In this document: one piece after another, positions 1 to 54,980 of the stretch
Numbering within the stretch: the stretch's first letter is position 1
Layout of the letters: every line of letters begins with the position of its first letter
Assembly (NCBI RefSeq): GCF_900128465.1
Contig: NZ_LT635868.1
Coordinates: forward strand, 456,649 to 511,628
Direction of reading: 5' to 3'
Length of the DNA stretch: 54,980 bases
Origin: Actinomyces bouchesdurhonensis
GTDB taxonomy: Bacteria; Actinomycetota; Actinomycetes; Actinomycetales; Actinomycetaceae
Translations under genes and position numbers: made by a program
Notes under the pieces: model-generated
What the model saw: the letters and a program-made list of their open reading frames with translations, nothing else
Databases searched by the model: none
Told to the model about the DNA's origin: nothing

Positions 1-2
1 AC

Positions 3-95
3 ACCGATCAGAAACGCCACGGAATCCCGGAAGGAACCCCCACCCCAGAAGAAGGACTCTGGCCACGCAAAGGCTGGGCCGGACGCGCCCACTAG
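3..95 (+). CDS. possible C-terminal tail of an ORF entering from the left
   Basis: An open frame of 30 codons runs from the window edge to a TAG at 93-95 and ends in the residues GLWPRKGWAGRAH. Charged, non-repetitive composition is compatible with a real protein end, but no family is recognised and no start is inside the window. It could equally be a chance frame next to the transposase relic that follows. Confidence 0.2.
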   Translation, partial: TDQKRHGIPEGTPTPEEGLWPRKGWAGRAH

Positions 96-115
96 ACCCA
101 CGACACGCCGTCTAA

Positions 116-308
116 AGCACCACGTTTGCGCCTATAGCCCCCTACTTCGACACAGGCGGAGCCAGCAACGGCCCCACAGAAGCCATCAACGGACATTATC
201 GAGCTGGGCAGACGCACCGCCAGAGGCTACCGAAACCCCACCAACGACCAACTCCGAATGCTCCTCATCGCAGGAGGCCTAGACGCCTCCACCCACACCC
301 AACTATGA
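116..308 (+). pseudogene. ISL3-family transposase, C-terminal remnant
   Basis: Two frames joined together read like the end of an ISL3-type DDE transposase: FDTGGASNGPTEAING (about 146-193), then, after one extra base near 194, IIELGRRTARGYRNPTN and QLRMLLIAGGL up to a TGA at 306-308. SNGPTEA and the RGYRNPTNxQLRMLL block are typical of the C-terminal part of this family. A stop (113-115) precedes the first frame, so there are at least two disruptions and only about 60 codons remain. No terminal inverted repeats are seen in the window. It is a dead relic whose 5' part lies outside or is lost. Confidence 0.75.
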
Positions 309-378
309 AGAACCCCAAAATGCGAAGAGCCCCTTTAATCCGAAACCGACGGGATTCGCGGGGTACAACCACAAGAAA

Positions 379-406
379 ATGGCCCCCACACGAAAGTGGG
401 GGCCAT
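379..406 (-). terminator. rho-independent terminator of secG
   Basis: A perfect 11-bp stem (379-389 with 396-406) with a six-base loop is followed, in the minus direction, by TTTTCTTG. It lies 28 bases after the secG stop. Confidence 0.85.
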
Positions 407-433
407 AGCACAACGTCTTGAACGATGAACGGA

Positions 434-679
434 TTAGGAGCCGAACTTCGCGAGCAGCGCGAAACTGATGATACACACAAGCCACACCAGCAAGGTCCCC
501 AATGTAATGCGATTCAGGTTGCGCTCGGCAACGCCGGAGGAACCCGCCGATGAAGAAATACCGCCACCGAACATATCCGACAAGCCGCCGCCCTGTCCCT
601 TGTGCATCAGGATGGTCAGGGTCAGCAAGATGCTGGTCAGGAAAATGAGCACGATCAGCACGTTATTCAGAATGGTCAC
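434..679 (-). CDS. secG: SecG, preprotein translocase subunit
   Basis: Small subunit of the SecYEG protein-conducting channel in the cytoplasmic membrane. The 81-aa product has two hydrophobic segments (about 3-24 and 56-77) separated by the family motif HKGQGGGLSDMFGGG and a Ser-rich stretch, then AERNLNRIT, the usual actinobacterial arrangement. The start is taken as the GTG at 679, with GGAC seven bases upstream; an in-frame GTG at 706 would add nine residues and has no better ribosome site. The open frame continues further upstream, but that part crosses the tpiA terminator and is not credible. It sits last in the gap-pgk-tpiA-secG order that is common in actinobacteria. The hairpin at 753-786 suggests it has its own promoter between 680 and 750. 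Confidence 0.93.
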   Translation of the reverse strand: MTILNNVLIVLIFLTSILLTLTILMHKGQGGGLSDMFGGGISSSAGSSGVAERNLNRITLGTLLVWLVCIISFALLAKFGS

Positions 680-752
680 GGTGAGTCCAACTTCTATCGC
701 GGTCACGCCCCGATCCGGGGCACATACATAGCAAGTGTAACGGAGAATGACG

Positions 753-786
753 GCGGGGCCAACCGGCACTCGCCGGTTGGCCCCGC
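753..786 (-). terminator. hairpin between tpiA and secG
   Basis: A perfect 15-bp GC-rich stem (753-767 with 772-786) and a four-base loop lie 55 bases past the tpiA stop. The T-run is poor, so termination is inferred from stem strength and position. Confidence 0.7.
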
Positions 787-841
787 ACCACGTCTGCTTG
801 GCAGCCCAGTTAAGGTGTGCCAACTAGAACGTTGTCACCAC

Positions 842-1618
842 TCAGGCATAGAAGTTCGCCATCGCGGCGAAGGAATCAGCCTTCAGGGAAGCGCCGCCGA
901 CGAGACCACCGTCAACGTCGGGCTGGGCCATGAGTTCCTTGATGTTACCGGGCTTCGCAGAGCCGCCGTACAGAATGCGGGTCGCCTCGGCCGTCTCGGT
1001 GCCGAAGTCCTCGGCGAGCGCCGCTCGGATGGCGCCGCACACTTCCTGTGCGTCCTGCGCAGAGGCAGTCTCGCCTGTGCCAATAGCCCAAATGGGCTCG
1101 TAGGCGATGACAATCTTTGCTACCTCTTCGGCCTTCCAACCGGCGAGTGCGGCGCGGATCTGGCCGAGCACGAACTCGACGTAGGTGCCAGCCTTACGGA
1201 CCTCGAGGGCCTCGCCGCAGCACAGAATCGGAGTCATGCCAGCGTCGAAGACCTTACGCGCCTTCGCGCCAACCAGCTCGTCGGACTCATTGTGGTACTC
1301 ACGACGCTCAGAGTGACCCATCACGACGTAGGTCACACCAAGCTTGCTAAGCATCTCAGTGGAGATTTCACCGGTGTATGCGCCGTTGTCGTGGATCGAC
1401 ACATCCTGTGCACCATACTTGATGCCCAGCTCGTCGGCGTCAACGATGGTCTGGACGGTACGAATGTCGGTAAACGGCGGGATGACCAGGACCTCGCACT
1501 TGGAGTAGTCGTGTCCCGCGTCGGACAGCGCCATTGCCAGGCCCTGGACGAGATGATTGGCCTCGAGGTGATCGAGGTTCATCTTCCAGTTGCCAGCCAT
1601 GAGGGGGGTACGTGCCAT
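842..1618 (-). CDS. tpiA: triosephosphate isomerase
   Basis: Interconverts dihydroxyacetone phosphate and glyceraldehyde 3-phosphate in cytosolic glycolysis. The 258-aa TIM barrel is full length. Visible catalytic residues are Lys12 in GNWKMN, His102 in VMGHSERR and Glu174 in [12 protein letters not shown]; phosphate-binding GGSAKPGN and GGLVGGASL follow near the end. A strong GGAGGA lies seven bases before the ATG at 1618. It begins three bases after the pgk stop, so the two genes are surely co-transcribed and probably translationally coupled. Confidence 0.98.
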
Positions 1619-1621
1619 GAG

Positions 1622-2812
1622 TCAGTCCTCCAGAACTGCGATACCGGGCAGGACCTTGCCTTCGAGGAGTTCGAGGGAGGCGCCGCCGCCAGTGGAAATA
1701 TGGGAGAAGGTGTTCTCGTCGAAGCCGAGGAGACGCACGGCCGCAGCGGAGTCACCGCCGCCGATGACGGAGAACATAGAACCCTTCGAGAGGGCTTCAG
1801 CGACCGCGCGGGTACCGCCGGAGAAGGCGTCGAATTCGAAGACGCCCATGGGGCCGTTCCACGCAACGGTCTTCGCGGTTGCCAGTTTGTCGGCGAAAAG
1901 CTTCGCGGACTTCGGGCCGATGTCCAGACCCATCTGATCGTCGGGGATCGCATCCACCTCAACGACAGTGGCAGGGGCATCCGCCGCGAACTCGGGGGCT
2001 ACGACGACATCGATGGGGAGCACCAGGTCAACGCCGCGTTTGGCAGCCTCAGCAATGTAGCCCTTGACGGTATCGATCTGGTCAGTCTCGAGCAGGGACT
2101 TGCCAACAGAGTAGCCCTGTGCGGCCAGGAAGGTAAAGGCCATGCCGCCACCGATGAAAAGCATGTCGGCTTTCTTCAACAGGTTAGCGATGACGCCGAG
2201 CTTATCGGAGACCTTGGAGCCACCAAGGACAACGCCGTAGGGGCGCTCGGGATCGCCGGTGACCTTGGACAGGGACTCGATCTCCTTGAGAACCAGAAGA
2301 CCAGCGGCCGAGGGCAGAAGCTTGGCGATGTCGTAGACGGAAGCCTGCTTGCGGTGCACCACACCGAAGCCATCGGAGACAAAAGCGTCGCCGAGCTTGG
2401 CGTACTCACGGGCGAGTTCTTCGCGTTCCTCGTCGACCTTGGAGGTCTCGCGGGGATCGAAGCGAACGTTTTCGAGCAGGGCGATCTCGCCATCACCCAG
2501 GGCGGCGACCGTCTCAGTAGCGGAGGGGCCAACGGTATCGGCGGCCAGGGTAACTTTCACGCCGGAGAGCTCAGCGAGGCGCGCGGCGACAGGGGCCAGC
2601 GAGAAAGCGGGATCGACCTTGCCCTTCGGGCGACCGAGATGGGCCAGAATAACGACCTTGGCACCGGCATCGGTCAGGGTCTTCAGGGTGGGCAGAGCCG
2701 CGCGAATACGGCCATCGTCGGTGATGACGCCGTCCTTAAGCGGAACGTTGAAATCAGAGCGAACCAAGATGCGCTTACCGCGCAGGTCGCCGAGGGTGGA
2801 GATAGTCCTCAT
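1622..2812 (-). CDS. pgk: phosphoglycerate kinase
   Basis: Transfers the acyl phosphate of 1,3-bisphosphoglycerate to ADP in glycolysis. The 396-aa protein starts [20 protein letters not shown] with the family signature [11 protein letters not shown] and ends with the nucleotide-binding glycine-rich block [10 protein letters not shown]. The ATG at 2812 has AAAGGATC just upstream; the longer open frame (to 2884) would run through the gap terminator and is rejected. It lies between gap and tpiA, separated from gap by a strong hairpin and only three bases from tpiA. gap can therefore be expressed separately from pgk-tpiA. Confidence 0.97.
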
Positions 2813-2853
2813 CGAAGGATCCTTTCGATTGGATAAAGGCGGTAGTGATGTGC

Positions 2854-2887
2854 GAGATGCCCGTGCACGTGCGTGCACGGGCATCTC
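2854..2887 (-). terminator. hairpin after gap
   Basis: A perfect 15-bp inverted repeat (2854-2868 with 2873-2887) with a GTGC loop lies 33 bases after the gap stop and 42 bases before the pgk start. There is no T-tract, so it may be an attenuating or RNA-stabilising hairpin rather than a complete terminator. Confidence 0.65.
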
Positions 2888-2919
2888 ACTATCAGCTCAT
2901 GGCTGGTTTGTCAGCACGC

Positions 2920-3951
<1,032 letters not shown>

Positions 3952-4032
3952 TCATAGGGCACGGTTTTCGATGCAACCGGGCGTGCGGGTTGCCAGCCCG
4001 GCCCGCAGGTTTCTGCGGTTCCAGCAGTTCCT

Positions 4033-4061
4033 AATCTACACCCGAAAGCGGACTCTGTCAC
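4033..4061 (-). promoter_or_regulatory. predicted promoter of gap
   Basis: Reading the minus strand, GTGACA (4061-4056) is followed after 17 bases by TAGATT (4038-4033), a good match to the housekeeping sigma consensus, about 105 bases before the gap start. Confidence 0.55.
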
Positions 4062-4133
4062 ACCCCAATTTCGAAATTTGTACGTGGGCTAATTCTCGTT
4101 TGAACTGGGACGAACGTAACAGGCGCGGAAACT

Positions 4134-5117
4134 TCAGTCTTCTTCAAGCATCTCGAGAGTCAAGGCCGATTCCGTATCTGGAATTCCGCGTTCGTGCGCA
4201 ACCTTGTCTGCGAGTGCGAGGAGACGGCGAATACGACCTGCGACGGCGTCTTTCGTCAGAGGAGGGTTCGTGTGTTTACCCAGTTCTTCGAGCGATGCCT
4301 GCTTGAACTGCAGGCGCAAGGTACCGGCCTCGAGCAGGTGAGATGGAACATCATCTCCCAGAATTTCGAAGGCACGCTCGACGCGAGCTCCGGCCGCAAC
4401 GGCTGCACGGGCAGAACGACGCAGGTTCGCGTCATCGAAGTTAGCCAAGCGGTTTGCACTGCCACGTGCCTCGCGACGTTCACGTCTCTCCTGCCATGCC
4501 TCGAAGGTGTGAGGTGCCCCCATTGCGGCGATGAGTGTGCCGATTGCATCGGAGTCGCGCACAGAGACCCTGTCTGCGCCGCGCACCTCTTTGGAACGGG
4601 CGAGCGCACCAAGCTTGCGCGCGCAGCCAACCATCGCCAGCGCAACCTCGGGACCTGGGCAGGTGATTTCGAGGGAAGAAGAACGACCGGGCTCCATGAG
4701 TGATCCGCGAGCTAGGAAGGCGCCGCGCCAGATGGCTGCTGCCTCAGCGGTTCCAGAGGCGACAAGCACGGGGGGAAGCCCACGGACCGGACGCCGCATG
4801 GAGTCAACCAGGCCGGTCAGGCGCGCCAAGTCGTCTGCCTTATGAACGACGCGCACGACGTAGCGCTTGCCGCGACGCAGAGAAGAACCCGAGACTACGA
4901 CGACGGTGGATTCCGCGTTGTAAAGAGCATGAAGGTAGGTGCGTAGCCGACGTGCGGCAACGGGAGAGTCGAGCTCCGCCTCCACGAGAATGCGTCCGCC
5001 AACAAGGTGCAGTCCGCCCGCGAAGCGAAGCATTGCGCTCACTTCGGCGGCCACCACTGATGGCGTGGTGATGACAGCGCGCGCAAGCTCGTCCTTCATG
5101 TCTGATGTTAGGGACAC
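4134..5117 (-). CDS. whiA: WhiA, DNA-binding developmental/cell-division regulator
   Basis: WhiA is a conserved Gram-positive regulator with an N-terminal LAGLIDADG-like fold and a C-terminal helix-turn-helix; in streptomycetes it controls sporulation, in other taxa growth and division. The 327-aa product has the typical beginning [15 protein letters not shown] and the family blocks [15 protein letters not shown] and [14 protein letters not shown]. The C-terminal part (about 245-310) carries the conserved [20 protein letters not shown] helix-turn-helix. The GTG at 5117 is preceded by GGGAGA at a proper distance; the ATG six codons later has none. It lies 46 bases after yvcK in the classic rapZ-yvcK-whiA set. 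Confidence 0.96.
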
Positions 5118-5163
5118 AGGTTCTCCCTATGGTGTGATGTCGTTGGTCAGCGTGCAACAGGTT

Positions 5164-6168
5164 CTAAGGTAACCACGTTTCGGTCTGGCCGACCTCACCA
5201 AGGAAACCGTCAAATGCGTCACGCAGTGCGGCGGCGAGGCGCAGCGGGTCGTGGTGAGGGGCACCGTCTCCGGTACGGACCTGACGCAGAAGCACGCGGG
5301 CGCCGAGTTCCTCGGCGGCCACAATGAGATCGTCGATGTCATCGCATGCTGTGGGATCGGCGACGACCACATCGAGTTTGAGTGCCGGGGCATACTCGCG
5401 CAGCACCCGCACGTGGTCGGCGGTCGACATCGTGTCGGTTTCACCGCGCTGGCGCGCAAGGTTGAGCACGAGCGCGCGGTGCGCATCGGTCGTTGCCAGC
5501 GCACGGTTGATGTCAGGGACCAGCAGGTGCGGAATGACGGAGGTGTACCACGAGCCAGGGCCGAGCACGACCCAGTCTGCTTCGGAGATTGCATCGATGA
5601 CGGCGCTGGGAACCGCTGGCGTTTCCGGCGTGATACGCACATATTCAACGGTTCCGGGTGCAACGGCAACCTTGGATTGCCCGGCGACGACGTAGCGTCG
5701 ACCCCCGTCGTTCATTTCTGCTTCGATGTCGATCGGCGTGGTTGACATGGGTAGGACACGCCCCTGCGCACCGAGCAGGCGTCCCACCCAGTCGAGGCCT
5801 TCGACAGGATCGTCAAGAAGCTGCCAGAGACCGGAAATCAAAAGGTTGCCCAGCGCGTGCCCGTTGAGGGGGCCGCTCGTATCGAGGCGTAGCTGCATAA
5901 CGTCGCGCCAGGTCAGTCCCCATTCTGATTCTTCGCACAGAGAGGCCAAAGCCATGCGTAGGTCGCCTGGGGGGAGGATCGGCATTTCTTGGCGCAGACG
6001 ACCGGAGCTGCCGCCGTCGTCTGCGACGGTGACGATAGCTGTCAGGGCGCGGGTGATGTGGCGAAGTGCCCGCAGGGTGGCGGACAGGCCGTGCCCGCCA
6101 CCTAGGGCAACGATGGACTGGCCGGATTCTCCTCGTTGGACCCAGCCAGCTGCATCAAGATAGGGCAT
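5164..6168 (-). CDS. yvcK: YvcK/CofD-like gluconeogenesis factor
   Basis: Member of the CofD/YvcK family that binds UDP-sugars and is needed for cell shape and growth on gluconeogenic carbon in firmicutes and mycobacteria (CuvA); the biochemical activity is not settled. The 334-aa product has the dinucleotide-fold start VALGGGHGLSATLRAL, the motif VTVADDGGSSGRLR, and GHALGNLLISGL in the middle. The ATG at 6168 shares one base with the rapZ stop (TAATG), so it is translationally coupled to rapZ. The longer open frame upstream lies inside rapZ and is ignored. Confidence 0.95.
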   Translation of the reverse strand: MPYLDAAGWVQRGESGQSIVALGGGHGLSATLRALRHITRALTAIVTVADDGGSSGRLRQEMPILPPGDLRMALASLCEESEWGLTWRDVMQLRLDTSGPLNGHALGNLLISGLWQLLDDPVEGLDWVGRLLGAQGRVLPMSTTPIDIEAEMNDGGRRYVVAGQSKVAVAPGTVEYVRITPETPAVPSAVIDAISEADWVVLGPGSWYTSVIPHLLVPDINRALATTDAHRALVLNLARQRGETDTMSTADHVRVLREYAPALKLDVVVADPTACDDIDDLIVAAEELGARVLLRQVRTGDGAPHHDPLRLAAALRDAFDGFLGEVGQTETWLP

Positions 6169-7163
6169 TATTCTCTCCCAATGTCGCGGTGCATGACGCG
6201 CACCGAGTGTCCGTGCTCGCGCAGGCGTTGCGCGATGGCTTCGGCGCATGCAACGGAGCGGTGTTTTCCGCCGGTGCATCCGATGGCGATCGTGACGAAT
6301 GGCTTCAATTCTGCCAGATAGCCGGCGAGCATGGGGGCTAAAAGGTCGGCATAGCCGAGAGCGAAGTCACGCGCACCCGGCTGGGAGAGCACATAGTCCG
6401 CGACGGCCTGGTCTTTGCCGGTCAAATGCCGCAATTCGTCGACCCAGTAGGGATTCTTCAGGAAGCGCACGTCGACGACGTGGTCAGCGTCGAGGGGAAG
6501 CCCGTGTTTGAATCCGAAGGACTCGACGGTCACCTGCAGCGGTCGCTTCTCCCCCGCGACGATGTCGCGGATGCGGCGGGTCAAGTCGTGCACGCTCATC
6601 GTGGAAGTGTCAATAACTTCATCGGCGGTGCGGCGCAGCGGCGCGAGCAGGCGCATCTCTGCTTTGATGCCGTCCATCAGTGTGCCAGCGCCCTGGAGTG
6701 GGTGGGGGCGGCGGTTGGATTCGTATCGTCGCACGAGGGTTTCGGGGCTGGCCTCTAGGAAGATGATGCGGTAGACGATGCCAGCTCCTTTGAGCTGTTC
6801 GAGGGTCGCGTCCAGGGTGCGGAAGAAGGTGCGGGAACGCACGTCGACGCCGACGGCGAGACGGTGGACGCCTGCCGCGGGGTCGTTAGACATCATGCCG
6901 ACCAGGGCGGGCAGCATCGACGGGGGCAGGTTGTCGACGACGTACCAGTCGAGGTCTTCGAGGGCTCGCGCAGCGCCGGTGCGGCCCGCTCCCGAGTAGC
7001 CGGTGATGATGAGGACTTCGTTGGAGGCGCGGGGCTCGTACTGGACGCGCATCATGTCGCGCACGGGGATGCCCTCGGGGAAGGTGCGCGGGTTTTCCTC
7101 CCCCGTGGACGAGGCCGGGGCATCGGTCGCGCGGGGCGCACCGTGGGGTGCATGGTCGGTCAT
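6168..7163 (-). CDS. rapZ: RapZ/YvcJ family nucleotide-binding protein
   Basis: P-loop protein of the RapZ/YvcJ family, 331 aa. In E. coli RapZ is an RNA adaptor for GlmZ decay; in Gram-positives it hydrolyses nucleotides and acts with YvcK in growth control, with the RNA partner unknown. The Walker A is ITGYSGAGRTGAA (about 53-65), with Arg in place of the usual Lys as in other actinobacterial members; then ALEDLDWYVVDNLPP. The C-terminal domain ends with the family block IAIGCTGGKHRSVACAE. AAGGAGGAC precedes the ATG at 7163. The first 36 residues are a low-complexity extension; the family core begins near MMRVQYE, so a shorter product is possible. Confidence 0.94.
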   Translation of the reverse strand: MTDHAPHGAPRATDAPASSTGEENPRTFPEGIPVRDMMRVQYEPRASNEVLIITGYSGAGRTGAARALEDLDWYVVDNLPPSMLPALVGMMSNDPAAGVHRLAVGVDVRSRTFFRTLDATLEQLKGAGIVYRIIFLEASPETLVRRYESNRRPHPLQGAGTLMDGIKAEMRLLAPLRRTADEVIDTSTMSVHDLTRRIRDIVAGEKRPLQVTVESFGFKHGLPLDADHVVDVRFLKNPYWVDELRHLTGKDQAVADYVLSQPGARDFALGYADLLAPMLAGYLAELKPFVTIAIGCTGGKHRSVACAEAIAQRLREHGHSVRVMHRDIGRE

Positions 7164-7206
7164 AATGTCCTCCTTGGGAGCGGGCTCTTCGCGTGCGGGG
7201 GTTGTG

Positions 7207-8430
7207 TTAGACGCTGGCGGAAGCGGCGTCGTTGATTGTGATGGCGGCGGCGGCGCGTCGAGCGATGACGCGCGATTCCTTGGGGGTGGTGGCGGTGGCG
7301 GCGACAACTCCGACGCGGCGCCCGGCGCGGCTGATCGGCTTGCCGAAGAGGCGCACGATGTCGGCGGTTGCCAGAGCGGTGGCGACGCCCCGGTAGGCCG
7401 GGGATTCGATGGCCCGCACGGACTTGATGACGGCGGAGGCGCCGGGGCTGGCCAGGGCCGTGGAGGTGGGCAGGCCGAGGATGGCGCGAGCGTGGAGCTC
7501 GAACTCGGATTGGCGCTGGGTGACCATGGTGACCATGCCGGTGTCGTGGGGGCGAGGCGAGAGTTCGGAGAACCAGACCTGGTCGCCACGCACGAAGAAC
7601 TCAACGCCGAAGACGCCCAGGCAGGGGCCGTTTCCGTGCTCGGCGAGGGCGTCGGTGACTTCCTTGGCCATCTGCCGGGCGGAGGCGAGCGCCTCCTCGC
7701 TCATGGCCATCGGCTGCCAGGACTCGACGTAGTCGCCGTCCTCCTGGCGGTGGCCAATGGGCACGCAGAAGGAGGTGAGGACGCTGGAGCTTGCTGCGTC
7801 CCACGAGCGCACGGTGAGCAGGGTGATCTCGTAGTCGAAGTCGATGCCCTCCTCGACGATGACCACACCGGTTGTCGCACGCGCATCCTCCTCGGCGTGC
7901 GCCCACGCGGCCTGCGCCTGCTCGGGATTGCTCACGCGAGACTGCCCGTGGCCGGATGAGGACATCGTGGGTTTGACGAAGGCAGGGTAGCCGACCTCGT
8001 CGAGAGCCGCCGCCAGCTCTGCCTCGCTGCGCGCGAAGCGGAAGGCGGAGGTACGCACGCCGGGCAGGGCAGCCGCCAGGGTACGGATGCGCTGACGATC
8101 CATGGTGGCCTGGACGGCGAAGGCGTTAGGTACGACGCACACGCCGCGCTCCTCCGCGGCGGACAACTCATCCGTGGCGATGGCCTCGACTTCGGGAACG
8201 ATCAGGTCGACCTCGACCTCATCCAGGACCTCGCGCAAGGCTCGCCCGTCGCTCATGTCGAACACCAGGGAGGAGTCGGCGACCTGCATCGCGGGCGCAC
8301 CCTCGTAGGAGTCTGCGGCTATCACCGTGCAGCCGTAGCGCTTCAGGGCGATCGTCACCTCCTTGCCGAGCTCGCCGGAACCCAGGAGCAGCACCCGCGC
8401 AGGAAGCGGCATCGGAAGCATCGTGGTCAT
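7207..8430 (-). CDS. purT: formate-dependent phosphoribosylglycinamide formyltransferase (PurT)
   Basis: ATP-grasp enzyme that converts GAR to formyl-GAR with formate and ATP in purine synthesis, a folate-independent alternative to PurN. The 407-aa protein has the preATP-grasp start [20 protein letters not shown], the ATP-binding lid [13 protein letters not shown], the catalytic block [27 protein letters not shown] and a C-terminal carboxylase-like subdomain. Start ATG at 8430 with GGGAGGA four bases upstream; it overlaps the uvrC stop by four bases (ATGA). The usual neighbours uvrC and rapZ are split by this gene, which is unexpected (see findings). Confidence 0.95.
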
Positions 8431-10442
8431 GGTGTGTCCTCCCTTGACGATGCTGCAAGCCTATCGCGGATCGAAGCCGCGAGGGCGGGTCCCACGCCCT
8501 TGACCTCGGCAATCTGCTCGAGACTCGCCTCCCTCATGCGCTTCACGGAGCCGAAATGCTTGAGCAGCGCCGCCTGGCGGGCGGGTCCAAGCCCCGGGAT
8601 GGAGTCCAGCACCGAGCGCCGCTGCGCCTTCGATCGCCTCTTGCGGTGCTTGGTGATCGCGAAGCGGTGGGACTCGTCGCGCAGATACTGGAGGAGATAC
8701 AGAGCCTCCGAGGTACGCGGCAGGATGAGGGGGAACTCGTCGCCGGGGATCCACACTTCCTCCAGGCGCTTGGCCAGGCCTACGACGGGCACGTCCGCGC
8801 CCACGGCGTCCAGGGCTGCGCGCGCGGCGTTGACCTGCGGGAGGCCTCCGTCGACGAGCACCAGGTCGGGCCTGTACGAGAAACGCTTGGGACGCCCGGT
8901 CGTCTCGTCGATCGGACCCGAGGCGAAGGCGACGCCATCCTCGTCCTCACCCTCAACGCCCGCCTCCTCGGCGAGCAAGCGCGAGAAGCGACGGGTGAGG
9001 ACCTCGTTCATCGCGCTCGTATCATCGGGCGTACCGCTGCCGTCCTGACCGCGAATATTGAAGGTGCGATACGCGTCCTTACGAGGCATCCCATCCTCGA
9101 AGACCACCATGGAAGCCACCTGATTCTCGCCTCCCGTGTGCGAGACGTCGTAGCACTCGATGCGCAGGGGCGCACCCGGCAGGTCCAGGTTCTCGGCCAG
9201 CTCCTCCAGCGCCTTCGAGCGCGCCGTGATGTCGCCCGCGCGTTTCGTGCGATGCAAGGCGAGCCCCTGGCGCGCGTTCTCCGTCACCGTTGCCATAAGC
9301 TGGGCCTTCGGGCCGCGCCTGGGCACGTGGATCGACACGGACACGCCGCGCACCTGTCCCAGCCAACGCGCGATCGTCTCGGCATCCTCGGGCACGACCG
9401 AGACCAGTACCTCGCGCGGGATCGCCGAGGTCGGGGTGTGCGCGACGTCGTCCACGCTCACCGCCGCCACCTTCGCCGCCCTCCCCGCCCCGGCCTCGTC
9501 CATCGACGCCGAGGAATACACCTGCTCGAGGAGGCGGGACATGAGCGCCTCCTCCCCCGCCCCGTCCACGCGCTCAATCACCCAGCCGCGCGTGCCGCGG
9601 ATGCGCCCGCCGCGCACGTGGAAGACGTAAACGGCCGCGTCCAGGTCGTCGCTGACGAGAGAAAACACGTCCGCGTCCGCCCCGTCGTCGAGCACGACCG
9701 CGTTACGCTCGAGCACCGTGCGCAGCGCCTTGAGGTCATCGCGCAGCTTCGCGGCGCGCTCGAAGTTCAGCTCCGCCGACGCCTGGCGCATCTGCTCCTC
9801 CAGGTCTCGGATCACCGGGCCCGTGCGCCCCTCCATGAACTGGCACAGCCCCTCGGCGAGCTCGCGATGCTCCTCCATCGAGATGCGCCCCACGCACGGC
9901 GCCGCGCACTTGTCGATGTAACCGAGCAGACACGGACGCCCCTGAGCCTTCGCACGCTGGAACACGCCCGCCGAGCACGAGCGCATCGGGAAGACGCGAA
10001 GGAGCTGATCGATCGTGTCGCGAATCGCCCACACCTGCGTGTACGGGCCGAAGTAGCGCGACCCGGCCCTCTTGCGCTCGCGCGTGACCTGCACGCGGGG
10101 GAAGCGCTCCCCCATCGACACCGCCAGGTAGGGATAGGACTTGTCGTCCTTAAACATGACGTTGAAGCGCGGATTGAACTCTTTAATCCACGTGAACTCC
10201 AGCGTGAGGGCCTCTACTTCGGAGCGCACGACGGTCCACTGCACGGCGCTCGCGGTCGTCACCATCTGCTGGGTGCGCGGGTGCAGATTCGCCAGGTCCT
10301 GGAAGTAGTTGGTGAGGCGGTTGCGCAGGTTCTTGGCCTTGCCGACGTAGATGACGCGCCCGTCTGGGTCGGAGAATCGGTAGACGCCCGGCGAGGTCGG
10401 AATGTCTCCCGTGCGGGGCCTGTACGTCGAAGGATCTGCCAC
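8427..10442 (-). CDS. uvrC: UvrC, excinuclease ABC subunit C
   Basis: Makes the 3' and 5' incisions in nucleotide excision repair with UvrA and UvrB, both encoded further right in this window. The 671-aa product has an N-terminal GIY-YIG nuclease ([20 protein letters not shown], about 16-60), a UVR helix pair ([17 protein letters not shown], about 218-236), the RNase H-like UvrC nuclease core ([20 protein letters not shown]) and C-terminal helix-hairpin-helix motifs ([20 protein letters not shown]). The start is the GTG at 10442; the upstream open frame covers the glnA promoter region and is rejected. The stop overlaps the purT start. Confidence 0.96.
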
Positions 10443-10577
10443 GTTTCCAGGGTACGAGGCCGTGGCTGTGTGTGCCCGATGCCCAGTGGGCGCGTGCTCT
10501 ATGTCATGAATCCTTTGAATGGTGAAACTAATACGCGAAGCGGCCACCTGAAGGCTTATACTGTATTTGGTTACGAG

Positions 10578-10606
10578 TTGACTAATTCTTGACCAATGAG
10601 TAGAAC
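10578..10606 (+). promoter_or_regulatory. predicted promoter of glnA
   Basis: TTGACT (10578-10583), a 17-base spacer and TAGAAC (10601-10606), placing transcription start near 10613 just before AGAAGGA and the glnA ATG. The 188-base uvrC-glnA divergent region is AT-richer than its surroundings and contains a second possible -10 (TATACT near 10558). No convincing GlnR or AmtR box was found by eye. Confidence 0.55.
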
Positions 10607-10630
10607 CCATTCCCACAAAGAAGGACGTTC

Positions 10631-12055
10631 ATGTTCACCTCCAACGAAGAGGTCGCAGCCTTTATCTCCGAGCAGAACATTGAACTCGTCGACGTGCGCT
10701 TCTGCGACGTCCCCGGTGTTCAGCAGCACTTTACGATTCCGGTGAGCGAATTCCTGGACGCCGCTTTGTCGGATGGCCTCATGTTCGACGGATCCTCAGT
10801 GCGCGGCTTTACAGCCATCCACGAGTCCGATATGAAGCTCATCCCGGACGTCTCCTCCGCGTTCGTCGATCCCTTCCGCGACCGCAAGACCCTGGTCGTC
10901 AACTTTTCAATCGTCGATCCCTTCACTGATGAACCCTTCTCACGCGATCCTCGCCAGGTGGCCGCCAAAGCCGAGGCCTACCTACGTTCCACCGGCATCG
11001 CAGACCAGTGCTTCATCGGCGCCGAAGCCGAGTTCTATCTCTTCGACGACGTGCGCTACCAGATCAGCCCCCACAACACCTTCTTCTCCGTCGACTCCCC
11101 CGAGGCGTACTGGAACACCGGTCGCGTCGAAGAGGGCGGCAACATGGGCTACAAGGTGCCCGTCAAGGGCGGCTACTTCCCGGTCTCCCCCTCCGACAAG
11201 TACGCGGACGTACGCGACGAGATGAGCCGCCTCCTTGAAGAGGTCGGCCTGACGATTGAGCGCGCCCACCACGAGGTCGGCTCGGGCGGCCAGCAGGAGA
11301 TCAACTACCGCTTCGCGACACTACAGACCGCAGCTGACGACATGATGAAATTCAAGTACGTCGTCAAGAACTCAGCTCTTGAGTTCGGCCATTCCGCAAC
11401 TTTCATGCCCAAGCCCCTGTTTGGGGACAACGGTTCGGGCATGCACACGCACATGTCACTGTGGAAGAACGGCGAGCCCCTGTTCTACGACGAGCGCGGC
11501 TACGGCTCCCTGTCCGACACGGCACGCTGGTTCATCGGCGGCCTGCTTGAGCACGCGCCCGCCCTCCTGGCCTTCACGAACCCGTCGGTGAATTCCTTCC
11601 GACGCCTGGTCCCCGGCTTCGAGGCTCCGATCAACCTCGTGTACTCGGCACGCAACCGCTCCGCGTGCATCCGCATCCCCGTGACGGGCACGTCGCCCAA
11701 GGCCAAGCGCGTGGAGTACCGCGTACCGGACCCGAGCGCGAACCCATATCTTGCTTTCTCCGCGTGCCTCATGGCGGGTATCGACGGCATCAAGCGCCGA
11801 ATCGAGCCTGCCGCACCAATCGACAAGGACCTCTACGAGCTGCCTCCCGCTGAGTACCAGGACATCGCGAAGCTGCCCAGCTCGCTTGAAGCCGCCCTCG
11901 ACGCGCTGCGTGAGGATCACGAGTTCCTCACCGAGGGCGATGTCTTCACCCAGGACCTGATTGACACGTGGCTCGAATACAAGGAGACGAACGAGGTGGC
12001 GCCGATGCGAGCCTACCCACACCCCTATGAGTACCAGATGTACTACGATCTGTGA
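10631..12055 (+). CDS. glnA: glutamine synthetase type I (GSI-beta)
   Basis: Condenses glutamate and ammonia with ATP; dodecameric cytosolic enzyme. The 474-aa length and motifs match GSI-beta: [16 protein letters not shown] near the N-terminus, the glutamate/ATP block [27 protein letters not shown] and the adenylylation loop DKDLYELPP with Tyr near 402. It should therefore be controlled by GlnE adenylylation, as in other actinobacteria (glnE is not in the window). AGAAGGA precedes the ATG. Own promoter and terminator make it monocistronic. Confidence 0.98.
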
Positions 12056-12073
12056 TCTAGTCGTCACTTGTAA

Positions 12074-12103
12074 GGCCCCTGCCCCGTTTTTGGCGCAGGG
12101 GCC
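12074..12103 (+). terminator. terminator after glnA
   Basis: A 9-bp stem (12074-12082 with 12095-12103) with a T-containing loop lies 18 bases after the glnA stop. No T-run follows, so strength is uncertain. Confidence 0.7.
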
Positions 12104-12172
12104 GCGCAATACCCAGTAGACTCACATCGAACCTGTTGTTCAGTCTTTGAACCGACAATTCCGGAGGACACG

Positions 12173-14038
12173 ATGAAGCGCATGCGAGACGGCTCCTACA
12201 CGATCAAGCCGACCTACAAGGTCGGGGAACACGAAATCATCCCCGACATGCTCGCTAAGCGGGCCACCAAGTTCCCCAAGCAGGTCGTCGTCGAACAGCG
12301 TTCCTCCGTCGGCTCTACACGCTCATTGACTGCCAAGGAACTCCAGCGCCAAGTCGACTACACCGCGTGCGGCCTCATCGGCCTCGGCGTGCAGGCGGGA
12401 GACGCGATTGCGATCCTCGCCCCGACCTCGTACGAGTGGCTCCTCCTGGACCTCGCCCTCCTCTCGATCGGCGCGATCACCGTCCCGATCTACGAGTCCG
12501 ATTCCGCCTCCCAGATCGAGCATATCCTCACCGATGCTCACGTCACTCGCGTTTTTACTGCGACCACCCAGCAGGCAGAACTCGTACGCTCGGTCGCCCC
12601 CACTGCCACGCGCGCAGTCACCTCCTTCGACCAGGGAGCCATGCGGGCGATCGCGCGAGCCGCCACCAATGTCACCATCGACGACGTTGAGAAACGCCGC
12701 GCCACCGTAACTTCCTCTGACATCGCGACCATCATCTACACCTCCGGAACAACCGGAAATCCCAAGGGCGTGGCCCTCACGCACGCGAACTTCATCGCTA
12801 CCGCGCAGGGTGCCCGCCAGGTACTCGGCCAGGTCATTGACTCCCCCGAGACCCGCCTGCTGCTATTCCTCCCAGTCGCCCACGTGCTCGCCCGCCTCGT
12901 CATGCACGTCATCCTCTCCGGCCAGGGCGTGCTCGGTTTCTCCCCCTCCATCAAGAACCTCCTGCCGGACATCCAAGCCTTCAAGCCCTCCGTGCTCCTC
13001 GTCGTACCACGCGTGCTGGAGAAGGTCTACAACGCGGCCTCCTCCAAGGCGGGCGGCGGCATCAAGGGACGCATGTTCGCGTGGAGCGCCAAGCAGGCCC
13101 GCACCTACTCCCTCGCGTCCGAGAAGACCTTCGGTCCGGGTCCCTTCAAGAAGATCCGCCACGGCATCGCCGACGCCCTCGTCCTGAAGAAGATCCGCTC
13201 GGTGCTCGGCCCCAACCTGCGCTACATCGTCTCCGGCGGCGCCCCCCTGGCCACCGATCTCGCCCACTTCTACGCGGGCATGGGCATCACCCTCATCCAG
13301 GGCTACGGCCTGAGTGAAACCACCGGACCAATCGCTGTCCAGCACATCGGCAAGAATCCCATTGGCACCGTCGGCTTGCCCCTGCCGGGCAACTTCATCA
13401 AGATTGCCAAGGACGGCGAGATTCTCGTGCGCGGGCAGTCCGTCATGCCCGGCTACTACCACCTTCCCGAGCAGACAGCCGAGGTTATGCCCGACGGCAA
13501 GTGGTTCCATACGGGCGACCTCGGTTCGATCGACCGCAAGGGCCAGCTGACCATCACCGGTCGCAAGAAAGAACTCATCGTGACGGCGGGCGGCAAGAAC
13601 GTCTCCCCCGAGATCCTCGAAGATTCACTGGCAACCCACCCTCTCGTCGCCAACGTCATCGTGGTGGGCGACCAACGCCCCTTCGTGGGCGCACTCTTCA
13701 CACTCGACGCAGACATGCTGCCAGACTGGCTGGCCAAGCATGGCCTGCCGCAGTGCTCGCCCACCGAGGCCGCCGAGTTACCCGCCGTGCGCGAATCCCT
13801 CGAAAAGGCTGTCGAACGCGCCAACAAGGCCGTTTCCCGCGCCGAGTCTATCCGAAAGTTCCGCATCATCGACGCAACCTTCACCGTGGAGAACGGCTAC
13901 GTGACGCCGTCGATGAAGCTGCGCCGCCGCAAGGTCCTGACCGACTACGCCTACGAGGTCGACGCATTATACGGAGGCCCAGTCTTAGCGGAACCCGCAA
14001 AGAAGCGCGGTCTCTTCTCTCGCTTGAAGAAGCACTGA
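12173..14038 (+). CDS. long-chain acyl-CoA synthetase (AMP-forming), copy 1
   Basis: ANL-superfamily enzyme of the FadD15 type that activates fatty acids to acyl-CoA through acyl-AMP. In 621 aa the motifs are in order: ATP-binding IIYTSGTTGNPKG (about 187-199), VLARLVMHVI, GGAPLATDLAHFYAGMG, QGYGLSETTGP, WFHTGDLG and the hinge GRKKELIVTAGGKNVSPE. GGAGGA lies five bases before the ATG. A second homologous gene begins 44 bases downstream; the two are probably an operon and an old tandem duplication. Substrate chain length cannot be read from the sequence. Confidence 0.95.
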   Translation: MKRMRDGSYTIKPTYKVGEHEIIPDMLAKRATKFPKQVVVEQRSSVGSTRSLTAKELQRQVDYTACGLIGLGVQAGDAIAILAPTSYEWLLLDLALLSIGAITVPIYESDSASQIEHILTDAHVTRVFTATTQQAELVRSVAPTATRAVTSFDQGAMRAIARAATNVTIDDVEKRRATVTSSDIATIIYTSGTTGNPKGVALTHANFIATAQGARQVLGQVIDSPETRLLLFLPVAHVLARLVMHVILSGQGVLGFSPSIKNLLPDIQAFKPSVLLVVPRVLEKVYNAASSKAGGGIKGRMFAWSAKQARTYSLASEKTFGPGPFKKIRHGIADALVLKKIRSVLGPNLRYIVSGGAPLATDLAHFYAGMGITLIQGYGLSETTGPIAVQHIGKNPIGTVGLPLPGNFIKIAKDGEILVRGQSVMPGYYHLPEQTAEVMPDGKWFHTGDLGSIDRKGQLTITGRKKELIVTAGGKNVSPEILEDSLATHPLVANVIVVGDQRPFVGALFTLDADMLPDWLAKHGLPQCSPTEAAELPAVRESLEKAVERANKAVSRAESIRKFRIIDATFTVENGYVTPSMKLRRRKVLTDYAYEVDALYGGPVLAEPAKKRGLFSRLKKH

Positions 14039-14082
14039 ACCCCACATACAGCGCCCCGCGCTCACCCCACGAAAGGACCGTA

Positions 14083-16011
14083 ATGACGGTACGCAGACTC
14101 GCCGATGGCTCATGGGAGTCAGTTCCAACACGCGAGGCTACCGAGGACATGAACCTGCCCAAGATGCTCCACCAGCGCGTGCAGCGTCACCCCGGGCAGT
14201 TCGCGATCGAGCGCCGATCCAACGTCGGCGCGTGGCGCCGCGTGACGATGGAGACGTTCCTCGGCGAGGCCGACTCGATCGCGCGTGGCCTCATCGGCAT
14301 CGGCCTCGAGGCGGGCGACCACCTGGCGATCCTGGCCCCGACCTCGTATGAGTGGGCCCTCATCGACGTGGCTGCCCTGTCCTGCGGTGCGATCACGGTC
14401 CCCATCTACGAGACGGATTCTGCGCAGCAGATCGCTCACATCCTGGCCGACGCTGACGTGCGCATCGTCATCACGGCGACGACGCAGCAGGCCGAGCTGG
14501 TCGAATCCGTGCGCACCGAGGGCGTGCGCCACATTCTGTCGCTCGATCGCGGCGCAGAGCGCGTCCTGACGGGCGCAGCGCAGGGGGTGACGGTCGAACA
14601 AGTGCGCGAGCGCACCGAGGCCGTCACCCTCGGCGACGAAGCGACGATCATCTACACGTCGGGTACAACCGGCATGCCCAAGGGCGTGGTCCTCACGCAC
14701 GGTAACTTCATCTCGCCGATGCTGCAGGCCTACGACTTCCTGCCCCTGCTCATCAACGATCCGAAGTCTCGCTCCCTGCTCTTCCTGCCGGTCGCCCACG
14801 TGCTCGCGCGCTTCGTCATGTACTGCCTGCTCGCGGGCCAGGGTGTCACCGCTTTCTCGCCGGACACCCGCAACTTGGTTGACGACATCGCGACTTTTAA
14901 ACCGACGATGCTCCTAGTCGTCCCGCGCGTCATGGAGAAGGTCTACAACGCTGCGGCTGCGAAGGCTGGCGGCGGCGTGAAGGGACGCATGTTCTCCTGG
15001 GCAGCCAAGCAGGCGCGCGCCCTGTCCAAGGCCACCGCATACGCGGACTCTCCCCTGCCCGAATCCGCGGTCGCCGGCCCCGGCCCGGACACGACGCCCA
15101 TCCCCGACGCCTCGGCGATGCCCTCCCCCGGCCCGTCGTCCGCGCTGAAGCTGCGCGCCCGCCTCGCCGACGCGCTCGTCCTATCGAAGGTCCGCGCGAT
15201 CCTGGGCCCGAACCTGCACACAATCATCTCGGGCGGCGCGCCCCTGGCCCTCGACCTCGCGAACTTCTATCGAGGCCTGGGCATCACGCTCCTCCAGGGC
15301 TACGGCCTGTCCGAGACGACCGGACCGATCTCCGTGGAAACGCCGCAGGACTTCCCCCCGGACTCGGTGGGCTTCCCGTGGCCCGGCAACCGCATGACGA
15401 TCGCCCCCGACGGCGAGCTGCTCGTACGCGGTATCTCCGTGTCGAAGGGCTACCACAACCTGCCCGAGGCCACGGCCGAGGCCTACGTCGACGGCTGGTT
15501 CAAGACCGGCGACCTCGCCTCCATCGACGATCGCGGTCACCTGCGTATCACGGGACGTAAGAAGGAACTCATCGTGACGGCGGGCGGCAAGAACGTCTCC
15601 CCCGAGATCCTCGAGGATTCCCTCTCAACACACCCGCTCATCGCGAACATCATCGTGGTCGGCGACAACCGCCCCTACATCGGCGCGCTCATCGCCCTGG
15701 ACACAGAAATGCTGCCCGAGTGGCTCTCGCGCCACGGCCTGCCCGTCGTCGACGCGGCGCAGGCCGCGACCCTGCCCGAGGTGCGCGAGTCCCTGGAGAA
15801 GGCGATCGCCCGCGCCAACAAGGCGGTGTCTCGCGCCGAGTCGATCCGCCGCTACCGCATCGTGAATGCGGCCTTCACCGTGGAGAACGGCTACATGACG
15901 CCCTCCCTCAAGCTCAAGCGCCGCCGCGTCCTGGCCGACTACGCCGGTGAGGTCGACGCCCTGTACGCGTCGGGCGAGGCCGCGAAGAACAAGGAGAAAA
16001 ACCAAGAGTAA
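14083..16011 (+). CDS. long-chain acyl-CoA synthetase (AMP-forming), copy 2
   Basis: Homologue of the preceding gene, 642 aa, with the same motif order: IIYTSGTTGMPKG, VLARFVMYCL, GGAPLALDLANFYRGLG, QGYGLSETTGP, WFKTGDLA and GRKKELIVTAGGKNVSPE. It differs by an insertion of about 40 residues around 315-355, rich in Pro, Ala, Ser and Asp, where copy 1 has only a short link. The ATG at 14083 follows GAAAGGA; the frame is open much further upstream inside copy 1 but that part is out of phase with any homology. Copy 1 and 2 diverge clearly outside the motifs, so the duplication is not recent. Confidence 0.95.
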   Translation: MTVRRLADGSWESVPTREATEDMNLPKMLHQRVQRHPGQFAIERRSNVGAWRRVTMETFLGEADSIARGLIGIGLEAGDHLAILAPTSYEWALIDVAALSCGAITVPIYETDSAQQIAHILADADVRIVITATTQQAELVESVRTEGVRHILSLDRGAERVLTGAAQGVTVEQVRERTEAVTLGDEATIIYTSGTTGMPKGVVLTHGNFISPMLQAYDFLPLLINDPKSRSLLFLPVAHVLARFVMYCLLAGQGVTAFSPDTRNLVDDIATFKPTMLLVVPRVMEKVYNAAAAKAGGGVKGRMFSWAAKQARALSKATAYADSPLPESAVAGPGPDTTPIPDASAMPSPGPSSALKLRARLADALVLSKVRAILGPNLHTIISGGAPLALDLANFYRGLGITLLQGYGLSETTGPISVETPQDFPPDSVGFPWPGNRMTIAPDGELLVRGISVSKGYHNLPEATAEAYVDGWFKTGDLASIDDRGHLRITGRKKELIVTAGGKNVSPEILEDSLSTHPLIANIIVVGDNRPYIGALIALDTEMLPEWLSRHGLPVVDAAQAATLPEVRESLEKAIARANKAVSRAESIRRYRIVNAAFTVENGYMTPSLKLKRRRVLADYAGEVDALYASGEAAKNKEKNQE

Positions 16012-16043
16012 ACCGGCCGCCAGCGCGGGGGTACCACACAGAT

Positions 16044-16088
16044 GAAGCGGCCTCGGCCTCGTCTCAGTGACGAGGCTGGGGCCACTTC
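16044..16088. terminator. bidirectional terminator between convergent genes
   Basis: A 20-bp stem (16044-16063 with 16069-16088, a few wobble pairs) with a five-base loop lies 32 bases after copy 2 of the synthetase and 15 bases after the stop of the minus-strand membrane protein gene, so it can serve both. Confidence 0.75.
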
Positions 16089-16103
16089 ATGCGTTCAGGC
16101 TCC

Positions 16104-16607
16104 CTAGTCCGCGGTGTTGCGTCCCACGACGAAAGCGGCGAAGAGCGCGAGGAGGAAGGCAACGCCGATGACCGGCATCGGGATCCAGAAGAGCATTCGG
16201 CGCGCGATCTCCAGGGCGGCCGAGGCGACCACTCCGACAGTGAGGAACATGTGGAAGGCACGCGCCCACACGAAGCCACCGGATTCCGAGCTCCACAGGG
16301 ACACGAGCGTCATGATCAGGAACACGAGCACAACCGCATAGATCGCAATGACCGTCCCCAGCTGCCACACGTGGCGAGCCTCCGCATGAGCCGTCACGCT
16401 CAGGCACAGGTTGCCCAGCCCGGCGACGAAACCGCAGCCCAGCCCATAGACGCGGCTGCGCCCGGCGCCGTGGGCCACGAGAGCCTTGAGGGCGAGGCCG
16501 CCCGACACCACCATGAGCGCCAACACGATCAGGTGGACCCATGCTGGCCAGTAATAAGCGGAGCCGTAGAGGCCGTATGCGGGATTCATGAGGTTCATAC
16601 TAACCAT
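16104..16607 (-). CDS. small integral membrane protein of unknown function
   Basis: The 167-aa product has four clear hydrophobic segments (about 22-48, 55-72, 80-104 and 115-160, the last perhaps two helices), short loops and a C-terminal GRNTAD. No family is recognised. It contains His and Arg inside predicted helices (HAEARHVWQ), which could mean ligand or haem contacts but is only suggestive. The ATG at 16607 shares one base with the uvrA stop (TAATG); ATG codons four and seven residues later are alternatives. It is co-transcribed with uvrA and ends at a bidirectional terminator, which supports it as a real gene. Confidence 0.8.
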   Translation of the reverse strand: MVSMNLMNPAYGLYGSAYYWPAWVHLIVLALMVVSGGLALKALVAHGAGRSRVYGLGCGFVAGLGNLCLSVTAHAEARHVWQLGTVIAIYAVVLVFLIMTLVSLWSSESGGFVWARAFHMFLTVGVVASAALEIARRMLFWIPMPVIGVAFLLALFAAFVVGRNTAD

Positions 16608-19477
16608 TACTTGCGCGAGCTCGCGGCGTCGCGCGCGGCCTCCTTCGCGAGGACCTCGGCCAGGTACTGGCCGGTGAATGATTCCTTCACCTTCGCGACC
16701 TGTTCGGGCGTCCCCTGCGCGACGAGAGTGCCGCCGCCCGCGCCCCCCTCGGGACCCATGTCGATGATCCAGTCAGCGCTCTTGATGACGTCCAGGTTGT
16801 GCTCGATGACGATAACCGTATTCCCCTTGTCCGCCAGGGACTGCAGGACCAGCAACAGCTTGCGGATGTCCTCGGAGTGCAGGCCCGTCGTGGGCTCGTC
16901 GAGCACGTACACCGTGCGGCCGGTCGAGCGTCGCTGCAGCTCGGAGGCCAGCTTCACGCGCTGGGCCTCGCCGCCCGACAGAGTCGTAGCGCTCTGGCCG
17001 AGACGCACGTAGCCCAGGCCCACCTCCACGAGCGTGTTGAGGTGGCGGGCAATGCGCGAGATCGGTGCGAAGAACTCCGCGGCCTCTGAAATGGGCATGT
17101 CGAGCACGTCCGCGACCGTCTTGCCCTTGTACTCAACCTCGAGGGTCTCGCGGTTGTAGCGCGCGCCATGGCAGACCTCGCAGGGCACGTACACGTCGGG
17201 CAGGAAGTTCATTTCGATCTTCAGCGTGCCGTCACCCTTGCAGGACTCACAGCGCCCGCCCTTCACATTGAAGGAGAAGCGTCCCGGGCCGTAGCCGCGC
17301 ACCTTCGCCTCCTGCGTCTCGGCGAACAGCTTGCGGATCTGGTCCCACACGCCCGTGTAGGTCGCCGGGTTGGAGCGCGGCGTGCGACCGATCGGACTCT
17401 GATCCACGTGCACGACCTTGTCGAGCTGGTCAATGCCCGTAATCGTGCGGTGGCGGCCGGGAACCATGCGCGCGCCGTTGAGGCGCGAAGCCAGGGTGCG
17501 GTACAGGATGCCGTTGACGAGCGTCGACTTACCGGAGCCGGACACGCCTGTGACGGCCGTAAAAACGCCGAGCGGGAAGGACACGTCGATGTCCTTCAGG
17601 TTGTTTTCCCGCGCGCCCTTGACGGTCACGACGCGCTTCTTGTCGATCGGGCGACGCGTCGGCGGCACGATGATGCGTCGCTTGCCCGACAGGTACTGTC
17701 CGGTCAGCGACTTGCGGTTCGTCAGTAGCTCGGAGAGCGGACCCGAGTGGACGACCCACCCGCCGGTTTCGCCAGCACCGGGGCCAATATCGACGATCCA
17801 GTCGGCTGCTTCCATCGTCTCCTCGTCGTGCTCGACGACGATGAGCGTGTTGCCCAGATCCCGCAGGCGCTCCAGGGTGGCGATGAGCTTGCGGTTATCG
17901 CGCTGGTGCAGACCGATCGAGGGCTCGTCGAGGACGTACAGGACGCCGACGAGGCCGGAACCGATCTGCGTCGCCAGGCGGATACGCTGCGCCTCACCAC
18001 CCGACAGTGTTCCAGCGCTGCGCGAGAGCGTCAGGTAGGTGAGCCCGACGTCCACGAGGAAAGCCAGGCGGGCCTCGATCTCGGTGAGGATCGGCTCGGC
18101 GATCGAGCGTGCGCGCTGCTCGAGTTCGACGTTGGCAAGGAAAGCGCGCGCCTCCGAGATGGACATGTCGGAGAGCTCGGCGATCGACTTGTCCCCGATG
18201 TGCACGGCGAGAACCTCAGGCTTCAGTCGCGCACCGTGGCACGTCGGGCACGGAATCTCACGCATGTACGAGTCGAGCTTCTCGGACACGGCGGCCGACT
18301 CAGTCTCCTCGCGCTTGCGCTCGATGTAGTTGACCGCCCCCTCGAAGCCGGTCGTGTAGGAGCGCTCGCGCCCCCAGCGGTTGCGGAACTTGACGGTGAC
18401 CTCGTAGTCCTTGCCGTACAGGACAGCGTCCTTGACCTTTTTGGGCAGGTTCTTCCAGGGGGTGCCCATCGCGAAACCCAGCTCCTTGGAGAGAGACTCG
18501 AGGAGCTTCTTGTGGTATTTGAAGTTCGAATTCCAGGGGATCACCGCGCCGTCGGCGAGGGAGAGTTCCTCGTCGGGGACGACCAGCTCGGGATCGACTT
18601 CGAGGCGGAAGCCCAGGCCCGAGCAGTCCGGACAGGCGCCGTAGGGGGCGTTAAAGGAGAAGGTGCGCGGCTCGATCTCGTCGAGAGCGAGCGGGTGATC
18701 GTTGGGGCAGGCGCGCTTCTCCGAGAAGCGACGGCGACGCTCAGGGTCGTCGGCGTCCAGGTCCACGCAGTCGATGACAACCAGGCCCTCGGAGAGGCGC
18801 AGCGCTGTCTCCACGGAATCGGTCAGGCGCTGACGCATTCCGTCACGCACGACGAGGCGGTCGATGACGACCTCGATCGTGTGCTTAAGTTTCTTCTCCA
18901 GCTTCGGGGCGTTCTCGAGGCGCACGGCCTCCCCGTCGATGATCGCGCGGGTGTAGCCCTCGGAGCGAAGCTCGTCGATGAGGTCCTGGTACTCGCCCTT
19001 GCGCCCGCGCACAACCGGGGAGAGGACCTGGAAGCGCGTGCCCTCATCCATCGTGCGAACGCGATCGACGATCTGCTGGGGTGTCTGCGCCTGAATGCGA
19101 GCCCCACATTCGGGGCAGTGCGCGACGCCGGCGCGGGCGTAGAGCAGACGCAGGTAGTCGTGGATCTCCGTGATTGTGCCGACGGTTGAGCGCGGGTTAC
19201 GCGATGTCGACTTCTGGTCAATGGAAACCGCTGGTGACAGGCCTTCGATGAAGTCCACGTCCGGCTTGTCCATCTGGCCCAGGAACTGACGCGCATAGGA
19301 GGACAGCGACTCCACGTAGCGGCGCTGCCCCTCGGCGAAAATGGTATCGAACGCCAGCGATGATTTGCCCGACCCAGACAGGCCCGTGAAAACGATCATT
19401 GCGTCGCGAGGAAGCTGCAGGTTCACGTCCTTGAGGTTGTGTTCGCGGGCACCCTGGATAATTAGCTTGTCATGCAC
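16607..19477 (-). CDS. uvrA: UvrA, excinuclease ABC subunit A
   Basis: DNA damage-recognition ATPase of nucleotide excision repair. The 956-aa protein has two ABC modules: first Walker [15 protein letters not shown] (about 32-45), second [13 protein letters not shown], each with [11 protein letters not shown] signature and Walker B. Zinc-binding Cys pairs are visible in [18 protein letters not shown] and [11 protein letters not shown]. The UvrB-binding region [11 protein letters not shown]-like segment is intact. ATG at 19477 is preceded by GAGGGG. It diverges from the YciI-like gene. Confidence 0.98.
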
Positions 19478-19528
19478 CCCTCGATCCTATCCGCCCCCTA
19501 GGCAAAAGCGCGGATCAGGGCTAGTGTT

Positions 19529-19816
19529 ATGCGTATGGCATACTATGCAGTTGAATACGTGTACAACCCCTCGATGGCCGCAACGATGGACGAAGTCCGC
19601 CCTCGGCACCGCGCATTCCTGTCCGGGCTGCTCGAACAGGGGATCAACGTCGCATCGGGTCCGCTCGTCGACGAAGTCCCCGGAGCACTCCTTCTCATCA
19701 AAGCCGAGAGCGAAGCCGACGTCGAACGCGTCCTCAATGAGGATCCTTTCTACGTCGCTGAGGTCATTCAGGCGCGCCTCATCCGCGAGTGGAATCCCGT
19801 CATCCGGGTGTTCTGA
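19529..19816 (+). CDS. YciI-family protein
   Basis: A 95-aa ferredoxin-fold YciI-like protein: start MRMAYYAVEYVYNP, then RPRHRAFLSGLLEQG with the family His-Arg pair, GPLVDE, ALLLIKAESEADV and NEDPFYVAEV. Members are often putative dehydratases or small-molecule binding domains; the substrate here is unknown. CAGGG lies eight bases before the ATG at 19529; a second ATG two codons later is possible. It is a single-gene unit divergent from uvrA. Confidence 0.88.
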   Translation: MRMAYYAVEYVYNPSMAATMDEVRPRHRAFLSGLLEQGINVASGPLVDEVPGALLLIKAESEADVERVLNEDPFYVAEVIQARLIREWNPVIRVF

Positions 19817-19830
19817 TCGCACGTCGCGAA

Positions 19831-19868
19831 CGAGGCCGGGGCCGGGTTGATACCCGACACTGGCCTCG
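19831..19868. terminator. bidirectional terminator
   Basis: A 17-base stem with a few mismatches or wobbles (19831-19847 with 19852-19868) and a TGAT loop separates the convergent YciI-like and P-type ATPase genes. Confidence 0.7.
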
Positions 19869-19884
19869 CCTCGTCCCCGCTCCC

Positions 19885-22264
19885 CTACTCCTGGAGCGAA
19901 CGAGCAAACTGGTGCGCGTAGAAGATACGTTGAGTGATCTCAATGAGGGCAGCCGAACAGGCACCGACGCACAGGATAACGAGCCACTCGTATCCGTTGG
20001 GCGCGACCATCGAGAAGAAGTCACGCACCGGAGCAATGAGCACGCCGCCGACCGTCGCGGAGATGACGCTCGCCAGCAGGACCCACTTCCACAGCGACAG
20101 GGGCCGCGAAGTGATCACGAGCAGCCAGATGGCGCCTAGCATGAGGGACAGGATCGCGGCCGTCGACTCACGCGCCTGGGGCGGGCCATCCACAATGCCG
20201 AAGGCGACAAGGGCAGTAGTCGCCAAGATGACGCCCGTCGGCATCGCGAGCGACAGGGTGCGCCTCAGGAATCCGGGCACGTAGCGGCGTGGGTTGGGCC
20301 ACAGCGCCAGGAAGAAGGCGGGGATCCCGATCGTCAGTGAGTCAATGTAGCTGAACTGGCGGGGCAGGAACGGATAGCGCCAACCGACCAGGGCGGTGAC
20401 GATCACCAGCACCGCCGCGTACGTGGTCTTGGCGAGGAACAGCGAGGATACGCGCTCCATGTTCGCGATGATGCGTCGCCCCTCCGACAAGACCCCGGGC
20501 AGGACCGAAAACTTCGAGTCAACGAGCACGATCTGTGCGACCGCCTTCGTGGCCTGCGTGCCGTTACCCATCGCGATGCCAAGGTCGGCGTCCTTGAGTG
20601 CCAGGGCATCGTTCACGCCGTCGCCCGTCATGGCCACGCAGTGATCGCGCGCCTGCAGGGCACCCACCATGGCCCGCTTCTGCTCGGGCGTCACGCGCCC
20701 AAACACGTCGTGACTCTCGATCGCGTCGGTGAACGCCTCCGAGGTCAGGTCCTCGGGAAGGTCGCGCGCGTCCATGAGGCGAGCGGGTGAACCGTCGGGT
20801 GCCGTCAAGCCCGCCTGGGCTGCCAGCGCGCCGACCGTCGTCGGGTTGTCGCCCGAAATGACGCGCACGTGCACGCCCTGCGAGCGGAAGTAGTCCAGCG
20901 TCTCGGCCGCGTCCTCGCGCAGGTCCTCCTCCAGGACCACGAGGGCGGCCACCGCCCGACGCACGGGCAGCTCGTCGTCGACCACGGCCTCGTCCGCACT
21001 CACCAGCGCCACCACGCGGGACCCCCCAGCGGCGATGGCGCGCACCCGCTCCAGGAGAACCGCGTTCGTCGCCACGGCCTCGTCGATAACGAACTCGGGC
21101 GCACCCAGGATCCAGGACTCGCGTCCGGTCCCCCACGCGCTCCACTTGCGGGCCGAGGAGAAGGGAACGGACCACTCGATGCGCTCGCTCGCTCCCGAGC
21201 GCGCATCCTCGCCCACATGCGCCCAGATCGCCTCGGCGGTCGCGTTCGTCCGGTCACTGGCAGCGCTCGCGAGGGCGCGCAGCACCGCCTCCGTGTCCCC
21301 CGAAACCACGTCGACCCCGCGAACCCGGATGCCACCCGTCGTCAGCGTGCCCGTCTTATCCAGGCACAGGCAATCGACGCGGGCCAGCACCTCGACGGCC
21401 GGAAGCTCCTGAACGAGGACGCCCCGGCGTGCCAGCGTCGCCGATCCGATCGCGAAATTCATCGACGTGAGCAGCACCAGGCCCTGGGGGATCATGCCGA
21501 TGACGGAGGCGACCGACAAGACAAGAGCCTCGCGCCAATCCCCGCCCGATCCTCCGGCAATACGGTTCTGCGAGTAAAAGGTCATCGCAACAACCGGGAG
21601 CAACATGACGGAGACGACCTGCAGCACGCGGTTGATCGACACCTGGATCTCGGACACGGTACGGGTGAAGGCGCGCGCCTGCTCGGACAGGCCCTGTGCG
21701 TACACGCGCTCGCCGACCGCCGTGGCCACCATGCAGCCCGAACCGGCCACCACGCTGGTGCCCGCCAGGAGCTGGTCGCCCTCTTTCTTCTTGACGGGGT
21801 GCGACTCGCCGGTGAGCAGCGACTCGTCGATCTCGAGGCCCGCGGAGGCCAGGACCGTCCCGTCCACGCTCACCTGATCGCCGAGCGTCAGCTCGATAAC
21901 GTCGTCGAGCACGACGTCGCGAGCCGGAATGACCGACAAGGTTCCATCGCGCAGGACGCTCGCCTGCGGGGCGTCCACAATCGCCAGCGAATCCAAGGTG
22001 CGTTTCGCGCGCAGCTCGGACACGATGCCGATGACCGCGTTGATCACCATAACTCCGCCGAAGATGCCGTCGCGCAGGTCACCGAACAACAGCACGATGA
22101 TCGACGCGCCCACGATGATCGCGTTAAAGAGCGTCAGCACGTTCTCTCGAACGATAGACGCCACGGAACGCGACGTGCGGTCCTTCACGCGGTTGACCGC
22201 GCCGCGGGCGACGCGCTCCGCGACCTCTGCCGCACTCAGGCCGCGCTCGCCGAGGCGCGTCACG

Positions 22265-22275
<11 letters not shown>
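19885..22275 (-). CDS. cation-translocating P-type ATPase (CtpE/YoaB-like)
   Basis: Membrane metal pump of about 796 aa. Visible landmarks: TM1-2, actuator LLTGESHPV, TM4 motif GMIPQGLVLLTS, phosphorylation site CLDKTGTLT, hinge MTGDGVNDALALKDADLG and four to six C-terminal helices. It lacks N-terminal metal-binding Cys domains and so belongs with the P2-like group that includes mycobacterial CtpE (Ca2+ uptake) and firmicute YoaB (Mn2+ export). The GTG at 22275 is chosen because AGGGGG lies six bases upstream; two ATGs slightly upstream lack spacing. It overlaps terC and is third in an operon behind a yybP-ykoY riboswitch, so Mn2+ export is the best inference; Ca2+ transport is the alternative. 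Confidence 0.92.
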
Positions 22276-23263
<988 letters not shown>

Positions 23264-23303
23264 GAGTACCTCTTAACTATTCGTCCGGGAAATTTTATCG
23301 CCC

Positions 23304-24305
23304 TCAGGCGGCGCTGTCGTCGCTTCCACGGCGAACACGAGACGCGGCGAGCGAAGCTGCGACCGTGATCATGATCGTGACCACGATGAATCCGAGCGAG
23401 AAAGCGATCGACGGCTCGGGGACCGTCGTGATCTCGTGACCGCCGTTAATGAAGGGCAGCTCATTGGTGTGCAGCGCGTGGTTGATGAGCTTGAAGCCAA
23501 TGAACCCGAGAATCGCGGCGAGGCCGTAGTGCAGGAACACGATGCGGTCGAGCAGGCCGTCGATGAGGAAATAGAGCTGACGCAGCCCCAGCAGCGAGAA
23601 CGCGTTGGCGGCGAACACCAGGTAGGCCTCGGAGGTCAGCGAGTAGATCGCGGGGATCGAATCGACGGCAAACATGACGTCGGCGGTACCGATCGCGATG
23701 ACGCACAGCAGCATCGGCGTGATATACGTGCGTCCACCGTGGCGGTACAGCATGCGCGAGCCGATGAAACCGTCGGTGACGGGCACGACCTTCGACACCC
23801 AGCGCACGATCGACGGCGGGCGGTAGTCCTCGTCCTCCTCGTCGCCGCCGATGCCCTCACGAACCTGACTGATTGCGGTCCACATGAGCCACGCGCCGAA
23901 GAGGTAGAACACCCACGAGAAGTTCTCGATGAGCGCGGCGCCCGCGAGAATGAAGATGAGGCGCAGCACCAGCGCGATGACGATGCCCGCCAGCAGGACC
24001 TCCTGCTGATTCTTGCGGGGCACGCGGAAAGTCGACAGGATAATGACAAAGACAAAGAGGTTGTCAATGCTTAGCGCCTTCTCGGTGATGTAGCCGCCCA
24101 GGTATTCCTGTCCGTATTGCGGCCCCCAGAGCGCCCACACGATGCCGCCAAAAATCAGGGCGATCGCGATGTAGGCGATGGACCACCAGGTCGCTTCCTT
24201 GAGCGTTGGTTCGTGGGGGGTGCGGACGTGGCCGACGATGTCGACGACGATCATGGTCACGATGATGCCGGCCAGGACGATCCAGGCGAGCGCGTGCACG
24301 TGCAT
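23304..24305 (-). CDS. TerC-family membrane protein, paralogue A (riboswitch-controlled)
   Basis: First gene of the metal-export operon; 333 aa, about eight to nine helices. Acidic TerC motifs are KALSIDNLFVFVI and MFAVDSIPAIYS. ATG at 24305 follows GGAGG after eight spacer bases; the longer open frame to 24419 covers the riboswitch and is an artefact. Its ribosome binding site is the 3' arm of a perfect 10-bp hairpin, and the other arm is also the 3' strand of the riboswitch P1 helix. Translation should thus depend on the riboswitch state. Confidence 0.93.
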   Translation of the reverse strand: MHVHALAWIVLAGIIVTMIVVDIVGHVRTPHEPTLKEATWWSIAYIAIALIFGGIVWALWGPQYGQEYLGGYITEKALSIDNLFVFVIILSTFRVPRKNQQEVLLAGIVIALVLRLIFILAGAALIENFSWVFYLFGAWLMWTAISQVREGIGGDEEDEDYRPPSIVRWVSKVVPVTDGFIGSRMLYRHGGRTYITPMLLCVIAIGTADVMFAVDSIPAIYSLTSEAYLVFAANAFSLLGLRQLYFLIDGLLDRIVFLHYGLAAILGFIGFKLINHALHTNELPFINGGHEITTVPEPSIAFSLGFIVVTIMITVAASLAASRVRRGSDDSAA

Positions 24306-24313
24306 ACGTGGGG

Positions 24314-24340
24314 CCTCCGGTACGAGTCGGGTACCGGAGG
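24314..24340 (-). promoter_or_regulatory. expression platform: RBS-masking hairpin of terC
   Basis: A perfect 10-bp hairpin (24340-24331 with 24323-24314) places the terC GGAGG in its 3' arm. Its 5' arm, CCTCCGGTAC, contains the P1 3' strand of the aptamer, so the two helices exclude each other: ligand-bound P1 should free the ribosome site. Confidence 0.8.
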
Positions 24341-24443
24341 TCTCCTCCCGCCAGTCATTCCTGGCCGGTGACGCCGGAGGCCGCGCCGCGTGGGCGGGCC
24401 GTCGTGATGACGACGCCACTGTTGGTGGGAGTACTCCCCTCCG
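24335..24443 (-). ncRNA. yybP-ykoY (Mn2+) riboswitch aptamer
   Basis: Read on the minus strand, the leader of terC shows the conserved signature of the yybP-ykoY class in order: P1 5' strand CGGAGG (24443-24438), loop motif GGGGAGTA (24439-24432), CGTCATCACG (24412-24403), CACCGG (24370-24365) and the closing GAGACCTCC (24344-24336) that contains the P1 3' strand CCTCCG. This class binds Mn2+ at the junction of two loops and commonly controls terC-like and P-type ATPase genes, exactly the genes that follow. No clear promoter -35 was found; a TAGACT lies just upstream (about 24457-24462). The identification is from motif matching by eye, not from a covariance search. Confidence 0.85.
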
Positions 24444-24581
24444 CTAACACTTCTAGTCTAGTCAGACACAGCGACGGGCGCGCTCACCCAGGTAAGTGGC
24501 GTCTGTCGCTCACCGAATCGTGGGCCACGGGGACGAGGCCGCCGCGTGCTCGCGTGAGCCTGCCGACGGCGTCTGGTCGGC

Positions 24582-26663
24582 TCAGTGGGCGCGCTTCATG
24601 GCGCGCAGTTCCTTCTTGAGATCCTCGATTTCGTCGCGTAGGCGCGCCGCGACCTCGAACTGGAGGTGCTGGGCGGCGGTCATCATCTGGGCAGACAGCT
24701 CCTCGATGAGTTCGGCAAGCTCAGCCTCCGCGCGCTGACCAGGATTCGAGACGGCAGGCGTCGCAGCCGCACCTCGGTCGCGCGCGCTCTTCTCCTTGCG
24801 GTACCCGCCCTCGAGGAGGGTCTGCGTGTCAACCTGCTCGCGGGCGAGCATGTCGGTGACGTCCGAGATCTTCTTACGCAGCGGCTGCGGGTCGATGCCG
24901 TGCTCCTTGTTGTAGGCGATCTGGATCTCGCGGCGACGCATCGTCTCGGAGATGGCCTCGTTCATGGAGTCCGTCATGTTGTCCGCGTACATGTGGACTT
25001 CGCCGGACACGTTTCGTGCGGCGCGACCGATCGTCTGGATGAGCGAGCGGGTCGAGCGCAGGAAGCCTTCCTTGTCGGCGTCGAGGATGGACACGAGGGA
25101 GACCTCGGGCAGGTCCAGGCCCTCGCGCAGCAGGTTGATGCCCACGAGCACGTCGAAGGTACCCAGGCGCAGTTCGCGCAGCAGCTCGACGCGGCGCAGC
25201 GTGTCGACGTCGGAGTGCAGGTACTCGACTTTGACGCCGCGCTCGGCCAGGTAGGTCGTGAGCTCCTCGGCCATCTTCTTCGTGAGCGTGGTGACAAGGA
25301 CGCGCTCGTCTCGTTCGACGCGCAGGCGCACCTGTTCGAGGAGATCGTCGATCTGCCCCTCGGTGGGCTTGACGACGACGAGCGGATCGACCAGGCCCGT
25401 CGGGCGGATGATCTGCTCGACCACCCCGTCGGAGCGCTCAAGCTCGTAGGGGCCGGGCGTCGCGGACAGGTAGACGGTCTGGCCGATGCGCGCCGTGAAC
25501 TCGTCCCACTTGAGGGGGCGGTTGTCCATCGCGGAGGGCAGACGAAACCCATAGTCGACGAGGGTGCGCTTACGCGACATGTCACCCTCGAACATCGCGC
25601 CGATCTGCGGGACGGTCACGTGCGACTCATCGATGATGAGCAGGAAGTCGTCGGGGAAGTAGTCCAGCAGCGTGTGCGGCGGCGTGCCGGGTCCGCGCCC
25701 GTCGATGTGACGCGAGTAGTTTTCCACGCCCGAACACGACCCGATCTCCTTGAGCATCTCCAGGTCGAAGGTCGTGCGCATGCGCAGGCGCTGTTCCTCG
25801 AGGAGCTTGTTCTGGCCGCGGAACCACGCGAGCCGATCATCCAGCTCTTCTTCGATGGAGGCGATCGCCTTTTTCATGCGTTCCTCGCCGGCCACATAGT
25901 GCGAGGCCGGGAACAGGTAGGTGTGGTCGACCTGGTCGATCACGTCACCAGTGAGCGGGTGTAGCACCGCGAGGGAATCAATCTCGTCACCGAACATCTC
26001 AATGCGGATCGCGAGCTCCTCGTAGACGGGGATGATCTCGATCGTGTCGCCGCGCACGCGGAACGTGCCGCGCGTGAAGGCCATGTCGTTGCGCACGTAC
26101 TGCATGGCGACGAAGCGCCGCAGCAGGGTATCGCGGTCGATAATCATGCCGCGGCTCAGCTCGATCATGCGCGCCACGTACTCCTCGGGGGTGCCGAGGC
26201 CGTAGATGCAGGACACGGAGGAGACGACGACCGTGTCGCGGCGGGTGAGCAGGGAGTTCGTGGCGCTGTGCCGCAGTCGCTCGACCTCATCGTTGATCGA
26301 GGAATCCTTCTCGATGAACGTGTCCGTCTGGGGGACGTAGGCCTCGGGCTGGTAGTAGTCGTAGTAGGAGACGAAGTACTCGACGGCGTTATTGGGCAGC
26401 AGCTCGCGGAACTCGGCCGCAAGCTGCGCGGCGAGCGTCTTGTTGGGTTCCAGGACCAGCGCGGGACGCTGAAGCTCTTCGATGAGCCAGGCGGTGGTCG
26501 CGCTCTTGCCCGTGCCAGTGGCACCCATGAGGACGACGTCCTGCTCGCCGTCGCGAATGCGAGCGGCCAGCTCACGGATCGCCTTGGGCTGGTCGCCCGA
26601 CGGCGTGTAGGGGGAGATGACCTCGAAGGGCTTGTCCTGGCGGATGACGGGGGTTTCGCTCAC
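24582..26663 (-). CDS. uvrB: UvrB, excinuclease ABC subunit B
   Basis: DNA helicase-like damage-verifying subunit of nucleotide excision repair. The 693-aa protein has Walker [16 protein letters not shown] (about 42-56), the beta-hairpin region [14 protein letters not shown], helicase motif [12 protein letters not shown] and a C-terminal UVR domain ([20 protein letters not shown]) that pairs with UvrC. The GTG at 26663 directly follows GGGGA, closer than usual; TAGCGT six bases upstream might act as a -10 for a nearly leaderless message. It follows coaE by 94 bases, and the terC riboswitch region lies downstream. Confidence 0.97.
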
Positions 26664-26757
26664 TCCCCTACGCTACCGCCCGGGCGCGCCCGTCGCCCGG
26701 ACAACGCACCCTGGTTCGCGACGAGCGTGGCGAACCCCGGCCTCATCGATGCTCCCC

Positions 26758-27438
26758 CTAGAGGTCGATGGTCAGCCAACGCTCCCACACCTGCGTGCAC
26801 ACCTGCGCCAGATCGTCCGTGCTTCCGCAGTTATCGATCCACACGTGCGCGATTGCTCGCCTTTGATCAGACGAGGCCTGGGCGCGGATCCGGGCGCGCG
26901 CGTCCTCGGGCGGCACTCCCCTGCCCCCCAGACGCGCAACACGCTCCTCGACGGGGGCATCGACAATGACAACAGCGTCAAAACGGTCAGCATAGTCGCC
27001 CTCGACGAGGAGCGGAATATCGTAGATGGCAAGCGACCCCGCGGGGGCAGCGCTCAGGATCTCCCAGGCGCGACGCTCGATGGCTGGGTGCGTGATGGCG
27101 TTGAGTGCTGCGACGCGCTCCTCGGCTCCCTCGCCCGCGAACACACGCCGAGCCAGGCCCGCACGATCGAGAGTCCCGTCAGGCCGAATCAGGTCCGCCC
27201 CGAAGCGCGCGGCAACCTCGGCGAGGGTACCCTTCCCAGGCTCCATTATCTCGCGCGCGATGGCATCGGCGTCCGCGACGACGGCGCCCAACGAAGCGAA
27301 GGTGGCAGTCACGGTGGACTTACCGGAGCCAATCCCACCGCTGACCGCGACCACGCGGGAGGGCCCCGCTGTGCGAGCCGGACCCAGGGGGCGCAGGAGC
27401 GTGGCGGAGCATCGCCCGCACGAAAGTGACGTCGTCAT
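26758..27438 (-). CDS. coaE: dephospho-CoA kinase
   Basis: Last step of coenzyme A synthesis: phosphorylates the 3'-OH of dephospho-CoA. P-loop AVSGGIGSGKSTVTATFA, then VVADADAIAREIMEPG and LVEGDYADRFDAVVIVDAP are typical. The ATG at 27438 gives 226 aa with a 26-residue N-terminal extension containing CGRC; a start 16 codons further up (27486) is also open. GAAGGA lies 11 bases before the chosen ATG. It is divergent from brnQ and precedes uvrB, a common actinobacterial neighbourhood. Confidence 0.95.
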   Translation of the reverse strand: MTTSLSCGRCSATLLRPLGPARTAGPSRVVAVSGGIGSGKSTVTATFASLGAVVADADAIAREIMEPGKGTLAEVAARFGADLIRPDGTLDRAGLARRVFAGEGAEERVAALNAITHPAIERRAWEILSAAPAGSLAIYDIPLLVEGDYADRFDAVVIVDAPVEERVARLGGRGVPPEDARARIRAQASSDQRRAIAHVWIDNCGSTDDLAQVCTQVWERWLTIDL

Positions 27439-27529
27439 CGCACCAGCGTATCCTTCCTGCGGTTGCGTATACGTACCCTCATGCAAGAATTGGTGCTGTT
27501 AAAGCCCCCACACAACACAGTGAGTAGCA

Positions 27530-28879
27530 GTGACGCACACAGTCAACGACGATTCCACCCACCGCTCAGGTACCGCGGTCCTTATCGCGACCTCACTGAC
27601 GCTCTTCTCTATGTTCTTTGGGGCCGGTAACCTTATTTTCCCGCCGATCATGGGTGCGTCCGCCGGCTCGAACGTGACCCCCGCGATGATCGGCTTCCTT
27701 ATCGGCGGCGTTGCTCTCCCCGTCATCTCGATCATCACGATCGCCCTGTCCGGCAGCGACATCCGTGACCTTGTCAACCGCGCCGGAAAGTCCTTCGGCC
27801 TCGTCTTCTCGGTGTTGGTCTACCTGTCCATCGGCGCGTTTTATGCCCTCCCGCGGACGGGTGCCGTCTCCTTCTCGACGGCTATCGCGCCCGTCATCGG
27901 TACGAAGTCAGTGCTCGCCTCGGTCCTCTTCAACTTGATCTTCTTTGGGATCGCCTTTTACCTGTGTTGGAACCCGACAAACATTATCGACAGCCTCGGC
28001 AAGGTGCTCACACCTATCCTGCTGGGCCTGCTCGTCCTCCTCGTGTTTCTCTGCCTGGCATCACTGCCGGCTTCGCACGACGCACCCACCGGCGAGTACG
28101 TCCACAACCCTCTGGCCGCCGGCCTGTTGGAAGGCTACATGACGATGGATTCCATCGCGGCTTTGGCCTTCGGCATCATCGTCGTCACGTCGCTGGGGCA
28201 CACCGGCGGCGGCATCGGCGCCAAGGTCGTGCGCCGCACCTCCACCGCGGCACTCATCGCTGGTGCGCTCCTGGGCGTGGTCTACGTCGGCCTGGGCCTG
28301 ATCGGACACGTCATCCCCAACGCGCAGAGTTACACGGACGGCGCGAGCCTCCTGGCCGATGCGGCGCGCTCGACGATGGGCTGGCCGGGTCACATCGTCT
28401 TCGGTCTCATCGTGCTCACAGCCTGTATGACGACCGCGGTGGGACTCATCGCCGCCACGTCGGAGTTCTTTAACCGTCTGCTGCCCTCGATCTCCTACCG
28501 GGCGTGGATGATCCTCTTCACGCTCATCTCCTTCGTGCTGGCGTCCGCGGGCCTGTCGTCGGTGCTCGCGATCGCGGTGCCGATCATCACCTTCCTCTAC
28601 CCGATCGCCATCACGGTCGTCTTCATGACGATCGTGACCCATCCCTTCCGCCTGGCCACGCCCGCGACCTGGACCTTCCGCCTGGGCGCGTGGATGGCCG
28701 CCGCGTGGTCGGGGGCGACGACGCTCGCGCAGGTCGGCGTCGCCACCGACCGCTTCAACTCCCTGCTCATGTTGAGCCCGCTCCAAGCCAACCAGCTCGG
28801 CTGGATCGTGCCGACGCTCTGTGCCGCAATCGTCGGCGCATGCGTGGACGTGGCGCTGTTGAAGCGATCTGCTGCCTGA
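27530..28879 (+). CDS. brnQ: branched-chain amino acid carrier (BrnQ, LIVCS family)
   Basis: Sodium or proton-coupled importer of leucine, isoleucine and valine. The 449-aa protein has about 12 hydrophobic segments; family marks are FSMFFGAGNLIFPPIMG near the N-terminus, LPRTGAVSFSTA and MDSIAALAFGIIVV. The start is the GTG at 27530 (no strong ribosome site nearby), 91 bases from the divergent coaE. A hairpin follows the stop. No regulator such as Lrp lies adjacent. Confidence 0.95.
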   Translation: MTHTVNDDSTHRSGTAVLIATSLTLFSMFFGAGNLIFPPIMGASAGSNVTPAMIGFLIGGVALPVISIITIALSGSDIRDLVNRAGKSFGLVFSVLVYLSIGAFYALPRTGAVSFSTAIAPVIGTKSVLASVLFNLIFFGIAFYLCWNPTNIIDSLGKVLTPILLGLLVLLVFLCLASLPASHDAPTGEYVHNPLAAGLLEGYMTMDSIAALAFGIIVVTSLGHTGGGIGAKVVRRTSTAALIAGALLGVVYVGLGLIGHVIPNAQSYTDGASLLADAARSTMGWPGHIVFGLIVLTACMTTAVGLIAATSEFFNRLLPSISYRAWMILFTLISFVLASAGLSSVLAIAVPIITFLYPIAITVVFMTIVTHPFRLATPATWTFRLGAWMAAAWSGATTLAQVGVATDRFNSLLMLSPLQANQLGWIVPTLCAAIVGACVDVALLKRSAA

Positions 28880-28889
28880 CCTCCATCAC

Positions 28890-28918
28890 AGACCCCGCAT
28901 GATCGGCGAGCGGGGTCT
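28890..28918 (+). terminator. terminator after brnQ
   Basis: A 9-bp stem (28890-28898 with 28910-28918) begins 10 bases after the brnQ stop; no long T-run. Confidence 0.65.
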
Positions 28919-29150
28919 CGTTGAGCGGGATCTCGTTGTCTGTGCGCCGCGGCCACGACGCAACCCCGAGCAAAAGTCGCACGTAATTTACAACGGTCAG
29001 TTTTCGACTCCCTCTCAAAACGTTGCAATTCCAACGATGCGATGTCAATGTTTGAAATACTCGCAAGGGAATTACGTGCGAGATTGCTGAGCAACCAGGC
29101 CGGTCGGAGATCTGGATAAGGCAGGACTTGGCGGCAGCCAGAAATCAGAT
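28919..29150. other. gene-free region with long inverted repeat
   Basis: About 230 bases, richer in A and T than the flanks, with no credible ORF. It contains a perfect 12-bp inverted repeat, 28977-28988 and 29070-29081, separated by 81 bases that hold a smaller CGTTG/CAACG hairpin near 29022-29037. The right half also forms a competing hairpin CTCGCA/TGCGAG at 29060-29082. A structured RNA or a small mobile element remnant are both possible; the function is unknown. Confidence 0.45.
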
Positions 29151-29189
29151 AAAAAGTGGTGGCCCCCAGGAAAACCTGGGGACCACCAC
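29151..29189 (-). terminator. rho-independent terminator of rpsA
   Basis: 15-base stem with one mismatch (29156-29170 with 29175-29189), AAAA loop on the plus strand, followed on the minus strand by TTTTT. It lies 55 bases after the rpsA stop. Confidence 0.9.
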
Positions 29190-29243
29190 TCATGCGTTCA
29201 CTGACGTGAACTGACGATTCGAAGCTCAGTCACAACGACCGAT

Positions 29244-30680
29244 TCAGTTGTTCGTCAGCTTCTCACGCAGCGCGGCCAGGGCCTCGTCGGACGCAAGGGT
29301 GCCCTCGTTGTCGACCGGGGTCGAGTAGGAGGCCTGCTCCTCGATGGAGGGAGCCGCTTCGGCGTCCTCTTCGAGGGCCTTGCGGACCTGAGCCTTGTGG
29401 GCCTCCCAGCGGGCCTGAGCCTCGGCGTACTGAGCTTCCCACGCCTCGCGCTGAGCGTCGAAGCCTTCCATCCACTCCTGAGTCTCCGGATCGAAGCCCT
29501 CAGGGTACTTGTAGTTGCCGTCCTCGTCGTACTCGGCGGCCATGCCATAGAGCGAAGGATCGAACTCTTCAGAGTTCGGGTCGACGCCCTCGTTGGCCTG
29601 CTTGAGGGACAGGGAGATGCGGCGACGCTCCAGGTCAATGTCGATGACCTTGACGAAGACCTCTTCGCCGACCTTGACGACCTGGTCCGGCAGCTCGACG
29701 TGGCGCTGAGCCAGCTCGGAGATGTGGACGAGGCCCTCGATGCCGTCCTCGACGCGCACGAACGCGCCGAAGGGGACCAGCTTGGTGACCTTGCCGGGCA
29801 CAACCTGGCCGATGGCGTGGGTGCGGGCGAAGGCCTGCCACGGATCTTCCTGGGTAGCCTTGAGGGACAGGGAGACGCGCTCGCGATCCATGTCGACGTC
29901 GAGAACCTCGACGGTGACTTCCTGGCCAACCTCGACGACCTCGGACGGGTGGTCGATGTGCTTCCAGGACAGCTCGGAGACGTGAACCAGGCCGTCGACA
30001 CCACCAAGATCGACGAAGGCGCCGAAGTTGACGATGGAGGAGACGACGCCGGAGCGCACCTGACCCTTCTGGAGGGTGTGCAGGAAGTTCGTGCGGACCT
30101 CGGACTGGGTCTGCTCGAGCCACGCGCGGCGAGACAGGACCACGTTGTTGCGGTTCTTGTCGAGTTCGATGATCTTCGCTTCGATCTCGCGACCGATGTA
30201 GGGGGCGAGGTCGCGGACACGACGCATCTCGACGAGAGAGGCGGGCAGGAAGCCGCGCAGACCGATGTCGAGGATCAGGCCGCCCTTGACGACCTCGATG
30301 ACGGTGCCGGTGACGACGCCGTCCTCTTCCTTGACCTTTTCGATCTTGCCCCACGCACGCTCGTACTGAGCGCGCTTCTTCGACAGGAGGAGGCGGCCTT
30401 CCTTGTCTTCCTTCTGGAGGACGAGCGCCTCGATCTGGTCGCCCACGGCAACGACGTCGTCGGGGTTGACGTCATGCTTGATGGACAGCTCACGAGAGAG
30501 GATGACACCCTCGGTCTTGTAGCCGATGTCAAGGAGGACCTCGTCGTGGTCGACCTTGACGACAGTGCCCTCGACGATGTCACCATCGTTGAAGTACTTG
30601 ATGGTCTCGTCGATGGCTGCGATCAGGTCTGCTTCCGAACCAATGTCGTTGATAGCGACCTGCGGCGTATTCGTGGTCAT
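29244..30680 (-). CDS. rpsA: 30S ribosomal protein S1
   Basis: RNA-binding ribosomal protein that recruits mRNA. The 478-aa protein has four S1 domains: first near 37-105 (DGDIVEGTVVKVDHDEVLLD), second GVVTGTVIEVVKGGLILD, third VRSGVVSSIVNFGAFVDLGG and fourth VVPGKVTKLVPFGAFVRV. It ends in an acidic, Trp- and Gln-rich tail, as in other actinobacteria. The ATG at 30680 follows GGAGA; the frame is open upstream for 284 codons, but that is antisense-like noise over polA. TAAACT at 30780-30775 is a possible -10 about 95 bases before the start. Confidence 0.97.
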   Translation of the reverse strand: MTTNTPQVAINDIGSEADLIAAIDETIKYFNDGDIVEGTVVKVDHDEVLLDIGYKTEGVILSRELSIKHDVNPDDVVAVGDQIEALVLQKEDKEGRLLLSKKRAQYERAWGKIEKVKEEDGVVTGTVIEVVKGGLILDIGLRGFLPASLVEMRRVRDLAPYIGREIEAKIIELDKNRNNVVLSRRAWLEQTQSEVRTNFLHTLQKGQVRSGVVSSIVNFGAFVDLGGVDGLVHVSELSWKHIDHPSEVVEVGQEVTVEVLDVDMDRERVSLSLKATQEDPWQAFARTHAIGQVVPGKVTKLVPFGAFVRVEDGIEGLVHISELAQRHVELPDQVVKVGEEVFVKVIDIDLERRRISLSLKQANEGVDPNSEEFDPSLYGMAAEYDEDGNYKYPEGFDPETQEWMEGFDAQREAWEAQYAEAQARWEAHKAQVRKALEEDAEAAPSIEEQASYSTPVDNEGTLASDEALAALREKLTNN

Positions 30681-30812
30681 GTAGTAGTTTCTCCGAAACG
30701 GACTGGATAGTAGATGGACAGTTCCAGCGCCTGCGGACGAATGCGGATGCACCTGTCCCCAGGCACCGCGGTCCAGTTTAGCAGCCTTGGACGCGCAAAT
30801 GTGACGAATGTA

Positions 30813-30831
30813 GCGCCACTTTACGTGGCGT
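30813..30831 (-). terminator. weak hairpin after polA
   Basis: A 6-bp stem (30814-30819 with 30825-30830) with a TTTAC loop 19 bases past the polA stop; weak, without a clear T-run. Confidence 0.35.
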
Positions 30832-30849
30832 GCGTCGCCAAGTCGGCGC

Positions 30850-33558
30850 CTAATGGGCGGCGAGCTGCCACGACGCGCCGATGCCGACGGCGACGTCCAG
30901 GGGGACGGACAGCGTGACAGGCGATGCCATCTTGGCCCGGACGAGCTCTTCGACGGCCTTCTCCTCGCCGGGGGCGACCTCGAGGAGGAGTTCGTCGTGG
31001 ATCTGCACGAGGAGGCGCGAGGCCAATCCGGCCTCGCACAGCGCGGAGGCGACGTCCAGCATGGCGATTTTGACGATGTCGGCGGCGCTGCCCTGAATGG
31101 GCGCGTTGAGCGCGGCGCGTTCGGCCATTTCTCGGCGCTGGCGGTTCGTCGAGCGCAGGTCGGGCAGGTAGCGGCGGCGTCCGAACATGGTCTGCGTGTA
31201 GCCGTCGGCGCGGGCCTGGGTGACGAGGCCCTCGAGGTAGTCTCGGACTTTGCCGAAGCGCTCGAAGTAGCGTTCTCGCAGGGCTGCCGCCTCGGGGACG
31301 GGGATGCCGAGCTGGGCTGCCAGCCCGTAGGAGGACAGGCCGTAGGCGAGGCCGTAGGAGGTGGCTTTGATGCGCGAGCGCTCCTCGCCGGTGACGTCGG
31401 CGACGGGCGTGCCGAAGACCATGGATGCCATGGTGCGGTGCAGGTCCTCGCCGGAGTTGAAGGCCTCGATGAGCGCCTCATCTCCGGACAGGTGGGCCAT
31501 GAGGCGCATTTCGATCTGCGAATAGTCGGCACTCATGAGAGATTCGAAGCCCTCGCCGGCGACGAAGGCGCCGCGGATACGCATACCGTCTGCACTTCGC
31601 GCAGGAATATTCTGCAGGTTCGGGTCGGAGGAGGCCAGGCGTCCGGTGGCAGCGGCAACCTGGGAGAAGGTCGAGTGGATGCGGGAATCGGATGCGATGG
31701 TGGCGGACAGCGAATCCACCATCTGCTTGAGCTTGATGCGATCGCGGTGGGTGAGGAGGAATCCGAGGAAGTCGTGCCCCGCTCCCCCGCGTTCCTCAGT
31801 TTTGGCCCACAGGTCCGCCAGCGCGTCGGCGTTCGTCGTGTAGCCAGTCTTCGTTTTCTTCGTCTTAGGCAGGCCAAAGTGGTCGAAGAGAATCTCCTGA
31901 AGCTGCTTAGGGCTGGAGAGGTTGACTTCGCGTCCGGCGGCCATCCAGGCTCCTTCACGCGCGGCATCGACGGCCTTGCCGAGTTCAGTTGACAGACCGT
32001 CAAGAATGTCCGTGTCCGCGGCGATACCGATAGTCTCCATCTCTTCCAGCAGAATCGACAGGGGCATCTCCATGTCGACGAGGAGTGACATCTCCCCTCT
32101 CTCATTGAGGATTGCGCGCAGCTTGTGGGCCAGTGGGTGGAGCGCGGCGGCCAGGCGGCCCGCGCGGACCTGCGCGGCACTGGGACCGGCGCCGATCTCA
32201 TCCATGTCGAAGAGGGCGTCAGCTGCGCGCGTCTCTTCCTCAAGAACGAGACCAAGTACGCGCGAGACAACGTCCTCAAGCTTGTGTGAACGCTGATCGG
32301 GGTGGGCAAGGTAGGCCGCAAGCATCGTGTCGAAGCCGACCTCACCGAGCGTCCAGCCGCGCGCCGCCAGGGCGTGTCTCGTTCCCTTCGCGTCGTGAAC
32401 GATCAGGGACGAGGCCTGGGCAAGAACGTCGGCCACAGCCCGCTCCTGCGCTGGGCTGAGTTCGGCGGGGTCAACAACGAGCGCGTCATTGGTACCAGCG
32501 AGGACGAGGCGCGAGACGTCGCCGCGGGTCGGTCGTACATCGCCTTCGATAAGGAGAGCGAGGGGCGCTCGCGCTGAGGTCCAAGCAGTGATGTCACACG
32601 AGGCGTCGGCGAGATGAACCTCAATCTGCGCCTCAGACGCGGAGGATTCCACGGCCTCGACAATGGGCCTGTCCCTCATGCCGATGCCCGATACCTCACG
32701 GACCTTTGCGCGCAGGTGAGCGAATTCGAGGGAGTCGAAGAGCCGGTCAACAGCAGCCAGGTTCGTCGGGCGCCGGGCCAGATCAGCGGGACCGACTTCT
32801 AAGTCCATGTCGGTCAAGAGTCGGTTGAGGCGACGATTACGTATGACGTCGTCCATGTGCTCGCGCAGGGCCGCCCCTCGCTTACCACCGATCTCGTCGG
32901 CGCGCGCTAGGAGATTGTCCAGCCCGTCGTACTTGTTGATCCATTGGGCGGCTGTCTTAGGCCCCACTCCGGGCACGCCCGGCAGGTTATCCGACGTCTC
33001 CCCGACAATCGCCGCAATCTCCGGGTAGCGCTGTGGAGGCACCCCGTACTTCGCTTCGACTGCCGCAGGCGTCATTCGGCGCAGGTCGCCAGGAGTCGCG
33101 CCCGGGTACAGCACGGTGACGTTATCCGTCACCGTCTGGAATGAATCGCGGTCACCAGAGACAACAAGGACGGTCGCGCCTTCATGGCCCGCCCGGTAAG
33201 CCAGAGTCGCTAGGATGTCGTCCGCCTCGAAGCCTTCGCGCGAGAGCGACACAATGCCCATCGCATCCAAAACTTCCCGTATCAGCTCCACCTGTCCCTT
33301 GAATTCCTCGGGAGTCGCATCACGTGTCCCCTTGTACTCTGGGTATTCTTCGGTTCTAAATGAGTGCCGCGACACGTCAAAGGCCACCGCCACATGCGTC
33401 GGTCGCTCCGTCTGAAGTAGGCGAGTGAGCATTGACACGAAGCCGTACACCGCGTTCGTATGTTGCCCAGTCGCAGTTACGAAGTTATCCGCGGGGAGCG
33501 CATAGAACGCGCGAAACGCCATCGAATGGCCGTCAATAATCAGCACAGTGTCACTCAC
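30850..33558 (-). CDS. polA: DNA polymerase I
   Basis: Gap-filling repair and Okazaki-fragment polymerase, 902 aa. Order: 5'-3' exonuclease (DGHSMAFRAFYALPADNF at the start, helix-hairpin-helix LPGVPGVGPKTAAQW near 190), a proofreading domain that seems degenerate (the usual DxE motif is not evident), and the polymerase domain with motif A ADYSQIEMRLMAHLSGDE, motif B RSRIKATSYGLAYG and motif C QIHDELLLE. The GTG at 33558 with AGGG eight or so bases upstream is preferred over the ATG seven codons earlier. It starts only 19 bases from the divergent thioesterase ATG. Confidence 0.96.
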   Translation of the reverse strand: MSDTVLIIDGHSMAFRAFYALPADNFVTATGQHTNAVYGFVSMLTRLLQTERPTHVAVAFDVSRHSFRTEEYPEYKGTRDATPEEFKGQVELIREVLDAMGIVSLSREGFEADDILATLAYRAGHEGATVLVVSGDRDSFQTVTDNVTVLYPGATPGDLRRMTPAAVEAKYGVPPQRYPEIAAIVGETSDNLPGVPGVGPKTAAQWINKYDGLDNLLARADEIGGKRGAALREHMDDVIRNRRLNRLLTDMDLEVGPADLARRPTNLAAVDRLFDSLEFAHLRAKVREVSGIGMRDRPIVEAVESSASEAQIEVHLADASCDITAWTSARAPLALLIEGDVRPTRGDVSRLVLAGTNDALVVDPAELSPAQERAVADVLAQASSLIVHDAKGTRHALAARGWTLGEVGFDTMLAAYLAHPDQRSHKLEDVVSRVLGLVLEEETRAADALFDMDEIGAGPSAAQVRAGRLAAALHPLAHKLRAILNERGEMSLLVDMEMPLSILLEEMETIGIAADTDILDGLSTELGKAVDAAREGAWMAAGREVNLSSPKQLQEILFDHFGLPKTKKTKTGYTTNADALADLWAKTEERGGAGHDFLGFLLTHRDRIKLKQMVDSLSATIASDSRIHSTFSQVAAATGRLASSDPNLQNIPARSADGMRIRGAFVAGEGFESLMSADYSQIEMRLMAHLSGDEALIEAFNSGEDLHRTMASMVFGTPVADVTGEERSRIKATSYGLAYGLSSYGLAAQLGIPVPEAAALRERYFERFGKVRDYLEGLVTQARADGYTQTMFGRRRYLPDLRSTNRQRREMAERAALNAPIQGSAADIVKIAMLDVASALCEAGLASRLLVQIHDELLLEVAPGEEKAVEELVRAKMASPVTLSVPLDVAVGIGASWQLAAH

Positions 33559-33577
33559 ACATGACACCCTAGATGCC

Positions 33578-34054
33578 ATGACACACGATCACCAGACGAA
33601 ACACACCATAGCGTCCACACCTGATCCCCTCGCCCGGGGCGGTTGGGTGGGTGCCCACTGGCCAGGGACACTCATGGAAGTCACCGGCATGGAAGTGCTC
33701 GAACACACGGCTGCGCGCACGGTGATCTCGATGCCCATTGACGGCAACCGTCAGAGCGCCGGAATCCTCCACGGTGGAGCATCGGCTGCCCTCGCTGAAA
33801 CCGCAGCCTCCTTCGCAGCTCAGATTCACGCGCGCGAGACAAACCCCGGCAAGCAAGCCTACGCGGTCGGCACCGAGCTCAACGCCTCTCACATCGCCGC
33901 CGGGCGCAGCGGAATCGTCACTGCGACAGCGACGGCGGTGCACCTGGGTCGTTCTTCGACCGTACACACCGTGGAGATCCGCGATGAGGCCAACCACCTC
34001 GTTTCGGTGGCACGCGTCACCAATCGCATCCTGGTGCGTTCCGCGCACGCCTGA
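33578..34054 (+). CDS. hotdog-fold thioesterase (PaaI family)
   Basis: A 158-aa acyl-CoA thioesterase-like protein. The core begins LMEVTGMEVLEHTAARTVISM; the family motif is GILHGGASAALAETAAS with the conserved His-Gly-Gly, and the C-terminal half TATAVHLGRSSTVHTVEI. Such proteins hydrolyse aromatic or dihydroxynaphthoyl-CoA; a role in menaquinone synthesis is possible but no menaquinone gene is nearby. The ATG at 33578 has no ribosome site; an ATG ten codons upstream (33548) would overlap polA on the other strand. Leaderless translation is likely. Confidence 0.85.
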   Translation: MTHDHQTKHTIASTPDPLARGGWVGAHWPGTLMEVTGMEVLEHTAARTVISMPIDGNRQSAGILHGGASAALAETAASFAAQIHARETNPGKQAYAVGTELNASHIAAGRSGIVTATATAVHLGRSSTVHTVEIRDEANHLVSVARVTNRILVRSAHA

Positions 34055-34082
34055 CACCTCGGTGGGGACTGATCTTGGGACA

Positions 34083-34121
34083 GTGAAGGCGGGGAGATCC
34101 TATGACTCTCCCCGCCTTCAC
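34083..34121. terminator. bidirectional terminator
   Basis: A perfect 15-bp stem (34083-34097 with 34107-34121) lies between the convergent thioesterase and pdtaR stops. Confidence 0.85.
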
Positions 34122-34135
34122 ACTCATGTGTTCGA

Positions 34136-34726
34136 TCAGTCGTCGACCTGGTTGATGACAGCGTCAGCGACCTCTCGCATAGAGAGGCGACGATCCATTG
34201 ATGTCTTCTGAATCCAGCGGAACGCCTCCGGCTCACTCATACCCATGTTCTTCATGAGCAGTCCCTTCGCTCGATCCACGCGCTTGCGGGTCTCGAAGCG
34301 ATCAGTCAGATCGGCGATCTGATCCTCAAGGGACTCAATCTCAGCGTGACGCGACAGGGCGATCTCAACAGCGGGAATCAGGTCGGAGGGACTAAAAGGC
34401 TTAACGACATAGGCCATCGCACCGGCGTCCCGCGCGCGCTCAACGAGTTCGGTCTGCGAGAACGCGGTCAGCATCACCACCGCACAGGAAAGTTCCTGCA
34501 AAATCTTCTCGGCTGCTGTGATGCCATCCATCTTCGGCATCTTGACATCCATCACACAAAGATCAGGCTCGAGCTCCAGGGCCAGCTCGACAGCCTCTTC
34601 GCCATCGGCAGCTTCGCCGACGACTTCAAACCCCGCCTGGGTTAGAGTCTCAACGATGTCGAGACGAATCAGCCCTTCGTCCTCAGCGACGAGAACGCGA
34701 CGTGGTTCAGCCTGCTGTTCAGTCAT
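34136..34726 (-). CDS. pdtaR: ANTAR-domain response regulator (PdtaR type)
   Basis: Two-component response regulator whose output is RNA binding: phosphorylated by PdtaS, it antiterminates transcription at dual-hairpin leaders. The 196-aa product has a receiver domain (VLVAEDEGLIRLDIVETL; phospho-acceptor Asp60 in CVMDVKMPKMDG; Lys109 in YVVKPF) and a C-terminal ANTAR helix bundle (about 127-190; KRVDRAKGLLMKNMGMSE). The ATG at 34726 is chosen because GAGGA stands eight bases upstream; the ATG two codons earlier is too close. The longer open frame runs over the tRNA gene and is false. No kinase gene is adjacent, so the partner must be elsewhere. Confidence 0.95.
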   Translation of the reverse strand: MTEQQAEPRRVLVAEDEGLIRLDIVETLTQAGFEVVGEAADGEEAVELALELEPDLCVMDVKMPKMDGITAAEKILQELSCAVVMLTAFSQTELVERARDAGAMAYVVKPFSPSDLIPAVEIALSRHAEIESLEDQIADLTDRFETRKRVDRAKGLLMKNMGMSEPEAFRWIQKTSMDRRLSMREVADAVINQVDD

Positions 34727-34742
34727 TGTCATATTCCTCAGT

Positions 34743-34771
34743 TTGATCGGTGTGCTCAGCTGCTCTATCCT
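34743..34771 (+). promoter_or_regulatory. promoter of the tRNA gene
   Basis: TTGATC (34743-34748), 17 bases, TATCCT (34766-34771); transcription start is expected about 12 bases before the tRNA 5' end. Confidence 0.65.
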
Positions 34772-34790
34772 GGGTTTCGCACAAGCGAAA

Positions 34791-34867
34791 GCCCCGATAG
34801 CCCAACTGGCAGAGGCGGTCGGCTCAAACCCGGCTTGTTGTGGGTTCGAATCCCACTCGGGGTACCA
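34791..34867 (+). tRNA. tRNA, anticodon CAA (Leu), unusual short variable arm
   Basis: A 77-base cloverleaf with encoded CCA. Acceptor GCCCCGA pairs with TCGGGGT (first pair G-U), D-arm has a three-pair stem and AACTGGCAGA loop, anticodon stem GTCGG/CCGGC with loop CTCAAAC, T-arm GTGGG-TTCGAAT-CCCAC. The anticodon reads CAA, so leucine, and the discriminator is A as in tRNA-Leu. The variable region is only TTGTT, whereas bacterial tRNA-Leu normally has a long extra arm. It is followed by a hairpin terminator. Confidence 0.85.
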
Positions 34868-34957
34868 CCATTGGAGTACGTCACTAATGGTACCGGCAAA
34901 CAGGTACCGACGCGACGCTGTGACCATTATTGATACGAGTATGTTTCGCGTACGAAC

Positions 34958-34988
34958 GGGGGCCGACAAGCAACGCTTGTCGGCCCCC
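34958..34988. terminator. terminator between tRNA and the 71-aa gene
   Basis: A perfect 14-bp stem (34958-34971 with 34975-34988) with a three-base loop; it lies 10 bases after the stop of the minus-strand small gene and 90 bases after the tRNA, so may serve both. Confidence 0.75.
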
Positions 34989-34998
34989 ACCGTATCTC

Positions 34999-35214
34999 TC
35001 AGGCGACGACGCTCAGCTCCAGTCCGAGGTACTCAGCTGCCGCCCCCCTACGGGTCGGCTCGTCGAGATCGGCGATCGCCTGCTTGACTCTCGTATCATG
35101 GAAGTCAGCAAACCACGGCTCAACGGCTCGCGAGAGCTGCGCGACCTCCAAGTTGTTGGCCACGCGGCCAAACAGAGTGTCGTGGACCGACACGGTCCGG
35201 ATATTCGTATTCAT
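34999..35214 (-). CDS. 71-aa protein of unknown function
   Basis: Start MNTNIRTVSVHDTLFGRV, with a near-perfect AAGGAGGA before the ATG at 35214; an upstream in-frame ATG at 35271 has no such site. The product is soluble, mixed charged, with no Cys and no membrane segment, and ends LGLELSVVA. No family is recognised. A good promoter lies at 35354-35382, so the message has about 130 bases of leader, long for a tiny gene, and it ends at a strong terminator. This monocistronic layout with excellent signals argues for a real, expressed protein. Confidence 0.75.
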   Translation of the reverse strand: MNTNIRTVSVHDTLFGRVANNLEVAQLSRAVEPWFADFHDTRVKQAIADLDEPTRRGAAAEYLGLELSVVA

Positions 35215-35353
35215 TTCTTCCTCCTTCTTCAATTGTGGGCGCGCGGAAACGTGCTTTGATCGCACTGGCATTCCGCTGAGCGCCCGCAGCGAGCTGCTGC
35301 TCTAGCCGCACCGTCGTTGGTGCACCCACACACGTCTTAACGCGTATCCGAGT

Positions 35354-35382
35354 ACTCTATTCCACCGATTTAGTTCTGTCCA
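35354..35382 (-). promoter_or_regulatory. predicted promoter of the 71-aa gene
   Basis: Minus strand TGGACA (35382-35377), 17 bases, TAGAGT (35359-35354). A 6-bp dyad TTCTGT/ACAGAA (35374-35379 and 35392-35397) overlaps the -35 and could be an operator. Confidence 0.6.
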
Positions 35383-35413
35383 CATGAATGTACAGAAGGT
35401 CCAACAAACGACA

Positions 35414-35448
35414 GTGGTGGGGTGCCGACCGAGTCGGCACCCCACCAC
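35414..35448 (-). terminator. terminator of pyk
   Basis: A perfect 16-bp stem (35414-35429 with 35433-35448) and three-base loop 15 bases after the pyk stop, followed by TGTCGTTTGTTGG on the minus strand. Confidence 0.85.
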
Positions 35449-35463
35449 GAGCGCGTCTCACAC

Positions 35464-36903
35464 TTAGCGAGTCCCACCAATTGCGTAATCGGCCTCGTCT
35501 CCAACTTCGTGAATACGCAGCATGTTAGAGGAACCGGGGATGCCGGGCGGCATGCCGGCGACGATGACGAGCTGTTCGCCAATCTCAGCCAACCGGGCGG
35601 ACTGCACAACTTGGTCGAGTTGCCACACCATATCGTCCGTATGCCGAACCTCGGGAACACGGTACGTCTGGATGCCCCACGACAAGGCCAGGCGACGACG
35701 CGTCGATTCGAGCGGCGTGAAGGCCAGCATTGGGATCGGTCGACGCATACGCGACAACAAGCGAGCCGAGGTGCCTGACTGGGTGAAAGTCACCAAGTAA
35801 CGGGCATCCATATGTTCGGCGATACGAGCGGCGGCCTCACAGATGACCCCTGCGCGATCAGCGAAGAAACCGGGAATCGAAGCGATGCGTTCACCGCCAT
35901 TCTCCTCGGTGGACTCGATAATAGCGGCCATTGTTCGCACTGTTTCGATAGGGAACGCCCCTACAGAGGTTTCACCCGAAAGCATGACTGCGTCGGCACC
36001 GTCAAGAATCGCGTTGGCGCAGTCGGAGGCCTCAGCGCGGGTCGGTCGCGGATTCTTGATCATGGAGTCCATGACCTGGGTGGCCACGATGACGGGCTTT
36101 GCAGCAATGCGCGCCAACTCAATTGCGCGTTTTTGGACCAGCGGCACTGCCTCAAGAGGCATTTCAACACCCAGATCACCGCGGGCGACCATGATGCCGT
36201 CGAAAGCCTCCACGATCTCTTCGAGGGCCTCAACAGCCTGCGGCTTCTCGATCTTAGCGATGACCGGAATGCGTTTGCCCATCTCGTCCATGATTGCATG
36301 AACGTCCTCGATGTCTTTGGCGGAACGCACGAAGGACAGGGCGATGAAGTCGGCATCCTGCTCTATACCCCATCGCAGGTCTTCCTTGTCTTTCTCAGAC
36401 AGGGCAGGCACAGAGACAGCGACGCCAGGCAAATTCAGGCCCTTATGGTCGGAGACCATGCCAGGGACCTCAACTCGAGTCACGACGTCGGTCTCAGTGA
36501 CCTCAAGAACACGGACAGCGACGTTACCGTCGTCAATGAGCAGGCGGTCGCCGGGAGCACAGTCACCGGGCAGTCCCTTGAAGGTAGTACCAACGAGTTC
36601 CTTCGTTCCAGGAACGTCGCGGGTCGTGATCGTGAAGGTGTCACCGATCTTCAGCTCCTGTGGGCCGTCCTGGAAGGTCTCCAGCCGGATCTTCGGACCC
36701 TGAAGGTCGACGAGAATCGCGACCGCGCGGCCCGATGTCGCAGATGCCTTTCGAACGCGCGAAATGACGGCCTCATGTTCCTCAGCCTTTCCATGCGACC
36801 GGTTGATACGCGCGACATCCATGCCGGCGTCCACCAGCGCCTGGAGCTGCTCAGGAGATTCTGTGGCAGGTCCAATAGTGCAGACAATCTTAGCTCGACG
36901 CAT
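35464..36903 (-). CDS. pyk: pyruvate kinase
   Basis: Final glycolytic step, phosphoenolpyruvate plus ADP to pyruvate plus ATP; cytosolic tetramer. The 479-aa protein opens RRAKIVCTIGPATESPEQ and has RINRSHGKAEEHE (here RINRSHG where many have RLNFSHG), the metal site MVARGDLGVEMPLE and ATQVMDSMIKNPRPTRAE. The ATG at 36903 has no ribosome site; TAAACT seven bases upstream looks like a -10, so the message may be leaderless. It is a single-gene unit between lgt and the 71-aa gene. Confidence 0.97.
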   Translation of the reverse strand: MRRAKIVCTIGPATESPEQLQALVDAGMDVARINRSHGKAEEHEAVISRVRKASATSGRAVAILVDLQGPKIRLETFQDGPQELKIGDTFTITTRDVPGTKELVGTTFKGLPGDCAPGDRLLIDDGNVAVRVLEVTETDVVTRVEVPGMVSDHKGLNLPGVAVSVPALSEKDKEDLRWGIEQDADFIALSFVRSAKDIEDVHAIMDEMGKRIPVIAKIEKPQAVEALEEIVEAFDGIMVARGDLGVEMPLEAVPLVQKRAIELARIAAKPVIVATQVMDSMIKNPRPTRAEASDCANAILDGADAVMLSGETSVGAFPIETVRTMAAIIESTEENGGERIASIPGFFADRAGVICEAAARIAEHMDARYLVTFTQSGTSARLLSRMRRPIPMLAFTPLESTRRRLALSWGIQTYRVPEVRHTDDMVWQLDQVVQSARLAEIGEQLVIVAGMPPGIPGSSNMLRIHEVGDEADYAIGGTR

Positions 36904-37026
36904 GAGGCTAAGTTTACCGCCCAGTCACCCACTGACCCCTCAGGAACTCGACACGCGCGACGTGATCATTCCCATGAAATAGGGGCTGACAGGACTATTG
37001 ACATAGTGCGAATGCGATGGAATCGC

Positions 37027-38001
37027 TTATGGGCATTCCCTCTCTGCCTCCGAGTCAGCCTCGCAACGATTTTCGACGCCAGCACCGTCACGCATTGAAG
37101 CCTCTTCAGGAAGCTGCGTGTCTTCCGATTCCTCGATGTCACTCGTCGTCGCTCCGGCGTCCTCCGCCGGTTGACCGACGCACACAACCTCGCGGGGTCT
37201 ACCCAGACGACCAGCGACCAAGTAGAGTGCCAGTCCAACGGCAAAGACCACCAGAGAAGTCCACACGTTCAAACGCAGACCAAGCACCGTGTGCGCGTCG
37301 TCAATACGCATCATCTCGATCCAGCTGCGACCAGCGGTGTAGATCATTAGGTACATCCCAAAGAGCTGCCCGGCAGCAAAGCGTCGCCGCCTCTCAAGCC
37401 AGACGATGAGCGCGGCGCCGACCAGATTCCACAGGCTCTCGTATAAGAATGTAGGATGAAAAAGCGTTCCCGCGGCGTAGCCGATGGGCATGTGCGCCGC
37501 GTCGATTTGGAGTCCCCACGGCACGGTCGTCGGCCCGCCGAAAAGCTCCTGGTTGAACCAGTTTCCCCACCGACCGATCGCCTGGGCGACAAGCAGCGCT
37601 GGTGCCAGCGAATCGGCGATCGGACCGAAAGCAACGCGTGCCCGCCTAACCGCGATGAACGCACCGAGAGCGCCAAAGGCGACCCCTCCCCAAATACCGA
37701 GGCCACCACGCCAAATTTGCAACGCAAGAACGGGATCGCCTCCGGGTCCAAAATAGGCCTCGGGGGACGTCACGACATGATAGAGGCGCGCGCCGACGAC
37801 ACCGAACGGGATCGCCCACAACGCGACATCGTAGATCGTGTCGGCGTTGCCTCCGCGCGCCACGTAGCGACGCGCAGTCCACCACACGCCGATGACCATG
37901 CCAACGGCGATAATAATGCCGTAGGCACGCAACGGAACTGACCCGAGGTACCACACGCTCTGGGATGGAGAGGGGATACCCGCGGCAACGGATACACTCA
38001 C
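37027..38001 (-). CDS. lgt: prolipoprotein diacylglyceryl transferase
   Basis: Attaches diacylglycerol to the lipobox Cys of prolipoproteins at the cytoplasmic membrane. Of 324 aa, about seven helices span residues 15-280. The Lgt signature is GRWGNWFNQELFGGPTTVPW, with HPTFLYESLWNL and RSWIEMMRIDD after it. The last 45 residues are a polar acidic tail (SDIEESEDTQLPEEA) that is not part of the fold. The GTG at 38001 overlaps the trpA stop by four bases (GTGA), so it is translationally coupled to the trp operon. Confidence 0.96.
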   Translation of the reverse strand: MSVSVAAGIPSPSQSVWYLGSVPLRAYGIIIAVGMVIGVWWTARRYVARGGNADTIYDVALWAIPFGVVGARLYHVVTSPEAYFGPGGDPVLALQIWRGGLGIWGGVAFGALGAFIAVRRARVAFGPIADSLAPALLVAQAIGRWGNWFNQELFGGPTTVPWGLQIDAAHMPIGYAAGTLFHPTFLYESLWNLVGAALIVWLERRRRFAAGQLFGMYLMIYTAGRSWIEMMRIDDAHTVLGLRLNVWTSLVVFAVGLALYLVAGRLGRPREVVCVGQPAEDAGATTSDIEESEDTQLPEEASMRDGAGVENRCEADSEAERECP

Positions 38002-38807
38002 GCGCGGACCCCACTCACACCAGCTTTGAGTTCGCTGGCCAGCGCACTCAACGCCTTCAAGCCGCGCTCGAGGTCCTCATCGAAGAGTGTCCTCACAAGC
38101 GCGGACCCAACAATAACTCCGTCCGCGTACGCGCCGATTTCACGTGCCTGCGCGCCCGTGGAGACACCGAGGCCCACGCACACTCGCTGAGCACCCGCTG
38201 CCCGCGTGCGCGCCACGACATCCTTGACATGCTCACCCACTGTTGCGCGAGCGCCCGTGACACCCATCGAGGACGCCGCGTACACCCAGCCCCGAGAATG
38301 CTCGGCGATCAGCTTCAGTCGGCGTTGCGGTGACGAAGGCGCAGTCAGGTAGATACGCTCAAGGTCATATTTGTCCGAGGCCGCCTCCCACTCGGCGCCC
38401 TCTTCGGGCGGCAGATCGGGCGTAATGAGGCCCGAACCACCCACTGCTGCGAAGTCCTTGGCGAAACGTTCAACTCCCCACCACTCAACAGGGTTCCAGT
38501 AGGTCATCGAGGTCGTCGAAACACCGTACGAGGTCAGTTCATCCACCGCGTGAAAGAGATCCTCCAGGTGCGTGCCATGCTCGAGGGCCGCGACGCTCGC
38601 GCGCTGAATGGTGGGACCGTCCATGCCGGGATCCGAATAGGGAAAGCCCAGCTCAATGGCGTCGACGCCAGCGTCCGCGAGGACCTTGCCAGCACGAATT
38701 GAGTCGCCGACGGACGGGAACCCGACAGGCAGGTAGGCAATCAATGCGGCATCGCCACGCTCCAGTGCCGCATCGATGGCGACAGCGCTATGGGGTGCTC
38801 GCGTCAT
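37998..38807 (-). CDS. trpA: tryptophan synthase alpha subunit
   Basis: Cleaves indole-3-glycerol phosphate to indole, channelled to TrpB. The 269-aa TIM barrel has the catalytic Glu in DAIELGFPYSDPGMDGP with Asp in the same loop region (DGP), and MTYWNPVE; phosphate site VGLGVSTGAQ. The ATG at 38807 lies one base after the trpB stop TGA. An open extension of 20 codons upstream belongs to the end of trpB and is not used. Confidence 0.96.
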   Translation of the reverse strand: MTRAPHSAVAIDAALERGDAALIAYLPVGFPSVGDSIRAGKVLADAGVDAIELGFPYSDPGMDGPTIQRASVAALEHGTHLEDLFHAVDELTSYGVSTTSMTYWNPVEWWGVERFAKDFAAVGGSGLITPDLPPEEGAEWEAASDKYDLERIYLTAPSSPQRRLKLIAEHSRGWVYAASSMGVTGARATVGEHVKDVVARTRAAGAQRVCVGLGVSTGAQAREIGAYADGVIVGSALVRTLFDEDLERGLKALSALASELKAGVSGVRA

Positions 38808-38808
38808 C

Positions 38809-40104
38809 TCACTTCTCCTCTTTCTCATCCAAGACGGCCACGCCGGACGGGCCAGCACTGGGGTCAATCACCTGCAGCTTCGCATGTCCGTATCCGAACC
38901 AGCGCGATGCGGTATCCACATCCTTGTCGCCACGCCCTGACACGGTCACGATGGCAATGGGTTCACCTCCCTGCTCGAAGGACCCCTCAGCCTTGACCTT
39001 CATGCGGGCCCACGCACGCACTCCTGCGAGCGCGTGAGAGGACTCGATGGCCGGGATGATGCCCTCCGTGCGCGACAAGTGTAGGAAAGCATCCATGGCC
39101 TCGGCGTCGGAAATGGGCATGTAGGAGGCTCGGCCGCTCCGGGCAAGCCAGGCGTGCTCGGGGCCAACACCCGGGTAGTCGAGGCCCGCGGAAATCGAGT
39201 GCGAGGCCTTCGTCTGACCATCGCGTTCCTGCAGGACGAAGGTGCGTGCTCCGTGGAGTACTCCGACCTGGTCAGCCGTGATAGATGCGGCGTGGCGCCC
39301 GGTCTCAAAACCGTCGCCAGCGGCCTCACAGCCGAGCAGCTCGACACTCGGATCGTCGATGAAGGCCGTGAAAGAACCGATCGCGTTCGAGCCTCCGCCC
39401 ACGCAGGCGACAACGACATCGGGCAAACGCCCCTCGGTTGCAAGCAGCTGGGCGCGTGCTTCGTCACCGATGACACGCTGCAGGTCACGCACGAGTTCGG
39501 GGAAGGGATGCGGCCCGGCAGCCGTCCCAAAGATGTAGTTCGTCGTCTCCACGTTGGTCACCCAATCACGGAAGGCCTCATTGATGGCGTCTTTAAGCGT
39601 CGCTGACCCAGCCGTCACGGCAATGACCTCAGCACCCAGCATCTGCATGCGTGCGACATTGAGTGCCTGTCGCTCAGTGTCCTCGCGACCCATGTAAATC
39701 GTGCAATCCAAGCCAAGGAGTGCGGCTGCCGTCGCGGTGGCCACGCCGTGCTGGCCCGCACCCGTCTCAGCAATGACACGAGTCTTACCCAGTTCCTTCG
39801 TCAGGAGAGCCTGGCCCAGCACGTTGTTAATCTTGTGCGAACCCGTGTGGTTGAGATCCTCACGCTTCAGGAACACGCGAACGCCACCCAGGTCAGCAGC
39901 AAAGCGCGGAGCCTCGGTGAGCAGAGACGGACGCCCCGCATAATTGACGAACAAGTCACGCAAGCGAACCTGGAAAGATCTATCACGCCACAGGCGCTTC
40001 CATGCGGCCTCTACCTCTTCGAGCGGCCCCATCAACGATTCAGCAACGAAGCGCCCGCCAAAATCACCGAAGTACGGTCCAGGGGTAAAGTTCTCAGCGC
40101 TCAT
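38809..40104 (-). CDS. trpB: tryptophan synthase beta subunit
   Basis: PLP enzyme that joins indole and serine to tryptophan. In 431 aa, start [21 protein letters not shown] lysine in [15 protein letters not shown] (Lys near 96), phosphate loop [12 protein letters not shown] and [15 protein letters not shown]. The ATG at 40104 overlaps the trpC stop by four bases (ATGA). Confidence 0.97.
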
Positions 40105-40952
40105 CGCAGTCCTTCCTGACGCGCAGCGGCAACGCGCGCTTTCCGATCGGTGCGCAGCGCGGGGTGTTGCCCCGCACTCACCATGTCCTGAATGCTCGCA
40201 CGGGGATCGCCCGACGTAACGAGCGCCTCACCAACGAGCACGGCGTCCGCGCCCCACTTGGCATACTCGAACACATCGTGCGCTGTAGCCACGCCCGACT
40301 CCGCGACTGCCACAACATCCTGTGGGATCACGTCAATGACCTGCTCAACGGTGGAGCGATCGACCTCAAGGGTTTTCAAATTACGAGCGTTCACGCCGAT
40401 AATGGATGCGCCCGCTTCGAGCGCTCGTAGTGCCTCCAGACGCGAATGGGTCTCAACCAGCGCTTCCATTCCCAGCGAACGCGTGCGCTCCAGCAACGAG
40501 ACAAGAACGCTTTGCTCCAGCGCAGCCACGATCAGTAGCACGAGGTCCGCTCCGTGCGCACGCGCCTCGTGGATCTGATAGGGAGTCACGATAAAGTCCT
40601 TGCGCAGCACGGGAATCTCAACCGCCGCACGCACCGCATCCAGGTCGGCCAGTGAACCCTTAAAACGGCGCTGCTCGGTGAGCACAGATACCACGGAAGC
40701 TCCCCCGGCCTCGTATACCGAGGCCAGAGCAGCCGGATCCGGTATCTGCGCGAGCGCGCCCTTGGACGGGGAGGAACGCTTGACTTCCGAGATAATCTTG
40801 ACCGCGCCATCACGATTGCGTAGCGCACCGAGTGTATCCTTCGCCTCTGGCGCAGCAGCAGCCATTTCCTTGACACGGCTCAGAGGAACGCGTTCCTCGC
40901 GTTCTGTCAGGTCTTCGAGGACCCCCGCAATTATGTCATCGAGAACGCTCAC
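40101..40952 (-). CDS. trpC: indole-3-glycerol phosphate synthase
   Basis: Ring-closing step that forms the indole of tryptophan. TIM barrel of 283 aa with [49 protein letters not shown] and [13 protein letters not shown]. It is monofunctional; no TrpF domain follows. It starts 88 bases after trpE. Confidence 0.96.
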
Positions 40953-41040
40953 GACGCTCCCCTTTCACCGGAAAACAGTTGGACTCCATCAAGGCTAGCG
41001 AATAATACGGACACCCGGGCGGCGCATCCGACCGCGCGTC

Positions 41041-42606
41041 TCACGACAGTGCAGACAGCGTCGAAGCGCGCACAACCGCCTCAACGGCGGCTGCCGCCTT
41101 GTTGCGCGACTCCTCATACTCGAGGGCGGGTACCGACTCTGCGACCACGCCTGCGCCTGCTTGAACGGAGGCGACACCGTCCTTGAGCGAGGCCGTGCGG
41201 ATGGCAATCGCCAGGTCAGCGTCCCCCGACAGATCGAAGTAACCAACAACGCCACCATAGAGGCCACGCGCAGCCGGCTCGAAGTCGTCGATCAGTTGAA
41301 TTGCACGAGGCTTGGGCGCGCCCGAGAGGGTGCCCGCAGGGAAGGTCGCCACCAAGGCATCGAGTGCATCCGCATCCGCACGCAGCAGGCCGGTCACCGT
41401 CGAGGAAATGTGCTGAATATGGGAGAAACGCTTAAGCTCCATGAGGGTTGCGACCTCAACAGTGGCCGGATCGCACACCTTCGACAGGTCATTGCGCGCC
41501 AAGTCAACGAGCATAACATGCTCCGAGAGCTCCTTGGGATCCTCGAGAAGCTCAGCGGCAAGACGGTGATCCTCCGCTGAGTTCACACCGCGCGGGCGCG
41601 AACCTGCGATCGGGTACGTCCACACGCGGCGACCCTGCGCCTTGACGAGCGTCTCCGGGGAAGAACCAACGACCTCGACGTGACCGCCTCGATCGTCGGG
41701 CAGGTCAAGGTAGTACATGTAGGGTGAGGGATTGACCGTGCGCAGGACGCGGTAAACGTCGACACCGCTGGCGTTCGTGGAGACGTCGAGGCGCTGAGAA
41801 AGCACGATCTGGAAGGCATCCCCATCCGTAATCGCGCGCTTGGCTGCGTTGACAGAAGCCTCAAAGTCTGCACGTACCGTACGCTGACGAATGACCGGGG
41901 GTTTCTGGCCTCCTACACCTAGGACAGCTGGAGCGATGGGCGAGGCCAGCTGGGTCGTCATGGCATCAAGGCGCTCAACCGCACAGTCGTAAGCATCATC
42001 CACACCTTCATCCGAACCGTTGAGGTTCCACGCGATCGCCATCAGGTACACCGACCCTGTCGCATGATCGATTGCCGCAACCTCAGTTGCTAGGACAAGC
42101 ATTGCATCGGCAACGTCGGATTCCTTCGGCGCAGTCGCCCCCAGAGTCGGCTCCCATTCAGAAATGATGCCCCATCCGAGCGAACCGACAAGTGCACCCG
42201 TCATGGGAGGAAGCCCCTCGATCGGAGGGGCGGCAAGCTGCTCCAGCGCAGAGTGCACGACCTCCAGGAACGATCCCTCTCGTAGCGCCCCCTGCGGGTG
42301 CGCACCCACCCACCGGGCATGACCATCGCGGGCAACGATAGCCCCGGCGCTGGATGCGCCAACGAACGACCATCGTCCCCAGGAGCCGCCGTGCTCGGCA
42401 GACTCGAGGATAAAACTGCCGTAGTCGCCATGAGCGAGCTGACGGTAAACACCGACCGCGCTGAGTTCGTCAGCAAGAACTCGGCGCACAACAGGGATCA
42501 CACGCCTGGACGCGGCTAGGGAGGCAAAGACGTCGCGAGGCGGCCACGTCTGGCCCCATTCGAGGCTGACAGACTCGGACTGATGCGAAGGCGTCGAAAT
42601 ACTCAC
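41041..42606 (-). CDS. trpE: anthranilate synthase component I
   Basis: Chorismate to anthranilate, using ammonia from a TrpG subunit that is not encoded in this window. The 521-aa product has the usual chorismate-binding block SPETLVKAQGRRV, YPIAGSRPRG, ARNDLSKVCDP, TVTGLL and TFPAGTLSGAPKPRAI, YGGVVGYFDLSGD. The GTG at 42606 gives MSISTPSHQSE; the ribosome site is weak. No trp leader peptide with tandem Trp codons is visible in the 68 bases before it. It heads trpE-C-B-A-lgt. Confidence 0.95.
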   Translation of the reverse strand: MSISTPSHQSESVSLEWGQTWPPRDVFASLAASRRVIPVVRRVLADELSAVGVYRQLAHGDYGSFILESAEHGGSWGRWSFVGASSAGAIVARDGHARWVGAHPQGALREGSFLEVVHSALEQLAAPPIEGLPPMTGALVGSLGWGIISEWEPTLGATAPKESDVADAMLVLATEVAAIDHATGSVYLMAIAWNLNGSDEGVDDAYDCAVERLDAMTTQLASPIAPAVLGVGGQKPPVIRQRTVRADFEASVNAAKRAITDGDAFQIVLSQRLDVSTNASGVDVYRVLRTVNPSPYMYYLDLPDDRGGHVEVVGSSPETLVKAQGRRVWTYPIAGSRPRGVNSAEDHRLAAELLEDPKELSEHVMLVDLARNDLSKVCDPATVEVATLMELKRFSHIQHISSTVTGLLRADADALDALVATFPAGTLSGAPKPRAIQLIDDFEPAARGLYGGVVGYFDLSGDADLAIAIRTASLKDGVASVQAGAGVVAESVPALEYEESRNKAAAAVEAVVRASTLSALS

Positions 42607-42674
42607 CGTGTCATTGTCCCATCCCGGGCTTGCTCCGTCCCGGCGGGTCCACGATAAGGCCACGTGAGACTGGC

Positions 42675-43367
42675 CTACAGCCAGTCGGGCACCACGCCCC
42701 AGGCAATTGTTCCGACCAGCGCAGAACCGATCATCCACGGCCCCATTGCGACACGTGATTTCGTGCCCGCAGAGCCGACGACGATGTTCCACAGGGCCGC
42801 CACACCCGCAGATACGAAAGAGAGCGCCAAGGCAAAAACGGCAGCGTGAAGGCCGACGGAACCGACCATCGCCCCAAGGACAGGAGCGAGTTTGACATCA
42901 CCACCACCCATTCCGCCCGGAAGACGATTCAAGATCGCGACCGGAATAAACCAAATGAGCGCACCGACAGCGAAGCCTAAGAGCCTATCGAGCCACATCG
43001 GAGAGATGAGGCATCCGACTACTGCTCCGATGACTACGCCAAGCCCCATAGCGACCGTATACATGTTGGGTAGACGGTGCGTTCGCGCATCCACATAACC
43101 ACTCAATGCACCAATCATGGCGACCGTCATGACCGACGGCATACCCGGACGCATCTGTGCGCCCACGAAGAAAACAGCTCCGACGATGCCCGCCACCCAC
43201 ACGATGGCGTTACGCGAGAGCGGCTTTTGACTCACCTCGATGAAATATCGGCGCTGGACTCGCCAGCCGGAGTGCCACAGCCACCACAGGATGATGATCC
43301 AGGTGAGGAATCCCGACACAAGAGAAAGGTCGGCACTGATGCGAGGGGAAAGCCACTCGACGATCAC
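42675..43367 (-). CDS. type IV prepilin peptidase (A24 family)
   Basis: Membrane aspartyl protease that cleaves prepilin leaders. The 230-aa protein has about seven helices and both catalytic Asp motifs: GYVDARTHRLPN and GGGDVKLAPVLG. The N-terminal CxxC methyltransferase domain of classical PilD is absent, as in TadV/CpaA-like or short actinobacterial forms. The GTG at 43367 overlaps the aroE stop by four bases. No pilin genes are in the window, so its substrate is elsewhere. Confidence 0.9.
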   Translation of the reverse strand: MIVEWLSPRISADLSLVSGFLTWIIILWWLWHSGWRVQRRYFIEVSQKPLSRNAIVWVAGIVGAVFFVGAQMRPGMPSVMTVAMIGALSGYVDARTHRLPNMYTVAMGLGVVIGAVVGCLISPMWLDRLLGFAVGALIWFIPVAILNRLPGGMGGGDVKLAPVLGAMVGSVGLHAAVFALALSFVSAGVAALWNIVVGSAGTKSRVAMGPWMIGSALVGTIAWGVVPDWL

Positions 43368-44236
43368 GGTCGTCCCTCTCCCCTGTCCGCGTATGCTCGA
43401 CGCGTTAATTCGTCTTCCAGGGCGGCGCGCATAACTTCCGGGTCGGGACTGTGCCCTGTCATCAACTGAACCTGTGCGGCCCCCTGGTAGATCAGCATAT
43501 CCGTCCCTTCAGCAACGACAGCTCCGGCACGCTCATAGGCGGCCCGAAGTGCCGTCTCACGAGGGGCGTAGACAACGTCGAGCAGAATCTGCCCCTGGCG
43601 GGGGCTGAGCACCTCAGCAAGCGAATCTGCGACACCTGCGGGCAGAGTTGAGATCAGGACGTCGCGCGAAGCAGCCGCGGCGGCGACCGCCTCTGTGTCC
43701 GACCACATGACCTGATCGATCGTCACGCCGAGCCGCGAGGCGGCAGCAATGACGGAACCCGGGCCACCGAATCGTCGAGCTGCCACGGTGGTGTTGGTAA
43801 TACCGAGTTCTCCCAGAGCGGCCAATGCAGACGAGGCTGTCGCGCGGGCGCCGAGCACGAGTGCACTCGACGGCTTTGGGACTCCCGCGTCGTCGCATGC
43901 CCTGCGGATCGCTGAGGCGATGCCGGAGACGTCCGTGTTGAATCCAGCGAGCATCCCGGCCGAGGGCACAACCGTGTTCACGGCTCCAACCGCAACCGCT
44001 AGCGGGTCGATTGCGTCAAGCAGCGGCATCACTGCCTGCTTGCAGGGCATGGTGACGGACAGACCACGGAATGAGTCGTCAAGCCTGTCAATGAAGCTTG
44101 GCAGGGCTTCCTCGGTGACGTCGCACCGCCGATATTCCCATCCGGCGATCCCGAGTTGCCTCCACGCCGCCCGATGAATCACCGGGGAGAGTGAGTGCGC
44201 GATCGGTGAGCCGATGACGCCTGCCCACGTTGTCAT
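43364..44236 (-). CDS. aroE: shikimate dehydrogenase
   Basis: NADPH-dependent reduction of dehydroshikimate, part of chorismate synthesis that feeds trpE downstream. The 290-aa protein has SLSPVIHRAAW, VTMPCKQAVMPLLD with catalytic Lys, GAVNTVV, NTDVSGI, and a Rossmann stretch ALVLGARATASSALAAL. The dinucleotide motif lacks the usual GxGGxG (GARATAS), which is unusual but seen in actinobacterial members. Its ATG overlaps the mltG stop by four bases. Confidence 0.92.
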   Translation of the reverse strand: MTTWAGVIGSPIAHSLSPVIHRAAWRQLGIAGWEYRRCDVTEEALPSFIDRLDDSFRGLSVTMPCKQAVMPLLDAIDPLAVAVGAVNTVVPSAGMLAGFNTDVSGIASAIRRACDDAGVPKPSSALVLGARATASSALAALGELGITNTTVAARRFGGPGSVIAAASRLGVTIDQVMWSDTEAVAAAAASRDVLISTLPAGVADSLAEVLSPRQGQILLDVVYAPRETALRAAYERAGAVVAEGTDMLIYQGAAQVQLMTGHSPDPEVMRAALEDELTRRAYADRGEGRP

Positions 44237-45717
44237 GACTGCGGGCTGCACTGGTCGGCGTGTGTCTTGCAGTATTCGACCAGTTTCTCTTTGTTTTTCT
44301 CGTGATCAGTTGAATTGGATGCAAAGAGTGTCTCGCCGGTCGTGAGGTCGACGGTCACAAAGTAGAGCGAGTCGCCCTCTGCGGGATTCAAGACGGCTTT
44401 AATGGCCTCAAGACTGGGCTGGTTGATCGGAGTGGGCGGCAGACCCGCATGCAGGCGAGTGTTGTAGGGGTTGTCAGCGTCCAGGTCGGCCTGGGTGGGC
44501 AGACCGCCTTCCTTCCCAACACCGTACAGCGTCGTGGAATCCATGCCGAGAACTCCCTTCGTCTCTCCCTCGGTGTCGGCCAGTCGATTGTCGATGACGC
44601 GGGCGACCTGTGGCATGTACTTCTTATTGCTGCCCATTTCACCTTCGACGATCGACGCCTTGGTTAGCACGGTCTCGCGGTCCGCGGCGGGTACGCCGAG
44701 CTTGTCGAGTTCATCGACCGTTGCCTTGACCATGCGGGCGATGACGGTCGTTGGCGTGTCGTCCTCACCCACCTCGTACTCGCCGAAGTGTAGCCATCCT
44801 TCGGCACTGCCGTTGGCCTCGGCGGGCAGACCGATGCCGACGGTGTCAGCGAAGGCTGCGTCAACGTCATTCGCTGAAACATCCATGACCTCAATGATGC
44901 GTTTCTTGATCACAGAGAGTCGTTCACCCGATAGCACGGTGACTGTTGAATCGACGCGGTTCATGGGATCAAGGAGGACAGCGAGGGCATCGGCAGCGCT
45001 CATCTGGAGCTTGAATCGATAGGTACCGGGGTTGATCTGGCGGGCTGCACTGTTTTTCTCGTACTGGCGCACGAAAGCACCCACGGACTTGACGACCCCA
45101 GCCTCGTGGAGAGCCTGACCAATGTCGCGTCCCGTCGAATTATCCGCGATAGTAACTTCAACGTTTACTGTTCCGGGACCCGGATAGTCGTCGGAGGCCG
45201 TCACTGAGGAGTTGAGCTGTGAATATGCCACGTATCCAGCTCCGCCGACGAGACCAAGGACGAGGAGAATCACAAAGAAAGAACGGATACGGCGGCGACG
45301 CTTACGTTTGCGGGCCGCACGCCTCTCGCTGGCGATTCTGCGCGAGCGCATTCCAGTCGTTTCGGTGGGGGCTTCGGCGCGCTTCCAGGCCGGTCGCGCA
45401 TCGTCGTGGCCGACGCCATCTGGTTGCGTCGATACAACCGCTGGTTGGCTACGCGTCGACCTGCGGGTAGGGAAGCCTCGTACCGGCGTGGGGGTGGGGT
45501 CGGACGAGGCCGGAGCTGGCTTCACGGTACCGCGCACCGGTGTGGGGGTGGGGTCGGACGAGGCCGGAGCTGGCTTCACGGTACCGCGCACCGGTGTGGG
45601 GGTCGGATCCGATGGAGTGGCGACCTGTTCCTCGTTGGGAGCGTCGGAATAGACCTTGGGCTGGCCAGAGTGAATCTCACGGCGTGAGCGGAAAGGATAC
45701 TTGGGGGGCGTCGTCAT
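44233..45717 (-). CDS. mltG: MltG, endolytic murein transglycosylase
   Basis: Membrane-anchored enzyme that cuts nascent glycan strands and terminates peptidoglycan chains. Of 494 aa, residues 1-140 are cytosolic and low-complexity, with imperfect DPTPTPVRGTVKPAPASS repeats; a helix follows (SFFVILLVLGLVGGAGYVAY, about 145-165) and then a YceG domain with LysM-like region and the active-site stretch SIVEGEMGSNKKYMPQVA (Glu near 357) and NTRLHAGLPPTPINQPSLEA. ATG shares one base with the ruvX stop (TAATG). Confidence 0.95.
   Translation of the reverse strand: MTTPPKYPFRSRREIHSGQPKVYSDAPNEEQVATPSDPTPTPVRGTVKPAPASSDPTPTPVRGTVKPAPASSDPTPTPVRGFPTRRSTRSQPAVVSTQPDGVGHDDARPAWKRAEAPTETTGMRSRRIASERRAARKRKRRRRIRSFFVILLVLGLVGGAGYVAYSQLNSSVTASDDYPGPGTVNVEVTIADNSTGRDIGQALHEAGVVKSVGAFVRQYEKNSAARQINPGTYRFKLQMSAADALAVLLDPMNRVDSTVTVLSGERLSVIKKRIIEVMDVSANDVDAAFADTVGIGLPAEANGSAEGWLHFGEYEVGEDDTPTTVIARMVKATVDELDKLGVPAADRETVLTKASIVEGEMGSNKKYMPQVARVIDNRLADTEGETKGVLGMDSTTLYGVGKEGGLPTQADLDADNPYNTRLHAGLPPTPINQPSLEAIKAVLNPAEGDSLYFVTVDLTTGETLFASNSTDHEKNKEKLVEYCKTHADQCSPQS
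45481..45610 (-). repeat. 54-bp tandem repeat inside mltG
   Basis: Units begin at 45481, 45535 and 45589 (the last partial). Each unit encodes an 18-residue DPTPTPVRG.. peptide. The first two full copies differ at a couple of positions only, so they may expand or contract by slippage or recombination. Confidence 0.9.
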
Positions 45718-46202
45718 TACTTCGCTCCTTCACTGGTCTCGGGGATGATCTCCTCCCCCGGCTCCCGAGCGCTCATACGCTCCAGTTCCAGGGCCTGTTC
45801 AAGGATGATCTGCGCCGCAACCTGGTCGATAACGCTGCGGTGTTCGTTTTCCGGGATGCCGGATGCTCGCAGGCGCGCGTGCGCCTGGTTGGAGGTCAGA
45901 CGCTCGTCGACCATAGCAACACGGACGTGGGGGACGAGCGTCTTCAGGCGGCGCGCGTATTTACGCGCGCCCTTGGCAGAAATTCCTTCCCCACCGCGCA
46001 AATGCCTGGGCAAGCCGACGATGACTTCAATGGCATCGTACTCGCGGACGATGCCAGCGAGAGCGGATAGGTCTGACTGATCTGGGGCACGCGTGAGGGT
46101 GACAACCGGCATCGTCAAAATGCCGTCGGGGTCGCACCGACTGACGCCGACACGAACAGTGCCGACGTCCACGCCGATGCGTACTCCCCGACGCATACTC
46201 AC
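45717..46202 (-). CDS. ruvX: RuvX/YqgF, RNase H-like resolvase family
   Basis: RNase H-fold protein implicated in Holliday junction resolution and in pre-16S rRNA 5' maturation. Of 161 aa, the start is RRGVRIGVDVGTVRVGVSRCD with the first catalytic Asp, then VGLPRHLRGGEG and VDERLTSNQAHARL. The GTG at 46202 overlaps the alaS stop by four bases; the ATG two codons on is an alternative. Gene order alaS-ruvX-mltG-aroE is standard in actinobacteria. Confidence 0.93.
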   Translation of the reverse strand: MSMRRGVRIGVDVGTVRVGVSRCDPDGILTMPVVTLTRAPDQSDLSALAGIVREYDAIEVIVGLPRHLRGGEGISAKGARKYARRLKTLVPHVRVAMVDERLTSNQAHARLRASGIPENEHRSVIDQVAAQIILEQALELERMSAREPGEEIIPETSEGAK

Positions 46203-48907
46203 AGGGACTCGATTTCCTTGCGGACAGCGTCAAGCGCCGCCTGAATGCCCTCGGGTTTAGAGCCACCGCCCTGAGCGATGTCATCGCGGCCTCCACCGCC
46301 ACCACCCATGTACTTGCCGACGGCGCGCACGAGCGCGCCCGCTTTCACGCGAGCCTCACGAGCAGCTTCGTTCGTAGCGATGACAAGGGAAGGCTTGCCA
46401 CCCACGACACCCGCCAGAGCCACGACGACGCCACGCTCGTTGCCCATACGCTCGCGCACGTCCAGAGCGAGCGTGCGCAGCGCATCAGCTGAGGGCATCT
46501 CGCCGACGCACGACGCGACAAGGCGGAACTCACCCACACGCTCAGAGGCAGCGGCCAGCTCAGCTCCGCGGCGCAGTGCCTGCTCAGTGCGGACCTTGTC
46601 CAGCTCTTTCTCGGATTCACGCAACTTAACCAGGAGAGATTCGATCCGATCCGGCAGTTCGTCTGCTCGGCCACCGATGAGCTGGGACAGCTGGGAAACC
46701 AGCGCATGTTCCTTCGCCTGGAACTCGTAGGCACCGGAGCCAACAAGGGCCTCGATGCGGCGCACGCCGGAGGCCACGGAACCCTCGCCGAGAACCGTCA
46801 CTCGACCGATGTGGCCCGTACTGGGAACATGCGTGCCACCGCACAGCTCACGATCGAAGCCATCGCCGATCGTCACGACGCGCACCTCAGACCCGTATTT
46901 CTCGCCGAAGAGGGCGATCGCGCCCATCTCCTTCGCCTTGTCGATGCTCATGACCTCGGTCCTCACAGGCAGATCCTCAGCGAGCTTCTCATTAACGAGG
47001 GACTCAATGTCGCTGAGCTGAGAGGAGGCTAGCGCGCTGGAGTGACGGAAATCGAAGCGCAGACGCGATGGCGAGTTCTCCGACCCCGCCTGATCAGCGT
47101 GCTCGGAGACGACCGAGCGCAATCCCGCGTACACCATGTGCGTCGCAGTGTGTGCGCGTGCGATGGCAAGGCGACGCTCACCGTCAATCTCGGCATACGC
47201 CTTCTCGCCTACCATCACGCCACCCTCAGTCAGTGTGCCACGGTGGACACTCAGGCCTCGGATCGGGGCCTGCACGTCGTTGACCTCCACGACACCGCCG
47301 CCCGCCAAGCGGATGGTGCCATGGTCGGCCAGCTGGCCTCCCATCTCTGCGTAGAAGGGGGTACGGTCAAGGATCACCTCGACCTCGGCGGGGGCGGTAG
47401 CAGCAGGGGCCTCCACGCCATCAACGAGGAGCGCCTCGACCGTTGCCTCAGATGCCTGCTCGGTGTAACCAAGGAACGTCGAACCCCCTCCCATCGCCTT
47501 TTCAATGTCGTGGAAAATGCGCACATCCGTGTGTCCGGTCTTCTTTGAGCGGGCATCAGCGCGGGCGCGTTCTTTCTGCTCCTCCATGAGAGAGCGGAAG
47601 CCCTCCTCGTCGACGCTCACACCCTGCTCAGCTGCCATCTCGAGGGTCAGGTCGATCGGAAAGCCGTAGGTATCGTGCAGCGAAAAGGCCGATGCACCCG
47701 AAATCATAGGCGTACCCTTGGTTTCCTTCGCCGATGCCACGGCGGCATCCAGGATTGTCGTGCCAGCGCTCAGCGTACGACGGAACGCCTCTTCCTCCGC
47801 GTAAGCGACCTCAGAAATCGTCTTCCAATTCGTCTCAAGCTCCGGGTAGGACGCCTTCATCGCGTCCTTCGACACCGTCAGCAGCGTCGGCATGGTCGCC
47901 TCGTCAACCCCCAGCAAACGCATCGAACGAACCGCGCGGCGAATCAGGCGGCGCAGCACGTAGCCTCGACCGTCGTTGCCTGGACGCACGCCGTCGCCGA
48001 TCAGCATGAGGGAGGAGCGCACGTGGTCGGCGACCACACGCATTCGCACATCATTGTCGTAGGCCTCGCCAGCTTCGGGACCCGCAGCGCCCAGACCATA
48101 GCGCTTGCCGCTCATCTGCATTGCGGCTTCAATGACGGGGAACACCTCGTCAATCTCATACATGTTCGGCTTGTCCTGCATGACGAAAGCAAGGCGCTCA
48201 AGCCCAGCACCCGTATCGATCGCCTTCTGATCGAGTTCTCCGAGCAGCGGATAGTCTTTACCGGTGCCCTCGCCGCGCATGAACTGGTCAAACACCAAGT
48301 TCCAAACCTCTAGGTAACGGTCACCGCCGGGATCCACAGCGCCACCCACGGCCTCGGGACCGTAGGCTGGGCCACGATCATAGTGCCACTCAGCGCAGGG
48401 ACCCGCAGGACCAGGCTGACCCGTGTCCCAGAAGTTCTCCACGCGTGGCAGGCGCACAATGTGCTTCGGATCCATACCAACCTGTTTGGTCAGGACACTC
48501 AAAGCTTCCTCATCCTGATCCCAGATCGTCACCCAGAAACGATCACCATCAAGACCATACTTGCCTTCGTCTCGCGAACCCGTCAGCAGATCCCACGCGA
48601 AATTAATAGCACCTTCCTTGAAGTAATCGCCGAAGGAGAAGTTGCCGTTCATCTGGAAGAACGTGCCGTGGCGGGTCGTCTTACCCACGTTGTCGATGTC
48701 GTTCGTCCGAATACACTTTTGCACCGATGTGGCACGAGGCCACGGAGCAGGTTCAACTCCCATGATGTAGGGAATGAACGGAACCATGCCCGCGATCGTA
48801 AAAAGAATTGACGGCTCCGGAGACACCAAGGAAACGGAAGGACACACCTCATGGCCCTGCTTCTCGAAATAGTCGAGCCAACGTGTGCGGATTTCAGACG
48901 TACGCAT
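46199..48907 (-). CDS. alaS: alanyl-tRNA synthetase
   Basis: Charges tRNA-Ala and edits mischarged Ser and Gly. The 902-aa protein has the class II catalytic domain (RTSEIRTRWLDYFEKQGHEV, FQMNGNFSFGDYFKEGAINF, GDRYLEVWNLVFDQF), the editing domain with HTATHM and CGGTHVPSTGHIG, and a C-terminal oligomerisation domain with GGRDDIAQGG near the end. All in 902 residues, a normal length. Start ATG at 48907 with GAGGCAC upstream; it heads the overlapped chain to the prepilin peptidase. Confidence 0.98.
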   Translation of the reverse strand: MRTSEIRTRWLDYFEKQGHEVCPSVSLVSPEPSILFTIAGMVPFIPYIMGVEPAPWPRATSVQKCIRTNDIDNVGKTTRHGTFFQMNGNFSFGDYFKEGAINFAWDLLTGSRDEGKYGLDGDRFWVTIWDQDEEALSVLTKQVGMDPKHIVRLPRVENFWDTGQPGPAGPCAEWHYDRGPAYGPEAVGGAVDPGGDRYLEVWNLVFDQFMRGEGTGKDYPLLGELDQKAIDTGAGLERLAFVMQDKPNMYEIDEVFPVIEAAMQMSGKRYGLGAAGPEAGEAYDNDVRMRVVADHVRSSLMLIGDGVRPGNDGRGYVLRRLIRRAVRSMRLLGVDEATMPTLLTVSKDAMKASYPELETNWKTISEVAYAEEEAFRRTLSAGTTILDAAVASAKETKGTPMISGASAFSLHDTYGFPIDLTLEMAAEQGVSVDEEGFRSLMEEQKERARADARSKKTGHTDVRIFHDIEKAMGGGSTFLGYTEQASEATVEALLVDGVEAPAATAPAEVEVILDRTPFYAEMGGQLADHGTIRLAGGGVVEVNDVQAPIRGLSVHRGTLTEGGVMVGEKAYAEIDGERRLAIARAHTATHMVYAGLRSVVSEHADQAGSENSPSRLRFDFRHSSALASSQLSDIESLVNEKLAEDLPVRTEVMSIDKAKEMGAIALFGEKYGSEVRVVTIGDGFDRELCGGTHVPSTGHIGRVTVLGEGSVASGVRRIEALVGSGAYEFQAKEHALVSQLSQLIGGRADELPDRIESLLVKLRESEKELDKVRTEQALRRGAELAAASERVGEFRLVASCVGEMPSADALRTLALDVRERMGNERGVVVALAGVVGGKPSLVIATNEAAREARVKAGALVRAVGKYMGGGGGGRDDIAQGGGSKPEGIQAALDAVRKEIESL

Positions 48908-48979
48908 AGTGCCTCATGTTAGTCGGTCCCCACCCGTTAGGGCACATCGGCACGCACGAGCGGACTGTGGGATGAAGAT

Positions 48980-49015
48980 AACCGTGCCCCCGAGCTTTCG
49001 CTCGGGGGCACGGTT
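48980..49015 (-). terminator. terminator of rpsD
   Basis: A perfect 16-bp stem (48980-48995 with 49000-49015) and four-base loop lies 10 bases after the rpsD stop. Confidence 0.85.
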
Positions 49016-49025
49016 TTAACAGATG

Positions 49026-49649
49026 TCAACGCGAGTAGTGCTCGACGACCATCTGAACGTCGACGGTCACGGGAACCTCTGCACGCTTGGGACGACGCAC
49101 CAGGGTCGCCTTCAGGCGAGCAAGATCAACATCCAGGTACTCGGGGACGGCAGGCAGTACGTCGCGGTGAATACCCTCAGCGGCAATCTCAAAGGGAACC
49201 GTAGTCTGCGACTTGGGCTTAACCTGCAGGGTCTGACCGGGCTTGACACGGAACGAGGGACGGTCGACGATCTTACCGTCAACGAGAATGTGACGGTGAA
49301 CGACGAACTGGCGGGCCTGCTGGATGGTGCGCGCAAAGCCAGCGCGCAGGACAAGGGCATCCAGACGCATCTCAAGCAGCTCAACCAAATTCTCACCGGT
49401 CAGACCGGCGGTGCGGCGAGCCTCTTCGAAGGTGCGGCGCAGCTGCGACTCACGGATACCGTACTGGGCGCGCAGACGCTGCTTTTCCTTCAGACGAACA
49501 GCGTAGTCGGAATCCTGACGGCGGCGGGTACGACCGTGCTCACCGGGGCCATAGGGACGCTTCTCGAAGTAACGGACAGCCTTGGGCGTCAGGGCCAGGC
49601 CGAGGGCGCGGGACTCACGCACCTGCTTACGGGAACGATTCGTTGCCAT
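49026..49649 (-). CDS. rpsD: 30S ribosomal protein S4
   Basis: Primary 16S rRNA-binding protein of 207 aa; start ATNRSRKQVRESRALGLAL, S4 domain at about 90-155 (ENLVELLEMRLDALVLRAGF, RQFVVHRHILVDGKIV). It lacks the N-terminal four-Cys zinc site, i.e. the zinc-independent form. GGAAGAAGA precedes the ATG. It stands alone here, away from the rpsM-rpsK-rpoA cluster, and has a hairpin-bearing leader, so autoregulation by S4 is conceivable. Confidence 0.97.
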   Translation of the reverse strand: MATNRSRKQVRESRALGLALTPKAVRYFEKRPYGPGEHGRTRRRQDSDYAVRLKEKQRLRAQYGIRESQLRRTFEEARRTAGLTGENLVELLEMRLDALVLRAGFARTIQQARQFVVHRHILVDGKIVDRPSFRVKPGQTLQVKPKSQTTVPFEIAAEGIHRDVLPAVPEYLDVDLARLKATLVRRPKRAEVPVTVDVQMVVEHYSR

Positions 49650-49673
49650 GGTTCTTCTTCCTGTTTCTCATGT

Positions 49674-49698
49674 CATGTCGGGGTGGTTGCCCGACATG
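49674..49698 (-). promoter_or_regulatory. hairpin in the rpsD leader
   Basis: A perfect 9-bp inverted repeat (49674-49682 with 49690-49698) lies 24 bases upstream of the rpsD ATG, and a second (TGTCCGC/GCGGACA, about 49747-49764) further up. Regulatory function is only inferred from position. Confidence 0.35.
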
Positions 49699-49773
49699 GG
49701 GCCAACTCCAGGACCAGTGATGGTCCGTCGGCTAAGACCCCAGGTGTCCGCTGGCGCGGACAACTGTTCTATC

Positions 49774-51117
49774 CTAGCGTCTCTTCAACAGATTGCGAAT
49801 CACACCGAGCCGCTTCGTGAGTATTGCCTCATGCCCATTGTCCGTCGGCACGTAGTAACAGGCCCCCTCCAGGTCATCGGGAAGGTACTGCTGCGCCGCC
49901 ACATGGTGAGGACAGTCATGAGCGTACAGGTATCCATCACCGTGGCCCAACGCCTTCGCACCCGCATAGTGCGCGTCGCGCAGATGTTCGGGGACACTTC
50001 CCCCGCGGCCTTTTCTCACATCTGCCAGCGCGCGGTCGATCGCCAGATAGGTGGCATTGGACTTCGGAGCAGTTGCCACAGCAACAACGGCTTGTGCAAG
50101 GAGCAAGCGCGCCTCAGGCATGCCGATCAGGGCAACCCCCTGAGCAACGGAAACACATGTGGACAACACCTCCGGAGATGCCATACCGACCTCCTCCGAG
50201 GCCGCGATCATGACACGCCGAGCAATGAAACGCGGATCCTCCCCCGCCTCGATCATTCGAGCAAGATAGTGCAAGGACGCATCCACATCCGAACCGCGCA
50301 TCGACTTAATGAAAGCGCTTGCCACATCGTAATGCTGATCGCGCCCCCACCGCACGAGCGTTTGATTGGCTGCTGCCTCGACGGAGGCAACCGTGATCTC
50401 GCCGGAGCCATCATCACTGGCTACCCCCGCTGCAGCTTCCAGAAGCGTCAAAGACTTACGTGCATCACAGCCCGCCAGACGGACAAGCCCCTCTACTGCC
50501 TCCTCTGAGATCGAGAAACGACCGCCAAGCCCACGCTCGTCATCGATCGCGCGTCGAATTAACCCCTCAAGCGCGTCGGGTTCAAGCGGGCGAAGCGTCA
50601 GCAACAATGAACGGGATAGGAGCGGGGCAATGACCGAAAACGAGGGATTCTCGGTCGTCGCCGCAACCAAGACAACCCAACTGTTCTCGACGGCCGGCAG
50701 CAGCGAGTCCTGTTGCGATTTCGAAAAGCGATGGACCTCGTCGATGAACAGGATGGTTTCCTCTGCATTGCTCGTCAACGCGCGTCGTGCATCATCGACG
50801 ACGCGGCGAACGTCACCCACACCCGACGATACGGCTGACAGCTCAACGAATCGACGACCGGACGCTCGCGCGATGAGATACGCGAGCGTCGTTTTGCCAG
50901 TACCAGGTGGACCCCACAGGATGACCGACGAGGGGGCCACCCCATCGCGCGATTCACCTGACAAGAGCCGACGTAGAGGCGCCCCTTCTCCAAGGAGATG
51001 AGATTGCCCGACGACCTCATCCAAACGCGTGGGACGCATACGAACGGCGAGGGGCGCGCCCGCGCAAAACGCGGGCACGCCCAACTCATCGAAAGAATCG
51101 GAATCAAACAGATCCAT
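49774..51117 (-). CDS. rarA: RarA/MgsA replication-associated AAA+ ATPase
   Basis: AAA+ protein that acts at stalled replication forks. The 447-aa protein has [19 protein letters not shown], Walker [18 protein letters not shown] (about 68-84), Walker [19 protein letters not shown] and the C-terminal MgsA tetramerisation region with [20 protein letters not shown]. The ATG at 51117 is only 10 bases past the stop of the surface-protein gene upstream, without any terminator, so transcription probably runs through. Confidence 0.95.
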
Positions 51118-51127
51118 AACACCTAGA

Positions 51128-52591
51128 CTACGTCAGGGTGACCCCATGTGAGGAGGACCCGATCTTCGGACCGGACAGAACCTGAAGAACGACGAGGCCC
51201 CCGAGGATCAGCATGCAGGCGCCAGCACCCAGCAGGTAACCATTGAGGCCCTCAGATTCGTCACCGGCATTCGAGGATGACAGAACCTCCGCGTGGAGCT
51301 TGACGGACCCGGATGCGTCAACCGAGCTTCCGGGAGCACCAGCACTGAGCGTCGAAGCAACCTTAAACTCTGCCCAGCCGACGAGCTCGTGTGAACGGTT
51401 GGCCACAACGACCTTGTAATCGCCCATTGGCAGGCCGTTGACATCCATCGTTACCCGGTTATCGTCTGCCACCTGCAGCCACCGAGCCTCACCTGTCTGC
51501 ATGATGTTCGCGCTCACCCACTCGCCGACAGTGGCCTTGTCAGCAGGAACGTTGATGGTCAACTGGCCAGCTGTGAATGCGGCGCTCACACCACCCTTGT
51601 TGGCATCGGTGAGCTGCGATTCGTCCGTCACCGGGGACACAGGGGTATCCGATGGCTGAGGCGAGTGAGCGGCGGTAGATGCCGAGGGGCTAGCTGACGG
51701 ACTCTCGGAGGGCGTCGGGGTAGGCCGAACGACAGGAAGAGCGGGATCGTCAGGCGTAGGTGCGGGTTCGGTCGAAGGCTGCGGATCGGGCTGTGGAGCA
51801 GGATCAGTGCTCGTTACGGGATCGGGCGAGGACTGCGGATCGGGCGATGCCTGCGGATCGGGCGAGGGCTGCGGATCGGGCGAGGGCTGCGGATCGGGCT
51901 GCGGGGCAGGGTCAGTGCCCGGCTCCGGCGCAGGATCGGGCGAAGGCTGCGGATCGGGCTGCGGGGCAGGGTCAGTGCTCGGCTCCGGCGCAGGATCGGT
52001 CGAGGGCTGCGGATCGGGCTGCGGAGCAGGATCTGTCGTCGGCTTATCTGCCGGATCGGGGGGATCAGTCCGGCCCTCGTTATTGGGGGCGAACACCTTG
52101 ACAGAGTAGCTCCGCTTGGACACGAGCGTGCGTTCGTCCTTGTAGATCACAACAGTGACACTGTGTTGAGTGCCGGGCTGCCACGTCGTGCCCTGAACGT
52201 TGTTGGTGCCGTTCGGCACCGGGACGACCATAGTGCTGTTATTGAGCGCGGCGGCCATCCACAGACCGTGAGCATCGGCAGTCACGATCTCGCCATGACG
52301 TTCAAACGTTGGCTTCTCCTTAGGCGTGACACCTCCGTCATCCAGAACGACCGCCCAGTAGCCTGTCGTGCCGTAGTCGGCCTCAAATCGCGCAGCGTTT
52401 TCGAGGCTAATGCGGAAAGAGGTGTTGGGGATAGCGTAATGCTCGTCATTAGAATCAGCGCGCGCGGTAAAACCGGGGATCGCGAGCGCGACCGCCGCAA
52501 ACAAGCATAGGGCCATGAGTATACTCATCGCCCGACTGCGGCCAGCAAACCCTCTCCCTCCAAGGGCTGAGGTTGCCCGTCCGTGCTGCAT
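51128..52591 (-). CDS. secreted, membrane-anchored surface protein with Pro-Asp repeats
   Basis: No known family. Of 487 aa: a signal peptide (about 1-44; [20 protein letters not shown]), a globular region to about 165 rich in beta-strand pattern, then a long repeat zone (about 175-295) built from [11 protein letters not shown] units, a second beta-rich region (about 330-430, [17 protein letters not shown]) and a C-terminal helix [20 protein letters not shown] with a short Lys-containing tail. There is no LPXTG, so it should be retained in the membrane by the helix. AGGAGA precedes the ATG. It is paired with a look-alike gene upstream and abuts rarA. Confidence 0.85.
51770..52060 (-). repeat. 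low-complexity tandem repeats within the surface protein gene
   Basis: About 290 bases of 18-base-type units GCGGATCGGGCGAGGGCT and variants encode the Pro-Asp-Ser region. Copies are imperfect but several neighbours are identical, so length variation between strains is expected. Confidence 0.85.
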
Positions 52592-52733
52592 AGCGGTTCT
52601 CCTTCAAGGAAGTAATGCTCAGAAGATACTGTTTAAAGCCAGAGTAACAGGTGTGACGACTGATTGCTAAATCCCAACGCACACCACGCGGTCAATCACA
52701 ATGTCGTTGGCGCCGGGGCAAAGCAAGACACAA

Positions 52734-53804
52734 TTAATGCACTCCCCCGTGTGACCTGCGCACAATGCTGACCGTCGCAACGGCACCCAGGAGGGTGAGA
52801 AGCCCACCGCCCGCGAGTATCCATCCGTTGAGGCGCCCCTCCTCTTCACGGGCAGCTTCCTCGTTTGCCTGCTGCTCAGAGCGGGCCTTTGGGCCGATCT
52901 GCGAGGCAGAGACACTCTGCGGTTCCGTTGACGAGGTGGGGTCGGGGGTTGGGATGCCCGCTGTCGCAGGAGAACCCGGCCTAGACCCGATGGCAGGACC
53001 GGAGGGTGCGCTCGGCGCGGGGGAAGGAAGAGACGACGATGCCTGGGAATCGCTCATGTTGTCCGCCGACGCACCTTCGTTGGGAGCCTGAGGGGTACTC
53101 GCACCGGGGGCGGTCGCAGCGGACTCCCCCAGACCACTGGCGGGTGCGGTTAAGGGAAGGGCAGGTGTTTCATCGCCCCCGAGCTCATCAGTGCCGGGAG
53201 TTGTAGAGGTGTCATCGTCGCTATCGTCGAAGTTATCAGGCAGGGCAGGCTTGGCGTTGGCACCCCCGAGCGTGCAGGTCAGAACCGGTATGTCTTCCTC
53301 GGCGACCCTCACCACCGCTTCAACAGAGGTTTCATTAGCGCTATCACCAATCGCGATCTGATGAGTGGAACCCGCGCGCCAGCTCGCGGGAATCGCTATG
53401 TCCGTCACGAAGGAGCCGTCAGCACCCACCTCGGCGACAGCCCATGCGCTCTTGTTGCGCACGACGACTGACGGAACCCACGTCGGGAGTTCAGTATCGG
53501 CAGGACGTAGTTCCTTCCCGCCGTCGAGTGTCATGATCACAAAGGCACGGCCATCATCGGAGGTAGGAGTCCAGCCACTGCCTTCGAGGTGCAGGGCGTC
53601 ACCCGCATGCAGGATAGATGAGACTCGCACGGTCGCTTCTCCCTCCGTGATCTCGAGGCACGAGGCCGCGGTATCCGGGACTCCGTCAATGCTGTATGCG
53701 GGGGTGGCGGTAATACAAATGCCCGCGATGATTGAAACAGAAGTGGTCAGTGCAAGAACGGACGTGCACAGCCTCTTGCTATGCGCGATTGACCGTTTCG
53801 TCAT
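52734..53804 (-). CDS. secreted, membrane-anchored surface protein, Pro/Ser/Thr-rich
   Basis: No known family; 356 aa. Signal peptide about 1-38 (SKRLCTSVLALTTSVSIIAG, cleavage near AYS-ID), a beta-patterned globular region to about 190 with two Cys (AASCLEITEG, LTCTLGG) that could form a disulphide, then about 130 residues of Ala/Pro/Ser/Thr, an acidic segment (EEAAREEEG) and a C-terminal helix WILAGGGLLTLLGAVATVSI with a basic tail. The same layout and the shared motif LNGW/Y before the helix link it to the next gene. The ATG at 53804 is chosen over one 16 codons up because the signal peptide then has normal length. Confidence 0.82.
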   Translation of the reverse strand: MTKRSIAHSKRLCTSVLALTTSVSIIAGICITATPAYSIDGVPDTAASCLEITEGEATVRVSSILHAGDALHLEGSGWTPTSDDGRAFVIMTLDGGKELRPADTELPTWVPSVVVRNKSAWAVAEVGADGSFVTDIAIPASWRAGSTHQIAIGDSANETSVEAVVRVAEEDIPVLTCTLGGANAKPALPDNFDDSDDDTSTTPGTDELGGDETPALPLTAPASGLGESAATAPGASTPQAPNEGASADNMSDSQASSSLPSPAPSAPSGPAIGSRPGSPATAGIPTPDPTSSTEPQSVSASQIGPKARSEQQANEEAAREEEGRLNGWILAGGGLLTLLGAVATVSIVRRSHGGVH

Positions 53805-53852
53805 GCCTGCCGTCTTCCCTCTCGTCACGATTTTCTCGAATAAACCGCGCAT

Positions 53853-54361
53853 TCCAGCACAGAGTAATCATGTCAGTGTCCGAGTAACTATCGGCCACAC
53901 GACTCATCTTATTATTGTAGGCGCGAGACACAATTGCGAACAACAAGCAAATTCCTGGAAGTGTGCGAAAAAAACTGATTTCTCGCCAATTTTATTAAAT
54001 TTGACCAGGAATTGTGACTTATATTATCGAGCAATCATGCTGTCTGATGACCTCCTGGTCAGCATTTGAGATTTCGAGAAACCCTTCTGCGACACTAACG
54101 GCACGGGACCACGAGCGGCGCATCCGTCTTATGATCATCGATGATCACATCGGAGACATCAAAACGCGCTTAATCAGCTCAGGGCCACATCGCGTCCGCG
54201 CCGATCGGGGACACCCAGGGCGAGAACGGTCACGGCGACGCCGACGATGGCGCGGATTCGCGTCCATAGGTGCTCGGGTGCCTCAATACAGTCGATCTAT
54301 TCGGGAACAAAGGTGCGCCTAACCTACAGGTCGAATATGACATGACCTATCTCATCAATGC
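53853..54361. other. gene-free AT-rich region
   Basis: Holds the promoter above, a 9-bp inverted repeat AATTCCTGG/CCAGGAATT (53950-53958 and 54005-54013) with AT-rich spacer, and a minus-strand open stretch without start (54174-54296, residues APEHLWTRIRAIVGVAVTV) that resembles a decayed membrane-segment fragment. No complete gene is supported. The plus-strand frame 54014-54322 is Arg-rich noise. Confidence 0.45.
53914..53943 (-). promoter_or_regulatory. predicted promoter of the upstream surface-protein gene
   Basis: Minus strand TTGTTC (53943-53938), 18 bases, TACAAT (53919-53914), in an AT-rich stretch about 110 bases before the start. Confidence 0.55.
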
Positions 54362-54980
54362 TCAGGATGTGAGCGGCCACCACCCGTCGAGCACACGCAC
54401 GAGGCCTTCGCGCCACCAGGCCACGTCGTGGCCGCCGCGATAGAGATCCAGCTCTACAGCTGCCCCCAAGTTCCGCAGAAGTTCCGCGCACTCATCGACG
54501 ACCGGGCGCATCGTCTGCTCCAGCGTTCCCACCTGCAGACGCAGCGTCACCCCGGCGCGTGGCCTCACCCATCCAGCGCGCAGGTCACCCATCAGCGTTC
54601 CCTCACCCACACCACGATGTTCCCCACCCCACCACAGGGACGGCGGCTGAGCAATGACCACATCGATGTCTATATCCGTTCGCAACGCAGCCTCGAGGAC
54701 GGCGAGTCCACCGTACGACTGACCGGCGATTGTCACTGGACCCACCCCTACCTCGTCACAAATCGAGCGGATCAGCGCCTCAACGCGAGCCACATCAGTC
54801 AGCACTGCCTCGCGCTCCCTCGCAGCCCCCACATCAATCGTTATAACGCGCAGGCCGCGATAGCGCCGGGTCAACCACCCCACCCCGTTAGCTCTCCAGA
54901 TCTGCCCATCGAACAACATGAGAGTACGCACCGGCGCACCCTCGCCGTCATGCACGACCACGACGCGCTGCCGCGGCGAC
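54362..54980 (-). CDS. enterochelin-esterase-like hydrolase, 5' end outside window
   Basis: The visible 205 residues are the C-terminal part of an alpha/beta hydrolase of the Fes/esterase D-like kind: TLMLFDGQIWRANG, nucleophile elbow IAGQSYGGLAVLEAAL with Ser, VIAQPPSLWWGG, and GGHDVAWWREGLVRVL with the catalytic His. Fes-type enzymes cleave ferric siderophore esters in the cytoplasm to free iron. The frame is open through the window edge, so the start and N-terminal domain cannot be seen; the cut is by the window, not by mutation. No siderophore transporter is visible. Substrate is not determinable. Confidence 0.85.
   Translation of the reverse strand, partial: SPRQRVVVVHDGEGAPVRTLMLFDGQIWRANGVGWLTRRYRGLRVITIDVGAAREREAVLTDVARVEALIRSICDEVGVGPVTIAGQSYGGLAVLEAALRTDIDIDVVIAQPPSLWWGGEHRGVGEGTLMGDLRAGWVRPRAGVTLRLQVGTLEQTMRPVVDECAELLRNLGAAVELDLYRGGHDVAWWREGLVRVLDGWWPLTS

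Follow-up and report, generated by a model that had tools for sequence, protein, structure and literature searches.

A very probable translational Mn2+ (yybP-ykoY) riboswitch in the leader of a terC gene of Actinomyces bouchesdurhonensis

The closest described systems to the RNA leader presented here belong to the yybP-ykoY class of riboswitches. In E. coli, alx and mntP are both described as being governed by Mn2+-responsive riboswitches, and that of mntP as a translational ON design (PMC9603457). The aptamers of L. lactis yoaB and X. oryzae yebN are described with a P1.1-L1-P1.2 leg and with an adenosine in L3 (A41 in L. lactis, A48 in X. oryzae) that contacts Mn2+, and the yebN switch is described as acting via an antiterminator (PMC6754395). 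In their crystal structures, both aptamers form a four-way junction with a P2 helix. According to a review, the aptamer of S. pneumoniae mgtA is a canonical member of the class with a three-way junction (PMC9495176). This riboswitch precedes a gene for a Mn2+/Ca2+ ATPase, and since P2 is reported to be absent from it, P2 is not a defining feature of the class. The class is already known in Actinobacteria, because the leader of C. glutamicum cg2157 (terC) was listed as an Rfam yybP-ykoY element in 2013, with a score of 49.13 bits at that time (PMC3890552). A literature search on yybP-ykoY together with Actinomyces returned work on ANTAR RNAs only, and one on riboswitch together with Schaalia gave no title on a TerC or Mn2+ riboswitch among those listed. 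In the following, the leader of a terC gene of A. bouchesdurhonensis is compared with these systems, and it is very probably a Mn2+ (yybP-ykoY) riboswitch that turns translation of terC on.

The window, that is, the whole stretch of DNA analysed, is 54,980 nt long, and the leader elements, the -10 box and the terC and ATPase genes described below are on its minus strand. The leader is located within the 276 nt separating the ATG of a terC/alx gene, terC1, from a gene at 24582-26663 that we take to be uvrB-like. terC1 (23304-24305) encodes a product of 333 aa, which matches TerC in a Pfam search (165 bits) and R_switched_Alx, TIGR03718, in an NCBIfam search (363 bits, cut-off 246), so that the initial annotation named its target gene correctly as terC-like. 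The open frame of terC1 reaches further upstream, up to a GTG that lies within the leader (24419). The ATG at 24305-24303 is taken as the start because GGAGG (24314-24318) lies 8 nt before it and the conserved leader is upstream of it. A second terC/alx gene found by the NCBIfam search, terC2 (22265-23263), begins 40 nt downstream of terC1, and no leader of its own was found, the leader model described below (R1) giving a single match in this genome at E <= 0.1. A P-type cation ATPase gene (19885-22290; Pfam and NCBIfam) overlaps terC2 by 26 nt and is the probable third gene of the operon. The order terC1-terC2-ATPase is also kept in four close relatives (L137, L157, L167 and L174), which suggests a metal-export operon under one riboswitch. 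On the upstream side, a candidate -10 box, TAGACT, is found at 24455-24460. A TANNNT motif is present within a 22-nt box just ahead of P1.1 in 107/112 leaders, against 21% of shuffled boxes. From the position of this box, transcription would start near 24448-24450. Because the box directly precedes P1.1, the leader is probably about the entire 5' UTR.

In the initial annotation, four strings were named as hallmark blocks of the class, and all of them are in place on the minus strand: GGGGAGTA at 24439-24432, CGTCATCACG at 24412-24403, CACCGG at 24370-24365 and GAGACCTCC at 24344-24336. CACCGG does not deserve that rank: it varies among relatives and spans the 3' end of P3.1, the junction and the initial base of P4. 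The P1 helix proposed at the same time, CGGAGG (24438-24443) with CCTCCG (24335-24340), is borne out by position and by covariation, and corresponds to P1.1. The letters of its 5' strand are identical to those of the Shine-Dalgarno arm, and its 3' strand is the shared switch strand discussed below. Next to P1.1, the internal loop L1 consists of GGAGTA (24432-24437), a part of GGGGAGTA, which is invariant in 15/15 aligned leaders, and GAGA (24341-24344), of which AGA is invariant in 15/15. L1 thus carries GGGGAGUA on its 5' side and GAGACC on its 3' side and is flanked by P1.1 and by P1.2, a covarying helix of CTCCC (24427-24431) and GGGAG (24345-24349). P3.1 is formed by GTGGCGTC (24412-24419) and GGCGTCAC (24368-24375), and in 85 sequences 6/8 of its pairs show changes on both sides. 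The 5' strand of L3, GTCATCACGAC (24401-24411), contains a GTCA invariant in 15/15 leaders, and its 3' motif CGG (24374-24376) is equally invariant (15/15), with GG starting the 3' strand of P3.1. The P4 hairpin GCCAG/CTGGC occupies 24350-24365, and 4/4 of its modelled pairs have changes on both sides. In the RNA form, these elements are P1.1 CGGAGG/CCUCCG, L1 GGAGUA/GAGA, P1.2 CUCCC/GGGAG, P3.1 GUGGCGUC/GGCGUCAC, L3 GUCAUCACGAC with CGG, and P4 GCCAG/CUGGC. In shuffling of the window leader, 1/200 sequences folds as well (z -3.5), so that the fold exceeds chance.

Only 7 nt (ACCAACA, 24426-24420) separate P1.2 from P3.1, and neither P2 nor a four-way junction is present in the leader, so that it has a three-way junction. 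In this respect it resembles S. pneumoniae mgtA, a likeness drawn by description only, and differs from the crystal structures of yoaB and yebN, with which it shares the P1.1-L1-P1.2 leg and the L3 adenosine. The adenosine of the class that contacts Mn2+ is kept in P3. We equate A24408 (the A of GUCA) with A41 and A48, a placement of our own made partly through the L. lactis sequence. CG(T/A)CA is found in 105/112 leaders, and by eye the remaining 7 have CGCCA (5) or GGACA (2).

TerC is encoded in 118/121 genomes of the family, and GGGAGTA occurs in the TerC leader of 30/30 fetched family loci. The TerC set comprised these 30 loci and 99 further regions; in the genus of the window, 7 TerC genes that are second copies were excluded. 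MAFFT with RNAalifold on the 30 leaders recovered part of the fold only. In an alignment of 15 leaders (A1), the P1.1-P1.2-P3.1-P4 structure was written by hand with the published aptamer in mind, P3.2 being omitted since its closing pairs differ between subgroups. In A1, 93.6% of the cells are paired and both partners have changed in 13/22 pairs, where shuffles give 6.6, for helices that had been picked on the same 15 rows before the pairs were counted. None of 500 shuffles reaches the pair count, and sliding the partners abolishes the pairing. A covariance model, R1, was built from the 15 leaders of A1, all of them TerC leaders. In its own genome the window leader scores 96.2 bits (E 6.4e-20) with this model, of which it is itself a part. 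R1 matches 84/99 of the further family TerC upstream regions in addition to the window. In the resulting 85 leaders, in an alignment fitted to the model, 95.4% of the cells are paired, 18/22 pairs changed on both sides and covariation is 0.536 versus 0.180; P1.1, P1.2, P3.1 and P4 all covary. R1 has no match in 15/99 regions, among which are one leader lying beyond the fetched 330 nt (L195; G083 1716707-1716844) and one second TerC gene (L194).

On a wider scale, R1 has a match in 109/121 family genomes (E <= 0.1), a number that includes at least one genome (G020, E 0.072) whose sole match is away from TerC, and in 40/198 genomes of the phylum (E <= 0.01). At the best-scoring R1 loci of the family and class scans, TerC lies downstream on the same strand in 59/59 cases, 29 of them outside the family. 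When named genomes were scanned with a sequence pattern, 55 stretches were obtained, their sources including Actinomyces, Schaalia, Georgenia and Nocardioides, and 54 of the 55 are followed by TerC, the exception being a stretch of 292 bases. The leader suggests a mode of TerC/Alx regulation across Actinomycetes, Schaalia and Actinomyces included.

The link to the known class comes from E. coli. R1 finds the leader of alx, an experimentally validated member, at 32.2 bits (E 6.6e-6; L277 6374-6501), with the match ending 79 nt before alx. This homology, together with the covarying helices, upholds the earlier assignment to the yybP-ykoY class. No R1 match was obtained for E. coli mntP at E <= 10. 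Between alx and the window leader, L1 is identical (GGGGAGUA) and L3 almost so (UCGUCAUUACG versus UCGUCAUCACG, and also GUGAGACCUU versus GGAGACCUC), whereas P4 and the platform sequence differ, and a response to pH is known for alx. Like the leader in the window, that of alx controls an Alx/TerC protein, and it is described as Mn2+-responsive (PMC9603457). By this homology, Mn2+ would be the ligand of the window leader, and a response to Mn2+ would be expected from it.

A search with the Rfam model RF00080 had been proposed in the initial annotation as a check, with a missing match counting as refutation, and it gave nothing: RF00080 (Rfam 15) has no match in the window at its cut-off, nor at E <= 10 in a 401-base stretch around the leader or in the whole genome. 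Pseudomon-groES (18.3 bits) and sR-tMet (16.1 bits), each with a cut-off of 50, appeared in the 401-base stretch and were taken as chance matches. E. coli alx likewise goes unreported by RF00080 when a 301-base stretch is searched at E <= 10, and mntP of E. coli K-12, at 41.6 bits, stays below the cut-off of 45. RF00080 exceeds its cut-off in 2/14 control genomes. C. glutamicum, whose cg2157 leader is likened to ours by its gene and its Rfam listing, is among the control genomes with a current match (E <= 10), which is absent under stricter filters. The printed structure line of RF00080 contains no P1 pairs. In 296 genomes of the class, no locus is over the cut-off and 36 genomes have any match at E <= 1, compared with 168 genomes matched by R1, a simple lineage model, at E <= 0.1. 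Three RF00080 rows (L009, L016 and L005) were rejected as leaders, since they appear to be coding stretches. Because the validated alx is missed too, the negative result is unsound as a refutation. RF00080 is a poor detector here, given the unreported alx, the sub-cut-off mntP and the 0/296 genomes over cut-off, and its score is treated as that of a detector, not as a feature defining the class. Annotation by RF00080 alone therefore misses such switches, and the model seems to need rebuilding. Judged by its sequence, the leader is ordinary for this known class, looks functional and is overlooked by the standard model. It is doubtful that the TerC leaders of actinomycetes are a separate branch of the class that spans the phylum, missed by the standard model and marked by the lack of P2, a GUCAUCAC loop and a Shine-Dalgarno mimic as the 5' strand of P1.1, with a metal affinity or pH dependence of its own.

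Leaders of this type also precede genes other than terC. Nine loci that are the strongest sub-cut-off places of RF00080 (L001 and L115-L122) are found by R1 at 20.6 to 60.5 bits. Among them, L001 precedes a CDF gene (best NCBIfam match MntE, below cut-off), L115 and L116 precede Na/Ca exchangers, and L117 and L120 precede genes of GDT1, which we take to be the UPF0016 family. Eleven R1 loci of the phylum were tested: five precede TerC, four a P-type ATPase (L281, L282, L285 and L288; best NCBIfam match of PMR1 type, below cut-off) and one an M50 peptidase, while L286 is at a contig edge. Leaders are thus found before genes of Mn homeostasis, namely TerC/Alx and, among the relatives, GDT1, CDF and P-type ATPases. 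These genes also bear on the question of whether the fold responds to something other than Mn2+ alone, such as Mn2+ combined with alkaline pH, or a different divalent ion, for example Ca2+. E. coli alx is described as responding to both Mn2+ and high pH (PMC9603457), the S. pneumoniae mgtA RNA is said in a review to bind Ca2+ (PMC9495176), and the Na/Ca exchangers and the ATPases of PMR1-calcium type, the latter matched below cut-off, stand behind related leaders. However, the Mn2+-contacting adenosine is kept, most of the downstream genes are TerC genes, the remainder including GDT1, CDF and P-type ATPase genes, and Mn efflux is attributed to the CDF, UPF0016 and P-type ATPase families (PMC13274385), which makes such a signal rather unlikely.

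Some further variation was seen among the leaders of these other genes. Before GDT1-like genes (L117, L118, L119 and L122), loop 3 reads GUCGACA(U/C)ACUG, compared with GUCGUCAUCACG in TerC leaders, so that, as far as the letters tell, there are two flavours of loop 3 inside the actinobacterial lineage. Some of the P-type ATPase leaders have CCTTCGG/CCGAAGG-like hairpins near the start codon. At L287 (1501-2827), a leader of the R1 type precedes the gene of an M50 peptidase that carries a CBS domain, which is not a usual gene for a Mn2+ riboswitch to control.

Downstream of the aptamer, the 3' strand of P1.1 has a second possible partner. The initial annotation had this strand double as the 5' arm of a perfect 10-bp hairpin containing GGAGG, and the sequence confirms this: the anti-Shine-Dalgarno hairpin CCTCCGGTAC/GTACCGGAGG (24314-24340) has arms at 24340-24331 and 24323-24314, with a loop of 7 nt. 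The Shine-Dalgarno sequence is thus hidden by the very strand that a ligand-bound aptamer would hold. The mutually exclusive arrangement of P1.1 and the GGAGG-hiding hairpin is conserved. When the first 42 nt of the leader tails were folded, 99/114 leaders had five or more of their initial seven nucleotides paired downstream, versus 38% of shuffles; 15/114 fail, including L228, L230 and L239, whose tails begin 3 nt early and were scored as failures. A motif resembling a Shine-Dalgarno sequence pairs with the shared switch strand in 93/114 leaders, a count made without a shuffle control. Counting without gaps (7 of 8 nt complementary), 74/112 leaders have the arm versus 12.8%, and P1.1 and the hairpin are each possible in 72/112, the set of 112 excluding two leaders without the loop-1 string. 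In 74/74 cases a start codon that is in frame with TerC lies 2-15 nt past the arm, compared with 18/148 in the two other frames.

The proposed mechanism, which agrees with that of the initial annotation and is the best-supported reading, is as follows. A transcript beginning at about 24448 would start with the Mn2+ (yybP-ykoY) aptamer. In it, P1.1 leads through the internal loop L1 to P1.2, and P1.2 to a three-way junction from which P3, carrying L3, and P4 branch off. At low Mn2+, CCUCCG, the 3' strand of P1.1, would quit the aptamer and join the 10-bp hairpin with GUACCGGAGG, and masking of the terC Shine-Dalgarno sequence by this hairpin would result in the OFF state. Mn2+ bound between L1 and L3 would hold P1.1 together and block the full hairpin; GGAGG would be free and terC translated, probably with terC2 and the P-type ATPase, giving the ON state. 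In energy predictions for a 172-nt fragment, the OFF fold has -83.5 kcal/mol and the aptamer with P1.1 enforced has -73.0 kcal/mol, so that OFF is favoured by 10.5, and even with P1.1 enforced the predicted pairing of GGAGG remains at 0.76-0.96, partly with the rest of the hairpin and partly with coding sequence. An equilibrium model without tertiary contacts therefore predicts a leader that is always OFF. Switching would have to draw on the tertiary energy that Mn2+ docking supplies and on the order in which the RNA is transcribed.

The same aptamer could have its main effect on transcription, with untranslated RNA being ended by Rho in the leader or in early terC. Rho-dependent control is reported for the riboswitch leader of E. 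coli mntP (PMC11647493), and the hairpin could couple effects on translation and transcription. In the window, an intrinsic terminator was looked for and rejected, the hairpin being followed by CCCCACGTATG and not by a T-run. The conserved combination of a Shine-Dalgarno-blocking hairpin with an in-frame start (74/74) points instead to translation as the primary step, and primary control through Rho is quite unlikely. A fixed hairpin that dampens translation, or an RNA thermometer, either one free of ligand, would suit the high predicted stability of the hairpin alone (-17.6 kcal/mol) but leaves unexplained the covarying P1.1, P1.2, P3.1 and P4, the invariant loop letters and the match to alx, and is extremely improbable. 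Among the relatives, one TerC copy (L275) has only the leader end, GGGAGAGACCTCCGATCG...CGATCGG, upstream of it; this is apparently a decayed riboswitch of which the hairpin remains.
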